NCBI RefSeq assembly: GCF_963082495.1
Contig: NZ_CAUJAN010000006.1
Coordinates: 36,241-100,240, forward strand
From: Methanobrevibacter sp. V74
GTDB lineage: Archaea; Methanobacteriota; Methanobacteria; Methanobacteriales; Methanobacteriaceae
Reading direction: 5' to 3'
DNA: 64,000 bases
Shown here one piece after another: positions 1-64,000 of this stretch. The notes under the pieces were generated by a model. It searched no databases. It was not told the origin of the DNA and saw only the letters and a list, made by a program, of their open reading frames with translations. The stretch's first letter is position 1; each line of letters begins with the position of its first letter. The translations under genes and the position numbers were made by a program.

Positions 1-1
1 T

Positions 2-757
2 TCTCGTGCACCTGTATTATGTGCAGGCTGTCCTCACAGAGCAATGTATTATGGAATAAACCTTGCAATTGATGAATTGGGTTTAAAAACATCAGATGTA
101 ATATTTGCTTCAGATATTGGTTGTTATACTCTCGGTATCAATCCGCCATATAATGCTGCTGATTACTTATTGTCTATGGGTTCAAGTGTTGGTGATGGTT
201 GTGGATTTTCCGTTTCAACTGATCAGAAAGTAGCAAGTTTCATTGGGGATTCTACATTTTTCCATAGCGGTATTTCACCATTAATCAATGCAGTACATAA
301 TAAACATAATTTTGTCTTAACTGTTTTGGATAATAGAATTACAGCTATGACTGGTGGTCAACCAAATCCGGGCATTCCTGTTGATGGAATGGGTGATGAA
401 GCTCCTGAGGTATCTATTCGTAAATTAGCTCTTGCTTGCGGATGTGATTATGTACGGGTAATTAATCCATTTAATTTAGAACAAGTTGTTAAAACTTATA
501 AGGAAGCATTTGAAAGACAGGATACTGCAGTAATCATATCAAAAGCTCCATGTACTTTAATCAAAGGTTTAACTAAAAAACCTCCAGTTCATTTAGTTGA
601 GAAAAACTGCAATCATTGTGATAAATGTGTAAGCGCATTGGCTTGTCCGGCTATTTCAAAAGTCAATGGCAAAATTGTCATTGATGAATCACAATGTGAT
701 GGATGTAATGTGTGTATACAAGTCTGTAAATATGGTGCACTGGAAGCAGGTAGGTGA
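2..757 (+). CDS. iorA: Indolepyruvate:ferredoxin oxidoreductase alpha subunit, C-terminal part (5' end outside window)
   Basis: Open from the left edge, so only the C-terminal 250 or so residues are present. The first visible residues contain the CAGCPHR motif typical of IorA, followed by the thiamine diphosphate-binding half (GDSTFFHSG and the GGQPNPG stretch). The C-terminus carries a 2[4Fe-4S] ferredoxin domain with the Cys motifs CNHCDKC and CDGCNVC. The enzyme interconverts aryl pyruvates (indolepyruvate, phenylpyruvate) and aryl-acetyl-CoA with ferredoxin in the cytoplasm. The stop codon lies 4 nt before the beta subunit, so the two are co-transcribed. Nearby genes for an aryl-acid CoA ligase and an ACT protein (convergent strand) fit the same pathway. 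Confidence 0.93.
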   Translation, partial: SRAPVLCAGCPHRAMYYGINLAIDELGLKTSDVIFASDIGCYTLGINPPYNAADYLLSMGSSVGDGCGFSVSTDQKVASFIGDSTFFHSGISPLINAVHNKHNFVLTVLDNRITAMTGGQPNPGIPVDGMGDEAPEVSIRKLALACGCDYVRVINPFNLEQVVKTYKEAFERQDTAVIISKAPCTLIKGLTKKPPVHLVEKNCNHCDKCVSALACPAISKVNGKIVIDESQCDGCNVCIQVCKYGALEAGR

Positions 758-761
758 TAAT

Positions 762-1346
762 ATGGATAATCATTATAATATTTATATTTGTGGTGTGGGA
801 GGTCAAGGAATTATTAAAACTTCTACAATCATAGGTGAAGCTGCAATGACTCAAGGTTTGGATGTAGTGATGAGTGAAATTCACGGCATGTCTCAAAGAG
901 GAGGATCAGTTTCTACTGAATTAAAAATTGGAGGATACAACTCATCAATTATACCAAATCATGCAGCAGACATGTTACTTTCTTTTGAACCGGTTGAAAC
1001 AATAAGAGGACTTGATAAAGTAAACTCAGAAACTAAAATTGTTTACAATACTCATCCGATTATTCCATCTTCAACCAATAATCCTTATCCGAGTGTGGAC
1101 AGCATCACTAAGACTCTAAAAGAAAATTTCAATCATGTACTTCCAATTAATGGAACTCAATTGGCTATTGATGCTGGAAGTGTTTTATCTTTAAACATGG
1201 TTCTTTTAGGAGCTGTCACTGCTGATGATAAGTTTCCATTAACAAAAGAATCAGTTATTGATGCAATGAAAAATAATTTAAAACCTAAATTTCATGCAAT
1301 GAATTTAAAAGCAATTGAAAGTGGATATAAATCTATCAAAGGTTAA
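762..1346 (+). CDS. iorB: Indolepyruvate:ferredoxin oxidoreductase beta subunit
   Basis: A 194-residue protein of the pyruvate/2-oxoacid ferredoxin oxidoreductase gamma-domain family, with the glycine-rich start YICGVGGQGI and the EIHGMSQRGGSV motif. It forms the second subunit of IorAB. The open frame extends upstream to an ATG at 666, but that would overlap iorA by 92 bp; the ATG at 762 follows an AGGTGAT ribosome-binding site and gives the usual family N-terminus. In methanogens IorAB can run in the biosynthetic direction, making aryl pyruvates from aryl acids; the direction here is not shown by sequence. Confidence 0.93.
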   Translation: MDNHYNIYICGVGGQGIIKTSTIIGEAAMTQGLDVVMSEIHGMSQRGGSVSTELKIGGYNSSIIPNHAADMLLSFEPVETIRGLDKVNSETKIVYNTHPIIPSSTNNPYPSVDSITKTLKENFNHVLPINGTQLAIDAGSVLSLNMVLLGAVTADDKFPLTKESVIDAMKNNLKPKFHAMNLKAIESGYKSIKG

Positions 1347-1400
1347 ATTTTAAATAGTAATTGTAATAAAATATTATTATATAATAACAGTTGTGGTATT

Positions 1401-1679
1401 ATGGTGTATAAAATTGACAATGCTATCGTAAAAAAAGACAGGGACGGTAGAATAACACTAATCGACCCAGACAATGTTTTCAAGGATGAAGATGCGTTTA
1501 TTGCAGTTAAAAGTGATGATTTGATTACTATTCAGCTTTTAATTAACGGTATTTTACATAATGATTTTAAAAGTTGGAGAGAATTAGGAGTCATTCCTGA
1601 AAATGAGCCTCTAAAAAGCCTTTTCGTACGTTTAGGTTATTCAAAAGAGGATGTAGCTAATTTATTAAAAGAATTCTAG
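1401..1679 (+). CDS. Conserved hypothetical protein, 92 aa
   Basis: A short acidic soluble protein with no motif that I recognise. It starts with MVYKIDNAIVKKDRDGRI and has no signal peptide or membrane segment. The middle (FIAVKSDDLITIQLLING) looks like a strand-helix unit, and the C-terminus is helical. It lies 54 bp after iorB on the same strand and convergent to the ACT-domain gene, so it may belong to the iorAB transcript or have its own promoter in the AT-rich gap. Codon use looks like the flanking genes. Function unknown. Confidence 0.7.
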   Translation: MVYKIDNAIVKKDRDGRITLIDPDNVFKDEDAFIAVKSDDLITIQLLINGILHNDFKSWRELGVIPENEPLKSLFVRLGYSKEDVANLLKEF

Positions 1680-1696
1680 CTATTTTCTTTTTCACT

Positions 1697-1739
1697 ATTT
1701 TTTAAAAAATAAGTATTAGAAAAGAAGTTAATCTTTTCT
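1697..1739. terminator. Bidirectional terminator between convergent genes
   Basis: Contains the palindrome TATTTTTTAAAAAATA at 1697-1712 and a second inverted repeat AGAAAAG...CTTTTCT at 1718-1724/1733-1739 with T-runs on both strands. It lies exactly where the 1401 gene (+) and the ACT gene (-) converge. Confidence 0.5.
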
Positions 1740-2169
1740 ATAACTCTTTTATGTCTTTGTTATCTAATATTTTAATATTGGAATCTTTTAAAGCTTCAAT
1801 AGCCTTTTCCATATTCTCTAATCGCATTACAACAATGGCTTCATCTGTTTTACTACTTACAAATGCATATAAATATTCTAGATTAATATTTTTTTCATCA
1901 AAGATGGCCAATGTTGAATTTAATCCATTAGGCTCATCTGGAATTGCTAAAATAATAACTTCATTTTCTTTAACAACAAAATTATTCTTTTCGAGAGCTT
2001 CAATTGCTTTTGCATTATCTGAAACAATTAGTCTTAAAATTCCATATTTTGCAGTATCTGCAATGGATAATGCTCGAATATTAATATTCTCTTTAGCCAA
2101 TGTGTCTATTGCTTTTTTAATTCTTCCTTCTTTATTTTCAACGAAAATTGAAATTTGTTTAACTGCCAT
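1738..2169 (-). CDS. Tandem ACT-domain regulatory protein
   Basis: About 143 residues made of two ACT-like units: QISIFVENKEGRIKKAIDTLAKENINIRALSI at the N-terminus and a second with GLNSTLAIFDEKNINLEYLYAFVSS. ACT domains bind amino acids and act as sensors. The start is taken at the ATG at 2169, after a GGTGA ribosome-binding site; an upstream in-frame ATG (2199) would overlap the ligase gene. It is 4 nt downstream of the phenylacetate-CoA ligase gene. This gene pair is common next to ior genes in archaea, which suggests a role in sensing aromatic amino acids or aryl acids. The ligand is inferred. Confidence 0.85.
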   Translation of the reverse strand: MAVKQISIFVENKEGRIKKAIDTLAKENINIRALSIADTAKYGILRLIVSDNAKAIEALEKNNFVVKENEVIILAIPDEPNGLNSTLAIFDEKNINLEYLYAFVSSKTDEAIVVMRLENMEKAIEALKDSNIKILDNKDIKEL

Positions 2170-2173
2170 GTTT

Positions 2174-3478
2174 TCACCTTTCAAAGTCTCTTTCATCAAT
2201 TACACGAATAGCTTTACCTTCACTTCTTGGAAGTGATTCCGGTTCACAAATAGTCACATCCATTCTAAGTCCTGTTTCTGATCTGATGGATGATTGAATT
2301 TCTTTTTCCACTCTTTCCATTTCTTTCATTTCATCGGAGAATAGTTCTTTTGTAGCTTCTACTCTAACTTCAACTTCATCTAAAATATCCGGTCTTGTTA
2401 CATGGATTAAGTAATTAGGGGTAATTCCACTAACTTTAAGCAATGCTTTTTCAATTTGTGATGGGAAAACCATAACTCCTTTGATTTTTAGCATATCATC
2501 ACTTCTTCCAGTGATTCTTGTCATTCTAACAGTAGTCCTTCCACATTCACATTTTTCACCAACAAGTGAGGTCAGATCTTTTGTTCTAAATCTTAGAATA
2601 GGCATTCCAGTTTTAGTTAATGAGGTTAATACAAGTTCTCCTTTTTCACCATAATCAAGTGTTTCTCCAGTTTCAGAGTCGATAATTTCAGGGTAGAAAT
2701 GGTCATCTTGAATGTGCATGCCGTTTTGTTCACCACATTCCTGAGCAATACCTGGCCCCATAACCTCTGTTAATCCATAAATGTTATGTGTTTTAATTCC
2801 AAGGGAGTTTTCGATTCTATTTCTCATTTCAGTGGTCCACATTTCAGCTCCATGTATACCTGCTTTTAAGTTAATGTTTTTGAGAGGGATTCCGGCTTTT
2901 TCTCTGGATTCTCCAAGATACATTGCATATGAAGGAGTACAAGTTAAAATATCACTTTGGAAATCTATCATTGTATCTAATTGTCTTTTTGTGTTACCTG
3001 CTGAAATTGGGATAGTTATTGCACCCATTCTATTTCCTCCGTGGTGAATGCCAAATCCTCCGGTAAATAATCCGTATCCGTATGCATTTTGAATAATGTA
3101 TTCTTTTTCGGTACCTGCCATTTTAAGTCCACGTGCAATACATTCTCCCCAGATATCTAAGTCATTTTGAGTGTATGCGGTTACAGTTGGTTTTCCAGTG
3201 GTTCCGGATGATGCATGAACTTCTACGATTTCATCACGAGGTACCGCAAGCAATCCTAGGGGATATGCCTGTCTTAAGTCACTTTTTGTTGTAAATGGGA
3301 TTTTTTCAATATCTTTCAATGTTTTAATATCTTCTGGTTTTAAATTAATTTCATCAAAACGTTTTCTATAAAACTCTACATTTTCATATGCGAGTCTTAC
3401 AGTTTTTTTAAGTCTTTTAAGTTGAATTTCCTCTTTATTTTCTTTACTCATACATTCTGCTTCTTCATTCCAAAACAT
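2174..3478 (-). CDS. paaK: Phenylacetate-CoA ligase family protein
   Basis: A 434-residue adenylate-forming enzyme. The P-loop-like AMP-binding motif SSGTTGKPT is near residue 90, the [10 protein letters not shown] motif is central, and the RTKDLT and [11 protein letters not shown] motifs mark the C-terminal lid. It activates phenylacetate or related aryl acids to CoA thioesters with ATP in the cytoplasm. The start at 3478 gives [10 protein letters not shown], matching the usual PaaK N-terminus; an ATG 18 bp upstream is less likely. Together with IorAB this would allow exogenous aryl acids to be turned into aromatic amino acids, a known ability of methanogens; its use here is inferred. Confidence 0.9.
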
Positions 3479-3697
3479 GATATCCCTATTTATCAAATTT
3501 TTCTCAATATGTTAAATATCCAATTTAGTTCATATAAAACTTTGTTATGCAGTTTAATTTTCATAATTAAATTTTTTTACACATGTTATCTGATATTGAT
3601 TTTATCTTCTCAAATATTAATTAAAAGAAAATATTTACTTTATATTATATATCATCTTTTTATAGCTATCAAATAATAAATTCAAGTTCTGATTAAT

Positions 3698-3784
3698 ATG
3701 TATGACAAATTTAAACAAGGCATATTGGAATTTGAACAGAGAAACTATGAAAATGCATTTAATCATTTTGAAAAATGCTTTTAA
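3698..3784 (+). CDS. Micro-ORF resembling one TPR helix pair (possible gene remnant)
   Basis: This 28-residue frame reads FKQGILEFEQRNYENAFNHF, which has the spacing of a single tetratricopeptide repeat. It has no clear ribosome-binding site and ends abruptly. It is probably a decayed fragment of a TPR protein, or a chance frame; nothing around it completes the protein. Confidence 0.2.
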   Translation: MYDKFKQGILEFEQRNYENAFNHFEKCF

Positions 3785-4028
3785 ATATCCATAAAAGTGA
3801 AACGCCCATCGGATCATTACAAACCATAAGATATAATATATATTAAAATTAATAACCGGCCGACTTTTCCATTTAAACCGTTTAAAAAAATTTCAATTTA
3901 TGGAAAAATATCTTCAAAGCACTATTTCAAGTGTAAAAAGCACTCCGAACATTAAATAATCTCTCTCCAATTCCAAAATCAAAATTTTAAAAAATCACAT
4001 TATTGGACAGACTCGACATATATTTTTC
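3785..4028. other. Non-coding AT-rich spacer
   Basis: Between paaK (ending upstream on the minus strand) and the symporter there is about 800 bp with only two micro-ORFs. This part shows no frame longer than about 20 codons with coding character, and no clear repeat or RNA fold beyond a CGGCCG palindrome near 3857. Confidence 0.4.
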
Positions 4029-4193
4029 ATGATTGTGGAGAAATTATTAAAATTTATTCTTTATGGTCGACTTTCTGAGGATTTAAATGCACAATCATTA
4101 TTGGCTCAGGAGTTAGATTTGTCAATTGATGAAGCATTAAAAATCATGTTTGATTTTAAAGAAAATGATAAAATCTTTGGCGAAACCTATTGA
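4029..4193 (+). CDS. Small hypothetical protein, 54 aa
   Basis: Reads MIVEKLLKFILYGRLSEDLN, followed by a helix-rich segment ending in FGETY. The pattern (leucine-rich helix, polar turn, ELDLSIDEALKIMFDF helix) resembles a short DNA-binding helical bundle or winged-helix half, and codon use is coding-like. No strong ribosome-binding site is visible. It may be a real small protein, or a fragment of a regulator lying ahead of the symporter gene. No family recognised. Confidence 0.35.
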   Translation: MIVEKLLKFILYGRLSEDLNAQSLLAQELDLSIDEALKIMFDFKENDKIFGETY

Positions 4194-4294
4194 GTTAATT
4201 ATTTTGTTGTATAAATTAACATAATGTTTAAATATTTTTTTAATTAAATATGTAATTGGAATAATTTTATTATTATTTTTAGAGGTAATTATTT

Positions 4295-5905
4295 ATGGAC
4301 GTTATGATTTTAGCAATAATATTTATAGTGTACATATTTACCTTAGTATTTGTAGGATATTATGCCTATAAACAAACTAATTCTTCTGAAGACTTCATGA
4401 TTGCTGGTAAAGATACTCACCCATTTATCATGGCAATGAGTTATGGTGCAACTTTCATATCCACGGCAGCTATTGTAGGTTTTGGAGGAGTGGCTGGTGA
4501 ATATGGAATGAGTGTTTTATGGCTTGCATTCTTAAATATTATTGTTGGTGTATTTATTGCATTTGTATTTTTAGGAAAAAGAACTCGTCGTATGGGTCAT
4601 GCATTAGGGTCTTTGACCTTTCCTGAATTTTTAGGAAAGAGATTCGATTCTAAATTTATCCATTATACTTCAGGGTTAATTATATTTTGCGCAATGCCAT
4701 TATATGCAGCTGTAGTTTTAATCGGAGCTGCAAGATTTTTGGAATCTTCTTTATTAATTGATTTCAGTATTGCACTTTTAATCTTGTCAATTATTATTAC
4801 ATTTTATGTATTATTTGGAGGAATACGTGGTGTAATGTATACTGATGCATTACAAGGAACAATCATGGTTGTTGCAATGCTATTCTTACTTGTATTTGTC
4901 TATTGGTTGCTTGGAGGAGTTGATACTGCAAACACTGCTTTAACAAACATGGTTAATTTATACCCTGCCGAAGCCACTGCAAAAGGAGGTACGGGATGGA
5001 CCGCATTTCCAGAGTTCGGAACACCGTTCTGGTGGTCTCTTGTATCATCTACTTTAATTGGCGTAGGTATTGGTGTACTGGCACAACCTTCCTTGATCGT
5101 AAGATTCATGACAGTTAAATCAGATAAAGAATTAAACCGGTCTGTTTTAATAGGGGGTATATTCATCGCAATCATGCCAACAACAGCTTATATTGTCGGA
5201 TCTCTTTCAAATGTCTACTTCTTTGAAAAATTAGGCAAAATCGCAGTAGATGTAGTTGGAGGAAACATCGACAAAATCATTCCAACATTTATCACAATGG
5301 CACTGCCTGAATGGTTTGTATATATCTTCTTACTATCCTTAATTGCAGCTGCAATGTCAACAATATCTTCACAATTACATACTCAGGGAACTGCATTTGG
5401 TGTAGACATTTATGGAACAATAAGAAATAAATCCAAACAAAAACTAGATCAGGTAAGTATTTCAAGAATTGGTATTTTAATAGCCATTATTTCAGCATTG
5501 GTAATGGCTTTTTCACTTCCAGGAAGTGTGGTTGCATTAGGCACAAGTTTATTTTTTGAAATTTGTGCAGCTGCATTTTTGCCAGTATTTTTAGGTGCTC
5601 TTTACTGGAAAGGAATTACAAAACTTGGAGCTATTGCTGGAATATTGTCTGGAACTTTTGTAAGTTTATTCTGGATGGTATTTGTATTTGCAAAAACAGC
5701 TACTGGACTTGGAATATGCAAATTCATTTTTGGTGTGAATACTTTATTATCCGTTGCACCATGGCCATATATTGATGTAATGTTAATAGCAGTGCCGATT
5801 TCAACAATTTTTGTTATTGTAGTAAGTTTACTTACCAAGCCTCCTGCTCAAGAGGTTATTGATAATGCATTTAAAGATATAAATAAAAGAGGAAGTGATG
5901 CTTAA
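4295..5905 (+). CDS. Sodium:solute symporter (SSS family)
   Basis: A 536-residue membrane protein with about 13 hydrophobic segments. The N-terminus has the family signature region SSEDFMIAGKDTHPFIMAMSYGATFISTAAIVG, and GGIRGVMYTDALQG in the middle is a diagnostic SSS motif. It couples Na+ influx to uptake of a small solute; the substrate cannot be read from sequence. The ATG is preceded by AGAGGTAATT. A 37-residue membrane peptide gene overlaps its stop by one base (TAATG), a pairing typical of this subfamily. Confidence 0.9.
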   Translation: MDVMILAIIFIVYIFTLVFVGYYAYKQTNSSEDFMIAGKDTHPFIMAMSYGATFISTAAIVGFGGVAGEYGMSVLWLAFLNIIVGVFIAFVFLGKRTRRMGHALGSLTFPEFLGKRFDSKFIHYTSGLIIFCAMPLYAAVVLIGAARFLESSLLIDFSIALLILSIIITFYVLFGGIRGVMYTDALQGTIMVVAMLFLLVFVYWLLGGVDTANTALTNMVNLYPAEATAKGGTGWTAFPEFGTPFWWSLVSSTLIGVGIGVLAQPSLIVRFMTVKSDKELNRSVLIGGIFIAIMPTTAYIVGSLSNVYFFEKLGKIAVDVVGGNIDKIIPTFITMALPEWFVYIFLLSLIAAAMSTISSQLHTQGTAFGVDIYGTIRNKSKQKLDQVSISRIGILIAIISALVMAFSLPGSVVALGTSLFFEICAAAFLPVFLGALYWKGITKLGAIAGILSGTFVSLFWMVFVFAKTATGLGICKFIFGVNTLLSVAPWPYIDVMLIAVPISTIFVIVVSLLTKPPAQEVIDNAFKDINKRGSDA

Positions 5906-6018
5906 TGATGATTTTCGGAATAGAAGATCCTGGAATTTGGGGTGTTTATTTAGGAATTATCTTATCTACACTTTTATGCATTGTTTATGGTATTATGTAT
6001 TGGAACAAAGACGAGTAA
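5905..6018 (+). CDS. Symporter small accessory protein, 37 aa
   Basis: Starts MMIFGIEDPGIWGVYLGIIL, continues through one membrane segment, and ends in the basic-acidic tail YWNKDE. The first ATG overlaps the symporter stop codon by one base; a second ATG follows at 5908, so translation is probably coupled. Short one-helix peptides encoded directly after SSS symporters are a known family of accessory subunits; this one has the expected IEDPG...W N-terminal motif. Role (stability or activity of the transporter) is inferred from context. Confidence 0.75.
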   Translation: MMIFGIEDPGIWGVYLGIILSTLLCIVYGIMYWNKDE

Positions 6019-6043
6019 TTCAATTACTCTCTTATTTTTTATT

Positions 6044-6580
6044 TTAATATTTGAAACAGTCTTTCTGATGATTGTCTATAATTCCAACAGATTCTAAATA
6101 GGAATAGATTATTGTCGGTCCAACGAATTTCATTCCACGTTTTTTCAAATCTTTAGAAATCTCTTTAGATAAATCGGATTCAGTTAAAAATTCTGCTTTT
6201 ATGATGTTGCCATCTGTAAAAGACCATATATATTCATTAAAACTTCCAAACTCTTGTTGAATTTCAACAAATACACAGGCATTGTTAATTGCTGAGGTAA
6301 TTTTACCTTTATGGCGGATGATCCCTTTATTTTCCAAAAGTTCATTAATTTTATCTTCATCATACTTAGATACTTTTTCAACATTAAAGTTATCAAAAGC
6401 CTTTTTGAAGTTTTCACGTTTTTTTAGGATAGTTATCCATGAAAGTCCTGCTTGAAAAGATTCTAAAACAAGCATTTCAAATAGTTCCCTATCATCATGA
6501 GTTGCCACGCCCCATTCTTCATCATGATACCTTATATACAACTCATCATCACCTGTCCAAGTGCATCGATTTTTATTCAT
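6044..6580 (-). CDS. tag: DNA-3-methyladenine glycosylase I
   Basis: A 178-residue Tag-family protein. Family motifs are present: CTWTGDDELYIRYHDEEWGV at the N-terminus, the catalytic-region stretch LESFQAGLSWITILKKRE, and the C-terminal MKFVGPTIIYSYLESVGIIDNH with a zinc-binding His. It removes 3-methyladenine from alkylated DNA. Monocistronic, convergent to the symporter pair. Length matches the family. Confidence 0.92.
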   Translation of the reverse strand: MNKNRCTWTGDDELYIRYHDEEWGVATHDDRELFEMLVLESFQAGLSWITILKKRENFKKAFDNFNVEKVSKYDEDKINELLENKGIIRHKGKITSAINNACVFVEIQQEFGSFNEYIWSFTDGNIIKAEFLTESDLSKEISKDLKKRGMKFVGPTIIYSYLESVGIIDNHQKDCFKY

Positions 6581-6774
6581 AGAAATATTATTGAAAATTT
6601 AGTTTAAATAAATTTCTAAAAAATAGAGGAATCTATATTTCTGAATTTTATTTTTTAACTTTGCAATACCTTTTTCATTGGTTTTTGATTTCTAGGTTTT
6701 ACCATCATGCTTTTTAGCTGATTTTTGCATATATCTTTATAGTTTATTAATCTTATTTTAAATTAGTGATAAAA

Positions 6775-7491
6775 ATGAATGAATTATTTGAGAATTTTAA
6801 TCGTATTGAGATACATGACCCTGAATTTCATGAAATTTTCAAAAACTTTGCATTTAATGAAGTTTTTGAATATTCTAATTTAAGTGAAAAAGAATCTATT
6901 CTTGTTATTTTGGCATCTTTAATCGCTTGTCAATCACCTAAAGCATTTAAAAAAATATTTCTTTCTGCTTTAGATAAAGAAATTTCTCCTGAAGAGGTTA
7001 AAGAGTTACTTTATCAATCGGTACCTTATGTTGGTTTTGGCCGTGCCCATAACTTTTTCGGCATTGTTATTAAAGTATTTGATAAAAAAGGAATTGAATT
7101 GCCTTTAGGTAATAGGGCGAATATTACTTCTGAAAATAGATATCAAAAAGGTCGTGAAATTCAAGAGAGTTATTTTGGAAGCGAAGTGGTTGAAATGATC
7201 AACGATACAACTCCCGAGGGTCAAAAACATTTCAATACCTTTTTAGAAGGTTTTTGTTTTGGTGATTTCTATTCACGTGATGGTTTAAATGATAACCAAA
7301 GAGAATTGATAACATTTGTTTTTATTGCAACTTTAGGAGGGTGTGAAAATCAGCTTAAAGGTCATATTCAAGCTAATTTAACACTAGGAAATACTAAAGA
7401 AATATTGATTTCCACCATAACAATTATTTTGCCCTATATCGGTTTTCCAAGATCTTTCAATGCTTTAAGTCTTATTAATGGGGCATGTTGA
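6775..7491 (+). CDS. Carboxymuconolactone decarboxylase family protein
   Basis: A 238-residue protein with two related AhpD/CMD-like halves. The first has EKESILVILASLIACQSPKAFKKIFLSAL and the second has DNQRELITFVFIATLGGCENQLKGHIQANL. The AhpD CxxC pair is not seen; a single Cys sits in each half, so peroxidase-type chemistry is uncertain. Start taken at the ATG at 6775 with AGTGAT just upstream rather than the GTG at 6766 inside that site. Likely a small-molecule redox or decarboxylase-related enzyme; true substrate unknown. Confidence 0.8.
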   Translation: MNELFENFNRIEIHDPEFHEIFKNFAFNEVFEYSNLSEKESILVILASLIACQSPKAFKKIFLSALDKEISPEEVKELLYQSVPYVGFGRAHNFFGIVIKVFDKKGIELPLGNRANITSENRYQKGREIQESYFGSEVVEMINDTTPEGQKHFNTFLEGFCFGDFYSRDGLNDNQRELITFVFIATLGGCENQLKGHIQANLTLGNTKEILISTITIILPYIGFPRSFNALSLINGAC

Positions 7492-7536
7492 TATCTTTTT
7501 ATATTATGTTGTTTATAATAATCAATAGGTGAGATT

Positions 7537-8919
7537 ATGAGATATAAATGTACAGTTTGTGGTTATATTCATGATGAAGAAGCAACAGGCATATTATTGA
7601 AAGATTTAGACAAATGCCCTATCTGTGGTCAACCTATTTCTAAATTTGTCAAGTTGGAAGAATCTCCATTAAATGAAAGTACCGAATTAACTGTATCTGA
7701 TTTATCTTATGATAGAGATTTTGCAAAAAGTGATGTTGAAATCAGGTTCATGGATGAAATTCACCAGATGGCTGTAAATGGCCAATCAGTAGTGTCTGCA
7801 ATGTACACGGAATTGCCAATGCCAAATTGGGATGAAATTTTGATTTTAGGCAATCAATTAAATCCGCAACCATTGGAATCTGATGTTAATGTAAATACTC
7901 AAACAATCATCGGCAAAAATGCAAAAAAACCATTAATTATTGAATCTCCAATTTATATTGCTCACATGTCTTTCGGTGCATTATCTAGGGAAACAAAAAT
8001 TTCACTTGCTAAAGGAGGGGCAGGCATTAAAACAGCTCAATGTAGTGGTGAAGGAGGAATATTGCCTGATGAAATGAAAAATGCTTATAAATTCATATTT
8101 GAGTATGTTCCTAATCAATATTCAGTAACTGAATATAATTTGAAAAATGTTGATGCAATTGAAATTAAAATAGGCCAATCAACTAAACCGGGTCTTGGAG
8201 GTCAACTTCCGGGGGATAAAGTAACTTCTCAAATTGCTGAAATTAGAGGAAAAATGATTGGTGAAGATATTCACTCTCCTGCAACATTGCCTAATGTTTC
8301 AACAAAAGAAGACTTAAGGGATTTAGTCGACGATTTAAGAGAATGTTCTCAGGTTCCAATCGGCATTAAATTTGCAGCAGGTAGAATCGAAGAAGATTTA
8401 GAATATATTCTGCATGCTCAACCGGATTTCATAACAATTGATGGTCGTGGAGGATCAACCGGTGCAAGCCCAAAATTAATCAGAGATTCTACTTCTGTTC
8501 CAACAATATTTGCACTTTCACGAGCTCGTAAATATTTAGATGAACATGAAAGCGGCATTGATTTAACCATAACTGGGGGGTTGAGAGTGTCTTCTGACTT
8601 TGCAAAAGCTCTTGCTATGGGTGCTAATGCAGTAGCTATTGGTACTGCTGTTATGATGGCTGCAGCTTGCCAACAATATAAAATTTGTGAGGGTGGAAAC
8701 TGTCCAGTAGGTGTTGCAACTCAAGATGATGATTTGCGTAAAAGATTAAAAATCGAAATTGCTTCTAAAAGAGTTGAAAATTTTTTAAGAGTTTCTAATG
8801 ATGAACTAAAGACTTTTGCACGAATTACTGGCCATAATGATGTACATGATTTAAATATTAATGATTTATGCACAATCAATTCTGAAATATCCAATTACAC
8901 TGATATCAGACATGTTTAA
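7537..8919 (+). CDS. Rubredoxin-like domain fused to glutamate synthase-type FMN-binding domain
   Basis: Of 460 residues, the first 45 form a rubredoxin-type metal knuckle (KCTVCGYIHD and KCPICGQP, two CxxC pairs). The rest is the FMN/[3Fe-4S] synthase domain of glutamate synthase: AHMSFGALSRETKISLAKG, SVTEYNLKNVDAIEIKIGQS, GRGGSTGASPKL, and a C-terminal CEGGNCPVGVATQ cluster motif. No glutaminase domain is fused. In archaea such split enzymes can use ammonia from separate subunits or act as flavoprotein oxidoreductases; the rubredoxin domain suggests ferredoxin/rubredoxin electron input. Start has a GGTGA ribosome-binding site. Confidence 0.85.
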   Translation: MRYKCTVCGYIHDEEATGILLKDLDKCPICGQPISKFVKLEESPLNESTELTVSDLSYDRDFAKSDVEIRFMDEIHQMAVNGQSVVSAMYTELPMPNWDEILILGNQLNPQPLESDVNVNTQTIIGKNAKKPLIIESPIYIAHMSFGALSRETKISLAKGGAGIKTAQCSGEGGILPDEMKNAYKFIFEYVPNQYSVTEYNLKNVDAIEIKIGQSTKPGLGGQLPGDKVTSQIAEIRGKMIGEDIHSPATLPNVSTKEDLRDLVDDLRECSQVPIGIKFAAGRIEEDLEYILHAQPDFITIDGRGGSTGASPKLIRDSTSVPTIFALSRARKYLDEHESGIDLTITGGLRVSSDFAKALAMGANAVAIGTAVMMAAACQQYKICEGGNCPVGVATQDDDLRKRLKIEIASKRVENFLRVSNDELKTFARITGHNDVHDLNINDLCTINSEISNYTDIRHV

Positions 8920-8934
8920 TTAAAAAAATAATGT

Positions 8935-8959
8935 GTATTAATGTTTTAGACATTAATAC
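8935..8959. terminator. Hairpin terminator between convergent genes
   Basis: A perfect 9-bp inverted repeat GTATTAATG...CATTAATAC around a 7-nt loop. It overlaps the last codons of the flavin split-barrel pseudogene on the minus strand and follows the glutamate synthase-like gene on the plus strand. Confidence 0.5.
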
Positions 8960-9323
8960 TTAAATTCATATGATTCTTCAACATCCATGATATTTCTGAT
9001 TTCAGCTGTGGCATTGTCAAGGTAGAATGTACCCATTTCCCAATTATTGGATTCATATAATTCTTTAATATCTGGCATGAGTTCAAATGCTTTTTTGTTA
9101 ATTTCTTCATTTTTATCAAGTATTGCCTCGCCATGGTATCTAAGGAAGTGTTTCCCGTCCCATGCAGCTATTTCAACATGAGGATTTGCTTCCATTTGTT
9201 TATATACTGCTTTGAATGTTCCAACTCCGAAGAAAATTTTATCTCCTTCTAATAAATGGAATCCAATCGGTCTTACTTTTGGTTTTTTGTTAAAATTTCA
9301 TCTACTTTTTCAATATCTGACAT
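8953..9323 (-). pseudogene. Pyridoxamine 5'-phosphate oxidase-like (flavin split-barrel) protein, frameshifted
   Basis: Two frames together make one protein of about 123 residues. The first (from the ATG at 9323) reads MSDIEKVDEILTK, and after a one-base shift it continues PKVRPIGFHLLEGDKIFFGV...KAVYKQMEANPHVEIAAWDGKHF...Y, the FMN-binding split-barrel fold. The shift falls in a run of six A (minus strand, 9283-9288), where one extra A would restore the frame. It could be true decay or a homopolymer sequencing error. The intact protein would bind flavin and reduce an unknown substrate. It lies next to the IS4-type insertion. Confidence 0.75.
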
Positions 9324-9411
9324 GTTTACACCTCTCTTTATATATTCTATAAAATTAAAAGTTCTATTTATTTTCTTTCTTTATCCTTCATTCCTAGAAA
9401 CTTAAGATTTT

Positions 9412-9636
9412 TTATTTTTTTTATCATTGTTTATTCATTGAAAATTGCTAATTTTGATTTATTTTGCTTTAATCAGTTATTATTTATTTTAATACTTTAT
9501 TAATTAATTTTAATTTATTTATATCTAATTTTAATAATTATTAATAGTTTATTTTAAATATTATTAATTATATATATATTTATATAAGTAATTAAAGTTT
9601 TTTAATCATGAATTTATTTGATTGGGGGTTGGATTG
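9412..9636. other. IS4-type element left untranslated part
   Basis: About 225 bp of very AT-rich DNA between the left inverted repeat and the transposase start. It has no frame with coding character and holds the presumed promoter (ATTATATATATATTTATATAAG near 9570-9590). Confidence 0.4.
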
Positions 9637-11012
9637 ATGTATTCTTATGATAGATTTGTCAAAGATTTTTTCAGTTTATTTGATGTTTTTATATCTGAAA
9701 AATATGTAACTGAAGATAATAAGTTTATTAGAGATAGAAAAATGACTCAAAAAGAGTATACAACATTTATTCTTTCTCAAAGAAGCTGTACATCTTATAT
9801 TGAAACGATTAGATTTTTCACAATAGGATTGAATAAGAAGTTTAAAACAATTTCTAGCCAAGGAATTGGAAAACAAAGAATGTTCATTGACCCAAAAGTT
9901 TTTATTGATATGAATGAATCTTTTATTGACCAATTATATGGCAAATATTCTGGATTTTCAAAATTTAAAGGATATATTGTTAGTGCTTGTGATGGAAGTA
10001 TTATTGATCTTCCCAATGTTACTTTAACACGTGAAGAATTCCCTGTTGGTGATGAAAACCTGTTAAAAGAAAAAGAATTCGTGCAAGAGTTTCATGTCTT
10101 TTAGACGTTCATTCTAAACATATTTTAACAGCAAAAATTGTTGAAACAACAATAAATGAAGTAGATTTAGCAATTGAACATTTAGAGAACTTAAAACAAA
10201 GATTAAACATTACAAAATTAATTACCATTTACGATCGAGGATATTCATCAATCGAACTCATGGCAAAAACCATTGATTTAAACTCTAAATTTTTAATAAG
10301 ACTACCAAAAAATGTATTTAGACATTTAATCAAACAAATGAAGACTAATGATGAAATTATAAAAATAAATTTAACAAATAATAGATTAAGTCATTTTGAT
10401 GATGAAAATTTAAAAGAAAAAGCAAGAAAGATGGGGCGATTAGAAATTCGCATAGCATTAGTAGATATTGGTAAGAACGAACCTGAAATACTTGCAACAA
10501 ATTTAACATCTGAAGAATTCTCAACAGAAGATTTAAAAGAATTATATGGTAAAAGATGGGCAGTTGAAACTGGATTTGACAGATTAAAAAATTTAATCGA
10601 AATCGAAGATTTCAGCGGAATTCGAAGAACAATAATCGAACAAGATTTTCACGCCCACATATTCGTTTATAACCTAGCAATGACAATTAAAAATCATGCA
10701 GAAAACAATATAACAAGAATACCCAGAAATAAAGATGAAAAAATAATTTATCAGTCGAATTTCGCAAAAATAACGGGAAACATCTATTTATTCTTATTTG
10801 ACCTAATATTTGAAACGCAAACGAAAAGAGAGCAAATAATCGATTTTATAGTAAAAGAAGCATCTAAAGAACTAATACAATATAAAGAAAATCAATACAA
10901 TAATAAAGAACGAAAAACCCCGGATGTTTATAATAAACATCCAGGAAACAAGAAAAAACACACTAATCAAATAATTTCACCAAAAATTAGTGAGTTTTCA
11001 CATCTTGTTTAA
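9637..11012 (+). pseudogene. IS4-family transposase, frameshifted
   Basis: The N-terminal frame starts MYSYDRFVKDFFSLF and carries the first catalytic Asp in VSACDGSIIDLPN. The frame is lost in a run of five A at 10070-10074 and continues in another frame as RARVSCLLDVHSKHILTAKI. The second Asp is in IYDRGYSS, and the IS4 signature Y-(2)-R-(3)-E-(6)-K is intact in LYGKRWAVETGFDRLKNL. Restored length is about 458 residues. One added A repairs it, so decay and sequencing error are both possible. The 5' half uses T-ending codons and the 3' half A/C-ending ones. Confidence 0.85.
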
Positions 11013-11143
11013 TAGTTCTGTTCACAAATCATATAAAAAACTTACGAAAATCAAATCCTAATCCCAAAATAATATAACAACGTTATCAAATAAACAGAAT
11101 TAATAAAAAATTTCACATGAAAAATCTTAAGTTTCTAGGAATG

Positions 11144-11282
11144 CTTTTAATCTTCCATGAATTTCATAGTATTCAAGCCATTCTTTAATTTCTACCTCAT
11201 CAATAATGGAATTAATAATCTTATCCTGCAAGGAATGTGCATTATGTTTTGAATAATTCAACTGAAAACATTCAGTATTAAC
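11144..11282 (-). pseudogene. Fragment of an unknown gene between two mobile elements
   Basis: The minus strand has an uninterrupted frame across the whole segment, including SLQDKIINSIIDEVEIKEWL and ending in YYEIHGRLKA at the IS4-type right end. Composition is coding-like, but the piece is only about 46 residues and is cut on one side by the IS end. It includes one copy of the 37-bp direct repeat. No family recognised; it is probably the stump of a gene broken by the insertions. Confidence 0.3.
11246..11282. repeat. 37-bp direct repeat, copy 1
   Basis: Exactly identical over 37 bp to 14715-14751. It begins GTTTTGAATAATTCAA and ends CAGTATTAAC, and holds the short hairpin ACTGAA-AACA-TTCAGT. 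The truncated transposase reading frame starts immediately after it. Confidence 0.85.
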
Positions 11283-12350
11283 TTAATTGGAGAACATTAT
11301 GTTTAGAAGAAGGATTTCCAATTAGAGTAAAAATTAAACGATATTTTTGCCACGATTGCGGAAAAAAATCTCAAGCAGAGTTTACAGGATTCTATGATAA
11401 ATTCTGTAATTTATCCAATGATTTCAAAAATAAAATAATTAATGCCCGTGAAAACAGTTGGATATCTCTAAGAAATATTAAAAGACTCATTAAAGACTGG
11501 TTTGGAATTAAAGTGTCTCATGAAACCATAAGAAAAGCTTTATTGGTCGAAGGTGAATTTTATTATTTCAACGATGAGTTGAAATTGTCTGGATATTACG
11601 GATATGACGAACAGTGGGAGAGAGTTAACGGAAACTGGGTTTACTACCTTGTACTCTTTGATTTAGTCAATAACGTACCTGTGGCATCGATGCTAACTGA
11701 AATATTAAATGAGAATGTAATTGAAAATTTTATTTATATGAGTATTCCTTTTAAAGACCGTGTTGCAATTGTTACGGATTTAAAAACGGAATATGATAAA
11801 ATAATGAGCAAATTAGGATTTATTCACCAACATTGTACTTTTCACTTGGAAAAAAACATTAAAAGTAACATGGAAAAGAAAATAAACAAAAATATGACTA
11901 ATTATCGCTTTGAATTAAAAAATACTCATCCTAAATACTCTGATGACAATCTTGATGAAATTATAAAAAAGAAAAAAGAAGAAGTAAAAAAAGAAATATG
12001 GAAATATATTGCTGAATTTATGAAATTATTTAAACAACCAACCTTTGATGAAGCAATTGAGTATATAAAATTTTTAAAAGATGAAATAAAATATTATCCA
12101 GAACATTTGGCCAAGTATCTAAAAAAGAATTTTTTCCCAGAATACAGAAAATTCCTAAGATTCCTTGAAGATGATTATAAAAGACATTTAGAACCAACAA
12201 ATAATAAATTAGAAAATTTCAATGGCAATACAATGCCAAAATACGAAAAAAGAAGTTATAGGACTATGCAAGGATTATGGAGTGCATTAATGCATAAAAA
12301 CGATGGTTGGACAAAAAGAAGAAATGAAGACCTAACAAATTGACAGTCCC
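11283..12350 (+). mobile_element. 5'-truncated insertion sequence related to the 49.7-51.3 kb element
   Basis: Only the right end is present: ACAAATTGACAGTCCC at 12335-12350 matches the right terminal repeat of the element ending at 51348. The left end and about 86 N-terminal codons are missing, and the break point coincides with the 37-bp direct repeat. Confidence 0.75.
11285..12343 (+). pseudogene. DDE transposase, N-terminally truncated
   Basis: Open from 11285 without a start codon; the first residues NWRTLCLEEGFPIRVK align with residue 87 of the homologous transposase at 50022. A zinc knuckle half (CHDCGKK) is kept. Candidate catalytic residues are Asp in YYGYDEQW, Asp in IVTDLKTEYDKIM and Glu in TNNKLENFNG. 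The frame is otherwise intact to the stop. Resembles ISL3/MULE-like transposases, but the family is not certain. An internal ATG at 11513 could give a 276-residue product lacking the DNA-binding part. Confidence 0.75.
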
Positions 12351-12476
12351 AGGTTGATTCAGAACAGTTAATTATTTATAGATGATTGTATAGAATCATT
12401 ATTAATTATTTAAATATTATATTGATTCAATTTCATTTAATTATGAAAATATTAAGATCCGGAGGATTGATATAAA

Positions 12477-14663
12477 ATGATTAAGAATTTAAATAAAGTT
12501 ATAATAGTGTTTTTATTTTTAATATTTTTATCTATTTCAGTTGTTTCAGCACAAGACAATGCAACATCTGAAATAGATTTAAGTGAAAATACTACAATTT
12601 TAGAAGTTGAAGCTGATGATAAATTAAATGTTGAAATGAACAAAAGCGATTTAAAAGGATCTACTTCAACATTTACTGATTTGCAAAACATAATCAATGG
12701 TGCAAGTTCTGGTAGTACAATAACTCTAAATAAAGACTATACATATGTATTTGGAGATAATGCGATAATAATTAATAAACCTTTAACTATTGATGGTAAA
12801 AACCATGTACTTAACGGAAGATTAGCTACACGAATATTCTGGATAGGTGACAATCAAGTCACATTAAAAAATATAAGATTCATAAATGCTAATAATACTC
12901 AAACAGATTGGGGTGGTGCCATTGACTGGTTTGGAGATAATGTTAATTTAGAAAATTGTTACTTTGAAAATAACCACGCACGTAAACTTGGTGGTGCTAT
13001 TTACTTACATGGAACACAAGGCAATATAAAAAACTGCACTTTTAACAATAACCATGCAGATGTTGGTGGTGCTGTTTATTGGAATGGTAATAATGGTAAA
13101 TTAAGTGCTTGTTCTTTTAATAATAATCATGCAGATGGGTATGGTGGTGCTGTTTATTGGCATGGTGATAATGGTTTTTTAAGTGCTTGTTCTTTTGTTA
13201 ATAACCATGCTAAATGGTATGGTGGTGCTGTTTATTGGAATGGTAATAATGGTAAATTAAGTGCTTGTTCTTTTAATAATAACCATGCAAAGTATGAAGG
13301 TGCTGTTAAATGGACTGGTAATCATGGTAAATTAAAGAATTGTTCTTTTGTTAATAACCATGCAGATGATGATGGTGGTGCTGTTTGTTGGACTGGTGCT
13401 AATGGTTTTTTAAGTGCTTGTTCTTTTGTTAATAATCATGCAGATGCTGGTGGTGGTGCTGTTTGGTGGACTGGTGATAATGGTTTTTTAAGTGCTTGTT
13501 CTTTTGTTAATAACCATGCTAAATGGGGTGGTGCTGTTTTTTGGGATGGTGATAATGGTAAATTAAGTAGTTGTTCTTTTGTTAATAACCATGCTAAAAA
13601 ATTTAAAGGTAATGTTATTTATTGGTTTAAGTCAGGTGATATATTTGCTTGTACTTTTAGTGTATTTCGTCCTAAAAATACAAACACTGTTACTGTTAAT
13701 AACTTAATTTACTACGAAAAAAATAATTACAATGTTAATTACTATGAAAATGGTAATAAAATCCTTAATAGTGGGATAAATAAGAATATTACTTTTTTTA
13801 ATTTAAACAGTGGAAAACACACTATTAAAATGATTTATAAAAAAGACGGTAATGATTTGACTAATGATTTAATTATTACTGGTGATTCTTATTTAAATTC
13901 TAATAATGTGTATATGTTTTATAATGATGGGACAAAATATAAGGTAAAATTAACAGACTACCAAGGAAAACCTTTAATTTATAAAAATCTTCAAATCACA
14001 ATCAAAAATAAAAAATACAACCTAAAAACAGACAAATATGGCTATGCTACTATACTTCTCAAACAAAAACCTGGACAATACTCAATAATAGCTAAATTCA
14101 ATGGAGATAAAGATTATGGTCCAAGCACCTTCACAACCAAGATAAAAATCTTAAAATCCCCAATAACAAAAAATAAAAACTTAAAAATTTATTTCATGGG
14201 TGGAACATTTAAAGTACAAATAATACATGCAAATGGTAAAAATGTAGGCGCTGGAAAAACAGTAAAATTCACAATATCAGGAAAAACATACACCAAAAAA
14301 ACAGACAAAAATGGATACGCAAGCCTAAAAATCACACAAAAACCAAAAACACACACCATAACCACAAAATACACCAAATTCATCACAAAAAATAAAATCA
14401 CAATCCAACCACTACTAACAGCAAAAAACATCATAAAGAAAAAAACAAAAACAACAAAATTCCAGGCCAAACTAGTAAACACAAAAGGAAAACCACAAGC
14501 AAAAAAGAAAATAACATTTAAATTCAAAGGAAAAAAATACAAAAAACTAACAAACAAAAAAGGAATAGCCACACTAAAAATCAAAAACCTAAAAAAAGGC
14601 AAATACAACATCTACACACAATACACCAAATCAAAAATAAAAAACACAATAACAATCAAATAA
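12477..14663 (+). CDS. Adhesin-like surface protein with GGAI/FxxN beta-helix repeats and Ig-like domains
   Basis: A 728-residue secreted protein. Residues 1-25 are a signal peptide (VIIVFLFLIFLSISVVSAQ). Residues about 145-395 hold ten imperfect 25-26 residue repeats of the form GGAVYWNGNNGKLSACSFNN, which form a right-handed beta-helix. The GGA(I/V) and FxNN motifs are those of polymorphic membrane protein repeats. The rest contains three Ig-like units (for example TDYQGKPLIYKNLQITIKNK), ending in a lysine-rich domain shared with the 63.8 kb protein. No C-terminal membrane anchor, so attachment to the pseudomurein wall is presumed non-covalent. Ribosome-binding site GGAGG at 12461. Codon use changes sharply to A/C-rich after about 13950. 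Confidence 0.88.
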   Translation: MIKNLNKVIIVFLFLIFLSISVVSAQDNATSEIDLSENTTILEVEADDKLNVEMNKSDLKGSTSTFTDLQNIINGASSGSTITLNKDYTYVFGDNAIIINKPLTIDGKNHVLNGRLATRIFWIGDNQVTLKNIRFINANNTQTDWGGAIDWFGDNVNLENCYFENNHARKLGGAIYLHGTQGNIKNCTFNNNHADVGGAVYWNGNNGKLSACSFNNNHADGYGGAVYWHGDNGFLSACSFVNNHAKWYGGAVYWNGNNGKLSACSFNNNHAKYEGAVKWTGNHGKLKNCSFVNNHADDDGGAVCWTGANGFLSACSFVNNHADAGGGAVWWTGDNGFLSACSFVNNHAKWGGAVFWDGDNGKLSSCSFVNNHAKKFKGNVIYWFKSGDIFACTFSVFRPKNTNTVTVNNLIYYEKNNYNVNYYENGNKILNSGINKNITFFNLNSGKHTIKMIYKKDGNDLTNDLIITGDSYLNSNNVYMFYNDGTKYKVKLTDYQGKPLIYKNLQITIKNKKYNLKTDKYGYATILLKQKPGQYSIIAKFNGDKDYGPSTFTTKIKILKSPITKNKNLKIYFMGGTFKVQIIHANGKNVGAGKTVKFTISGKTYTKKTDKNGYASLKITQKPKTHTITTKYTKFITKNKITIQPLLTAKNIIKKKTKTTKFQAKLVNTKGKPQAKKKITFKFKGKKYKKLTNKKGIATLKIKNLKKGKYNIYTQYTKSKIKNTITIK
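12912..13665 (+). repeat. Tandem 75-78 bp coding repeats (ten units)
   Basis: Internal tandem repetition of the adhesin-like gene. Units share near-identical stretches such as GGTGGTGCTGTTTATTGG and AGTGCTTGTTCTTTT. The middle units are the most similar, which suggests recent expansion by unequal exchange. Confidence 0.85.
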
Positions 14664-14672
14664 AAAAAAAAG

Positions 14673-14712
14673 AATAAGGAACCACCAATACTTCCTTATT
14701 TTAACCTTTTTT
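14673..14712 (+). terminator. Hairpin terminator after adhesin-like gene
   Basis: A perfect 9-bp stem AATAAGGAA/TTCCTTATT (14673-14681 and 14692-14700) followed by a T-rich tract ending in seven T. Confidence 0.65.
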
Positions 14713-14714
14713 TA

Positions 14715-14751
14715 GTTTTGAATAATTCAACTGAAAACATTCAGTATTAAC
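14715..14751. repeat. 37-bp direct repeat, copy 2
   Basis: Identical to 11246-11282. It abuts the first recognisable codons (QKEIVTYGG) of the degraded helicase gene. Read in that frame it gives LNNSTENIQY then a stop, so it may be the original 5' end of that gene. Confidence 0.85.
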
Positions 14752-16507
14752 AGAAAGAGATTGTTACTTATGGGGGAAATAAGTTTTTAAGCATAGAAGC
14801 GGGGTCGGGTGTAGGCAAAACCCGTGTTTTAATTGAAAAAGTTAATTATATGGTAAATGAGTTAGGGGGTGGATCCTAAATCATTGCTAATTGTCACTTT
14901 TTCAACTAAAGCTGCAGATGAACTTCGAGAGAGATTGTCTGAAGGTGATTTGTTAAAAAGTGATGTTCAAAAGATGCATATATCAACTATTCACTCTTTT
15001 TGCGAAAAGATACTTGAAGAAAATGGTCATGTTGGTTTAAATATCATTTCAGACGATGCCGGTGAGAAAAACTTGTTGTTCATTGGAAAGCATATGGAAG
15101 AGCTTGGATTTGTTAAAGAATGTTACATGTCAAGTAGCAACATCAAATATATTGCCAATAAATATAAATGAATATTGCTCTTTCAGTGTTGACACAGATA
15201 AGTTAATTGATTATATCACAGAAAATAGGCCAGTCAGCGAGGGATATGTCCACTTTTGTCCGTGAGCGAATGGAATTAAATGATGGAGAATATCCTCATG
15301 ATGAAGTTCGAAAAAATGATGAGTTTAAAGAGTCCAAGTATAATGCACAATATCTGCAAATCGCCAAATCCTATCCGATTTATGAAAAATATCTTAAAGC
15401 GCGAAAAAGCAATTGACTTTGCACATCTACAAAAGGATGCATTAGAAATTGTCAAAAAAGATGGATTTAAAACACAGTTCACCAACATACTAATTGATGA
15501 GTTTCAAGATACAGATCCTATGCAGATGGAATTGTTTGAGTATCTGATGAAACAAGCAAAATCATTTACAGTAGTAGGTGACATTAATCAAAGCATATAT
15601 GGATTTAGAGGTTCAAACATTAATCCATTTACATATTTAGCTAAATATCATAAAGATAAATTCGAGTTTAAAAGCCTGACCACTAATTATCGCTCCACTC
15701 ATGAAATCATCGATGTGTCTGAAGATTTCATTAAACATCAAAGACCAGTTGAATCCGCACTTGGAAAGGCTCAATGTGGTCGTGATGTAAAATAATCATG
15801 TTTATTATTCTTTAAATAACTATGATGCTAAAAATTAATCGACTAAAGAATCATCACTTGATAGTGAAGCTGAAAACATTGTAAATATCATTAAATATTT
15901 GATTGAAAATGAAAAAATCAATAGATTGTCCGATATTGGCATTCTATTTCGTTCTCTTTCAAAAAGTACCTCACGATGTATCGGACCATTGCTTGAAAAA
16001 TTAGAAGCGGAAAATATTAAATTTCAGGTCAATAACAATGATTTAATCAGTCAGGATGAAATTAAGTCAATTTTAACACTCTTTCACCATCTGGTTTCAG
16101 ATGATGATCCTCATAGTCACAGGTTTAATAGATGGGAAAAAGACTGGCTGAATTTAAAGGCATATGCCAATCAGGTCTTGTTCAATTTATCTGATGAGAC
16201 AAAAGAGATACTGATTAGCTTGCAGAATAAATTTGAAGAGGATGTTGTCAGGGCTGAAAATTATTTTTGGCTAAAAGACCATAATAGAGGAGGTAAAAAA
16301 TCCTTCAAAACAGTATTTGCCCGTGATGAGGAAATGCTCATTAAAATATTTAATAGTGTTACAAGGCCGGTTTTAACAAACGATAACCTAATTGAATATG
16401 GTATTGAAAATGAAGATGATTTGGAATTCTTTAGAAAATTAAATGAATTTAAAGACTCATTGTACTCTGAGGATGTTAAATTCTATGACAGGCCAACAGT
16501 TTCTGAG

Positions 16508-16601
16508 GTTTATTTAAAACTATTAACTGATGTTACGCTTGTGCCTTTTCTTAATTGCCTTCAAAAGCTCTCGTTTATTTAAAACTATTAACTGATGTTA
16601 C
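16508..16601 (+). repeat. CRISPR-like repeat-filler-repeat insertion 1
   Basis: A 29-bp sequence (starts GTTTATTTAAAACTATTA) occurs at 16508-16536 and again at 16573-16601. Between them lie 36 bp (16537-16572; about 42% GC) unrelated to the gene. Deleting 65 bp joins VYLKLLTDVT to GYLSEDL in one frame, so the insertion itself caused the frameshift here. Confidence 0.85.
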
Positions 16602-16725
16602 CGGTTATTTGTCTGAAGATTTAATCTTAAGTGATGAAGGAGATATTATAATTAACAACCTCTCAAAAATTACAGGTTCTCTTCAAACATTTGTTGACGT
16701 TAAGTTCAACCGGGACATTAGAGGT

Positions 16726-16822
16726 GCATTTTGGTTTGTATATAGAACCATTGAAGAATGGTCTGTTTTACAAACCCCTGCCGAATCTACCGCATTTTGG
16801 TTTGTATATAGAACCATTGAAG
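16726..16822 (+). repeat. CRISPR-like repeat-filler-repeat insertion 2
   Basis: A 31-bp sequence (starts GCATTTTGGTTTGTATATAG, ends CCATTGAAG) occurs at 16726-16756 and at 16792-16822. The 35 bp between (16757-16791) is unrelated and about 46% GC. The 66-bp insertion adds 22 residues in frame between AFWFVYRTIE and a second copy that runs on into GHSAYSD. Confidence 0.85.
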
Positions 16823-17931
16823 GACATTCGGCTTATTCTGATGAAAGTGATGCCATTCAAATAATGACTGTCCATCAGTCAAAAGGATTAGAATTCCCGG
16901 TTGTTATTATTCCCTCTCTGAAAAAAGACAATTTCCCAATGAAATATATCGATCCAAATCCAGATAATGGATGGATTTTTGGCCAGCCCGTTTATTACAC
17001 TCCTGATGACTGTTTAAATTATCCCAAATTTGATAAGGAATTCGGGCCTGAACTGTCTCATAATATGGAAGAGGAAAGAGTTATTTATGTTGCAATGACT
17101 CGTGCAGAGGATACATTAATATTGTCTTCATTAGTGGAGGATATGAACCAGTCAAATCAAATCGCAATTGAACAAAGTGAATTTGAAAGACTTCCAAAAG
17201 GTCCGGACTGCATAGAAAAATGCAATTAATGAAAACTTAAATAAATGCAAATTAATTGACCCTGAAGATATGGACATCAATGTGGTGTATTGCAGGAAGG
17301 ATGAAGAGGATGATGAATACTGTGTTGATTTAAGCTTCACTGCTTTGGAAAATTATAATAATTGTCCATTTAGATATAAAACTAGCTAACGGAGTTAATT
17401 TCACCATATCTGAAAAACAGGAGATTGATGATGGGATTTTTGCCCACTATACACTTGAAGTTATCAACAAAAAAATAATTAATAATGGCAATGTCTTTAT
17501 TGGTGAGGATGAGGTTGTTAAAACAATAGAGGAATTATTTGAAAATTCAAATGATGAGTTAAAAGAAGAGGATCCTGTTGGGTATGAAAAACAACTTAAC
17601 GAAATAATCGGCAACATTTATTCATTATTATAAAAATTACGGTAAAAATATAAAAATACTTGATAGTGAATATCCCTTCTATTTAAAAGACAGAAACTAT
17701 GCCCTTAATGGAGTCATTGATTTAATCTATGAAATTGATGGTAAATTGGGCATTATTGATTATAAGAATACTCGCTTAGAGGCCAAATACAAAGATAAAT
17801 TTAAAAAGCAACTTCATTTATATGTATTGGCATTAAGGGACCAAAATCATGAATATGAAGGTAAGGAAATTAGCGAACTTAAAGTTTACACTATTATAAT
17901 TACTAACCAAACTTTTATTATAGATGACTGA

Positions 17932-19257
17932 CAAATTATAAAATATGTCTGGAAAATCTAAAATTGATGTTTTTAATAAAATGACTAAAACCGCATTAGA
18001 TGAGGAAATCAGCAATTATGTGGCTTATCATAGGTATTATCAAAGATTGATTGCTGTTAAAATTGTTAGTGAAGGCAATACAATAACTGATGCTGCGAAT
18101 ATTCTAGGAAAATCATATCAAACAGTTCACAGATGGATTAAAACATGTGAATCTGAAGGATTGGAAGGTTTAAAACCTTCTTTTGGTGGTGGAAGGCCAT
18201 CAAAATTAACTTATGATCAACTAATTGAATTAGACAAAATCATTGAAAAAACACCAAATATGTCAATGAAAGATGTACATCTTCTTGTTAATGAAAAATT
18301 TAATGTAGATTACAGTTTAAAACAAATAGGAAAAATTGTAAAGAAATTAGGATACAATTACAGCAAAGCATATCCTAAATTTTCAAAATCCCCTGAAGAT
18401 GCTGAAGAACAGTTAAAAAAAACTTAGAAGAACATAACGTAACAACACGATATTATAGTCTTATTTGATGAAGCATCATTCCAAAATGAACCCTACACTC
18501 AAAAATCACTATATAAAAAAGGAACCAAACACACACAAACTGTAAATCCATACAAATTCAAAATCAACGCCATTGGATCACTAACAATAAATGGAAATTC
18601 GACCATCACAATCACAAATTCATCAACAGCACCAGAAATTGCAATAGCACTTCTAGAATTAAGAATAGCAAATACAAACAACAAAAATACAGTAAAAATA
18701 TTAAATAAAATAATATTCGATGTTAATCTAACTGATGAAGATATAGATAAAATATTAATGAAAAACAACAAAGATAATGAAGTTTTCGCAGCAAAAATTT
18801 TAAAAACATTAGAAAAATATAAGGACAATACCACCTCAACAATCGCTAGAATCATTGGAAAACACTGCAATAGAGAATTACTCAACAATGTGAAAAAAAG
18901 AAGAGAAATAAGACGAAAAATAACTTTAAATCTGTTACAAAAAGAAGACATTAATAACAAAAATGCAAACCGAATAAAGAATATGTTTAATTCTAGATAA
19001 TTATAGCGTCCACAAGTCTGCATTCATCAAAAAATAGCATTACATCTTATTGAATTAATATACCTCCCACCATACTCTCCTCACTTAAATCCAATTGAAC
19101 AAATATGGAGACAAATAAAAAGAAAAATAAAACATTATTATCTTGAATCAAAAGAATTTCTGCGAGATTTAACAATAGAAACGTATAATGAATCGATTTC
19201 TGAAACAAAAGTTCATGACAAATGGCTCGAAACATTTATACCAAAAATTTGGTAATT
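17932..19257 (+). mobile_element. IS630-type element, degraded (ends approximate)
   Basis: Defined by the transposase pseudogene that starts 13 bp after the helicase stop. I could not fix terminal inverted repeats; weak TTATAG-like matches flank the gene. Limits are therefore approximate. Confidence 0.55.
17945..19252 (+). pseudogene. IS630-family transposase, frameshifted
   Basis: The N-terminal helix-turn-helix region (TITDAANILGKSYQTVHRWI, then GLKPSFGGGRPSKLT) is in one frame and ends early at 18427 in a run of eight A (18415-18422). The catalytic domain follows in other frames: first Asp in VLFDEASFQNEP, second in LDNYSVHKSAF, and the hallmark PPYSPHLNPIEQIWRQIK. At least three shifts (18420, about 18453, about 19040). 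Between the first and second Asp is an extra helical stretch of about 100 residues that ordinary IS630 enzymes lack. Restored length is about 435 residues. The catalytic part is A/C-rich in codon use, unlike the N-terminal part. Confidence 0.85.
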
Positions 19258-19382
19258 AACTATAATGTGAAAAATCTAATCGATTTAATATGATCATGTT
19301 ACATCTTCTTTGAGAAAGAATATAATCCATATAATCTTTCTAAGTCATTTTTCTTTCCCTAATGAATCTATTGGCTTCGGCA

Positions 19383-19642
19383 ATATATTTTTTTGACACA
19401 AAACAATCAAATACTTTAAAAAGTTCCATGATGAATCTATAAAAAGTACATCACCTCACCTCAAATTAACTTAAAAACCTTAATCATAATATTAATATTT
19501 GTAGCTAATAAACTATGATTGATTATTAAAATTAACTATAAGTTAATTAAAACTATTTAATAAAGTATCAGAATAAGTAAATGTGGAATCAATTAAAATT
19601 AAGAACAAAAAAAGAAGAAAAAACATTAAGTTTCTAGAAATG
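19383..19642 (+). mobile_element. Relic of the 49.0-49.7 kb inverted-repeat element (right part)
   Basis: About 260 bp align by eye with 49421-49707 (AACAATCAAATA, GATGAATCTAT, TAATATT, TTAATTAAAACTATTTAATAAA and others in the same order), ending in TTAAGTTTCTAGAAATG, one mismatch from the shared terminal repeat. The left end is absent. The rest of the 500-bp gap (19253-19754) shows no gene. Confidence 0.7.
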
Positions 19643-19754
19643 GACAAACCCTAAAAAACTTATATATACTAATATCTCTAATGTATAACTAGTGTGGAGC
19701 GAAAATTTATTGATATTTCACTTTATACTAATTAATATATTGTAGGTGAAACTT

Positions 19755-20093
19755 ATGGTAAGTGTAGAAGAATTTGCAATCTCAACAGCAAATGATATTC
19801 CAGGTTTTAGAATAGTCGAAACAAAAGGCTTTATTTATGGTTTAACTGTCAGAAGTAGAGGTGCTGGTGGACAAATTGGTGCAGGTATTAAATCTATTTT
19901 TGGTGGAGAAATCAAACAATATGTAGATATGATGGAAGAATCCAGAGACGAAGCTTTACAAAGAGCAATCCAACACGCTAAAGATTTAGGAGCTAATGGA
20001 ATAATTGCAATTAGATTTGACTCAAATGAGATTTCCGATATAATGCAAGAAATTTTAGTATATGGAACTGCAGTAATAGTTGAAAAAGAATAA
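19755..20093 (+). CDS. YbjQ/UPF0145 family protein
   Basis: A 112-residue member of the YbjQ (DUF74) family, with IVETKGFIYGLTVRSRG near the N-terminus, MMEESRDEALQRAIQHAKDLGANGIIAIRFDS in the middle, and ILVYGTAVIVE at the end. Homologues form pentamers of unknown role, sometimes annotated as heavy-metal binding. Start is the ATG at 19755 with AGGTGA six bases upstream; a GTG at 19746 lies inside that site. It is 7 bp ahead of the next gene, so the two probably share a transcript. Confidence 0.85.
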   Translation: MVSVEEFAISTANDIPGFRIVETKGFIYGLTVRSRGAGGQIGAGIKSIFGGEIKQYVDMMEESRDEALQRAIQHAKDLGANGIIAIRFDSNEISDIMQEILVYGTAVIVEKE

Positions 20094-20100
20094 GGATAAT

Positions 20101-20895
20101 ATGTTTTTTGGGGATTTGGAATATAAAGATAAAAAAATACCACAAACCATACTGGGCTATGGGCCATTTATGGCTGAACTTTATTATGGACATAGATCAA
20201 GACTTTATTTAGATGACTTATATAATAATCCTCAAAATGCTTGTGATGTTATTGTCGAAGCATATAATCAAGGTGTAAGGGCAATTAATCTAGTTAATAA
20301 TCCGAATCTACTTAAAGCTTATGATTTGGCAGTTGATGCAGGTTGTGAGATGAAAGTTATTGCAACAATTGGTAAAAGTGATGTCGATTACCTAAATCCA
20401 AATTATGATGTTGCAAAAGAAGTGGATTGGGAGGGGGATATTGAATTATTTAGCCAATATGATTGTCCATTAATGCTTGTTGATGAATTCATCGTTGATG
20501 GATATGATTGGAGGCTAAATTCAAAAATTTTAAATAGGATTAATGATACTGGTGCGCTTTCAGGTCTTGTTACTGCATTTCCATCAAAAACATCAGACCT
20601 GCTTTTAAGCAGTATTGATATGGATTTATTCGATTTTTATATGATTCCATATAACAGTCTGTCTTATATGATGGACATTAGTGCATTTAATGCTTCTAAA
20701 AGAAAAGAGTTTGTAGATAAGGTAAAAAAATTAGATAAAAAAATAATAGCTACCAGAATCCTAGCGGCAGGGGTTTTAAAACCAAAAGAAGCATTTGCCT
20801 TTTATAAAAATGTTGATTTTGTAGATGCAATATGTATGGGTGTTGCCAAAGTTAGTGAAGCCCAAGAGGATTTTGAATTATTAAAAAAATATTAA
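20101..20895 (+). CDS. TIM-barrel-like protein, possibly aldo/keto reductase-related
   Basis: A 264-residue soluble protein. The start has the pattern TILGYGPFMAELYYGHRSRL, then VIVEAYNQGVRAINLVNN, and a C-terminal stretch IIATRILAAGVLKPKEAFAF...FVDAICMGVAKVSEAQED that resembles the last strands of aldo/keto reductase-like barrels. I cannot see the catalytic Tyr/Lys/His set with confidence, so the reaction is open. Start at the ATG at 20101 after AAGGATAAT. Its stop overlaps the converging Cys-rich gene by 4 bp. Confidence 0.6.
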   Translation: MFFGDLEYKDKKIPQTILGYGPFMAELYYGHRSRLYLDDLYNNPQNACDVIVEAYNQGVRAINLVNNPNLLKAYDLAVDAGCEMKVIATIGKSDVDYLNPNYDVAKEVDWEGDIELFSQYDCPLMLVDEFIVDGYDWRLNSKILNRINDTGALSGLVTAFPSKTSDLLLSSIDMDLFDFYMIPYNSLSYMMDISAFNASKRKEFVDKVKKLDKKIIATRILAAGVLKPKEAFAFYKNVDFVDAICMGVAKVSEAQEDFELLKKY

Positions 20896-21278
20896 AGATT
20901 AACAACCTCATATTCTTCAAAAGGAACATGACCATCGGATTTAAGAGATTGGTTTAGGTCAATTAATCCATTAATTAACTCTTTTATATTTTTATTCGAT
21001 GGCTTTTTTCCTGTAATTTGCAAGTATTGTCTAGGTGAAATTTCACAATATTCACATTCAAAATTGCAGCATCTTGTTTTTTCTTCACAACCATATCCTT
21101 CTTGTGTTTCATCAGTTCCAATTACAATATCCTCGAGTATTCTTGAAACACGTTCATCTGATGCAAACATTGCTATTTTTTGGGTTTTTCCACAAAGTCC
21201 GATAGCTCTTTGACCTTTAAAATTACAAACCCATTTAATTGGATAATTTTCCATTTTAGTTATTTGTAAGTCTTCCAT
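20892..21278 (-). CDS. Hypothetical Cys-rich protein, 128 aa
   Basis: The N-terminal half has WVCNFKGQRAIGLCGKTQKIAMFASDE, and the middle has the dense cluster GCEEKTRCCNFECEYCEISP, likely to bind zinc or an Fe-S cluster. No membrane segment. It lies 9 bp downstream of the HTH regulator gene on the same strand and is probably co-transcribed with it. No known family recognised. Confidence 0.65.
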   Translation of the reverse strand: MEDLQITKMENYPIKWVCNFKGQRAIGLCGKTQKIAMFASDERVSRILEDIVIGTDETQEGYGCEEKTRCCNFECEYCEISPRQYLQITGKKPSNKNIKELINGLIDLNQSLKSDGHVPFEEYEVVNL

Positions 21279-21287
21279 ATTACCACT

Positions 21288-22220
21288 CTAATTTTCTTTT
21301 CTCTCTTTAATCATCTTTAATAATTCTTTTGGATTTTCAAATTCTTTTAACTCCCAGGATTTAATAACGGGAACAGTGCTAATTGATTCTTTTATTTTAG
21401 CATTGTTAATTATGAAAACCGGTTCTGAAGTTGTTACAATGGATAAATCTTTAAGATGTATGGCCATTCTTTTTAAAGTTTTTTCATTTCTATTTTTCTC
21501 AATATTTGCCATTAACGGGGAATGTTTGTTGGAACTTTTCATTTTTGCCACTGCATCGAATGGACTTTTATTTGTGGATATCACTCCGTATCCAAGTTTT
21601 GATAAATCATTAACATCATCTGAATATTCAATATCTTCTTTTTGGGGCTGTTTTAATAAGTCAATATCTAATGTCACTTTGGTATTTAATATTTCTTCAA
21701 GTATCATTGCAGTTTCTGTATTTGCACGAACAATTCCATTTTCATATTTGTACATTGTAGCACGAGATACATGTGCAAGAGTTGCTAAATCCTTCAGGGA
21801 CATTGAATACTCTTCACGATATTGCTTAATGACATTTCCATCAATTTTAACAAAGTATCCTCCACGGTCTGCTAAGATTTCAGGGTATTCTCCATATAAT
21901 ATCATGTTTTTGAGAGTTTCAAAGCCAATTGTAGGAATATCATATCTTTCATAGATTACTCCATCTTCTAGAATGCCATTTCTTGATTTTTCACCAATTA
22001 TGATGGGGGAAGCGAGGAATATGTTAGCTAATTGCTTCATTTCATGAGCGTTATGTTCATTAATACTATCAATGTTTTGAAATGTTTTTAGAAGGAGTAT
22101 TAGTAGATTTTTCCTTGCTACAATATCAAAAGAACCTTGATCATAAATGTCTGAGGTTTTAAAACCCTGTGAAGTTAATAAATTTTCAATATTGTGCAAT
22201 AGTTGACTTCGAGTTAACAT
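21288..22220 (-). CDS. Putative HTH-type transcriptional regulator (archaeal MJ0164/MTH967-like)
   Basis: A 310-residue protein. The N-terminal part (LTRSQLLHNIENLLTSQGF...SFDIVARKN...LLKTFQNID) resembles a nuclease-like or sensor domain of this archaeal family. It is followed near residue 125 by a Cro/C1-type helix-turn-helix, YSMSLKDLATLAHVSRATMYKYENG. The C-terminal domain is of unknown function. Start at the ATG at 22220 after AGAGGTG; the GTG at 22229 lies inside the ribosome-binding site. Divergent from tiaS, so the 60-bp gap holds both promoters and could be its operator. Confidence 0.85.
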   Translation of the reverse strand: MLTRSQLLHNIENLLTSQGFKTSDIYDQGSFDIVARKNLLILLLKTFQNIDSINEHNAHEMKQLANIFLASPIIIGEKSRNGILEDGVIYERYDIPTIGFETLKNMILYGEYPEILADRGGYFVKIDGNVIKQYREEYSMSLKDLATLAHVSRATMYKYENGIVRANTETAMILEEILNTKVTLDIDLLKQPQKEDIEYSDDVNDLSKLGYGVISTNKSPFDAVAKMKSSNKHSPLMANIEKNRNEKTLKRMAIHLKDLSIVTTSEPVFIINNAKIKESISTVPVIKSWELKEFENPKELLKMIKERKEN

Positions 22221-22274
22221 TTTCAGCACCTCTGTTAAACTATTTATTAGTTTAACTTTAAATATATTTTAGTA

Positions 22275-22279
22275 GGTGA
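22275..22279 (+). promoter_or_regulatory. Ribosome-binding site of tiaS, start codon ambiguous
   Basis: GGTGA with TTG 2 nt downstream and ATT 5 nt downstream. The other well-supported starts in this window lie about 4-5 nt after GGTGA, which would favour the ATT at 22285. Confidence 0.5.
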
Positions 22280-22281
22280 TT

Positions 22282-23544
22282 TTGATTAAATATTTATATA
22301 TTGGTGTAGATGATACCGACTCTCCTGATGGTATGTGTACAACTTATCTTGCAAGTCAGATTATTAATAAATTCAAAGATAATGGTATTGATTTAGTCGA
22401 TTATCCTAGATTAATACGCTTAAATCCTTTTGCTCGTTTTAAAACACGTGGTAATGGAGGGGTGGCTTTGAAAATATTAAATGATTCAAAAGCCAGTTTA
22501 GCAAAAGAGATTGTTCTTGGTGAAGTTGAAAATCTATCCATGTTTGACTGTGACAATACAAATCCGGGCGTAATCTTTTATGATGGTGAAATTACAAAAG
22601 AAATGGAAGACTATGCATTTAAAGCAATTTATGAGTTTATAACAATCGAGGAAGCTGAAAAATTTGGCAGGTCTATTGGCTGTGAAATTCATAAATTTAA
22701 AAAAGGCAGAGGCATAATAGGTTCCATTGCTTCTATCAGCCTGCCTTTAAGTGATTATACTTATGAACTGTTGACTTACAGAGTGCCTGAAAATTTCGCC
22801 ACTAAACGGCAGATTGATTATGATTCAGTTTATGAAATGGATAGAAATACTTTTCCAGACACTTTTGAAAATATTGATTATTCAGAAGACTACATTGCTA
22901 TTGAGCCAAAAACACCATGTCCAGTTTTATATGGAATCAGATCAAACAGAGTTGATGCTTTAAAAATAGCTAAAGACCTTGTTAGAGTTTCAGAGCCAAT
23001 TGGTGATTGGTGCATTTTTAAAACAAATCAACATACTGACATGCATATTCAACATGCTTCTAGAATTTCAGACATGAAGCAATTTGGATGTTATAAACTC
23101 ACGGCAACTGTTAAAAACAAACCTACAATCATCAGTGGAGGGCACATGTTCTTTTACCTTGCTGATGAGTCTGGTAAGATTGAATGTGGAGCATATGAGC
23201 CAACTAAGAATTTCAGAAAAACAATCTCTTATTTAAGGCCAGGTGATGTCATTAAAGTTTATGGGGGGATTGGGAAGCATAATACTTTTAATATTGAGAA
23301 GTTTCAAGTAGTTAAATTAAATGATGTTGAGTATAAAAATCCGGTCTGCAAATGTGGTAAAAGAATGACCTCTGCAGGTAAAAATAAAGGTTTTAAATGT
23401 AAGAGATGTGGGAATAAAATCGAATCAAATAAAAAAGTTCCTACTATAATTTCACGTAATTTAAAAAATGCTCAATTTTATGAAACACCAGTTTCTGCAA
23501 GGCGGCATCTGTCAAAACCTCTTTGCCGTATGAATTTAGACTAG
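22282..23544 (+). CDS. tiaS: tRNA(Ile2) 2-agmatinylcytidine synthetase TiaS
   Basis: About 420 residues. TiaS modifies C34 of tRNA-Ile2 with agmatine so that it reads AUA, an essential archaeal step. The N-terminus has YIGVDDTDSPDGMCTTYLA (the DDTDS motif of the kinase-like domain), followed by RLNPFARFKTRGNGG and GIIGSIASI. An OB-fold (GCYKLTATVKNKPTIISGGHMFFY) and a C-terminal zinc ribbon (CKCGKRM...CKRCG) complete the family architecture. There is no ATG near the start; TTG at 22282 or ATT at 22285 follow the ribosome-binding site. Upstream GTG at 22276 overlaps it. Confidence 0.92.
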   Translation: MIKYLYIGVDDTDSPDGMCTTYLASQIINKFKDNGIDLVDYPRLIRLNPFARFKTRGNGGVALKILNDSKASLAKEIVLGEVENLSMFDCDNTNPGVIFYDGEITKEMEDYAFKAIYEFITIEEAEKFGRSIGCEIHKFKKGRGIIGSIASISLPLSDYTYELLTYRVPENFATKRQIDYDSVYEMDRNTFPDTFENIDYSEDYIAIEPKTPCPVLYGIRSNRVDALKIAKDLVRVSEPIGDWCIFKTNQHTDMHIQHASRISDMKQFGCYKLTATVKNKPTIISGGHMFFYLADESGKIECGAYEPTKNFRKTISYLRPGDVIKVYGGIGKHNTFNIEKFQVVKLNDVEYKNPVCKCGKRMTSAGKNKGFKCKRCGNKIESNKKVPTIISRNLKNAQFYETPVSARRHLSKPLCRMNLD

Positions 23545-23587
23545 ATTCATATGTTAGATTTCTTAATTTTTGATTTAACTCATTATT

Positions 23588-24640
23588 GTGGTTAATATTT
23601 TATTCTCATTTTGTGAAATAATTTTAAATTTTTTTCTATTTTTATTCATATTTTTAGAATTTTTGAGAAATAAATCATATGAATTTATATACTACAAATT
23701 TGAGAGTATACATTATTTAAGAAATTTTCATGTTACATTTGGAGAGGGTATTATAAATAATGATGAATTTACCACTGAAATCGAACACCCGTATCGTGAA
23801 AAAACGGATAAACGTATTTTAAAGAGAAATCCGTGGAGAGATTATGGATTACATTTTACGGTTCTTATTTTAGTTATTATTGCCGAATATATTGGGCCGA
23901 TTCATATTAAGTTGGCTGAAGGAGTTACAGTTTCAATAATGCCTTTACTTTATACAATGGTTTTAGGTCTTACTTTTTATCTAGCAAAGTCCGTTACATG
24001 GATTAAAAGAAAACAAGCCCGTATTGCGGAGGGGGCAATGATGCTTTTTATAGGGGTTTTAATAGCTAAATTGGCGGTAGCTAGTGGTCAGTCTATACAC
24101 TTATTATTCGAAATGGGTCCCGCTTTATTATTGCAGGAATTAGGGCACCTGGCAACAATTTTAATTGCACTTCCAGTTGCTTTGCTTTTAGGATTCAAAC
24201 GTGAAGCTATTGGTATGACCAGTTCTATTGGACGTGAACCTGAAATTGCAGTTGTTGTTGATAAATATGGTTTTAATTCTCCTGAATCTAGGGGAATTTT
24301 TGCACTATTCATTGTTGGAACAATAATAGGTACAGTATTTATTAGTTTCCTGGCCAGTATTAGTGTTTCAATTTTGCCATTACATCCTTATGCTTTTGCC
24401 ATGGCTAGTGGTGTAGGTAGTGCAAGTATGAATGCAGCTTCTTTAGGCCCTACTATTGCAGCATTTCCAGATTTAAAAACTCAAATTGAAGCTTTCGCTG
24501 GTTTCAGTAATTTACTGTCATTTTCTATAGGAATCTACATTGTAATTTTTATTGCATTGCCTCTAACAGAAAAATTGTATAAAATTTTAGAGCCTAAAAT
24601 TGGTAAAAAATCCATTGTAGGAGAAAAGGGGGATGAATAA
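23588..24640 (+). CDS. DUF3100 family integral membrane protein
   Basis: The conserved part is 290 residues with about 8 membrane segments. The DUF3100 motifs are clear: LLLQELGHLATILIALPVAL, SIGREPEIAVVVDKYGFNSP, and a GVGSASMNAASLGP stretch. It is likely a transporter of carboxylates, inferred from the downstream enzymes. The start is uncertain: the long frame begins at a GTG (23588) without a ribosome-binding site, while GGAG at 23741 precedes an ATT at 23750 that would give MINNDEFTTEIEHPYREK. The first 54 residues may therefore be untranslated. The next gene overlaps by one base (TAATG). Confidence 0.8.
   Translation: MVNILFSFCEIILNFFLFLFIFLEFLRNKSYEFIYYKFESIHYLRNFHVTFGEGIINNDEFTTEIEHPYREKTDKRILKRNPWRDYGLHFTVLILVIIAEYIGPIHIKLAEGVTVSIMPLLYTMVLGLTFYLAKSVTWIKRKQARIAEGAMMLFIGVLIAKLAVASGQSIHLLFEMGPALLLQELGHLATILIALPVALLLGFKREAIGMTSSIGREPEIAVVVDKYGFNSPESRGIFALFIVGTIIGTVFISFLASISVSILPLHPYAFAMASGVGSASMNAASLGPTIAAFPDLKTQIEAFAGFSNLLSFSIGIYIVIFIALPLTEKLYKILEPKIGKKSIVGEKGDE
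23741..23744 (+). promoter_or_regulatory. Ribosome-binding site inside the DUF3100 frame
   Basis: GGAG followed five bases later by ATT (23750). No ATG, GTG or TTG lies at a suitable distance, so this site points to a non-standard start codon or to a lost one. Confidence 0.4.
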
Positions 24641-25128
24641 TGCCTGATTTAATTGATGGATCTGAAAATGTATCTGTTCACGGTATTTTCAATTGGATTT
24701 TATTGTTGTTCATATTTTCAGTTATAACAGTAATTGGTAATTATGTTGGTTACCAACATCCTATAGCGGAATCTCTTGTTGGAATAGGCATATTGTCATT
24801 TATTACTCTTCTTGGTGTTTGGATGGAAAGATATCTGCCGTTTAATGTTTCATCTATTATTTACATAAGTGTCATAGGTATTGTTATTGCATATCCTTCA
24901 ATGCCGACTTCTGATTTTGTTACATATTATGTTTCACACATTGAACTTCTATCTATTGTAACTGTATTCCTTGCCTATGTGGGAATAGGTATGGGTAAAA
25001 GTTGGAATGAGTTTAAAGCACTTGGTAGTAGGGCAGTTATTATTACAATACTGGTTATCGCTTCTACTTACTTTGGATCTGCAATTGTAGCTCATATTAT
25101 TTTAATTATCACCGGCGTTCCAATATGA
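24640..25128 (+). CDS. Membrane protein, partner of DUF3100 protein
   Basis: A 162-residue protein with five hydrophobic segments and little else. It is translationally coupled to the DUF3100 gene (one-base overlap), so the two probably form one complex. The length and fold resemble DUF340-like half-transporters that accompany DUF3100. Substrate unknown; the downstream genes for MmgE/PrpD, dehydratase and lyase suggest a di- or tricarboxylate. Confidence 0.7.
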   Translation: MPDLIDGSENVSVHGIFNWILLLFIFSVITVIGNYVGYQHPIAESLVGIGILSFITLLGVWMERYLPFNVSSIIYISVIGIVIAYPSMPTSDFVTYYVSHIELLSIVTVFLAYVGIGMGKSWNEFKALGSRAVIITILVIASTYFGSAIVAHIILIITGVPI

Positions 25129-25308
25129 ACCATTTTTTTATTTTTTGAAATTACTATTCTATTTTTTCTGATTTCATCTTCTTTTATTTTCTGCGGTTGC
25201 TGTAATATAAATTGTTTTAATGGGATTTGAAGCTGTTTAAATCAATTTTATAATTTCAATCTTAAATATTTAATACTACTTTTTACATATATTATATTTA
25301 GGTGTTTT

Positions 25309-26718
25309 ATGTTTTTGCAAAATATTTCTAAATTTATTTCAAACTATCGCTATGAACAAGCAACGGTAGAGTCAGTTACTACTGTAAAAGCAGCATTTTT
25401 GGACTTTTTAGGAGTAACCTATCGGGGAGTAGGTGAACCGGCTTCCCAAATAGCTTGCAATACTATTAATGAAATATTTCATGGAAACTTAAATTTAAAT
25501 TTAAAGGCATCTGTCATTGGCACCAATATTAAAACAGGCATATTGAATGCAGGATTAATAAATGGAATTTCTGCACATGCCATGGAATTGGATGACGGTC
25601 ACAGAGGGGCTCAGATTCATTTAGGTTCAGTAATTTTTCCAACAGCTCTTGCAATAGCTGAAGCTTATGATTTAACTGGTAAAGAGTTTTTAGAAGGTGT
25701 TATCGTAGGCTATGAAGTTGGAATCCTTTTAGGTCAAATTGTCAATCCGGAACACAGAAATAAGGGATTTCATACGACGGGAACTGTGGGCACGTTTATT
25801 ACCGGAGCAGTAGCATCTAAACTATTAAAATTAGATGATGGGCAGGTATTAAATGCTTTAGGATTGTGCGGAACTCAGGCAGCGGGATTGTTGGAATCAG
25901 ACCATGGGGGGTCAATGGGAAAACCTCTTCATGTGGGGAAAGCAGTTTATAATGGAATTTTATCGGCATATCTTGCAAGAAACGGATTCACAGGCAGTAT
26001 CACAATCTTTGAAGGTAATGAAGGATTTTTGAAGACAATGGTAGTTGATGGGGAGGAGTATAATATTGACGATTTCTCACTTGAAAATGTCTTAAAAGAC
26101 ATCGGTAAGGTAAGGGTTAGAGACATTTACTTTAAAAAATACCCCTTCTGCAGACACCTGCATTCATCAATAGACACTGCATTAAAACTAAAATCCAGTA
26201 TTGGAGAGGAATATGATCATATTCAAAATGTAGCCATTAAAACATATTCTGTTGCAGCTGACCACAATAATTATAATCCTAAAAACATTGAAGAGTTAAG
26301 ACAAAGCCTTCCTTATGCTGTTGCAATTGCACTTGTTGTTGGTGAAGTTAGTGCTGATGATGTTAATCAATTAATAGAATATGGGCTTTTAGATAATTAT
26401 TCAACAGTTGATAAGGTGAATAGCATTAAAAATCTTGTTGATCATATGGTTATTGTTTGTGATGATAAATTGAATGAGTTGTATCCAGATAAGCGACCAT
26501 CAAATGTCATTATTAAATTGGATTCCACATTTAGAAATGGGGTATTTCAAAATATCACATTCATTCCAAAAGGAGACTTTGAAAACCCCTTCCAGCTACG
26601 TGAACTGGTAGATAAATTCAAAGGATTAAATCCTCAATATGACATTAAAAATTTAACGGTAATTGATTCACTTGAAGATTATACAATGAAATATGTTGTT
26701 CAAAAATTAAACAGGTAG
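25309..26718 (+). CDS. MmgE/PrpD family protein
   Basis: A 469-residue protein with the full-length architecture of the 2-methylcitrate dehydratase/cis-aconitate decarboxylase family. Motifs include the N-terminal AFLDFLGVTYRGVGEPASQI, SAHAMELDDGHRGAQIHLGSVI, NKGFHTTGTVGTFITGAVAS, GLCGTQAAGLLESDHGGSMGK and KKYPFCRHLHSSIDTAL. Family members dehydrate or decarboxylate tricarboxylic acids. It heads a tight gene series with a U32-like protein (5-bp gap), a fumarase-like dehydratase (4-bp gap) and a citryl-CoA lyase-like enzyme. The exact substrate is not known. Confidence 0.88.
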   Translation: MFLQNISKFISNYRYEQATVESVTTVKAAFLDFLGVTYRGVGEPASQIACNTINEIFHGNLNLNLKASVIGTNIKTGILNAGLINGISAHAMELDDGHRGAQIHLGSVIFPTALAIAEAYDLTGKEFLEGVIVGYEVGILLGQIVNPEHRNKGFHTTGTVGTFITGAVASKLLKLDDGQVLNALGLCGTQAAGLLESDHGGSMGKPLHVGKAVYNGILSAYLARNGFTGSITIFEGNEGFLKTMVVDGEEYNIDDFSLENVLKDIGKVRVRDIYFKKYPFCRHLHSSIDTALKLKSSIGEEYDHIQNVAIKTYSVAADHNNYNPKNIEELRQSLPYAVAIALVVGEVSADDVNQLIEYGLLDNYSTVDKVNSIKNLVDHMVIVCDDKLNELYPDKRPSNVIIKLDSTFRNGVFQNITFIPKGDFENPFQLRELVDKFKGLNPQYDIKNLTVIDSLEDYTMKYVVQKLNR

Positions 26719-26723
26719 ATAGT

Positions 26724-27626
26724 ATGAACAATACAAAAAGATATCTTAAGCAAATTGGCATTGAAGATGTTTCTCCAGATTACACTTCACATAAAAGGTT
26801 CGGCGATGGAGGGCAGTTCCGTTTTGAAGTTCCAGGAATTCAATCTCCAAAAACAATGAATGCATTATTAGATGAAGCCGACAAAGACGACATTTTTATT
26901 CATCGTGTTACTCAAACAAAAGGTATAATGATGCTAACCGATGAAGAAATTAATGAAATGGTTAGCTTAGCTAAAAATTATGCCTGCGAATTATTCTTAT
27001 CTGTAGGTCCAAGAGCAACATACGATACCTCAGCAACAGTTCATACAAAAGAGGGAACTAGAATCGGCTATAGATTAAGAGGTTATGACAATTTAGTTTA
27101 TGGTATTGAAGATGTAAAAAGGGCATGCAGGCTAGGCGTTCGCGGAATTTTACTTTATGATGAAGGTTTGCTTTGGGTTTTAAATCAAATGCGCAGAGAC
27201 AGTGAAATTCCAGAAAATGTCTGTTTCAAATTATCTGCTCATGCAGGCCATTCAAATCCTGCTTCAGCAAAATTACTTGAATCTCAAGGGTTAAATTCAC
27301 TGAATCCTGTTCGTGACTTGCAAATCCCAATGATTGCAGCTATTAGGAGTGCAACTGATATGTCTTTGGATTTACATACTGAAAACCCTAAATCAACAGG
27401 GGGTTTTATAAGGCATTATGAAGTTCCGAAATTTGTTAGAGTAGCATCCCCGGTATACTTGAAAACAGGAGGTTCAGTTGCAGCTAATCATAATTGGGAT
27501 ACAACAGATGCTGAAGCTAAAGCTCGTATAAAACAAGTTAAACTTGTAAAAAGGATGATTGATGAGTATTATCCTGAAGCTATTGTTTCACCAGATAAAT
27601 CTAGTGATTTGGCAGTTCCTGAGTGA
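26724..27626 (+). CDS. Peptidase U32-like protein
   Basis: A 300-residue TIM-barrel-like protein. It reads FGDGGQFRFEVPGIQSPKTMN near the N-terminus, then a mid-section LRGYDNLVYGIEDVKRACRLGVRGILLYDEGLLWVL and a C-terminal GGSVAANHNWDTTDAEAKARI. This resembles a branch of the U32 peptidase superfamily, many members of which are not proteases. Its fixed position between MmgE/PrpD and the dehydratase suggests a metabolic role in the same pathway. The assignment rests on overall pattern, not on identified active-site residues. Confidence 0.5.
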   Translation: MNNTKRYLKQIGIEDVSPDYTSHKRFGDGGQFRFEVPGIQSPKTMNALLDEADKDDIFIHRVTQTKGIMMLTDEEINEMVSLAKNYACELFLSVGPRATYDTSATVHTKEGTRIGYRLRGYDNLVYGIEDVKRACRLGVRGILLYDEGLLWVLNQMRRDSEIPENVCFKLSAHAGHSNPASAKLLESQGLNSLNPVRDLQIPMIAAIRSATDMSLDLHTENPKSTGGFIRHYEVPKFVRVASPVYLKTGGSVAANHNWDTTDAEAKARIKQVKLVKRMIDEYYPEAIVSPDKSSDLAVPE

Positions 27627-27630
27627 TTAT

Positions 27631-28503
27631 ATGGATATTTTAAATGATATTTCAGATTGCATAATTAAAGCTTCAACAACACTTTCAGATGATAAATATG
27701 CCGCTTTAAATAATGCTATTGTTATGGAAGATAATGACAATGCATGTTGGGCTTTAAATCAAATTTTAGAAAATTATCAAATTGCTCAAAAAACTAATTT
27801 TCCTTTATGCGATGATACCGGAATCCCTCATGTAATAATTGAAATAGGTGAAGAAAGAGAAATTTCCGGAGAACTGTTGAATCAAATTCATGAAGGTATT
27901 GCATTAGGCTTAAATAATCTTCCAGCAAGGCCGATGGCTGTAAAAGGTGGGGAAATTCAACGTATTGAGCAAAGTGAAGGTTTATTTGAAGAACCTGGAA
28001 AACTTCCCCCTGCATCTATATTAATAGACAGTGTTAATGATGAATCGACATATAAAAGAGATATTTCTCCAGATACTTTAAATATTCATTTTTTACTTGA
28101 AGGTGGAGGTCCTGAAATTCGGTCTAAAACATTTAGGGTTTATCATAAACGTTCTTTTGAAAATGTGATTGATGCTGCATGCGGATGGTTGGAATCATCC
28201 CTTCAGATGTTGGGCTGCACTCCATCAATTCCCTCAATTGGAATTGGAAGAACTCACTTTGAGGCAACGTCACTTTTACTTAAGGCAATTGCTTATGGAA
28301 ACCTGAACAATCAAAGTGAATTTGAACAAGAAATCACAAATAGATTAAATAAAACAGGTATTGGGCCTTTAGGTTTAGGTGGTAAATCCACTGTTTTCGG
28401 TTGTTATTTAAATATCGGAAATCAAAGAGCCAGTGGAGTTAGAATAGTATCTATTAGGCCATCTTGTTTTGTTGAACCAAGAGTTGCTTTGTTAAAATTA
28501 TAA
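27631..28503 (+). CDS. Fumarate hydratase / L-tartrate dehydratase-type Fe-S hydro-lyase, alpha-type subunit
   Basis: A 290-residue class I fumarase N-terminal-type protein. The three cluster Cys are visible in NFPLCDDTGIPH, LGCTPSIPSIGIGRTH and RPSCFVEPRV, and GPLGLGGKSTVFGC is the family glycine-rich loop. It should bind a [4Fe-4S] cluster and add or remove water from a hydroxy-dicarboxylate. A separate beta subunit is not encoded next to it, which is unusual for the two-subunit forms. ATG at 27631 with GAGTGATT upstream; it follows the U32-like gene by 4 bp. Confidence 0.85.
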   Translation: MDILNDISDCIIKASTTLSDDKYAALNNAIVMEDNDNACWALNQILENYQIAQKTNFPLCDDTGIPHVIIEIGEEREISGELLNQIHEGIALGLNNLPARPMAVKGGEIQRIEQSEGLFEEPGKLPPASILIDSVNDESTYKRDISPDTLNIHFLLEGGGPEIRSKTFRVYHKRSFENVIDAACGWLESSLQMLGCTPSIPSIGIGRTHFEATSLLLKAIAYGNLNNQSEFEQEITNRLNKTGIGPLGLGGKSTVFGCYLNIGNQRASGVRIVSIRPSCFVEPRVALLKL

Positions 28504-28558
28504 TGTTTATATATCATTTTAAATTATATTATATTATTAAGTTCAAAAGGTTTTAAAA

Positions 28559-29353
28559 ATGCATGAAAATAATTTTAAAGTTAATCCCAAATCTTTAAAA
28601 ACTGCTATTACTCGGGTTGAAGAAAATAAAATTGTAACTCGGGAATATAATCAAAGAGATTTAATTGAAAAAATAAGGTATAATGACCTAGTATTTTTAC
28701 TTCTTAAAGGCAGATTACCTTCTATAAATGAAAGTAAGGTATTTAATCATGTTTTAGTTTCTTTTTGTGACCATGGCGTAACTCCACCAAGCACTCAAAC
28801 AGCACGTTTAATAACTTCTTCAGGTTCACCTATGAACTCGGCAGTTGCAGGAGCATTGTTATCTTTTGGACATAAACATGCAGGAGCTATTGAAAAAACT
28901 ATGGAGTTATATCAATCTAAAATTAATTCTACACATTTAATTGGAGACTCAGACATTGACAACAAGCAAATTGCAAGTTTGGCCATTGAAATTCACAATG
29001 AGTATGTCCTTAAAGACAAAAAAATCCCCGGTTTTGGCCATAGGTATCATAGAATTGATCCAAGGGCAGATAAATTAATAGATGTTGTTATTAATGCAGG
29101 ATGTGTAGGTCCTCATATCAAATTGGCATTGGCGCTTCAGGACTTAGTATTTGAAAAGAAAAATATTCGTCTTAATGTTGATGGTGCAAATGCCGCAATA
29201 TTGTCTGATTTAGGGTTTGAACCGGAATTGGGTTTAGGAGTGTTCATGATTGGAAGGCTTCCAGGATTAATTGCACATATTCATGAAGAAAACATGGAAG
29301 AAGAAGAGTTTAGAAGATTCTGTGACCTTGATGATGTAGAGTATATGGGATGA
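28559..29353 (+). CDS. Citryl-CoA lyase / citrate synthase-like protein
   Basis: At 264 residues this is the short form of the citrate synthase fold (full citrate synthases exceed 370). Motifs: LSFGHKHAGAIEKTMELY, KKIPGFGHRYHRIDPRAD with the active-site His, and NVDGANAAILSDLGFEPELG with the catalytic Asp. The short form resembles the lyase part of ATP-citrate lyase and citryl-CoA lyase, so it probably cleaves or forms a citrate-like CoA ester. Together with the MmgE/PrpD and dehydratase genes it suggests a methylcitrate-like or other branched carboxylate route. Preceded by a 55-bp AT-rich gap that may hold a promoter. Confidence 0.85.
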   Translation: MHENNFKVNPKSLKTAITRVEENKIVTREYNQRDLIEKIRYNDLVFLLLKGRLPSINESKVFNHVLVSFCDHGVTPPSTQTARLITSSGSPMNSAVAGALLSFGHKHAGAIEKTMELYQSKINSTHLIGDSDIDNKQIASLAIEIHNEYVLKDKKIPGFGHRYHRIDPRADKLIDVVINAGCVGPHIKLALALQDLVFEKKNIRLNVDGANAAILSDLGFEPELGLGVFMIGRLPGLIAHIHEENMEEEEFRRFCDLDDVEYMG

Positions 29354-29357
29354 TAAA

Positions 29358-29867
29358 ATGGAATTTATTGATGTTATTAATGAAAGATACAGTGTAAGGG
29401 GATATTTGGATAAGCCTGTAGAGAAAGAAAAACTTGAATACGTCTTAAAAGCAGCTACAATAGCACCAACTGGTGTAAATGCACAAGCATTTAAAGTATA
29501 TGTGGTTGATACTAAAAAGCATAAAGAGGATTTGTCTAAAATTTACGGTGCAAAATGGTTTGTTGAAGCCCCATATGTATTATGTGTTGTTGGAATTAAA
29601 AACGAAGCATGGACTAGACCGTGGGATATGAAAAATATTGCCGATATTGATGCAACTATTGTAATGGATCATATGATTCTTGCAGCAACTGATGTAGGTC
29701 TTGGAACATGTTATGTTGGAGCGTTTAAGAAAAATATGGCTCATCAATTCTTGAACCTAGAAGAAAATGAGGAGGCCATACTATTTTCGCCTTTAGGTTA
29801 TGGAAATGCCGCTCCAAGAGATACTCCAAGAAAAGAATTAGATGAATTCGTAGTTTACATTGATTAA
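29358..29867 (+). CDS. Nitroreductase family protein
   Basis: A 169-residue FMN-binding nitroreductase-like protein. It has the N-terminal INERYSVRGYLDKPV, APTGVNAQAFKVYVV, DHMILAATDVGLGTCYVGAF and LGYGNAAPRDTPRK motifs of the family. It starts 4 bp after the lyase gene, so it is in the same transcript. It probably reduces a quinone-, nitro- or enoate-like substrate with a nicotinamide or F420 donor; nothing in the sequence tells which. Confidence 0.85.
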   Translation: MEFIDVINERYSVRGYLDKPVEKEKLEYVLKAATIAPTGVNAQAFKVYVVDTKKHKEDLSKIYGAKWFVEAPYVLCVVGIKNEAWTRPWDMKNIADIDATIVMDHMILAATDVGLGTCYVGAFKKNMAHQFLNLEENEEAILFSPLGYGNAAPRDTPRKELDEFVVYID

Positions 29868-29868
29868 A

Positions 29869-30207
29869 ATGAGTTTATTTATATTAAGTGCAGATAATTC
29901 AAAAGAAATGGAGAAAATTTCCAGGGAGTTATCTCAAAATAAATTTAAAACAATTGAAAAACAGGATAACTATATATTAATGAAAAAAAGAAGATACGGC
30001 AATCCATTAATACATGCAATTTGTCTAATCATCGCATTGTCAGTTTTCGGTATTTTAATTTTTGTTAATGTAATTTATTTTACCTATTCGTTTCTTTGGG
30101 CTTCGCCTAATGTTTTAATCACAACAGAAAAAGTTGGCGATGATGATGAACCTTTGAAATTCAATAATATGGATGAAATATTAAAACAGGCAACAGCTAT
30201 TTTATAA
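29869..30207 (+). CDS. Hypothetical membrane protein, 112 aa
   Basis: The N-terminal 50 residues are soluble (MSLFILSADNSKEMEKISRE) and are followed by a hydrophobic stretch of about 35 residues (HAICLIIALSVFGILIFVNV onward) and an acidic tail. Start at the ATG at 29869, one base after the nitroreductase stop codon; a TTG at 29860 is less likely. The 3' end overlaps the converging gene by 11 bp. No family recognised. Confidence 0.6.
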   Translation: MSLFILSADNSKEMEKISRELSQNKFKTIEKQDNYILMKKRRYGNPLIHAICLIIALSVFGILIFVNVIYFTYSFLWASPNVLITTEKVGDDDEPLKFNNMDEILKQATAIL

Positions 30208-30532
30208 TTTCATCTACGCTATACTCTTCTATTTTTCTAATTAACAATGGGGTTTTACAACTGATATATTCGGATTCCTCACCAAGTTTAGCATCAATAA
30301 GGACTTCATTTACACTAGGTTCTGAAAATAATGCTAATAAATCTGAATTAAACTCATCGTAATCTTTTTGAACTTGTTCATTACTGAATCCTAAACGAGG
30401 AATCTCTTCTGTCCAGATATCATTGCCCGGTGAGAATTTTTTATCAATTACATTTCCATTTTTTATTTCACCATCTAATGTAAGTGAAAAATTTTTATTT
30501 AAAATTATCCAAACTGCTCGCTCCATATACAT
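30197..30532 (-). CDS. Hypothetical protein, 111 aa
   Basis: A soluble acidic protein reading MYMERAVWIILNKNFSLTLD, with no signal peptide or membrane segment and no motif I recognise. A second ATG at 30526 could be the true start. It converges on the preceding small membrane-protein gene and overlaps its end by 11 bp. Confidence 0.6.
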   Translation of the reverse strand: MYMERAVWIILNKNFSLTLDGEIKNGNVIDKKFSPGNDIWTEEIPRLGFSNEQVQKDYDEFNSDLLALFSEPSVNEVLIDAKLGEESEYISCKTPLLIRKIEEYSVDEIIK

Positions 30533-30579
30533 TAGTTGGTGTAAAATGATATAAATATTATGAAGTTTAAACTGTTATT

Positions 30580-30930
30580 ATGGCTAATGTTAAAATGTTT
30601 AAATTATTAGGTGTAATGTTGGCTTTAATGTTAATTGTTTGGGCAATTTCTCCATTCTTGAGACATCAACCTATTACAAATGAAGTTTTGACCTCTGTAA
30701 TTATATTAATTTTAATTGCTGCTGCATACTTGATAATATTATTTAATCCAAGTTGGACTAAAGCGGTGTTCTTTTTTGAAGGTATTGTTATTGGTGTAAG
30801 TGGTTATATGTTACTTGCCTATCCTTACAATTTGGAATTTGCAATAGTCGGTATAATCATCATTGTAATAGCAATTCTTGCTTACTTGCAAAAATTACCG
30901 CTTAGTATATTAAAATGGTTTTATAGATAA
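30580..30930 (+). CDS. Hypothetical four-helix membrane protein, 116 aa
   Basis: Nearly all hydrophobic: four predicted membrane segments (GVMLALMLIVWAISPFL, SVIILILIAAAYLIIL, AVFFFEGIVIGVSGYMLLAY, FAIVGIIIIVIAILAYL) joined by short loops, with a basic end KWFYR. Stands alone between the hypothetical gene and the ATP synthase promoter. No family recognised. Confidence 0.65.
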   Translation: MANVKMFKLLGVMLALMLIVWAISPFLRHQPITNEVLTSVIILILIAAAYLIILFNPSWTKAVFFFEGIVIGVSGYMLLAYPYNLEFAIVGIIIIVIAILAYLQKLPLSILKWFYR

Positions 30931-31048
30931 TTTATTTATCTGTTATTCTTTTTTTTATTAACTATTTCTATCTAATTATTATCTTTTAATAACTTTTATT
31001 TATTTAAAATTAAATTTTACGAATTCTAAACAAAATGGATAGTAAAAG

Positions 31049-31060
31049 ATATATATATTA
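31049..31060 (+). promoter_or_regulatory. Promoter of the ATP synthase operon
   Basis: The TATA-like box ATATATATATTA, preceded by an A-rich BRE-like GTAAAAG, lies about 35 bp upstream of ahaH's ATG and its GGTGATT ribosome-binding site (31084-31090). Confidence 0.5.
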
Positions 31061-31094
31061 CTCAACAAAAATAGATATACCATGGTGATTAATT

Positions 31095-31409
31095 ATGGCA
31101 GAGATATCAGACGCAATCGCAATGATAAAAAAAGCTGAATCCGATGCTGAACAACTTATTATTGATTCAGAAGCTCAATCTAAAAATATGATTGCTGAAT
31201 CAGAAGTTAAAGCTGATGAAATTATTTCAACAGCCAAATTACAAGCTGAAGACGATGCTAAAGATACTGTTTTTGATGCAGAAGATAAAGCTAAAAAAGA
31301 AGCACAAACAATTGCTGAGCAGTCTAAAGTTGAGGTTAAGGCCTTAAAAGACAAAGCTATGGTAAATGTTAAAGAAGCGGCTTCTATTATTGTCAATAAT
31401 ATTATGTAG
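31095..31409 (+). CDS. ahaH: A-type ATP synthase subunit H
   Basis: A 104-residue, highly charged, alanine-rich coiled coil (AEISDAIAMIKKAESDAEQL and EAQSKNMIAESEVKADEIIS), as expected for the peripheral-stalk subunit that pairs with subunit E. First gene of the operon H-I-K-E-C-F-A-B-D. The genes are mostly separated by 2-15 bp or overlap by 4 bp. Confidence 0.92.
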   Translation: MAEISDAIAMIKKAESDAEQLIIDSEAQSKNMIAESEVKADEIISTAKLQAEDDAKDTVFDAEDKAKKEAQTIAEQSKVEVKALKDKAMVNVKEAASIIVNNIM

Positions 31410-31420
31410 TGTGAGATTAT

Positions 31421-33424
31421 ATGTTCAAGACAGCTAGAATGCGCAAAATTAGAATTGTTACACTGGATAAGTATGTAGCGCCTACAGTGGATGCTCTCCA
31501 CGAATCAGGACTTATACAAATCAGTGATATTTCTGACAGCATTCAGCAAGATCCTGAATTAGCGGAATTAGTAACTCCTGCTAAAGCTACTCCATACACT
31601 GGTAAATTATCTTCACTTCTCATGAAAACAAACGGTATATCTGAACTATTAGGAAATTCTTTATCAGAAGGCCATGGGTTAAAAGATACATTGATGTCTT
31701 TTATTAGTCCAGATTTACCTGTTCAAAAAGAAGTTGATAGGTTAGACACTGAAGCTTTTATTGAAAAAGCCGAAGACACTCTATCCCAGGTGGAAGCTAA
31801 AACAAATGTTATAGAAGGAAAACTTGCCGCACTCGACGCTGAAACAAGTGAACTCAAGTCTAATAAAAGTTTGGCTAAGCGTTTATATAATTTTGACATG
31901 GATTTAGCTGACTTAAAAGATTCAAAGTACACTTCTACTACTGTTGGAAGGATTAATGCTGAATCTGCTTCAGAAATCAAAAATGAATTAAGTAACTTGA
32001 CAGATGAATTAGATATTTTTACTGTTCCTATGGATGATAAAGAAGGAGAAATTATCGTCGTAGTAACATTAAATGAATTTAGCGATGATGTTTATTCAAT
32101 TCTTCGCAAATTCGACTTTGAGAGAATTGAAGTAGGTGATGTTGAAGGATATCCTCAACAAATTATTTCAAATGCTGATGCAAGGTTATTAACCATTGAA
32201 TCTGAACGCAGCTCTATTAAAACTGAGTTAAGAGCAGTTGCAGAACAATGGGATGATGACATATTAGCACTCAAAGAACAATTAGAAAATGAAAAAGAAA
32301 AAAATGAAATACTTTCCTCATTTGTTCAAACTAAAGATGCTTACGTCCTTGAAGCATGGGTACCTATAAAAGATACTGTAAAAGTTGAACAATTAGTTGA
32401 AATAAGTTCCGATGGACATTGTGCCTTTGAAACAGTAGAGGTTGAAGGTACGGATGATGAAAGTGTCCCAGTTTTACAACAAAATGGATGGTATGCAAAA
32501 CCTTTCGAATTCCTTGTAGATATGTACTCTCCAGTACGTTACAATGCAATGGATCCAACTATATTTGTTGCAATAACATTTCCATTTTTCTTCGGTTTCT
32601 GTTTAACCGATGCAGTTTATGGTTTAGTTGTATCTGCTCTTGGTGTAGTATTAATTAGGGGAATGGGTAAAGTTAAGGAATCTATGAACGCATTTGGTTG
32701 GATTTTAATCTGGTCTGGTCTGTGGGCCTGTGTACTGGGTTTGATAACTAATGGTTTCATTGGAGATTTTCCAGAAAGAATAGTTGGGTTCCGTTTACCA
32801 ACAGTTTATGGTTCAGTTGAATCATTTGTACATCCAGATACTATTTTATTAATAGCTATTGCAGTTGGTCTGTTATACACCAACATCGGATTTATCTTAG
32901 GTGCTATTAACAACTTAAGATACGGAAATGTTAAAGAGGCAATAGGTTCTCAAATTTGTTGGTTTGTTTTCGAAGCTGGTATTATCTTACTTGCTTTAGG
33001 ATTTATGATGCCTGGAATCGGTATGATATGCATGATTTTAGGTGGAATCTTAATACTTGCAACTATTGGAATGTTAGTATGGGCTAATGGTGCCTATGGT
33101 GTTATGGATATATTCGGTTATATGGGAGATATTTTATCCTACGCACGTCTTTTAGCATTATGTTTAGCTACTGGTGGTATTGCTATGACTGTAAACATCT
33201 TATCAGTTATGGTTAATAATATGGTTCCGTTTGCAGGAATTGTACTGGCAATAATCGTATTCATTGGTGGTCATATTGCAAACTTCGCTTTCCAGGTATT
33301 GGGTGCATTTATTAATGCTTTACGTCTTAACTATGTTGAGTTCTTTTCACAATTCTTTATGGAAGGTAAAGGTAAATTTGAAGCTTTCAAAGCAAATAGG
33401 ACATTTACAAAACTTAAAAATTAA
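31421..33424 (+). CDS. ahaI: A-type ATP synthase subunit I (membrane stator, a-subunit)
   Basis: A 667-residue protein with a long soluble N-terminal half (two coiled-coil arms around residues 90-300) and a C-terminal half with about seven or eight membrane helices. The ion channel half-sites are built around the C-terminal helices; the conserved FINALRLNYVEFFSQFFM segment carries the essential Arg. It couples ion flow through the K ring to rotation. Full family length. Confidence 0.93.
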   Translation: MFKTARMRKIRIVTLDKYVAPTVDALHESGLIQISDISDSIQQDPELAELVTPAKATPYTGKLSSLLMKTNGISELLGNSLSEGHGLKDTLMSFISPDLPVQKEVDRLDTEAFIEKAEDTLSQVEAKTNVIEGKLAALDAETSELKSNKSLAKRLYNFDMDLADLKDSKYTSTTVGRINAESASEIKNELSNLTDELDIFTVPMDDKEGEIIVVVTLNEFSDDVYSILRKFDFERIEVGDVEGYPQQIISNADARLLTIESERSSIKTELRAVAEQWDDDILALKEQLENEKEKNEILSSFVQTKDAYVLEAWVPIKDTVKVEQLVEISSDGHCAFETVEVEGTDDESVPVLQQNGWYAKPFEFLVDMYSPVRYNAMDPTIFVAITFPFFFGFCLTDAVYGLVVSALGVVLIRGMGKVKESMNAFGWILIWSGLWACVLGLITNGFIGDFPERIVGFRLPTVYGSVESFVHPDTILLIAIAVGLLYTNIGFILGAINNLRYGNVKEAIGSQICWFVFEAGIILLALGFMMPGIGMICMILGGILILATIGMLVWANGAYGVMDIFGYMGDILSYARLLALCLATGGIAMTVNILSVMVNNMVPFAGIVLAIIVFIGGHIANFAFQVLGAFINALRLNYVEFFSQFFMEGKGKFEAFKANRTFTKLKN

Positions 33425-33488
33425 AAATTTTTCATTTATATCTTAAATTAAATTTAAAAATCAATATTATTTCAAAGGTGAATTAAAT

Positions 33489-33980
33489 ATGGTAGAAATT
33501 GCTTTAGGTACTGCTTTAGCAGCTATTGGTGCTGGAGTAGCAATTGGATTTGCTGGATTAGGTTCCGGTTTAGGGCAAGGTATGGCAGCTGCTGGTTCTG
33601 TAGGGGCAGTTGCAGAAGACAATGACATGTTTGCAAGAGGTATTATTTTCTCTGCATTACCAGAAACTCAGGCTATTTATGGGTTCTTGGTTGCAATCTT
33701 ATTATTAGTATTTTCAGGATTATTAGGTCAAGGACAAGGATTAACAACCGAAGCAGGTATTGTAGCAATCGGTGTAGGTGCATCAATTGGTTTTGCTGGT
33801 TTAGGTTCAGGTATGGGTCAAGGTATAGCAGCAGCATCCTCTGTTGGCGCTATTGTAGAAGACAATGATATGTTTGCTCGTGGTATTATTTTCTCTGCAT
33901 TACCAGAGACACAAGCTATTTATGGTTTCTTGATTGCTATTTTACTTATGGTATTCGGTGGAATCTTAGGCGCAGCTTAG
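33489..33980 (+). CDS. ahaK: A-type ATP synthase proteolipid subunit K (two hairpins)
   Basis: 163 residues made of two near-identical helical hairpins, so four membrane segments. Each has a glycine-rich first helix (GLGSGLGQGM and GLGSGMGQGI) and an ion-binding Glu in the second (SALPETQAIYGF in both). The Gln in the first helix and the ETQ motif resemble sodium-binding rings of related methanogens, so a Na+-driven enzyme is likely but not proven. Preceded by AGGTGAATT. Confidence 0.93.
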   Translation: MVEIALGTALAAIGAGVAIGFAGLGSGLGQGMAAAGSVGAVAEDNDMFARGIIFSALPETQAIYGFLVAILLLVFSGLLGQGQGLTTEAGIVAIGVGASIGFAGLGSGMGQGIAAASSVGAIVEDNDMFARGIIFSALPETQAIYGFLIAILLMVFGGILGAA

Positions 33981-33992
33981 GAGGCAATTTAT

Positions 33993-34610
33993 ATGAGCTC
34001 AGGCACAAGTAAAATTGTTGAAAGTATTATGTCTGAAGCCCAGGAGAAAGCTGATTTAATCATTCAAGATGCAAATGCTGAAGTTTCAGCTATTCAAGCA
34101 AAAGCAGAAAAAAGTGCTGAAGCTGAAAAAACTAAAATTTTAGAAAACGGTAAAAAACAATCTGACATGAGATATCAGCAAATTATCTCTGAAGCTAAGA
34201 TGAATGCTCGTAGGGCAGAATTAGGCGCTAAAGAAGAAGTAATTGAAGCCGCATTCAATCAAGCTATTGGTGAGCTAAAAAGTAAAGCTTCTTCTGGTGA
34301 TGATGAATACGAAGATTCATTAAGTAAAATGATTAAAGAAGCTGCTGAGGAAATCGGTAGTGATGATTTAATTATTCAATTAAATGAAGCGGATACAAAT
34401 AAATTTAAAAAAGACTTATCTTCACAAGGTTCAGACTCTTTTGAATTAGAAGGTATCAAGTTTACATTAGGTGAACCTATTGATGCCATGGGTGGTGCTG
34501 TTTTAAAAACCATTAATGGAGATATAGAAGTAAATAACACAATTGAAGCAAGATTAGATAGATTTAAAAGTATCTTACGTAGTGAAGTTGCTGAAGTATT
34601 ATTTAAATAA
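33993..34610 (+). CDS. ahaE: A-type ATP synthase subunit E
   Basis: 205 residues. The N-terminal half is a coiled coil (EAQEKADLIIQDANAEVSAI and on), and the C-terminal half is a globular domain containing GAVLKTINGDIEVNNTIEAR. It forms the peripheral stalk with H. SD-like GGAGG lies close upstream of its start. Confidence 0.93.
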   Translation: MSSGTSKIVESIMSEAQEKADLIIQDANAEVSAIQAKAEKSAEAEKTKILENGKKQSDMRYQQIISEAKMNARRAELGAKEEVIEAAFNQAIGELKSKASSGDDEYEDSLSKMIKEAAEEIGSDDLIIQLNEADTNKFKKDLSSQGSDSFELEGIKFTLGEPIDAMGGAVLKTINGDIEVNNTIEARLDRFKSILRSEVAEVLFK

Positions 34611-34625
34611 TTAGGAGGATAAATT

Positions 34626-35780
34626 ATGGCAGATGGAATTGCGACCTTAATAAGTTCTGTTGGACTTACACAAGAAACATTTCTTGTATTCTGTATTTTA
34701 GCAGTCCTTGTTGTTGGTGCAGTAGTTGTAATCATTACATCCAGACCAATTTTGGACATTTATCCTTATCTTAATCCAAGTGCAAGAGTAAGAGCTAGAA
34801 AAGGAAGATTATTTGATGAGAAACAGATTTCTGAACTCGTTGAAACCAACGACGTTGAAGAAGTTGAAAATTATCTCAAAGGCGTTTCTGAATATGCTGA
34901 CGTTTTAGATGAATATCCACTTGACAAGGCATTAGACGTAGAACGTGCTAACACTTATGATTTTGTTGCAAGATTGGCTCCTAAAGATATTAAGGACCCT
35001 TTTGTTGTAATGTCTAAAAAAGCTGACATCGACAATATTAAAAGTCTTTTAACTTCTAAGGAAGTTGGTCTTACATCTGATGAGACAAGAGAATTGTTAA
35101 TTCCTTGTGGATCATTATATGACGACTTAGAATCATTAGCTGATGCTGAAAGTGTAACTGACATTATATCCAGTTTAGATAATACTGAATATGCAGCAGT
35201 TTTAGAAGATGCTCTTCCACAATACGAAGATACTAATATGATTCTCCCATTAGAATCTGCTTTAGATAAATATTATTTAGGCAAATTATTACATTCTTCT
35301 GATGTTCCTTCAGACGAAAATAAACAGATTTTATATGCATATGTTGGAACTCAAGTTGATGTAACTAATCTTAAACTGATTATAAGGGCAAAACAAGATG
35401 ACCTTGATTATGATGCGATTTCCCCTTATATATTAGAAGAAGGATACCAATTACGTGAATGGAAACTTAAAGATTTAATGGAATCTCCAGATGTTACAAA
35501 TGTAGTTTCTGGTTTGGAAGGAACAAAATATGCAGAAGTATTATCTGATGTAATCCCAGTATATAACGAAACTGGTTCAGTTGCTGTATTTGAAAAAGCA
35601 TTAGATGTTTACGCTTCTGAATACTCAAAATCTTTAGCTGTTAAAAAACCATTGGGTATTGGTCCAATTATTGGTTATTTAAATCAAAAAGAAAACGAAA
35701 TTAAGAATTTAAAAATTATTGCAAGAGCAAAAAGAGAAGCGGACTTCCCAAATTCTAAAATAATGGAGATGTTAATATGA
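34626..35780 (+). CDS. ahaC: A-type ATP synthase subunit C
   Basis: A 384-residue protein of the V/A-type subunit C (d-like) family, which links the central shaft to the K ring. Unusually for the family the N-terminus begins with a hydrophobic stretch (FLVFCILAVLVVGAVVVIIT), then the normal all-helical repeats such as YPYLNPSARVRARKGRLF. The last codons overlap ahaF by 4 bp. Confidence 0.9.
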   Translation: MADGIATLISSVGLTQETFLVFCILAVLVVGAVVVIITSRPILDIYPYLNPSARVRARKGRLFDEKQISELVETNDVEEVENYLKGVSEYADVLDEYPLDKALDVERANTYDFVARLAPKDIKDPFVVMSKKADIDNIKSLLTSKEVGLTSDETRELLIPCGSLYDDLESLADAESVTDIISSLDNTEYAAVLEDALPQYEDTNMILPLESALDKYYLGKLLHSSDVPSDENKQILYAYVGTQVDVTNLKLIIRAKQDDLDYDAISPYILEEGYQLREWKLKDLMESPDVTNVVSGLEGTKYAEVLSDVIPVYNETGSVAVFEKALDVYASEYSKSLAVKKPLGIGPIIGYLNQKENEIKNLKIIARAKREADFPNSKIMEMLI

Positions 35781-36094
35781 GTTCAGTCGCAGTTATGGGT
35801 GATATTGACACTGTTTCAGGATTTAGATTAAGTGGTGTCAAAAAAGCTGAAGTTGTTACTACTTCAGAAGAAGCTATTGTAGCTTTTGATAAATTTTTAG
35901 ATGATGAAATTTCAATTATTATCATTACTCAATTAATGGCTAATGAAATAAGAGATCATATTAATAGAAAAATTGGTTCAAGTGTTTTACCAATGATAAT
36001 TGAAATACCTGATAAAGATGGGTCCTCAGAAGGATCATCTGATCAAATTAACGACCTTATTAAAAGAGTTATCGGGGTAGAGATGGTTAAATGA
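35777..36094 (+). CDS. ahaF: A-type ATP synthase subunit F
   Basis: 105 residues. It starts [20 protein letters not shown], the typical Rossmann-like N-terminus of subunit F, and has [13 protein letters not shown] before the C-terminal helix. Part of the central stalk. It overlaps ahaC and ahaA by 4 bp each. Confidence 0.92.
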
Positions 36095-37833
36095 TTATTG
36101 AAGGAAATATTATTAAGATTGCTGGGCCTGTTATTGTCGCAGATGGTATGAGAGGGGCTCAGATGCTTGAGATGGTAATGGTAGGTAACGAAAAGCTTAT
36201 CGGAGAAATCATCGAGCTTGAAGGTGACACCGCAACTATCCAAGTATATGAAGAAACAGCCGGTATTCAGCCGGGTGAAGTAGTTGAATGTACTGGTGGT
36301 CCATTATCAGTAGAACTCGCTCCAGGTGTAATGAGTTCTATTTTTGACGGAATTCAAAGGCCTTTAAGAATCATCAGAGAAGAATCTGGTGATTTCATTG
36401 CAAGAGGTATTGATGTAGATTCAGTAAACAAGGAGAAAAAATGGACATTCAAACCAGTAGCAAAAGTCGGAGACAAAGTAAAAGGCGGGGATGTTCTTGG
36501 TGAAGTACAAGAAACAACTGCTGTTTTACACAAAATTATGGTTCCGCCTTCATTAGATGGTGAAGTAACTGAAATTGCAGCTGAAGGCGAATATACTATT
36601 CTTGAAGACATCGCTGAAGTAGCTGGTCAAAAAGTTCAGATGCTCCAAAAATGGCCTGTTAAAAAAAGCCGTCCATATATTGAAAAATTAGATCCGGACG
36701 TACCATTAGTAACTGGTCAAAGAGCACAAGATACTTTCTTCTCAGTAGCTAAAGGAGGAGCAGCAGCTATTCCGGGTCCTTTCGGATCAGGTAAAACTGT
36801 TACCCAACAGCAATTAGCTAAATGGGCAGATGCAGATATCGTTGTATATATTGGATGTGGAGAACGTGGTAACGAAATGACTGAAGTACTTACTGAATTC
36901 CCATTCCTCGACGACCCTAAAACTGGTAATCCATTAATGGATAGAACAGTTCTTATTGCAAATACTTCAAACATGCCAGTAGCGGCTAGGGAAGCATGTG
37001 TATATACTGGAATTACTATTGCAGAATACTACCGTGACCAAGGTTACGATGTGGCACTTATGGCAGACTCAACTTCAAGATGGGCTGAAGCTATGAGGGA
37101 GATTTCTGGAAGATTAGAAGAAATGCCTGGGGAAGAAGGTTACCCAGCATACTTAGCATCCAGATTAGCTCAATTCTACGAAAGAGCTGGAAGAGTAAAG
37201 ACTATCGGTACTGAACCACATGTAGCTTCTATTTCTGTAGTTGGTGCAGTATCACCTCCTGGTGGGGACCTATCCGAACCCGTTACTCAAAACACATTAC
37301 GTATTTGTAAAGTGTTCTGGGCGTTAGACGCATCCCTTGCAGATAAACGTCACTTCCCTTCAATTGACTGGTTACAAAGTTACTCATTATATGTGGACAG
37401 TATTGAAGGATGGTGGGCTGAAAACATTGCAGCAGATTGGAGAGCAACTCGTGACCAAGCTATGGGATTATTACAAAAGGAATCTGAGTTACAAGAAATT
37501 GTACAATTAGTTGGTCCTGATGCATTACCTGAAACTGACCAAGCTACCTTAGAAACTACCCGTATGTTAAGAGAAGATTTCTTGCAGCAAAATGCATTTG
37601 ATGATGTAGATACTTATTGTGCTCCTGACAAACAATACAAAATGTTAAAGACCATTTTATTATTCTACAAAGATTCTCTTGCAGCAGTTAACAGAGGAGT
37701 TCCAATTGTAAATATTGTAGCTTTACCTGTTAAAGAAGAAATCGGTAAAATGAAATACATCCCACAAGATGAATTCGATGCAAAAATTGAAGAGATTCAA
37801 TCCGCAATTACCAAACAATGCAGTGAGGCTTAA
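36091..37833 (+). CDS. ahaA: A-type ATP synthase catalytic subunit A
   Basis: A 580-residue protein. Walker A GPFGSGKT starts at residue 229; the catalytic GERGNEMTE and [20 protein letters not shown] motifs follow, and the [13 protein letters not shown] and non-homologous-region landmarks are in place. No intein, unlike some archaeal A subunits. It makes and hydrolyses ATP in the A3B3 head. Confidence 0.96.
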
Positions 37834-37835
37834 AA

Positions 37836-39227
37836 ATGAATACAAATATTAAAACAAGAGAATATACTACTGTATCTGAAGTCTCAGGTCCTTTAATGGT
37901 TGTTGAAGGAGTAGAAGGCGTTGGTTACAATGAAATTGTAGATATTGAAACACCAACTGGTGAAAAAAGAAGTGGACAGGTTCTTGAAGTAACTAAAGAT
38001 GTTGCTGTTATCCAAGTATTCGAAGGAACTAATGATTTAAACACTAAAGATACTAAAACCAGATTCACTGGTCAAACCGCAAAAATCGGCGTATCCAGAG
38101 ATATGATGGGTCGTATCTTTAACGGTATTGGCAAACCTATTGATGGCGGGCCGGAAATAATTCCTGATGAAGAATTAGATATTAATGGGGCTCCTATGAA
38201 CCCTGCCTCTCGTGAATTCCCTGAAGAATTTATTCAAACTGGTATCTCTACCATTGACGGAATGAACACATTAGTAAGAGGACAAAAACTTCCTATTTTC
38301 TCAGGATCTGGTTTACCTCACAACGACTTAGCTGTACAAATTGCAAGACAAGCTAAAGTATTAGGTGCAGATGATGAGTTTGCAGTAATTTTTGCTGCTA
38401 TGGGTATTACAAACGAAGAAGCTAACTTCTTTATGAGAGACTTTGAACGTACTGGAGCATTAGAAAAATTAACAGTATTCATGAACTTGGCAGACGATCC
38501 TGCTATTGAAAGAATCTTAACTCCAAAAATGGCTTTAACTACTGCTGAATACTATGCATTTACATTAGGTATGCAAGTATTAGTTATCTTAACTGATATG
38601 ACTAACTACTGTGAAGCTTTAAGGGAAATTTCCGCAGCAAGGGAAGAAGTGCCTGGAAGAAGAGGTTATCCTGGATACATGTACACTGACCTTGCAGGTA
38701 TCTATGAAAGAGCAGGACGTATTGATGGTAAAGAAGGTTCAATTACTCAAATGCCTATTTTAGTTATGCCTCAAGACGATATTACTCACCCAATTCCTGA
38801 TTTAACCGGTTATATTACTGAAGGACAAATTGTATTAAGTAGGGAACTCTCAAGGAAGGGTATTTATCCTCCTGTAGATGTACTTCCTTCACTTTCCCGT
38901 TTGATGAGTGGTGGTATCGGAGGAGATAAAACTCGTGATGACCACAGTGGTGTATCTGACCAACTTTATTCTGCATATGCAGAAGGTCGTGAATTAAGAG
39001 ACCTTGTTGCAGTTGTAGGGGAAGAGGCACTTACTGAAAGAGATCAAAAATTCTTAGAGTTTGCTCAAGCATTTGAAGATCAGTTTATTACTCAAAGTAA
39101 AGATGAAGATAGAACTATCTTTGAAACTCTTGACCTTGGTTGGAATTTACTTAAAATTTTACCTAAAACAGAACTCAAAAGGGTTAAAGAAGAATTCATT
39201 GAACAATACCTTCCAAAAGATGAATAA
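37836..39227 (+). CDS. ahaB: A-type ATP synthase regulatory subunit B
   Basis: A 463-residue non-catalytic nucleotide-binding subunit. The P-loop is degenerate ([12 protein letters not shown]), as in all B subunits. Conserved stretches include [20 protein letters not shown], and [20 protein letters not shown] lies in the middle. Starts 2 bp after ahaA. Confidence 0.95.
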
Positions 39228-39254
39228 TCTCATTACAGTAATGTAGGTGATTAA

Positions 39255-39935
39255 ATGGCACAAGATATTATAGATGGAATTAATCCAACTCGTATGGAAT
39301 TATTATCCCTTAAGAATAGAACTAAACTAGCTGTTAAAGGGCATGGTTTACTTAAAGAAAAAAGGGATGCTTTAATCAAAGAGTTTTTTGATATCTTGGA
39401 TCGTGTCAAAGGTATTCGTGAAAATGCAGAATTAAGTCTTAAAGAAGCAAATGATGCTTTAGTTGAAGCTCAAATTGCTATGGGGGATTTAGCTGTAAGA
39501 AAAGCATCTTTATCAGTTAAAGAATCCATTGATGTAGATATTGCATCAAGAAGTGTTATGGGTGTAGCAGTACCTGTAACTAATGTTAAAATGGAAGAAA
39601 GATCCATTATTGACAGAGGTTATAGTTTTTCTGACACTACTATTCAATTAGATGAAGCTGCAAAGAAATTTGAGGAATCACTTAAGTATTTAATCGAACT
39701 TGGTGAAGTAGAAAAAACAATTTTCTTACTTGCTGAAGAAATCGAAGCTACTAAACGTAGGGTAAATGCTTTAGAACATATTATGATTCCAAGATTCAAA
39801 AATACTGAAAACTATATTGATATGAGACTCCAAGAAATGGAAAGGGAAAACTTTGTTCGATTGAAAATGATTAGATCAACTATTGAGAAAAATGAAAAAG
39901 CAGCAGCTGCAGCTAAAGAAGCTGAAGATGCATAA
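39255..39935 (+). CDS. ahaD: A-type ATP synthase subunit D (central shaft)
   Basis: A 226-residue helical coiled-coil protein. It starts [20 protein letters not shown], which is the family N-terminus, and ends with a long alanine/glutamate coil. It rotates inside the head. GGTGA lies 4 nt before its ATG. The 3' end is followed by a long T-rich tract. Confidence 0.94.
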
Positions 39936-39941
39936 GCTTAA

Positions 39942-40000
39942 ATTTTTCTTAATTTTCTTAATTTTCTTCATTTTCTTTTATTTTTTATTATTTTTTTATT
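39942..40000 (+). terminator. T-rich terminator of the ATP synthase operon
   Basis: Several TTTTT-type runs (AATTTTTCTTAATTTTCTTAA and following) directly downstream of ahaD, as expected for archaeal oligo-T termination. Confidence 0.5.
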
Positions 40001-40097
40001 TTAAGTTCTGATAATTTGTTATTTTTAAAAAAAGATTATTTTATTTAGTTATTGTAAAAAATTTTTTTTACTAGAAAATTCGATAAAGGTTTTATAA

Positions 40098-40247
40098 ATG
40101 AAAAGAAATCCAATTGACCAATTTATGAATGACCCAGATAATAAAGCTAAATTATTCATGTGGATTACTTATGCAATGGTTGCAACTACTTTTTTAATAA
40201 CAATTGGTGTAATATTGTTTATTCTTTATCTAGTTGGTATTTTATAG
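40098..40247 (+). CDS. Small one-helix membrane protein, 49 aa
   Basis: Reads MKRNPIDQFMNDPDNKAKLF, then a single long membrane segment, FMWITYAMVATTFLITIGVI and on. Preceded by a weak AAAGG-like site and located 160 bp after the ATP synthase operon. The frame is intact and coding-like, but its end overlaps the minus-strand ATP-grasp gene by 29 bp. It may be a small accessory protein; no function can be assigned. Confidence 0.55.
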   Translation: MKRNPIDQFMNDPDNKAKLFMWITYAMVATTFLITIGVILFILYLVGIL

Positions 40248-41403
40248 ATGCTTCATTGACTATTTTACTTGTTAATTCTACTTTTTTATATAACTTTTCA
40301 AAATCAATATTTTTGTCAATTATTGTAAGCAATGGTTCATCTTTTTCTGTGATTGAACCTACATGGGGCAAGTCATAAATGTTGTCTAAATCAAGGGTGT
40401 AGTATTTCATTCTGGTTTTGCTGTAAATTATCTTTTTATAAGCATAATATTTAGCTTTTGGAATTTCAATAATTTCACCTTTACATGCTTTAATATGTGC
40501 TTCAAGCATATTTATTCCAAATGCTTTTTCAACACATTCAAAGGTGCCTTGAAGTCTCGGATTTACTTCAATAACATGCAATCCATTTTTATTAAGGATA
40601 TAATCTATGCCATTTGATCCAATTAATTTAAATTTTTTAGCAATATTCTCTGAGGTATCTTCCATTTCTTCATTTAGTTTTTCAAAATTTTTAATTTCTC
40701 TCATTATTGACTTTTCACTTAAAGGTAAGATATTTCCTATGTATCTAAAATCATAATTGTTTTTAAAATCATTCATTGTAAGCAATCTGGTATTTGTAAT
40801 TGTTTTTGAATCGTGTTTTGTAGATAAAACTGATGAACTTAAATTCACTCCAGAAACATATTCCTGCATGATGAATTTAGTCCAATTAAATTCGATATCC
40901 TTGCTGTTATTTAAAAGATTTATATCATACCCTCCATTTCCTTGAATGGGTTTTAAAATAAATTGAATATCTGGGTAATTTTTATTTATTTCAAAAGCTT
41001 CATCTATATCATTTATATTAAAAGTCAGCGGAGTCGAAAATTCATTTTTAATGGTATTGTAAAACTTGTATTTATTTTCAATATTTTCAACATCTTTAGT
41101 TCCCAGAATCTTTTTCTGATCTCTTTTTTTAAAATCAGCTGGAGATACGCCTGAAATTGGTATGATATAGTCAACTTCGTCAATGTAATCCTTTGATAAC
41201 TCTATAATACTTTTGCCATTAAAGTTATCTTCAAAAATTCCACAGCTTTCACCATCATTTTCTTTTAAAATAATTTTTTGGTTTTTGGTTTTTGGTGTAT
41301 CTGAAGTTGAAAAATAGCTAGTTGAGTAGATATCATAATCTAATTTTAATGCACTTTTAAGCATGCTTCTTGTATCAATTCCAATAAGTAATAGCTTTTC
41401 CAT
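40219..41403 (-). CDS. ATP-grasp domain protein (predicted carboligase)
   Basis: A 394-residue protein. After a Rossmann-like start (MEKLLLIGIDTRSML) it has ATP-grasp features: FILKPIQGNGGYDINLL (lysine and glycine loop), FIMQEYVSGVNLSSSVLST, and the metal-binding core NGLHVIEVNPRLQGTFECVE. It joins an acid to an amine or other group using ATP. It resembles the archaeal COG2232-type ligases, one of which makes a methanofuran intermediate, but the substrate is not shown. The reading frame continues through the tRNA gene, so the ATG at 41403 (or 41415) is the sensible start. Confidence 0.75.
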   Translation of the reverse strand: MEKLLLIGIDTRSMLKSALKLDYDIYSTSYFSTSDTPKTKNQKIILKENDGESCGIFEDNFNGKSIIELSKDYIDEVDYIIPISGVSPADFKKRDQKKILGTKDVENIENKYKFYNTIKNEFSTPLTFNINDIDEAFEINKNYPDIQFILKPIQGNGGYDINLLNNSKDIEFNWTKFIMQEYVSGVNLSSSVLSTKHDSKTITNTRLLTMNDFKNNYDFRYIGNILPLSEKSIMREIKNFEKLNEEMEDTSENIAKKFKLIGSNGIDYILNKNGLHVIEVNPRLQGTFECVEKAFGINMLEAHIKACKGEIIEIPKAKYYAYKKIIYSKTRMKYYTLDLDNIYDLPHVGSITEKDEPLLTIIDKNIDFEKLYKKVELTSKIVNEASIKYQLDKE

Positions 41404-41431
41404 AAAAATATCCATAAAAAAAGTTTTTAGT

Positions 41432-41502
41432 AGTCCCGAGCGGAGTCGAACCGCCGTCTCCGGGTCCAAAGCCTAGAAGGATTACCACTACCCTACGGGA
41501 CT
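41432..41502 (-). tRNA. tRNA-Gln(TTG)
   Basis: Read on the minus strand, the acceptor stem AGTCCCG pairs with CGGGACT. The D-arm contains GGTAGTGGTAATCC and the T-arm GGCGGTTCGACTCCGC. The anticodon loop CTTTGGA gives anticodon TTG (complement of CAA at 41467-41469). CCA is not encoded. 71 nt. Confidence 0.93.
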
Positions 41503-41587
41503 ATTAATATTGTACTGTATACAACATTTAATATGTATTTATTAGGTACTATTTAAATCTATCGGTTATTTGATTGGCAGATAAACT

Positions 41588-41727
41588 ATGCCTCCGTCAA
41601 ATCACGAACAATATAATCTTTATATTGGAAATCTGGATATTTGCCGTATGGTTAAGGAAGGCGGAATCAATTAAAACAAGCAAAAAATAGAATGAAAAAG
41701 AAGAAAAACCTTAAGTTTCTAGGAATG
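41588..41727 (+). mobile_element. Relic of the inverted-repeat element, right end only
   Basis: Ends in TTAAGTTTCTAGGAATG (41711-41727), identical to the outer 17 bp of the IS4-type right end. The 55 bp before it resemble the tail of the relic near 19.6 kb (GGAATCAATTAAAA, AAGAAGAAAAA). A 28-codon frame at 41588 (MPPSNHEQYNLYIGNLDICR) is probably a chance or decayed reading frame. The left end is absent, so the left limit is approximate. Confidence 0.6.
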
Positions 41728-42117
41728 CTTATCTGATAATTTTTGATAAAATAAGCATTTTTCATGCCACATGCAATTAAAACAGATTTTAGAAACGCTT
41801 TCTTTTGTGTTATATATTTCATCTACTTTTTTAAATAATTCTACGGAATTATATTCTGTTCTGCTAATTTTTTTTAACACTTCTTCATCCATCTTGATAA
41901 TTGTTTCATTTTGCACTTTATTTTCACATATGTCCTCTTTTAAATTCGGACAATGGGAACATAAATCATCTGCTTTATTTGTAAGCGAAACAGTTGTAGT
42001 GCTTAACTTTCTTTTAGAATTAACTTCAATCATATTCTTTACAAAGTTTTCATCATAGCCATAACCTTGAAAACCTTTAAGACATAATAGGTGATGTCCT
42101 CTTAAAGTTAATTTCAT
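41719..42117 (-). CDS. DUF1284 Cys-rich protein, end supplied by a transposon terminus
   Basis: 132 residues of the DUF1284 type, starting MKLTLRGHHLLCLKGFQGYG. Two CxxC-like clusters (DDLCSHCPNLKEDIC and KICFNCMWHEKC) suggest a metal or Fe-S site. The final codons HS-stop (CATTCCTAG) are the terminal repeat of the transposon relic, so the natural C-terminus was replaced by the insertion. Still likely functional because the Cys clusters are complete. Confidence 0.8.
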   Translation of the reverse strand: MKLTLRGHHLLCLKGFQGYGYDENFVKNMIEVNSKRKLSTTTVSLTNKADDLCSHCPNLKEDICENKVQNETIIKMDEEVLKKISRTEYNSVELFKKVDEIYNTKESVSKICFNCMWHEKCLFYQKLSDKHS

Positions 42118-42140
42118 TTAAATCAAAAATAAAAAAAAGA

Positions 42141-42159
42141 AAAAGGTTTTAAACCTTTT
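42141..42159 (-). terminator. Terminator after bioY
   Basis: Near-palindrome AAAAGGTTTTAAACCTTTT with a T-run on the minus strand immediately after the bioY stop. Confidence 0.45.
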
Positions 42160-42160
42160 T

Positions 42161-42769
42161 TTAGTCTTTTGGTAAAAATACTTTAGATACACTAGCAGCA
42201 GCTAATATTTTTACAATATCTCCTGCAATAAATGGAATGAGACCCATCATTAAAAGATCCATGAATCCAAAGGCCATTCCTTGTGAGGAAAGTGATAATG
42301 CAAGACCTGTTAAACCTGGAATGTAAATTAATACAAAGTTTGCAATTCCAATTGTAATGGCCATTTTTGTAAAATTACGTGCTTTTGCATATTTTTCAGT
42401 AATTGATCCAACAAAGTAAGCTGCAATTATAAATCCTATAAAGAATCCGCCAGTGGAACCTAAAGCCACTTCAAGTCCTCCAGCCATTCCTCCAAACCAT
42501 GGAATAAATGCAATACCTAAAATTAAATAGAATACTTGGCTTAAACATCCATATCTCTTACCCAATATCAAACCAGAGCAAAGTACAGCGAATGTTTGAC
42601 CAGTAATTGGAACAGGGGTCCATGGAAGAGGAATAATGATTTGAGCCATAATGCCTGTAAAACATGCCATCATTAAGGACATGAGTATTTTAGTAATTGT
42701 GCTAGCATCATGGATTCTTTCAAATGCATCTTTCCTAGTGCTGTAGTAGTTATCTATGTCTATATTCAT
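42161..42769 (-). CDS. bioY: Biotin transporter substrate-binding subunit BioY
   Basis: 202 residues with about six membrane segments. The BioY core is clear: WTPVPITGQTFAVLCSGLIL and YLILGIAFIPWFGGMAGGLE, then GSTGGFFIGFIIAAYFVGSI. It is the S-component of an energy-coupling (ECF) biotin importer; no ATPase partner is next to it, so it may share a common ECF module or act alone. Start placed at the ATG at 42769, 7 nt after GGAG; an ATG at 42775 lies too close to that site. It follows dnaG with a 13-bp gap and is probably co-transcribed. Confidence 0.88.
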   Translation of the reverse strand: MNIDIDNYYSTRKDAFERIHDASTITKILMSLMMACFTGIMAQIIIPLPWTPVPITGQTFAVLCSGLILGKRYGCLSQVFYLILGIAFIPWFGGMAGGLEVALGSTGGFFIGFIIAAYFVGSITEKYAKARNFTKMAITIGIANFVLIYIPGLTGLALSLSSQGMAFGFMDLLMMGLIPFIAGDIVKILAAASVSKVFLPKD

Positions 42770-42782
42770 TTTCATTCTCCAT

Positions 42783-44024
42783 TTAATCAATAGTTATAAG
42801 TTTAACATCAAGTGGTTTTTTAACTATGTTCATTGATTTAAAAGCAACTAATTTTTTAATTCCTTTTTCAGATGCTACATCAACAAGTCTTTGTGAAATT
42901 ACACCGTCAAATATAACTGTATCTGCGGTTTCTTCAATATTTCTAATTTCGTCGTAAATATTTTCTACTTCAACCTCTTTGGTCATATTTAATGCTTCAT
43001 CCAAAATAGCTCCGCAACCAGTTCCTTCAAATTCTTTTAGCATATCCTTCATTAAGCTAACTTCATCATCTTCGATTTCAACTTCTTCCTTTACTTGGGG
43101 TTGTTGTTTTTCGTTGCGGTTGTATTTATGATTTTTTTTATTATTTCGGTTATTTTCTTTTTTGTGATTGTTATTAGAATCATTTAAAATGTTGGTTGTA
43201 GCTAAGAATTGTGCGGTAGGGACTTTATCTCTAAGTGCAACTAGCACTTCTTCTTTTTTGAGATCTTCTACTTCTTTTCCTCTGGGAGCACGGGTAATAT
43301 AGTCTACTTTACCAATTTGGAGTAATTCTTTTAAGATAAGTTCTCCGCCTCTGTCACCATCAACAAATGCGGTGGTTGTTCTTTTTTTACTTAATTCTCC
43401 AATTGAATGAGGCACACTTACTCCTTCAACAGCTACGGTATTTTTGATTCCATATTTAAGTAAGTTTAAAACATCGCTGCGACCTTCCACAACAATAATT
43501 GCATCTGATGTGTTGATGCTGGGTCCAGCGGGTAGGCGATCTTCACCGTATTCGGATATTTCATGAATTCTCATCGCCTCTCTTACTTCTTCAATCATTC
43601 TCATGCTAGTTGAGCCAACACTTTCAACCATGTTTTTATAAATTTCTTTTGCACGGTTAACAACTTGTTCTCTTTTAACAGCCCTTACATCTTCAACCTT
43701 TGTTGTGCGTATTTCTGCTTCACAAGGGCCTACTCTATTGATAGTTTCGAGTGATGCAGCGAGAATGGCGGTTTCAACTCTATCTAAACTAGATGGAATC
43801 ACGATTTCTCCTTTTGCTCTTCCACTGTTTGAGTGGATGTTAACTTGGATTCTTCCGATTCTTCCGGTTCTTTGAAGTTCTCTTAAATCTAAATCATTAC
43901 TAAGTAAACCTTCAGTTTGCCCAAAGACAGCACCAACAACATCTGGTTTTTCAACAATACCATTAGCTGTAATTTGAGCGTGGATTAAATATTTTGTTGT
44001 TGTTAATTCTTCACCTTTTCCCAT
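42783..44024 (-). CDS. dnaG: Archaeal DnaG-like primase
   Basis: 413 residues. N-terminal domain starts TTKYLIHAQITANGIVEKPD; the Toprim domain has IIVVEGRSDVLNLLKYGIKN and FVDGDRGGELILKEL with the metal-binding acidic residues. A low-complexity basic asparagine/lysine linker (around residue 275-300) separates it from the C-terminal part. Archaeal DnaG has primase activity and is also part of the exosome. Start is preceded by GGAGG. Confidence 0.94.
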   Translation of the reverse strand: MGKGEELTTTKYLIHAQITANGIVEKPDVVGAVFGQTEGLLSNDLDLRELQRTGRIGRIQVNIHSNSGRAKGEIVIPSSLDRVETAILAASLETINRVGPCEAEIRTTKVEDVRAVKREQVVNRAKEIYKNMVESVGSTSMRMIEEVREAMRIHEISEYGEDRLPAGPSINTSDAIIVVEGRSDVLNLLKYGIKNTVAVEGVSVPHSIGELSKKRTTTAFVDGDRGGELILKELLQIGKVDYITRAPRGKEVEDLKKEEVLVALRDKVPTAQFLATTNILNDSNNNHKKENNRNNKKNHKYNRNEKQQPQVKEEVEIEDDEVSLMKDMLKEFEGTGCGAILDEALNMTKEVEVENIYDEIRNIEETADTVIFDGVISQRLVDVASEKGIKKLVAFKSMNIVKKPLDVKLITID

Positions 44025-44454
44025 ATTTAAGCCTCCTAAGCTTATTAATCGGGATAATTTATGTAATTGCTAAAAATTGAAATTATTTTTAGGTGATTAA
44101 CTTGCATAAATTACACGATAATGTGGTCTTTTAACATTATATATACTAAAAAAGAGTTTATACATTTGTGAGAGTTTTAATATTAGGTTTTTACTGTATT
44201 TTTCTTATATTATTGTGTTATTTTAAATTATAACTTTTGTTTAAACCTTAAATTTTCCTAATAATAATTTTCTCCCTTTATTGAATAAATTAATTAATTA
44301 TAATAATGAATAATATATGTAAACTCTATGAGTATATAATAATTTTTAAGTATTAAATTCAATACTTTACATAATATTTTGGTTAAACTAATATATATAA
44401 TCTATGAAATGTATTTTAATCATGTTTGATATAGTATAGTATAGTGGTGAAGTC
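44025..44454. other. Intergenic region between divergent dnaG and RraA-like genes
   Basis: About 430 bp, very AT-rich, with no convincing frame. It must hold both promoters. A threefold ATAGT repeat (44431-44445) lies just before the RraA-like ribosome-binding site GGTGA (44446-44450). No RNA fold identified. Confidence 0.4.
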
Positions 44455-45192
44455 ATGACAATAAGTCCGAAAGATGTTTTAAATAAAAATAAAAATTTAA
44501 ACAAACGTGTGGATGTTAATAAAATTAACTTAAACAATATTTCAATTGATGATTTAAGATATAATGGTAAGAATTATGATGAATATATTAATTTAATGTC
44601 CTTGCTTGAAAATGTTTCCGCTTGTCAAGTTTCAGATGCATATAATGGCATTTCTAAAAGGTCAGGGACAATTCAATCTATCAGGCCGATTAATAATCAA
44701 AAGGTTTTCGGATCTATTTTCACAGCTGAAACCTCTAGTGATGACTGGGGGACTTCCGCACTGGCTATTGATGCTGCAAATCCTGGAGATATATTATTTT
44801 TTAAAGTTGACTTGGATGATAAAGCTATTTGGGGCGAACTTGCATCCACTTGTGCAAAAGATAATGGCATTAAAGCAACTGTGATTTATGGCTCAGCTAG
44901 AGATTTAGATGCACTTTTATATATTGATTATCCGGTATTTGCTTCTAATTTCTGTCCTAATGCAGGTTCTGCTTTAGGTTTGGGAACTTTAAATGAAAGT
45001 GTTGAAGTTGAAGGAGTTAAAATTAACCCTGGTGATTTCATTATAGCAGATGAGAGCGGTATTGTTGTCATTCCTCATGAATTATTTGTTCAAACAATGG
45101 TGGCTGTTTTGGGAGTTAAACTAAAGGAATCTAAGATTATTGATGATATTGCAGATGGAAAAACATTAGCCGAAATTGTCGGACTCAAATAG
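44455..45192 (+). CDS. RraA-like family protein
   Basis: 245 residues. The RraA/DlpA-like core is present: VSACQVSDAYNGISKRSGTI, GELASTCAKDNGIKATVIYG followed by SARDLDALLYIDYPVF, and the C-terminal PGDFIIADESGIVVIP. Homologues include 4-hydroxy-4-methyl-2-oxoglutarate aldolases and the RNase E regulator, which archaea lack; a metal-dependent aldolase-type activity is more plausible. The first 40 residues precede the core and look helical. Ribosome-binding site GGTGA lies 4 nt before the ATG. Confidence 0.8.
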   Translation: MTISPKDVLNKNKNLNKRVDVNKINLNNISIDDLRYNGKNYDEYINLMSLLENVSACQVSDAYNGISKRSGTIQSIRPINNQKVFGSIFTAETSSDDWGTSALAIDAANPGDILFFKVDLDDKAIWGELASTCAKDNGIKATVIYGSARDLDALLYIDYPVFASNFCPNAGSALGLGTLNESVEVEGVKINPGDFIIADESGIVVIPHELFVQTMVAVLGVKLKESKIIDDIADGKTLAEIVGLK

Positions 45193-45302
45193 AAAAACAT
45201 TTAAATAAAAATCAATGTTTGTATATAAGTATATCGATAGCTTTATATACTAGTTTTCTCTAAATATATAAATGATACAGATTTGACTTTAAGATTGATT
45301 TT

Positions 45303-45578
45303 ATGAAATTTTTAGGAAACAGTTTGCATATTGCAAGTTCTGGAAAATTAATAGCAAGGTCCACTAAAACACCTTCGCCAGGAGGGATTGTTTTTGACAG
45401 TAATAAAAACAGAATAGGGAAGGTCAATTATGTTTTTGGACCTACTAAGAAACCATACATTTCTATTCGTCTGTTTAAATCTGCAAATAGAAGGAAAATA
45501 GAAAAAAATTGTGGCGAAAAATTATTTGTATCCAAACCAAAATCCAAAAAACCTAGAAAAAGGAGGATGAAATCATGA
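45303..45578 (+). CDS. gar1: H/ACA ribonucleoprotein component Gar1
   Basis: 91 residues. A small beta-barrel with [20 protein letters not shown] and [15 protein letters not shown], matching archaeal Gar1, and a basic tail ([14 protein letters not shown]). It binds Cbf5 in guide-RNA-directed pseudouridylation. It overlaps tfb by 4 bp, an arrangement conserved in many Euryarchaeota. Confidence 0.9.
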
Positions 45579-46567
45579 CACAAAAAATAAAACAATCTCC
45601 TAAAACCGGAATTATCGATGATTTAAAGGATAAAAGACAAAGAGGAGTTTATGATGATTCAAAACAAACAATATGTCCTGAATGTGGTTCAGAAGAATTA
45701 ATTGGTGACTATGAAAGGGCAGAAGTAGTATGTGCTCGTTGCGGGTTAGTCATTGATGAAAATCTTGTAGATATGGGTCCTGAATGGAGGGCATTTGACC
45801 ATGAACAAAGAGATAAACGTACAAGAGTTGGGGCTCCAATTACTTACACTATTCATGATAAAGGTTTAAGTACAATGATCGACTGGAGAAACAAAGATAT
45901 TTACGGTCGTGATATTCCTGCTAGAAACAGGGCTCAATGGTATAGGTTAAGGAAATGGCAAAGAAAAATCAGAATTTCCGGAGCTACTGAAAGGAATTTG
46001 GCATTTGCTTTAAGTGAGCTTGATCGTGATTCTTCAAGACTCGGGCTTCCAAGAAGCGTGCGGGAAGCTGCAAGTGTTGTTTATAGAAGTGCAGTAGACA
46101 ATAAATTAATTAGGGGAAGAAGTATTGAAGGTGTAGTTGCTGCTTCTTTATATGCTGCATGCAGACGTTGCAATGTACCGCGTACTTTAGATGAAATTGC
46201 AGAAGTTTCTCGCGTAACTAAAAAAGAAGTTGGAAGAACTTATAGGTTCTTAACTCGTGAATTGAATATTAAACTGCCGCCAACTTCTCCTGTAGATTAT
46301 GTGCCAAGGTTCGCATCAGAACTTGGACTTTCAGGTGAAGCCCAATCCAAAGCTATTGAAATCATCGAAAAAGCGATGGAAAAAGGATTGACTTCAGGAA
46401 GAGGACCTACCGGTGTAGCTGCAGCCGCATTATATATTGCATCTGTTTTGCTCGGTGAGAGAAAAACTCAAAGAGATGTGGCGGATATTGCAGGAGTTAC
46501 TGAAGTTACAATCCGTAATAGATACAAAGAATTAACTGAACAATTAGAAATGGGTGTAACTTTATAA
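45575..46567 (+). CDS. tfb: Transcription initiation factor B
   Basis: 330 residues. N-terminal zinc ribbon [20 protein letters not shown]...CG, the B-finger region, and two cyclin-fold repeats, each with a helix-rich segment (for example [20 protein letters not shown] and [20 protein letters not shown]). It recruits RNA polymerase at TBP-bound promoters. Only one copy is in the window. Full length; coupled to gar1. Confidence 0.96.
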
Positions 46568-46576
46568 TTTGCCTTG

Positions 46577-46616
46577 GATTAATGAATCTATTACTTTATT
46601 AATCTTTCTTTTTTTT
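46577..46616 (+). terminator. Terminator after tfb
   Basis: A 7-bp inverted repeat GATTAAT/ATTAATC (46577-46583 and 46598-46604) followed by TTTCTTTTTTTT. Confidence 0.55.
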
Positions 46617-46633
46617 ATATTGGGGATTTCATA

Positions 46634-47107
46634 ATGGATAAATCAAGTTTAGTGGTTCTCATTGTTGCAGTCCTACTTATCGTTGTTGGAGGATATTTAA
46701 TCGTCTCAAATCAACCAGGTGGTGATGTTAGTGGGGATTCTTTAAAAATTCCTTTAAAAACACAGGACTTCACACTTTTCAATGCCGATGTCCCGGAAGG
46801 TTCTAATTTCACAGTTGAATACGAAGCCAATGGGATGAAATTTTATCGGAATACAGGCAAATATTCCAGTAATCTTTCTGGAATCATTATTAATAAAAAT
46901 CTAACAGATGTATTGCTTGGAAATAATTCGATACCTATTTCAAATTCAACTGATGAGCATATTTATTCTTCAGTTGTTAAAAATGAAACTGTTTATAAAT
47001 ATGTCTCTAATCATGGGGATGTTGATTTTATCATTATCGGTGATGATATTAACTTATTAAAAGAAGTTTCAGATTCAATTAAGGTTAAAGATCTTTCTAA
47101 TCTTTAA
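46634..47107 (+). CDS. Hypothetical membrane-anchored protein, 157 aa
   Basis: One N-terminal membrane segment (SLVVLIVAVLLIVVGGYLIV) is followed by a soluble domain of about 125 residues outside the membrane, with VPEGSNFTVEYEANGMKFYR and several Asn-x-Ser/Thr sequons. A GGGGA ribosome-binding site lies 5' of the ATG. It ends one base before the converging glycosyltransferase gene. No family recognised. Confidence 0.6.
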   Translation: MDKSSLVVLIVAVLLIVVGGYLIVSNQPGGDVSGDSLKIPLKTQDFTLFNADVPEGSNFTVEYEANGMKFYRNTGKYSSNLSGIIINKNLTDVLLGNNSIPISNSTDEHIYSSVVKNETVYKYVSNHGDVDFIIIGDDINLLKEVSDSIKVKDLSNL

Positions 47108-48997
47108 TCATATTGAATATTTTTCTATTCTATAAATTAACTCTTTTACGATTCCATCATTATTTTTATTTTTAACTTTTGCAAGTCTCTTTTGATATGT
47201 TGGAAGCTTTCTCAAAAAGTTTTTAACTCTAGGAGCATTCATTACTTCATGGTATTCTCCATAACCTAAACGTTCTACATAATATCCATTAAGGGTCTGT
47301 TCAAAGTTTCCAATAGCCGGAACTGAATAGATTGGTTTTTTCAGTGAAATTGCTTCGGAAATAAATGTAAATCCGCCATTACAAATTACAGCTTTAGAAG
47401 ACGCTAAATCGTCATAAAACTCATCTTCATTAAACTTCTTATAAGTTAAATTGCCATCAATTTTATCTTCATCAAATCCATATACAATGAATTGCTCATC
47501 CTTTAGAGCTTTTAGTCTACGAACAAGTTTAACGCTTTCTTTACTTGTTTGATATACGATTACATGATTGCCGTTTTTTGGTTTTAATTTAAGTATGTCC
47601 TCACGAATAACCGGGGGGTAAATCACAGCCTTCTTTTTAGACCTGACCGGCGGGTAAAAGAAGCTTGTTAAAATGTGCACTTTTGGCTTAACAACATATG
47701 CCTTAATTACACTTTTTGCTTTAAGCATTTCCATCCGTTTATTTGGAGGATAACTAATTTTGGCTTGTGTAATCATATGGATATTGTCTAAACTAATCAA
47801 TGGAATGTCAAGTAATTTGGAAATCATTGTTGCATAAAGTTCAAAATCAGTAACAATAACATTGGGTCTTAATTCTCTTGCTTTTTTATATAAGTTTTCA
47901 TAGCCTATTTTTATGTTTGTCGGATTTCTTTTAATTGCATTGGCCAATGTTTGAAGGTTATTAACTTTATTGTTAATATAAACAGTATTGAATCCTCCAA
48001 TTTCATAAACATTCTCAAATTTGGATTTCAAATAATCATATGCCCTATCACTTGTGAATAGGTATACGTCATATTTTTCCTTAATTCTCTCAATTATAAC
48101 GCTGCTTCGAATGGCATGGCCCATTCCTTCACCACAGACACAGTAGAAGACCACATTTTTTGACCTGTTCTTGCTTACTCTGAAACGGGCTCTTGCGTTG
48201 ATTTTTTGAATTGATTCATCATATTCTACTTTGATTTTATTAATTTTTTCGCTAGCTTCACTTAATCTGTTGGCTTTATTTTCAGATATTCTTTCATGGC
48301 CATGATCAAAGTTATAATTAATCTCTTCAGCTTCTGTCCTTTTTCCTAGAAAGTCATTAACAGTACTTTTACCGTATTGTCTGATTAATGTTTCAATCCC
48401 TTCTTCCTCTAATCTTCTAGTTGAAACACCAATTTTAGCATTTCTCAATACTTTAAAGCGTTCTTTACTAGCTAATCTTTCGATGTAGTCAGTATCTTCT
48501 CCAAAGGTTAGCTCTTCATCAAAGCCATTACATGCATCATGCAGTTCTTTTTTTGCAATAATTCCGTAACAACCCGCTCCATGAGGTTTTATCTTTTCAA
48601 CACTTATCATGAAATAATTAGCAAAATCATGGAATAATTTATCTTCAACTTTATTGGACATTGGAAGCATTTGGGTAATGGCTATTCCAGCTCGTTCCAT
48701 TCTAAATTCATATATGACATTTCTTAAATAGTCATCAGTAAGTTTCAAATCAGAATCTAAAAATAATAGATATTCCCCTTTTGCTATTTTAGCACCATTG
48801 TTTCTACCTACTGCAGGCAATCCTCCTTCAGTTACTATGCATTCATAGGATTCGGCAATTTCTCTGGTTTTATCAGTTGAGTTGGCATCAGCAACTATAA
48901 TTTCATAATCGTCAAAACTCTGTTTTTTAATACTTTCTAATAAAACTGGAAGGCATGCTTCTTCATTGTAGGTAGGTATGATAATGCTTAAAATCAT
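47108..48997 (-). CDS. Fused GT2 and GT-B glycosyltransferase
   Basis: 629 residues with two enzymes in one chain. Residues 1-230 are a GT2 domain (IIPTYNEEACLPVLLESIKK, DSDLKLTDDYL as the DxD site, and ELTFGEDTDYIERLA). After a charged linker, residues from about 278 form a GT-B domain of the MJ1255 type: VCGEGMGHAIRSSVIIERIK, DNIHMITQ, and ICNGGFTFISEAISLKKPIY near the C-terminus as the nucleotide-sugar site. It likely builds a cell-surface glycan or pseudomurein-linked polymer. No membrane anchor is seen. Confidence 0.8.
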   Translation of the reverse strand: MILSIIIPTYNEEACLPVLLESIKKQSFDDYEIIVADANSTDKTREIAESYECIVTEGGLPAVGRNNGAKIAKGEYLLFLDSDLKLTDDYLRNVIYEFRMERAGIAITQMLPMSNKVEDKLFHDFANYFMISVEKIKPHGAGCYGIIAKKELHDACNGFDEELTFGEDTDYIERLASKERFKVLRNAKIGVSTRRLEEEGIETLIRQYGKSTVNDFLGKRTEAEEINYNFDHGHERISENKANRLSEASEKINKIKVEYDESIQKINARARFRVSKNRSKNVVFYCVCGEGMGHAIRSSVIIERIKEKYDVYLFTSDRAYDYLKSKFENVYEIGGFNTVYINNKVNNLQTLANAIKRNPTNIKIGYENLYKKARELRPNVIVTDFELYATMISKLLDIPLISLDNIHMITQAKISYPPNKRMEMLKAKSVIKAYVVKPKVHILTSFFYPPVRSKKKAVIYPPVIREDILKLKPKNGNHVIVYQTSKESVKLVRRLKALKDEQFIVYGFDEDKIDGNLTYKKFNEDEFYDDLASSKAVICNGGFTFISEAISLKKPIYSVPAIGNFEQTLNGYYVERLGYGEYHEVMNAPRVKNFLRKLPTYQKRLAKVKNKNNDGIVKELIYRIEKYSI

Positions 48998-49043
48998 ATT
49001 TAAAATTTTATTTTCTAAATTAATAAATTTTTGTAAAATTATG

Positions 49044-49707
49044 CATTCCTAGAAACTTAATGTGTGTTATGGCCAATTTGTTTAATTATCATGATTTATA
49101 TCAGTATTATGTTTACTTTAAATTTGAATTTTCGTAAGTTTTTTCATATTATCTGCCAATGTAGTCAACTTAATTTTTTCTGAAAATTACTGTTTTCTAT
49201 TTTATTAGTAATATCCATAAAAAATTAGTTTTATCATATCTTAAGGTCAAAAGGTGGTTTTCCCACATTTGAAATTTTTCATTCAATCTTAAAGAAATTA
49301 AACGTACCATCCAACTATTCGGATGCAAGAGACATAAGTTGAAATTATTCTTCTATTTCACTAATTTCCCTAGTTTAAAATTGAACAGAAGCTAAAACTC
49401 AATAATTTTTGCCAACATTCAAAACAATCAAATATTTTAAAAAATCTATGATGAATCTATCAGAAGAATACATCAATTCACTTCCAATTAACTTAATCAG
49501 TAACTAAAAAACTTTAATCATCAATATTAATATTTTTAGTTAATAATATTTAAAATATACTATGTTTAATTATTAAAATTAATTATAGGTAAATTAAAAC
49601 TATTTAATAAAATATCATAATAAGTGAAGGTAGTATAAATTAAGATAATTGAAAACTAAGCATTTTAGTAAAAAATTAAGAATAAACACATTAAGTTTCT
49701 AGGAATG
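49044..49707. mobile_element. Non-autonomous inverted-repeat element (MITE-like), 664 bp
   Basis: Bounded by perfect 22-bp inverted repeats (CATTCCTAGAAACTTAA plus TGTGT at the left, its reverse complement at 49686-49707). The outer 17 bp are those of the IS4-type element at 9.4 kb. The 620-bp interior has no transposase and no frame over 60 codons, so it would need a transposase in trans. Its right part is shared with the relic near 19.4-19.6 kb, so this is a repeat family. Confidence 0.75.
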
Positions 49708-49710
49708 TCT

Positions 49711-49718
49711 GTTTTTCA
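49711..49718 (+). repeat. Target-site duplication (left copy)
   Basis: GTTTTTCA, identical to 51349-51356 on the far side of the IS. Confidence 0.8.
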
Positions 49719-51348
49719 GGGACTGTCAATTGTTAGGACTTTTGATAACATCTAGTGTTTATTTTTTCAAAGTCTTTTTTCCAGCCTTCTTTTAATTTTT
49801 TACTTCTTAATTTTTCGTTAAATTTATATATTGGTTATGGTTTAGTTTTTTTTAGTTTTTATATTTTTTTATTTTTCATGAAATTATTTCGTTATATTAT
49901 CGTTTAATTTTGATATATATTAACAATAATTTTTAAAATTAATTATTTATGATTATAAACTTTTTATAGTTTATTTTAAGTGTAATTAACTATTTATAGT
50001 ATGGAAGACAAATAATTATATATGTACAGCAAAATTAAATGCCTTCCATATCTTAAATTGGTTGGCGAAGCTTATATATTTATCGGTGCATTTAAGGATC
50101 CAGTTCGAAATGGATTTTTGGTTGAAAAAGATTTTGATGAAAAAATTTATCCTCAATTAATTTTGCCTATTGGTGCTATTCTCGACGATGATTACTTTGT
50201 TAATAGTCAGGGTATTGTTGAAGAACGTGAACCTTATTGTAAACATTGTGGTGCTAAAAAATTTTCTAGAAAAGGATATAATTGGAGATTACTTTATTTG
50301 GATGATGGAACTCCTGTTAGAATTTTAAAGTTAAGCGATATAAATGTAAAAAATGTAAAAAGAAGTTCCAAGTTGAATTCACTGAATACTGGGGAAAATT
50401 CTGCAATTATTCCAATAAAATGAAAAACAAAGCAAAAACACTCCTACAACACGGATGGAAATCACTAAGAAACATTGGAAATGATTTTAAAACGTTATTG
50501 AACTTTAGTATTTCACATGAGTCAGTTAGAAAAGCTTTAAAAACTGATGACGGACTGTACTGGTTAAACGAAGAACTAGAACTCTCAGGATATTATGGAT
50601 ATGATGCCCAATGGGTCAGAAATGAAGGAAAATGGATATAACAGACTAGATATATTTGATATAATCAATAATATACCCGTAGCATGCCTAATATCCAAAA
50701 AAGAAACATCAAAAATAATTTACGATTTCATTGACATATCAATCCCTTTAAAACACCGCAAAGCAATAATAACTGACTTAAAAGAAGACTATGAACAAAT
50801 AATGATAAAATTAGGCTTTGCACACCAACACTGCACATTCTACCTAATAAAAAACATGACAACCAACTTAAAACCAAAAATAAACGAAGAACTCGATAAA
50901 TACGAAACAGAATTACGAAAAAACAACACAAAAATCTCAGAAAACAAAATCAAAAAAATGAGAAAAAAGAAAAAAGAAGAAATATCTGATAAAATAAAAA
51001 TATATGTTGGATTATTTTACGAATTATTCCACCAACAATCATTTGAAAAAGCAATAAGTTACATAGAACTATTAAAATATGAATTAAAGAATTTTCCAAA
51101 GATGATGCAAGACTACTTAAATAAAAATTTCTTCCCAGTTTACAGAAAATATCTAATATTCCTTGAAAAAGACCATATTGGAAAATTAGATAGTACAAAC
51201 AACAAAATAGAAAATTACTTCGGAAATACATTAGATAAACACACAAAAAGAATCTATAGAACTCCTGAGGGAATATTTGACTATATCATGACAAGAAAAG
51301 ATGGGTGGATAGAAAATCAAAAAAAAGTCCTAACAAATTGACAGTCCC
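49719..51348 (+). mobile_element. Insertion sequence with terminal repeats and 8-bp target duplication, 1630 bp
   Basis: Left end GGGACTGTCAATTGTTAGGA, right end its near-exact reverse complement (one base indel), flanked by GTTTTTCA on both sides. The 8-bp duplication fits ISL3-like or ISM1-type elements. Contains one transposase gene with two frameshifts. The left 300 bp (49719-50021) before the gene is non-coding. Confidence 0.85.
50022..51341 (+). pseudogene. DDE transposase with two frameshifts
   Basis: Reconstructed length about 440 residues. It has an N-terminal zinc-finger (PYCKHCGAKKF and YKCKKCKKKF), then the catalytic core: Asp in YYGYDAQW, Asp in ITDLKEDYEQIM, and Glu in TNNKIENYFG. 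Shifts fall near 50331 (an extra T in ATTTTAAAG) and near 50640 (an extra A in ATATAAC). Both are one-base insertions. It is the full-length homologue of the truncated gene at 11285. The 3' part is A/C-rich. Confidence 0.8.
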
Positions 51349-51356
51349 GTTTTTCA
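51349..51356 (+). repeat. Target-site duplication (right copy)
   Basis: GTTTTTCA, matching 49711-49718. Confidence 0.8.
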
Positions 51357-51434
51357 TAAACTTTATATATTTATTATAAGAAAATACTACATAATTAATG
51401 TATTATTTATATTTTTTAAATAAAACTTGATTTT

Positions 51435-54400
51435 ATGGGGATTAATAACTTTGAAGGTGGTGAAAAAATCAATAAGAAATTATGTAATTGTCTTATTATT
51501 ATTTGTTTTATTTTATTCTCATTAAATATGGCATTTGCATCAAATGAAACACAAATTAATGTTGATTGTTTGAAAAACTCAGATGATGTTTTAAATATTG
51601 ATGATTTAAACCAAAATTCTACGATTAATTATACAAAGAGCTCTAAAACAATTGAAATTACACAAGATAATTATGAAAATTATTTTAATATTAGAACAGG
51701 GAAAATTATTGATACATCAGGGATTTCTAAGGGAGATACTTTAAAAATTGGTAATATTTCTAATAGGGCCTTTGTTATAGATCGTCAACTTACATTAATG
51801 CCAATTTCTCCTAATGATAAGATTAGTAATGGTTTTATTCATCTTATTAAAGGAAGTGATGGGTCTACTGTAACAAATCTTACTATTAATAATACAAAAG
51901 GTACACTAAATATTTTAGGTGCAAATGTAGGCCAATTACATGGTATTTGGTTATCTCATTCTAATAATAATCTTATTTCATATAATACTATAAGAATTGC
52001 AAATGCTTTTGGTGTTTATGCAATGCCTATGGGTTGGTCTAGTAATAATAGAATTATTTACAATGATATGAAAACATATATTACTTGTAATATGGTTATG
52101 GGGTTATGTCATTATAATTTAATTTCACATAATAGTTTAGAAGTTTTAAGTTATTCCGATACATCTGTTACAAATTTAATTTATTTTAATCCTTTTGGAC
52201 ATGCGGATTATAGTGGTTCTGGATTATGTAAAGGTAATATAATTTCATTTAATGATTTTAAAGGTTTTTGTAATGGGCCTATGTCTATTTTATTACAATT
52301 TGTTTATGAAAATCATGATGGTACGGTTATTGCAAATAACACTTTTTCTAAAGGTTCATATGCTATTAATTTAGTTGGTAAGAATATTTCTGTTTATGGT
52401 AATAAAGTACATGATAGTGGTATTGGTATTTCTGTTTTTGGAAGTAATTTTTCTGTGCATGATAATGTTTTAAAAGGTAATAGCTTAGTATCAGGTATTA
52501 AGGCTGGAAGTATTGGAGATTCACTTTGTAATGTTTATAGGAATAATATTACTTTTATAGATATTTATAATGCAATATTTATTGGTAATCAAGTTAATGC
52601 TTATGATAATTATATAAATATTAAAGAATATGGTGTAGGAATAGCTATTGAAGGTGATTATTCAAATATTCATGATAATAGGATTAATAACAAACATGAT
52701 ACTGGTATATCAGTAGTAGGTAATAATAACATTATAAATAATAATATTATTAATACCAAAAATATAGGTATTGTCCTATCAGCTAGATCTACTAACTACC
52801 GTTATTATAATAATACATTTACCAATAATAAAATTACTAGTGAAAGTTATGGTATTTATATTGAAGGTTTAGTTTATAATAGTACAATATTGGATAATAT
52901 TATTGAAACTAATGCTAGTGTTGGTATTTATAAAGATATAACTGATGAATTGTCTAATGTTGAAGAAGATAATATGGTTAATGGTGTTATTTTAGATTCA
53001 ACATATATTATTGTCAATAATGATAATTATCATAAATATTTTGATAGATATGGACATTTAACATTTAAATTTGAAGAAAATAAAACTAAAATAATATTTT
53101 TAACATTTTTAACAAATAAAAACTTAATTTTTCAGGATAAAATCAATGTAATTAGTAATAAAATGAATAATTTATTGATTAATGTCACAATCACTTTTGA
53201 GGCCGATGCTAGTGGTTCATTAATCCGCGATTTTAATTTTATTAATCATGATAAAGAAACTATTATTCTAAATGGTGTTAACGATGTTACAGTCACTAAA
53301 AATAATATTACAAATTTATTTAGAAATTAGGTAGTTTATCTAATTCAACTATACTAATTCAAGATGTTTGTGAAAATATTATAATATCCTGTAATAACAT
53401 ATATGTAAATTCAAAAACACATTATGCATATGCAATTAATGCTCCTTCAGCTAATCCATTTACTCATAAAATGAATAAAAAATTATCTAAGGGAGTTAAT
53501 ATTTTAGATAATACAATAATTATGATTTCTTCTGGTAGTACAGAAGCTATTTACACTGATACGCTATCTGAAAGTAATTTTATTTCTAATAAAATCAACA
53601 TTATTTCTAAAAATTATGGATATGGTATTGTATTTAATAATGTGATTGGAAGGTTATCTGACATTAATGTTTCAAATAATGAAATTGTTATTCATAGTGA
53701 GCAAATGACATATTTAATTGAACTTTGCCAAGTGGATAATTCAACAATTGAAAATAATAAGTTATATGGTAAAAGTAATGGAATTTATGCTATTGACATA
53801 TATTGGTCTAACAATATTTCTGTTAATAATAATGCCATTTCAGTATTTGGTGGAAATTTATCTAAAATTTTAGGGATATCAGATTTATTAGGTATAGGAA
53901 ATTCAGCTATAGCAATATTTAAGAATTCATCTAATATTTGTATTTCAACCAATATTATTTATGCTAATTTTTCAAAAACAATATTTGACAATACTACTGA
54001 TGGATTCATAAATGCCTCTTTTAATTCATTTATTATTGATAATGAAAACTATAACTGTTATTTTAATGAGATTGGAGAATTATATTCAAATGTTATAACA
54101 AAAAATAGTACTTTGCTACTTCATAATTTAACAAAAAATCAATTATTGATTATAAATGATTTAGTTAAAATTTCTTCTTATGATTTAAATCTACCCTCTT
54201 CAATTTCTATAATTTTTAAAAATAATTCCTCGAATTCAATTATTTGCAATGCATCTTTTATTAATTCTTCAATTGATTTAATTAATGTTTCAAATATTAA
54301 TATTATAAATAACGCTTTTAATTCTTCAAAAAAAGTCATATATTAAATATTAATGGCGGCGAAAAAAATTTATTTAGTAATAATGAGTTATTTATTAATT

Positions 54401-57171
54401 CTACTGATATTTCAGTTATTAATCTCAATAATACTTTATTAAATATTATAAAACATAATAATATTAAATTTAATACAACTAACTCTAAAATTATAACTAT
54501 TAATAATTCTAACTTCACATTAATTAGTAATAATGCAATACTAGGTATATCTGATTCATTAATTTTCATTTGTTCTAATAGTTCAAGTTATGATAATATT
54601 TATAAAAATATATTAAATGCTAATGCTTCATCAATATGTGGATATTTAGCTTCTAATGCAAAATGGAGTAGTATTAGTTATAATAATATTCTAATTAATA
54701 AATCCACCAATCAATCAGCTATATATTATTGTAATAATTCATCCAATAATACAATTAATGAAAACTATATTATTTCATATTCACTAAATGATAATGACTA
54801 TGCAGTTTCAGTAATTTCAAATAAGAATTTATCAAATTCGATAGTCAAAAACTATTTAATAAGTTCTAATGGTTTTAAACGAGCTAATTTTGCAGTATAT
54901 GCTCCATTTGATTTGGTTAAAGATAATTCTCCATTTGATCTTTATGTAGCATATAATGGAAGTGATGTTGTTGGTAATGGTAGTATAAATAATCCTTATG
55001 CTACAATTAAAAAAGCTATTGAAAATAGTTTAAACTTATGTATTATATATGTATTTGATGGAAATTATAACGAATCTAATATTACTATTGATAAGAATTT
55101 AACAATCCTTGCTGTTAATTCAGGTAAGGCATTCATTGATGTTCAAGCTAATCAATTATTCAATATACTTGAAAATAATACTTTATCTGTTTCTGGTTTT
55201 TTAATTGCTAATGCTTATAATGTTGATGGGGGATCAGTATTTATTAATAATGGCAAATTATTCATAAATAATGTGACTATATTTAACTCTTCATCTTATT
55301 TTGATAATTCTCACCCAGTGTTCAACCAAAATATAACATATCATGAGGATAATTTAATTGATAAAGCACATACAATTGATTGTTCGAATATGGGTAAAGG
55401 AGGCGCAATTCTAAATAATGGAGAATTAATTATCAATTCTTCTGTATTTTTTAATAATTTTGGACATTGTGGTGGAGTCATAGCTGATTATGGTAAAACT
55501 ATTATAGAGGCATCTATCTTTTATAATAACAGAGGAATTCATGGAGGAGTTATTTATTCAAATTCAAAAAATAATTTGTCTATAATTAATTCTATTTTTA
55601 ATAATAACACAGCATTAATTTCAATAGACTTTTGTAAAATTTTAATGCATTCTGTTGGTTGGTCAATTGAAGAGAACTATTTTTATCATTATAAATCTGA
55701 ATGTGATTCACCAATTGGGGCTGGCGGTGTAATTTATACAAAAAATACTTGCATATTAATCAAAAATTCGTCATTTATGGATAATTCAGCTAGTATTGGT
55801 GGAGTGATAGCTACTCAGTGTGATAGTTTCACACAACTATCGAATTTTATTTCTAATGTTGATTTATATATTGATAATTGTTATTTTTATAATAATAAAG
55901 CTAATGATACTAGGTTTAAAGATGATCCACTTTATTTAGATGATTATAAACATTTCAATGGTTATAATGGTGGTGTTATCTATGGAACTTATAATAAACT
56001 ATATATAAATGCTTCTAAATTTTATTATAATAAAGCTATTAATAATGGAGGAGTTTTATATGCCAAATCCAATGATGGTAAGATAATAGACTCTGTTTTG
56101 AATAATAATCGTGCTGGAACTAGTGGTGGGGCTTTAGATATTTCAAAAAATTTCATTATCATGAGATCAATTATTTCACATAATTCTGCTAGATATGGTG
56201 GTGCTATTGAATATGATTCTTATACTCATTATGGTCATATTCAAGACAATTTTAACATTTATAATTCAACTATATCTAATAATAAAGCTTTGAATGCTGG
56301 TGGTGCTTTTAACATCGGCTCTGGAAATGTTTCTATTCATGATTCAAATATTCTAAATAATTTTGCACCTTCTGGAACTACAATACATTCTCATGGAATC
56401 AAATATGCTATTGATATGAGATATAACTATTGGGGGGTATTACCAAATGGTCATATTGGACCTGATGACTCGGTTTGGAATGTGTATCATAATTTATTTA
56501 AACCATGGTACAAAGAATGGGTAGATTGGAATCCAAAAGTTATTGAATCAAATAATTCTAGTTCTAACTCTAGTAATTATAATCCTTATATTAATCCTAA
56601 TTCAAATAATAATGGGAGTAATTCTGGTAATTCAGCATCTACTGGAACTAGTTCATCTACTACAACTTCAATTGGTGGAAATAATGGAAATGATCAGGGT
56701 AATGGTAAATACTTTGGTTCAGGTGATGGGAATAATTTAGGTCCAGGTAGTGGTAATGGGGGTAATGATGGTTCTTATTCAACTCTTCCAGGTTATAATA
56801 AATATAATGGGCAAAATATAAATGGAAATACAAATTCAAATAAGTCATCTAATTCGATTAACTCTAAAATTCATGGAAATGTTGATTTAAATAGTATTAG
56901 TAGATTAAATAGTTCAAACTATAATCCTAATTTAATTTCCACAGGTTTTACTGCAAATGCTGCTTCATCTCCATCAAGTTCTCAAAGAGGTATGCAAGAT
57001 GATAGTGAAGGTTCAAGTTCTTCAACGGATAATTCTTATGAAATTACTAAAAAAATTAAAGAATTGTATGATGATGATAGATCTTTAACGATCTTTATTG
57101 TATTTATAATTGTTATTTTAGCTTTATTAATTTTGGGATGCAAATATGGGGTTGGTAAATTTGAAGAATAA
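51435..57171 (+). pseudogene. Large adhesin-like surface protein, two frameshifts
   Basis: About 1910 residues over three frames. Signal peptide LCNCLIIICFILFSLNMAFA; the first frame (to 53330) and second (53331 to 54346) hold NosD-like parallel beta-helix repeats rich in N-x-I patterns. The third frame contains LYVAYNGSDVVGNGSINNPY with further helix repeats, a Ser/Asn/Gly-rich linker (56540-57000), and a C-terminal membrane anchor (LTIFIVFIIVILALLILGCK). Shifts lie near 53326 (one T lost) and 54345 (two bases gained). The gene may be disrupted or the assembly may be wrong. The start is uncertain: ATG at 51435, or ATC at 51468 after GGTGA, which gives a cleaner signal peptide. Confidence 0.8.
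51459..51463 (+). promoter_or_regulatory. Ribosome-binding site pointing to an ATC start
   Basis: GGTGA lies four bases before ATC at 51468, the same spacing as ahaD and the RraA-like gene have to their ATG. The ATG at 51435 has only a weak site. Confidence 0.45.
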
Positions 57172-57186
57172 TAATTATTCTTCTTT

Positions 57187-60100
57187 TTGGAGATTAATTT
57201 AATAGAGGTGTTCTCAATTTTAAATAATAGATTTATTTTAATATTGTCTGTGATATTTATATTATTTACTTCAATGGCTTTTGTTAGTGCTTATGATAAT
57301 AATACAAGAAGTACCGAGGTATCATTCGATTCTGAATATAATTTAGGTGATATTAATGGAAATAATAATTCTTTAGAAAATCAAGAAATTTATGTCGATC
57401 CATTAGGTAGTGATGATGCTAATGGAAGTTTTCAAAATCCTGTTTCATCTATTCACTGTGCTGTTGACATGGCGAGAAATAATTCTAAGATCATTCTAAT
57501 GGATGGGGAATATAAAGGTATAAATAATACTCTTATTTTAATTAATAAAAATTTAACAATTAAGTCATTTTCAAATAATGTTATTATTAATGGGGAAAAT
57601 AAATATGCATTTTTTAAAATAACTTCCGATTCCTCTTTAATATTAAATAATATTAAATTTATTAATGGATATACAGATTCTTATTCTCAATTAGGTGTTA
57701 TTAACAATCTTGGAACATTGTTAGTAACTAATTCTTCATTTAATAATATGAATTCTATAATGGGGGCATTTTTTAATGAAGGAAATTTAATAATTAAAAA
57801 TACTAATGTTACTAATGCGGTTTCTTTAAACATGGCTCAAATATTAACAAATATTGGAAATACTACTATATTAAATTCTCAATTAATAAAAAAATCGGTT
57901 CATCATTCAAATATCAATAATGTTGTTTATAATTATAATAATATCAGTATTATTAACTCTCAAGTTGATAATTTATTTTCAAATAAGAAATATGATGAAA
58001 ATTCATATAAGATAGCTTCAATTATTATTAATAATTCTAAGTTAGATGGCATTAATTTTGAAGATGCATTTGTTTGTATTTATAACTCTAAAATTACTTT
58101 TGAATCTATTTTTAATAGTTGCAATGTGTCTATTGATGAAAGTAAATTTCTTTATCATGATAATATTATTTCGATAATGCACGTAACAAATTCAAATTTC
58201 ACAGCGATTCATTCAGTTTTTAATTCTCATATTTTAACTGAATGTTCGTATGTTAATATTACATATTCTGTAATTTTAAGATCCATATCTGGAAATGCCT
58301 ATAAATGTCATCTTTATGCACCTTATAATTGGTGGGGTATTAATTCTGGTCCATCTTATAAATATTTTAAAGAGGTTAATGTTAGTTATTGGGCAGTATC
58401 TACTTTTGAATATGGGTCTGATTATATTCCTATTAATCCTAATTCAACTTTTACAACAACATTAAATAAATGGAGTGATGGAAATTCTACATTTGAATTT
58501 AGAACTGGGGAATATTTACCATACAGACATTTAAAATTCGAATCTCAAAATGGTAACTTTTTATATTCATCTGCAAATATTGATAAAATTTTTTCAAATT
58601 ATTTAATTGGAAACAATCTTGATTGTCATGTTTATGTTATTGTAGACTTTCAAAGACTATCTCTTAAGATTGGGAAAGGTTTATCTAACTATAATTATTT
58701 TGTCTCACCAGAAGGGCATGATGGTTTAGGTAATGGTACTTTTGAAAATCCATTTAAGACAATAAGTTATGCTGTTTCTAAAGCAGGGAATGGAAATACT
58801 ATTTGCTTATTAGAAGGAATTTATAAAAGTAATTGGAATTCTAATGTTAAAATTACAAAGAATATAAATATGGTTGGATTAGGAAATGTAACTTTATTAA
58901 GATCTAATGATTATAGTATATTTGATATTAAAGAATGGGGTGCTTTGTCGTTAAAAAATATTAAATTTTCTGTTGAGATAAGGGAATATGTAGTTCCATT
59001 AATTATTTTAAATGGCGGAAATTTATCTGTTATTAACTGTTCTTTTTCAAATATAACTTCATATTGTGTTATTGTTACACAAAACGGAATAGAACATAAT
59101 GGAATTGTTAATATATATGATTCTTATTTTGTAGACATTTCAGGATCAATATTAAGAGGTTCTGCTAAAATAAATGTTAAAAATTCTTTATTTAAAAGAA
59201 TTCAATGTTATAAGGCTATTAAAGGTTCTGAATATTATAATGCACTATTTCCAATTTTATCTTCAATAGAAATTTATAACTCTCGATTTCAAAATAATCT
59301 AATGGGCATTGTAAATTTATATCCATTTACTTATTCTTCTTCAAAACTTAGATATTCCCAATATAATGATCTATATTCCAGATATGCTTATATTAAAAAC
59401 ACAACATTTGAAAATAATGTATTTTTCGATAAAAATGATTATTATTCAAGTAATGGGATTGGATTAGATATTTATAATGAAAATGGACATTTTTATGGAT
59501 TTATAGATAACTGTTCATTCATTAATAATAAAGGTCAATTAGCCATAGCTACTAGTGTTAATTCCTCGATATTTATGAATAATTTTGAATCTCGTTATGA
59601 TAATAGTATGGTTTATGCTGATTTAATTAATAATTCAGTTTTTATTAAGAATAAAAATCTGTATAAAGATTATAATAATGTATTTATCGGTAATGGTATA
59701 GCTAGTGCTAGATGTATATTGGAATCTATTTTTATGTATAATGAAGCTGCTTTTGGTGGGGCTATTGCAGATACAAAAGAAGCCCATTATTGTGTTTTTG
59801 TAAATAACACTTCTAAATATGGAGGTAATGATATTTATTCTTATTCAGGTGATGTAGATTATTCTAGTAATTGGTGGGGGAATAATCAAAAACCAAACTC
59901 GGATAAAGTGTTTATTTTCCTTGGAACTTTAACTTTAAGTAATTGGGTCATAATGACATTTGAATCGGTTTCAAATTCTATTATTAAAGCTTCATTAGAT
60001 TATCTTAATAATGATGAAGGTAATATTTGTAAAATTAACCACAATATGCCTTCTCGTATGGTGTATTTCAAAATTGACCAAGGAATCCTTTCTCCAGAAA

Positions 60101-63100
60101 ATACTTTACTTATAAATAATTCTGCTTATACAAACATGACTTATGATTTAAATTTAGATTTTAAAGTCTATGCAAGAATTGATAATCAATTATTAGATTT
60201 AGATATTAGAAGTACTAAAACTCTTTTAATAATGGAAGATGTTATTTTTAAAGGTAAAAATAATAATTTTGTTGTTGATTTAATCAATATTAATGGTTAT
60301 AAAATATTTAATCAAACATTAGTTGTTGAGATTATTGATGAAAATAATACACAGAAGATATTTACAATTCAAACTGATGATAATGGTCATGCAGAATTTA
60401 ATGTAGATTATCCAGTTGGTATTTATCAGATAAATATTAATTATTTAGGCAATGGTTTTTTCGAAAAATGTAATTCTACTTCTATAATGAAAATAATAAA
60501 ATCTAATACTTATTTAATTAGTTATAATCAAACATATTATGGTAAAAATAACTTGTTTAAAGTTATATTATTTGGTGAAGGAGATAAAAAATTAAGCAAC
60601 ATGCTGATAAAATTTACTATTATAGATTCTAAAGGTAATTTAAGAGAAATTTATTCTTTAACAAATCAGGAAGCTACTGGTGAAATTATTATAAATTTGG
60701 ATGTAGGTGAATATACAATCAAATCTGAATTTTTAGGTGATTCATGGTATTCCTATTCAATTAGTATTTCCCATATATTAGTTAATCCTGTTAATTCTAC
60801 AATTATTGTTCCTGATGTTACATTATATGGTGCTGGTGATGTTTATAATATTACTTTAAAAGATATTCATGGATCATTAATATGTGGTGAAAATATTATT
60901 GTCACAATAACTCAAGGAACATTGTGCGATAAATTTATATTAAAAACAGATAATAATGGTGTTGCAAAATTAACTATAAACTATTTACCTGGAATTTATA
61001 ATATTAAAGCCCAGTTTGTAGGAGATAATATATATGCTTCTACAAGTGGTGAAGGAGTTATTAAAGTTGAAAAAATCTTTACTATAATTTCAGGATTTCA
61101 TCATTGTATTTTACCATTAAATGGAATATACACGGTTGTTTTAAGTGATATGTATGGTCGGCGTGTTAATAATGAATCTGTAACCTTATCATTATATAAA
61201 GGTAACTTAATAAAAAAATACACAATTAACACTGATGCTAATGGCGAAGCTGATTTTGTTATAAACCTTGAGGAAGGAACTTACCTAACAACTCTTGATT
61301 ATAGTGGAAATAAGTGGTATTGTGATGCAACTAATGCAGCAACTATTGTTATTAGTAAAAAAGTTACTTTATCTAATATTTATATAAATTCAACAGATTT
61401 AGTTCAGTACTATGGAGAGAATAAATATTTCATAATAAAATTTAATGATCCGAACGCATATAGTCAATATGGTAAGAAAATCACAGTTACAATATCTTCT
61501 GGTTTGTGGTCACAAGCTTATGAGATTTTCACTGATATTTTTGGTCTTGCACGCTTAAAAATAAATTTAAATCCCGGAGAATATAATATTACTTATAAAT
61601 ATTCAAATAGTCATTATAACATATTTGCTTCATCTTCAAATACTATATCTGTTTATAAAATGCCAACGGTTTTAATAGCCAATAATTTGGTAATGAAAAA
61701 TAATGAAAAATATTTATATAAAATAAATCTTCGAGATATTAATAATAACCCTATTAAAAACATGCTTGTTAATATTGATATTGGTGGTGTAAAATATAAT
61801 TCTACTACAAATGATGAGGGTATAGCTAAAATATTACTTAGTTTGAGTGTTGGAAAACATATTATTAGTTATAATTTTACCAATCCAAATTATTTGTCCT
61901 CAAATGAATCATCTGTTATTCTTGTTGTTGATAGTGATAAGATACCTTCAAATTTATATTCACTAGATATTAATGCATTTGATAATCAAATATTAAATTT
62001 CACCATAAGATTGTCAGATATGTTAAATAATAGTATAGTAAGTTCTGAAGTAATACTTAAGCTTTCTACATTTTATGGAGAATCAATTATTAATATTACC
62101 GGTATAACAGATTCTGATGGAAAAATTACTTTTAATTTAAATTTAGATTATGGAAAATATATAGCTAATTTACACTATAATGGGAATGCCTTGTATTTAG
62201 CCAGTTATTCAACTAATACTATTAATATTGAATCAGCTGATAATCGTACAAAAACTATTTTATTTAATGGAGAAACAAAATTAACTAATTCTAAAGAGTA
62301 TTATGTTGTTTTGTCTGATATTAATGGAACTTTACTTGCTAATAAAGAAATTAAATTTATCATTGGAAATAAAACAATTACTAGTATAACAGATGAAAAA
62401 GGAAGAGCTTACTTAAGTTTAAACCTAGATCCTAATTATTATATTATAAAAGCTATTTTTAATGGTGATGATAATTACAAAGCAGTTTCTAGTTTGAAAA
62501 AGATATTTATTTCAGGTGAACTAACTCAATTATATGCTATACCATTAGTTAAATATTATAGAAATGGAACTCAATTTCATGCAAGACTTGTAAATTCTAA
62601 TGGAATTCCTTTAATTAATAAAATATTATCTATTTTATTGGAAGGAGTTTATTATAATTGTACAACTGATGAAAATGGGTGGATTACTTTAAACATTGAT
62701 TTAAAACCAGGATTTTATAATGTGGAATGTTATTATTATTCAAATAACACTAATGAAAATTCTTTTGATAAAACAAATATTACTGTATTATCTACTGTTT
62801 TAGGTCAAAGTGAAGTAAAATATTATGGAGATTATCCTTATTTAACAATTAAATTTTTAGATGGTGCAGGGAATATAATTAAAAACACAATTTTTGTTAT
62901 TGATATTGATGGTAAAAAATACTCAGCACAAACTAATAATGAAGGTATTTTTAATTTTAATCTTAATTTAAATTCAGGACATCATGTTATTTCAGTTAAC
63001 AATCCTTATGATGGTTTATTTGTAACTTATACATTAGATATTTTAACCACTATTTATGCAAATAATCTAGTTAAAGTTTTTAACAATGGTGTTTCATATA

Positions 63101-63813
63101 CTGCACAATTATTAGATAACACTGGAAATCCATTAAAAAATAAAAATGTAAAAATAATTATTAATGGTGTTTTATATTATAAAAAAACCGATGTTAATGG
63201 TATTTTAGAGTTAAATATGGATTTTAATCCTAAAACTTATCTTGTAACAGTTTTTAATCCAGTTACTAATGAATATATTGAAAATACAGTTAGAGTATTA
63301 CCAACACTTATTAATAACAATAATATAAACATGTATTTCTCTGATGGTGCTTTTTATAAAGTTCTTGTTGTTGGAATTGATGGTAAAATTGTTGGATCGG
63401 GTGTAGTTGTTAAAATTAAAGTTAATGGCAAAATTTACAAAATTAAAACAAATAAGTATGGTTATGCTTTGTTTAAAATAAATTTAAAACCTGGGAAATA
63501 TATAATTACTGCAGAATACAATTCATACAAAGTATCAAATAAAATTAATGTAAAAGCATTGCTAACTGCTAAAAATATTTCTAAGAAAAAATCTAAAAAG
63601 ATTAAATTTTCTTCTAAATTAGTCGATACTAAAGGAAAAGCATTAAATGGTAAAAAAATAACTTTTAAATTTAAGGGAAAAATCTACAAAGCTAAAACTA
63701 ATAAAAATGGAATAGCTACAATTACGATTAAGAATTTAAAAATTGGAAAATATACTATAATGTCAATATGGAATAAATTCACGATAAAGAACACTATAAA
63801 AATTAAAAAATAA
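57187..63813 (+). CDS. Giant adhesin-like surface protein with beta-helix and about 13 Ig-like domains
   Basis: 2208 residues. The signal peptide is FILILSVIFILFTSMAFVSA. Two beta-helix regions follow, each opened by a repeat-start motif (IYVDPLGSDDANGSFQNP near residue 70, YFVSPEGHDGLGNGTFENPF near 506), and NWWG-type sequences end them. From about residue 1015 to the end there are 13 Ig-like units of about 85-95 residues, each with the pattern T(D/N)xxGxAxxxIxxxPGxY. The last unit (LLTAKNISKKKSKKIKFSSK onward) matches the C-terminus of the 12477 protein. No C-terminal membrane anchor. Start is TTG 57187, GTG 57208 or ATT 57217; only the last fits the GAGGTG ribosome-binding site. Confidence 0.85.
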   Translation: MEINLIEVFSILNNRFILILSVIFILFTSMAFVSAYDNNTRSTEVSFDSEYNLGDINGNNNSLENQEIYVDPLGSDDANGSFQNPVSSIHCAVDMARNNSKIILMDGEYKGINNTLILINKNLTIKSFSNNVIINGENKYAFFKITSDSSLILNNIKFINGYTDSYSQLGVINNLGTLLVTNSSFNNMNSIMGAFFNEGNLIIKNTNVTNAVSLNMAQILTNIGNTTILNSQLIKKSVHHSNINNVVYNYNNISIINSQVDNLFSNKKYDENSYKIASIIINNSKLDGINFEDAFVCIYNSKITFESIFNSCNVSIDESKFLYHDNIISIMHVTNSNFTAIHSVFNSHILTECSYVNITYSVILRSISGNAYKCHLYAPYNWWGINSGPSYKYFKEVNVSYWAVSTFEYGSDYIPINPNSTFTTTLNKWSDGNSTFEFRTGEYLPYRHLKFESQNGNFLYSSANIDKIFSNYLIGNNLDCHVYVIVDFQRLSLKIGKGLSNYNYFVSPEGHDGLGNGTFENPFKTISYAVSKAGNGNTICLLEGIYKSNWNSNVKITKNINMVGLGNVTLLRSNDYSIFDIKEWGALSLKNIKFSVEIREYVVPLIILNGGNLSVINCSFSNITSYCVIVTQNGIEHNGIVNIYDSYFVDISGSILRGSAKINVKNSLFKRIQCYKAIKGSEYYNALFPILSSIEIYNSRFQNNLMGIVNLYPFTYSSSKLRYSQYNDLYSRYAYIKNTTFENNVFFDKNDYYSSNGIGLDIYNENGHFYGFIDNCSFINNKGQLAIATSVNSSIFMNNFESRYDNSMVYADLINNSVFIKNKNLYKDYNNVFIGNGIASARCILESIFMYNEAAFGGAIADTKEAHYCVFVNNTSKYGGNDIYSYSGDVDYSSNWWGNNQKPNSDKVFIFLGTLTLSNWVIMTFESVSNSIIKASLDYLNNDEGNICKINHNMPSRMVYFKIDQGILSPENTLLINNSAYTNMTYDLNLDFKVYARIDNQLLDLDIRSTKTLLIMEDVIFKGKNNNFVVDLININGYKIFNQTLVVEIIDENNTQKIFTIQTDDNGHAEFNVDYPVGIYQININYLGNGFFEKCNSTSIMKIIKSNTYLISYNQTYYGKNNLFKVILFGEGDKKLSNMLIKFTIIDSKGNLREIYSLTNQEATGEIIINLDVGEYTIKSEFLGDSWYSYSISISHILVNPVNSTIIVPDVTLYGAGDVYNITLKDIHGSLICGENIIVTITQGTLCDKFILKTDNNGVAKLTINYLPGIYNIKAQFVGDNIYASTSGEGVIKVEKIFTIISGFHHCILPLNGIYTVVLSDMYGRRVNNESVTLSLYKGNLIKKYTINTDANGEADFVINLEEGTYLTTLDYSGNKWYCDATNAATIVISKKVTLSNIYINSTDLVQYYGENKYFIIKFNDPNAYSQYGKKITVTISSGLWSQAYEIFTDIFGLARLKINLNPGEYNITYKYSNSHYNIFASSSNTISVYKMPTVLIANNLVMKNNEKYLYKINLRDINNNPIKNMLVNIDIGGVKYNSTTNDEGIAKILLSLSVGKHIISYNFTNPNYLSSNESSVILVVDSDKIPSNLYSLDINAFDNQILNFTIRLSDMLNNSIVSSEVILKLSTFYGESIINITGITDSDGKITFNLNLDYGKYIANLHYNGNALYLASYSTNTINIESADNRTKTILFNGETKLTNSKEYYVVLSDINGTLLANKEIKFIIGNKTITSITDEKGRAYLSLNLDPNYYIIKAIFNGDDNYKAVSSLKKIFISGELTQLYAIPLVKYYRNGTQFHARLVNSNGIPLINKILSILLEGVYYNCTTDENGWITLNIDLKPGFYNVECYYYSNNTNENSFDKTNITVLSTVLGQSEVKYYGDYPYLTIKFLDGAGNIIKNTIFVIDIDGKKYSAQTNNEGIFNFNLNLNSGHHVISVNNPYDGLFVTYTLDILTTIYANNLVKVFNNGVSYTAQLLDNTGNPLKNKNVKIIINGVLYYKKTDVNGILELNMDFNPKTYLVTVFNPVTNEYIENTVRVLPTLINNNNINMYFSDGAFYKVLVVGIDGKIVGSGVVVKIKVNGKIYKIKTNKYGYALFKINLKPGKYIITAEYNSYKVSNKINVKALLTAKNISKKKSKKIKFSSKLVDTKGKALNGKKITFKFKGKIYKAKTNKNGIATITIKNLKIGKYTIMSIWNKFTIKNTIKIKK
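57207..57210 (+). promoter_or_regulatory. Ribosome-binding site pointing to an ATT start
   Basis: GGTG (in AGAGGTG) is followed six bases later by ATT at 57217, which begins the signal peptide at ILNNRFILILSV. The upstream TTG has no such site. Confidence 0.45.
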
Positions 63814-64000
63814 ATATGCATGAGAATTATAAAAAAAGTATTTGGGTTAATTAATCATAGTATTATAATCAATTGATCTTTTGTTTATTTTATATTTTGA
63901 TTGATAACTATTGTTTTATTTTAATCTCATTTTAGTTTTAATCATTTTTATATTTGATTACTATATTTTGCACATATTTAATCATGATTTCTCTGTTTTT
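63814..64000. other. Non-coding right edge
   Basis: AT-rich sequence after the giant adhesin gene, with T-runs suggesting termination. No gene start is visible before the window ends. Confidence 0.4.

Follow-up and report, generated by a model that had tools for sequence, protein, structure and literature searches.

Two spacer-sized inserts in a helicase gene copy of Methanobrevibacter sp. V74 as probable off-target products of a Cas1-Cas2 integrase

Non-canonical spacer integration was reported for E. coli overexpressing Cas1-Cas2 (Nivala et al. 2018, as cited in PMC11788318 and PMC9456107). Off-target or non-specific integration was also described in vitro for Cas1-Cas2 of S. thermophilus (type II-A; PMC6895254), where the events were probably half-site, and for Cas1-Cas2 of S. 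solfataricus in the absence of host factors (type I-A; PMC5815122). According to PMC6895254, the S. thermophilus integrase favours G at off-target sites, and in types I-E, I-B, and II-A the position of the cut is measured by ruler motifs that lie within the repeat. The literature open to us contained no account of spacer scars in natural chromosomes of this group, nor of arrays whose units reach kilobase size, a weak negative since subscription papers are mostly outside its coverage. The two inserts described here resemble the E. coli case, as the citing papers present it, in that spacer-sized DNA is found at non-array sites of the genome, but they stand in a natural archaeal genome, their duplications differ from the repeat in length, and two events fall in one gene. 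With the in vitro work on S. thermophilus and S. solfataricus they would share integration outside the leader-repeat junction and, for S. thermophilus, the preference for G.

The window, a stretch of 64,000 nucleotides of Methanobrevibacter sp. V74, carries on its forward strand a frameshifted copy of a segment of a UvrD-like helicase/PD-(D/E)XK gene (14752..17900; source C7:1061-4076). Insert 1 in this copy consists of two exact copies of a 29-bp target (16508..16536 and 16573..16601, forward strand) around a 36-bp filler (16537..16572, forward strand) for which no source was found, the net gain being 65 bp. The earlier note had read this region (16508-16601) as an exact duplication around unrelated, GC-richer DNA, excision of which restores the reading frame. 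All three points were borne out: G+C counted by reading is 15/36 in the filler versus 6/29 in the target, and the frame without the 65 bp runs LLTDVT-GYLSEDL, in agreement with the copy on contig C7. Insert 2, of the same build, begins 124 bp beyond insert 1 and consists of two 31-bp target copies (16726..16756 and 16792..16822) and a 35-bp filler (16757..16791), all on the forward strand; both inserts fall within 315 bp of one gene. The bases that would have been attacked are G in three of four cases (by reading), a comparison with S. thermophilus that is post hoc and across types.

The gene segment is present in two further copies in the genome. The C7 copy, which is the native-looking one, lacks both inserts, and the C5 copy carries insert 2 only. 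Between 14866 and 17840, insert 1 is the sole private difference of the window copy; those of the other two copies are substitutions and indels in C5 and a few substitutions in C7. Neither insert was present in any of 29 aligned homologue loci (one partial), these being the best-scoring loci besides the host's own; a match was given by 66 of the 138 family genomes, the host included. The alignment proposed in the earlier note as a check on the 65 bp therefore came out in its favour. Because the C7 and C5 sites are empty and the 29 homologue loci lack the 65 bp, insert 1 is taken as an insertion. Judged by the homologues, the empty state is ancestral; recombination between the short repeats may have removed inserts from the C5 or C7 copy.

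Exact direct-repeat pairs of at least 20 bp, at most 150 bp apart and inside single stretches, were then collected from 699,423 bases of the host genome (30% of 2,299,297), with the array on contig C11 left out. Twenty pairs were obtained, of which three are the inserts (both of those in the window, and the C5 copy of insert 2). The setting of the remaining 17 is coding repeats that look adhesin-like by sequence, a repetitive ORF (L052) or a 54-bp tandem array (L140). Since a filter for unrelated flanks was passed by six of these 17 as well, the inserts are singled out by their setting and not by this filter alone. In the scan of 367,884 bases from relatives, the pairs passing the filter were mostly in CRISPR arrays or in one repetitive stretch (L187); further pairs were two with a repeat length of 21 bp, spaced by 102 and 117 bp (L198 and L200), and one 29/37 pair within an adhesin-like ORF (L203). 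The L140 array (L140:11960-12160, on C4) is made of four tandem 54-bp units in an intergenic region; it had been considered as a short CRISPR-like array and was rejected as a tandem repeat between genes.

The ordinary CRISPR module of the host is located on C11, where 48 exact copies of a 37-bp repeat are followed by cas1 and cas2. The 47 spacers measure 36 bp (31), 35 bp (14), 34 bp (1) and 27 bp (1), and the lengths of the two fillers are thus the two commonest spacer lengths, shared by 45 of the 47. Of the earlier note's expectations for the arrays of this organism, the spacer length of about 36 was right, and the repeat length of about 30 was wrong for this genome. The genome carries a second cas1-cas2 pair on C7. 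Neither cas1 nor an ordinary array was found in the window, in line with the earlier note, but two 37-bp repeats of a CRISPR-like locus are present there (11246-11282 and 14715-14751).

One more exact copy of the array repeat and two degenerate ones stand at the start of contig C7, and the native helicase gene starts less than 1 kb from them, behind a HIRAN-domain gene. An array was found beside the gene in 3 of 11 helicase loci examined in relatives. UvrD-like helicase genes with a PD-(D/E)XK end that adjoin CRISPR arrays, with a HIRAN-type gene nearby, were seen at L012:36-4240 (C7), L122, L123 and L125; the host's copy, L012:36-4240, is itself frameshifted. As to the C11 spacers, only one match elsewhere in the host genome was noted among the matches listed (E <= 0.01), namely that of spacer L009:1919-1954, which is identical to part of a terminase gene (C4:65027-65062, L121), apparently of a resident prophage. 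Several spacers of the array (L009:1-3443) contain GATGGTGTAGAGGTCACCATCGAA or parts of it in differing contexts, which looks as though a coding motif that recurs were their target. In the search for a PAM, the best E value of the array spacers against phages was 0.03, and against family genomes one usable protospacer locus was noted among the matches listed. Cas6 (PF10040) was not found in the genome by a model that matched just 2 of 14 control genomes.

Filler 2 closely reproduces part of host nrdD (Pfam NRDD), differing from C4:306969-307003 at 2 positions. Five further species of the genus have sites that it matches with 3 mismatches, the identification of the matched gene as nrdD being established for the host. 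One of the two differences from host nrdD is at the first base of the filler; at the inner one, filler 2 agrees with the relatives and not with the host, so that it may derive from a sister strain, or host nrdD may have changed since then. Among viruses, filler 2 gave no exact 20-mer in IMG/VR and chance-level matches in phages. For filler 1, the search in viral, plasmid and metagenomic data recommended in the earlier note did not lead to a source. None was found in the host genome (up to 3 mismatches), in 138 family genomes, in IMG/VR (exact 21- and 20-mers) or in GTDB contigs (exact 24- and 22-mers), and blastn against phages and plasmids stayed at chance level. Within 1.50 Mb of other loci the sole full match was the same site (L050), the next best being 23/36, and within the host's own stretches the best was 23/36 versus 24/36 for a reversed control.

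We consider both inserts to be probably off-target Cas1-Cas2 integrations, with the C11 pair as the most likely maker. The integrase would join a spacer-sized fragment into non-array DNA by attacking the two strands 29 or 31 bp apart, and gap filling would then duplicate the target. This reading, put forward for insert 1 in the earlier note, is favoured because the fillers have spacer lengths (36 and 35 bp) and the geometry is what an integrase acting at both ends would leave: target-spacer-target with exact duplication at a known empty site, now found twice, in a genome encoding two Cas1-Cas2 pairs. Of the two modules we favour the one on C11, whose spacers match the fillers exactly in length. 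From these features we infer both the agency of Cas1-Cas2 and the choice of pair, and the inserts, which work like off-target integrations, are putative members of that class. Part of the evidence points the other way. The duplications of 29 and 31 bp do not have the length of 37 bp that both repeats of this genome share, although a spacing other than 37 may be possible, since off-target DNA would lack the ruler motifs. The target region has no similarity to either leader. Target 1 against the repeat of the second, orphan Cas1-Cas2 locus on C7 gave a score reached by 24 of 500 shuffles, which, as the best of eight target-repeat comparisons, is not significant. No source was found for filler 1. 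Filler 2 stems from a housekeeping gene, whereas the one array spacer listed as matching host DNA outside the array does so in a terminase gene. Random off-target events, finally, would be unlikely to put two inserts so close together in one gene.

The near-identity of filler 2 to nrdD would suit a staggered break or template switching during replication, in which the polymerase or the end-joining machinery copies a distant stretch of 35-36 bp and resumes about 30 bp upstream with no integrase involved; the 2 bp shared at the right-hand junction of filler 2 are also in keeping with it. The four lengths, however, form two narrow pairs (29/31 and 36/35), the fillers match the spacer length, and under an illustrative null with filler length spread evenly between 10 and 100, both would be 35 or 36 with P=0.0005, so that we regard this explanation as rather unlikely, if a serious one. 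An origin of the inserts from the orphan Cas1-Cas2 of C7, by rare off-target placement of short units, is considered improbable. Units 1 and 2 of its array are pieces of host genes, as is filler 2, the window gene copy is joined to its repeat, and its repeat, like target 1, has G as the first base at either border (by reading), but 33 units in arrays of this kind span 204-7033 bp, none close to 36. An artefact of assembly or sequencing would fit the presence of insert 1 on one contig only; it is made very improbable by the occurrence of insert 2 on two contigs, and exact duplications with spacer-sized fillers are in our judgement not a usual assembly error.

The helicase copy begins at 14752, the first base past an exact 37-bp repeat of the orphan locus (14715..14751, reverse strand). 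A second exact copy of this repeat (11246..11282, reverse strand) bounds a 3432-bp unit (11283..14714) that contains an ORF and an adhesin-like gene (Chlam_PMP, Ig-like repeats). C5 has two copies of the same repeat, and on C7 it forms a row. A block some 10 kb long, which includes the repeats, the adhesin-like gene and the helicase copy and is bounded by insertion-sequence-like stretches, occurs twice in the genome (window 9389-19642 and C5:144650-155009). Its left end is a stretch with a DDE transposase (9389..11143), also present on C4 (99.8%). On the right, a putative insertion-sequence-like stretch encoding a transposase-type HTH protein (17901..19642, forward strand) terminates the helicase copy and, with it, the block that C5 also carries. 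In the likely order of events, the gene segment near the array trailer would have been captured beside a repeat of the giant-unit array, insert 2 would have entered, the block bounded by the insertion-sequence-like stretches would have been duplicated, and insert 1 would have entered the window copy alone.

The orphan locus (L010:15846-20000 and L011; C7:65.8-82.3 kb) contains cas2-cas1, with the row of repeats standing 200 bp behind this second cas1 of the genome; no ordinary array was found around it in the stretches examined there (exact 20-base seeds). Related loci (L184-L203), with cas1 62-85% identical, brought the set to 21 loci including the host's own, 20 of them from the best 21 genomes with one partial match left out. 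At the 19 loci with enough downstream sequence, all within the same genus, a 37-bp repeat of one common pattern closes a leader of 197-200 bp (19/19). The first repeat was located by motif score 180-225 bp from cas1, a step that is not blind and biases the repeat identity upward in the following figures: mean pairwise identity was 0.723 for the last 198 bp of cas1, 0.645 for the leader, 0.751 for the repeat and 0.204 for the next 198 bp (17 loci). In 14 of the 19, further copies of the repeat belonging to the respective locus lie on the same strand, with up to 3 mismatches. Of the five others, two are on contigs that end exactly at the repeat; the other three, with about 8 kb of sequence, speak against a uniform picture. 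In the host, repeat copies away from cas1 were found on C6, C5, C4 and elsewhere on C7.

With cas2-cas1, a leader and near-identical 37-bp repeats (at least two repeats at 14 of the 19 loci), this arrangement is like a CRISPR array, but the units between the repeats, 33 in number with a median of 895 bp, are 204-7033 bp long instead of the short and uniform 30-40 bp of spacers. No effector was found among 10 ORFs of the host locus, where PADLOC recognised cas1 and cas2 and, weakly, CARF3/Csa3 across a stretch of HTH type; in five upstream ORFs of L187, the second of the two loci covered among 21, it gave no cas gene and one match to the candidate family PDC-S01. Source tracing covered units 1-3 of units 1-6 of the host array. 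The 335 bp of unit 1 have a counterpart of equal length within an intact, presumably hisH-like glutamine-amidotransferase gene of C3, with 4 mismatches in 333 aligned bases, and unit 2 (440 bp) corresponds to 432 bp of C2, among them the end of a moaE gene. Unit 3 (2155 bases) contains a Mu F-like phage head gene; the first 1799 bases of the unit resemble a Methanobacteriales virus, with 70% identity over 30% of that query, and a part is 65% identical to C3:153955-154936. The units of one relative (G043) were found neither elsewhere in its genome (E <= 1e-6) nor in phages. Relatives of the orphan Cas1 were not confirmed in IMG/VR, and in phages three distant records were obtained with 25-31% identity.

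Integrons are likewise arrays of captured DNA, made up of whole gene cassettes and served by a tyrosine integrase. At the orphan loci the two traced units are gene fragments and the constant neighbour is Cas1; a tyrosine recombinase match was found near 11 of the 21 loci, 0.6-7.1 kb from cas1 and once on the other side, a count that includes some short stretches. This recombinase is a rival agent for the insertion of the long units, which we infer from linkage to be the work of the orphan Cas1-Cas2. On balance we think that the scar-bearing gene copy is a unit of an undescribed class of CRISPR-like arrays, in which a stand-alone Cas1-Cas2, present in many species of the genus, puts 0.2-7 kb of host or viral DNA between 37-bp repeats behind a conserved leader.

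Scars of the kind seen in the helicase copy would show that CRISPR integrases mutate natural genomes, and their signature, a filler of spacer length within a duplication of about 30 bp, could be counted elsewhere. If the giant-unit arrays are real, Cas1-Cas2 captures DNA of gene size, which bears on the relation of CRISPR adaptation to transposition and to integrons. These arrays would then represent a DNA-capture or long-memory system that uses a CRISPR integrase without CRISPR effectors.
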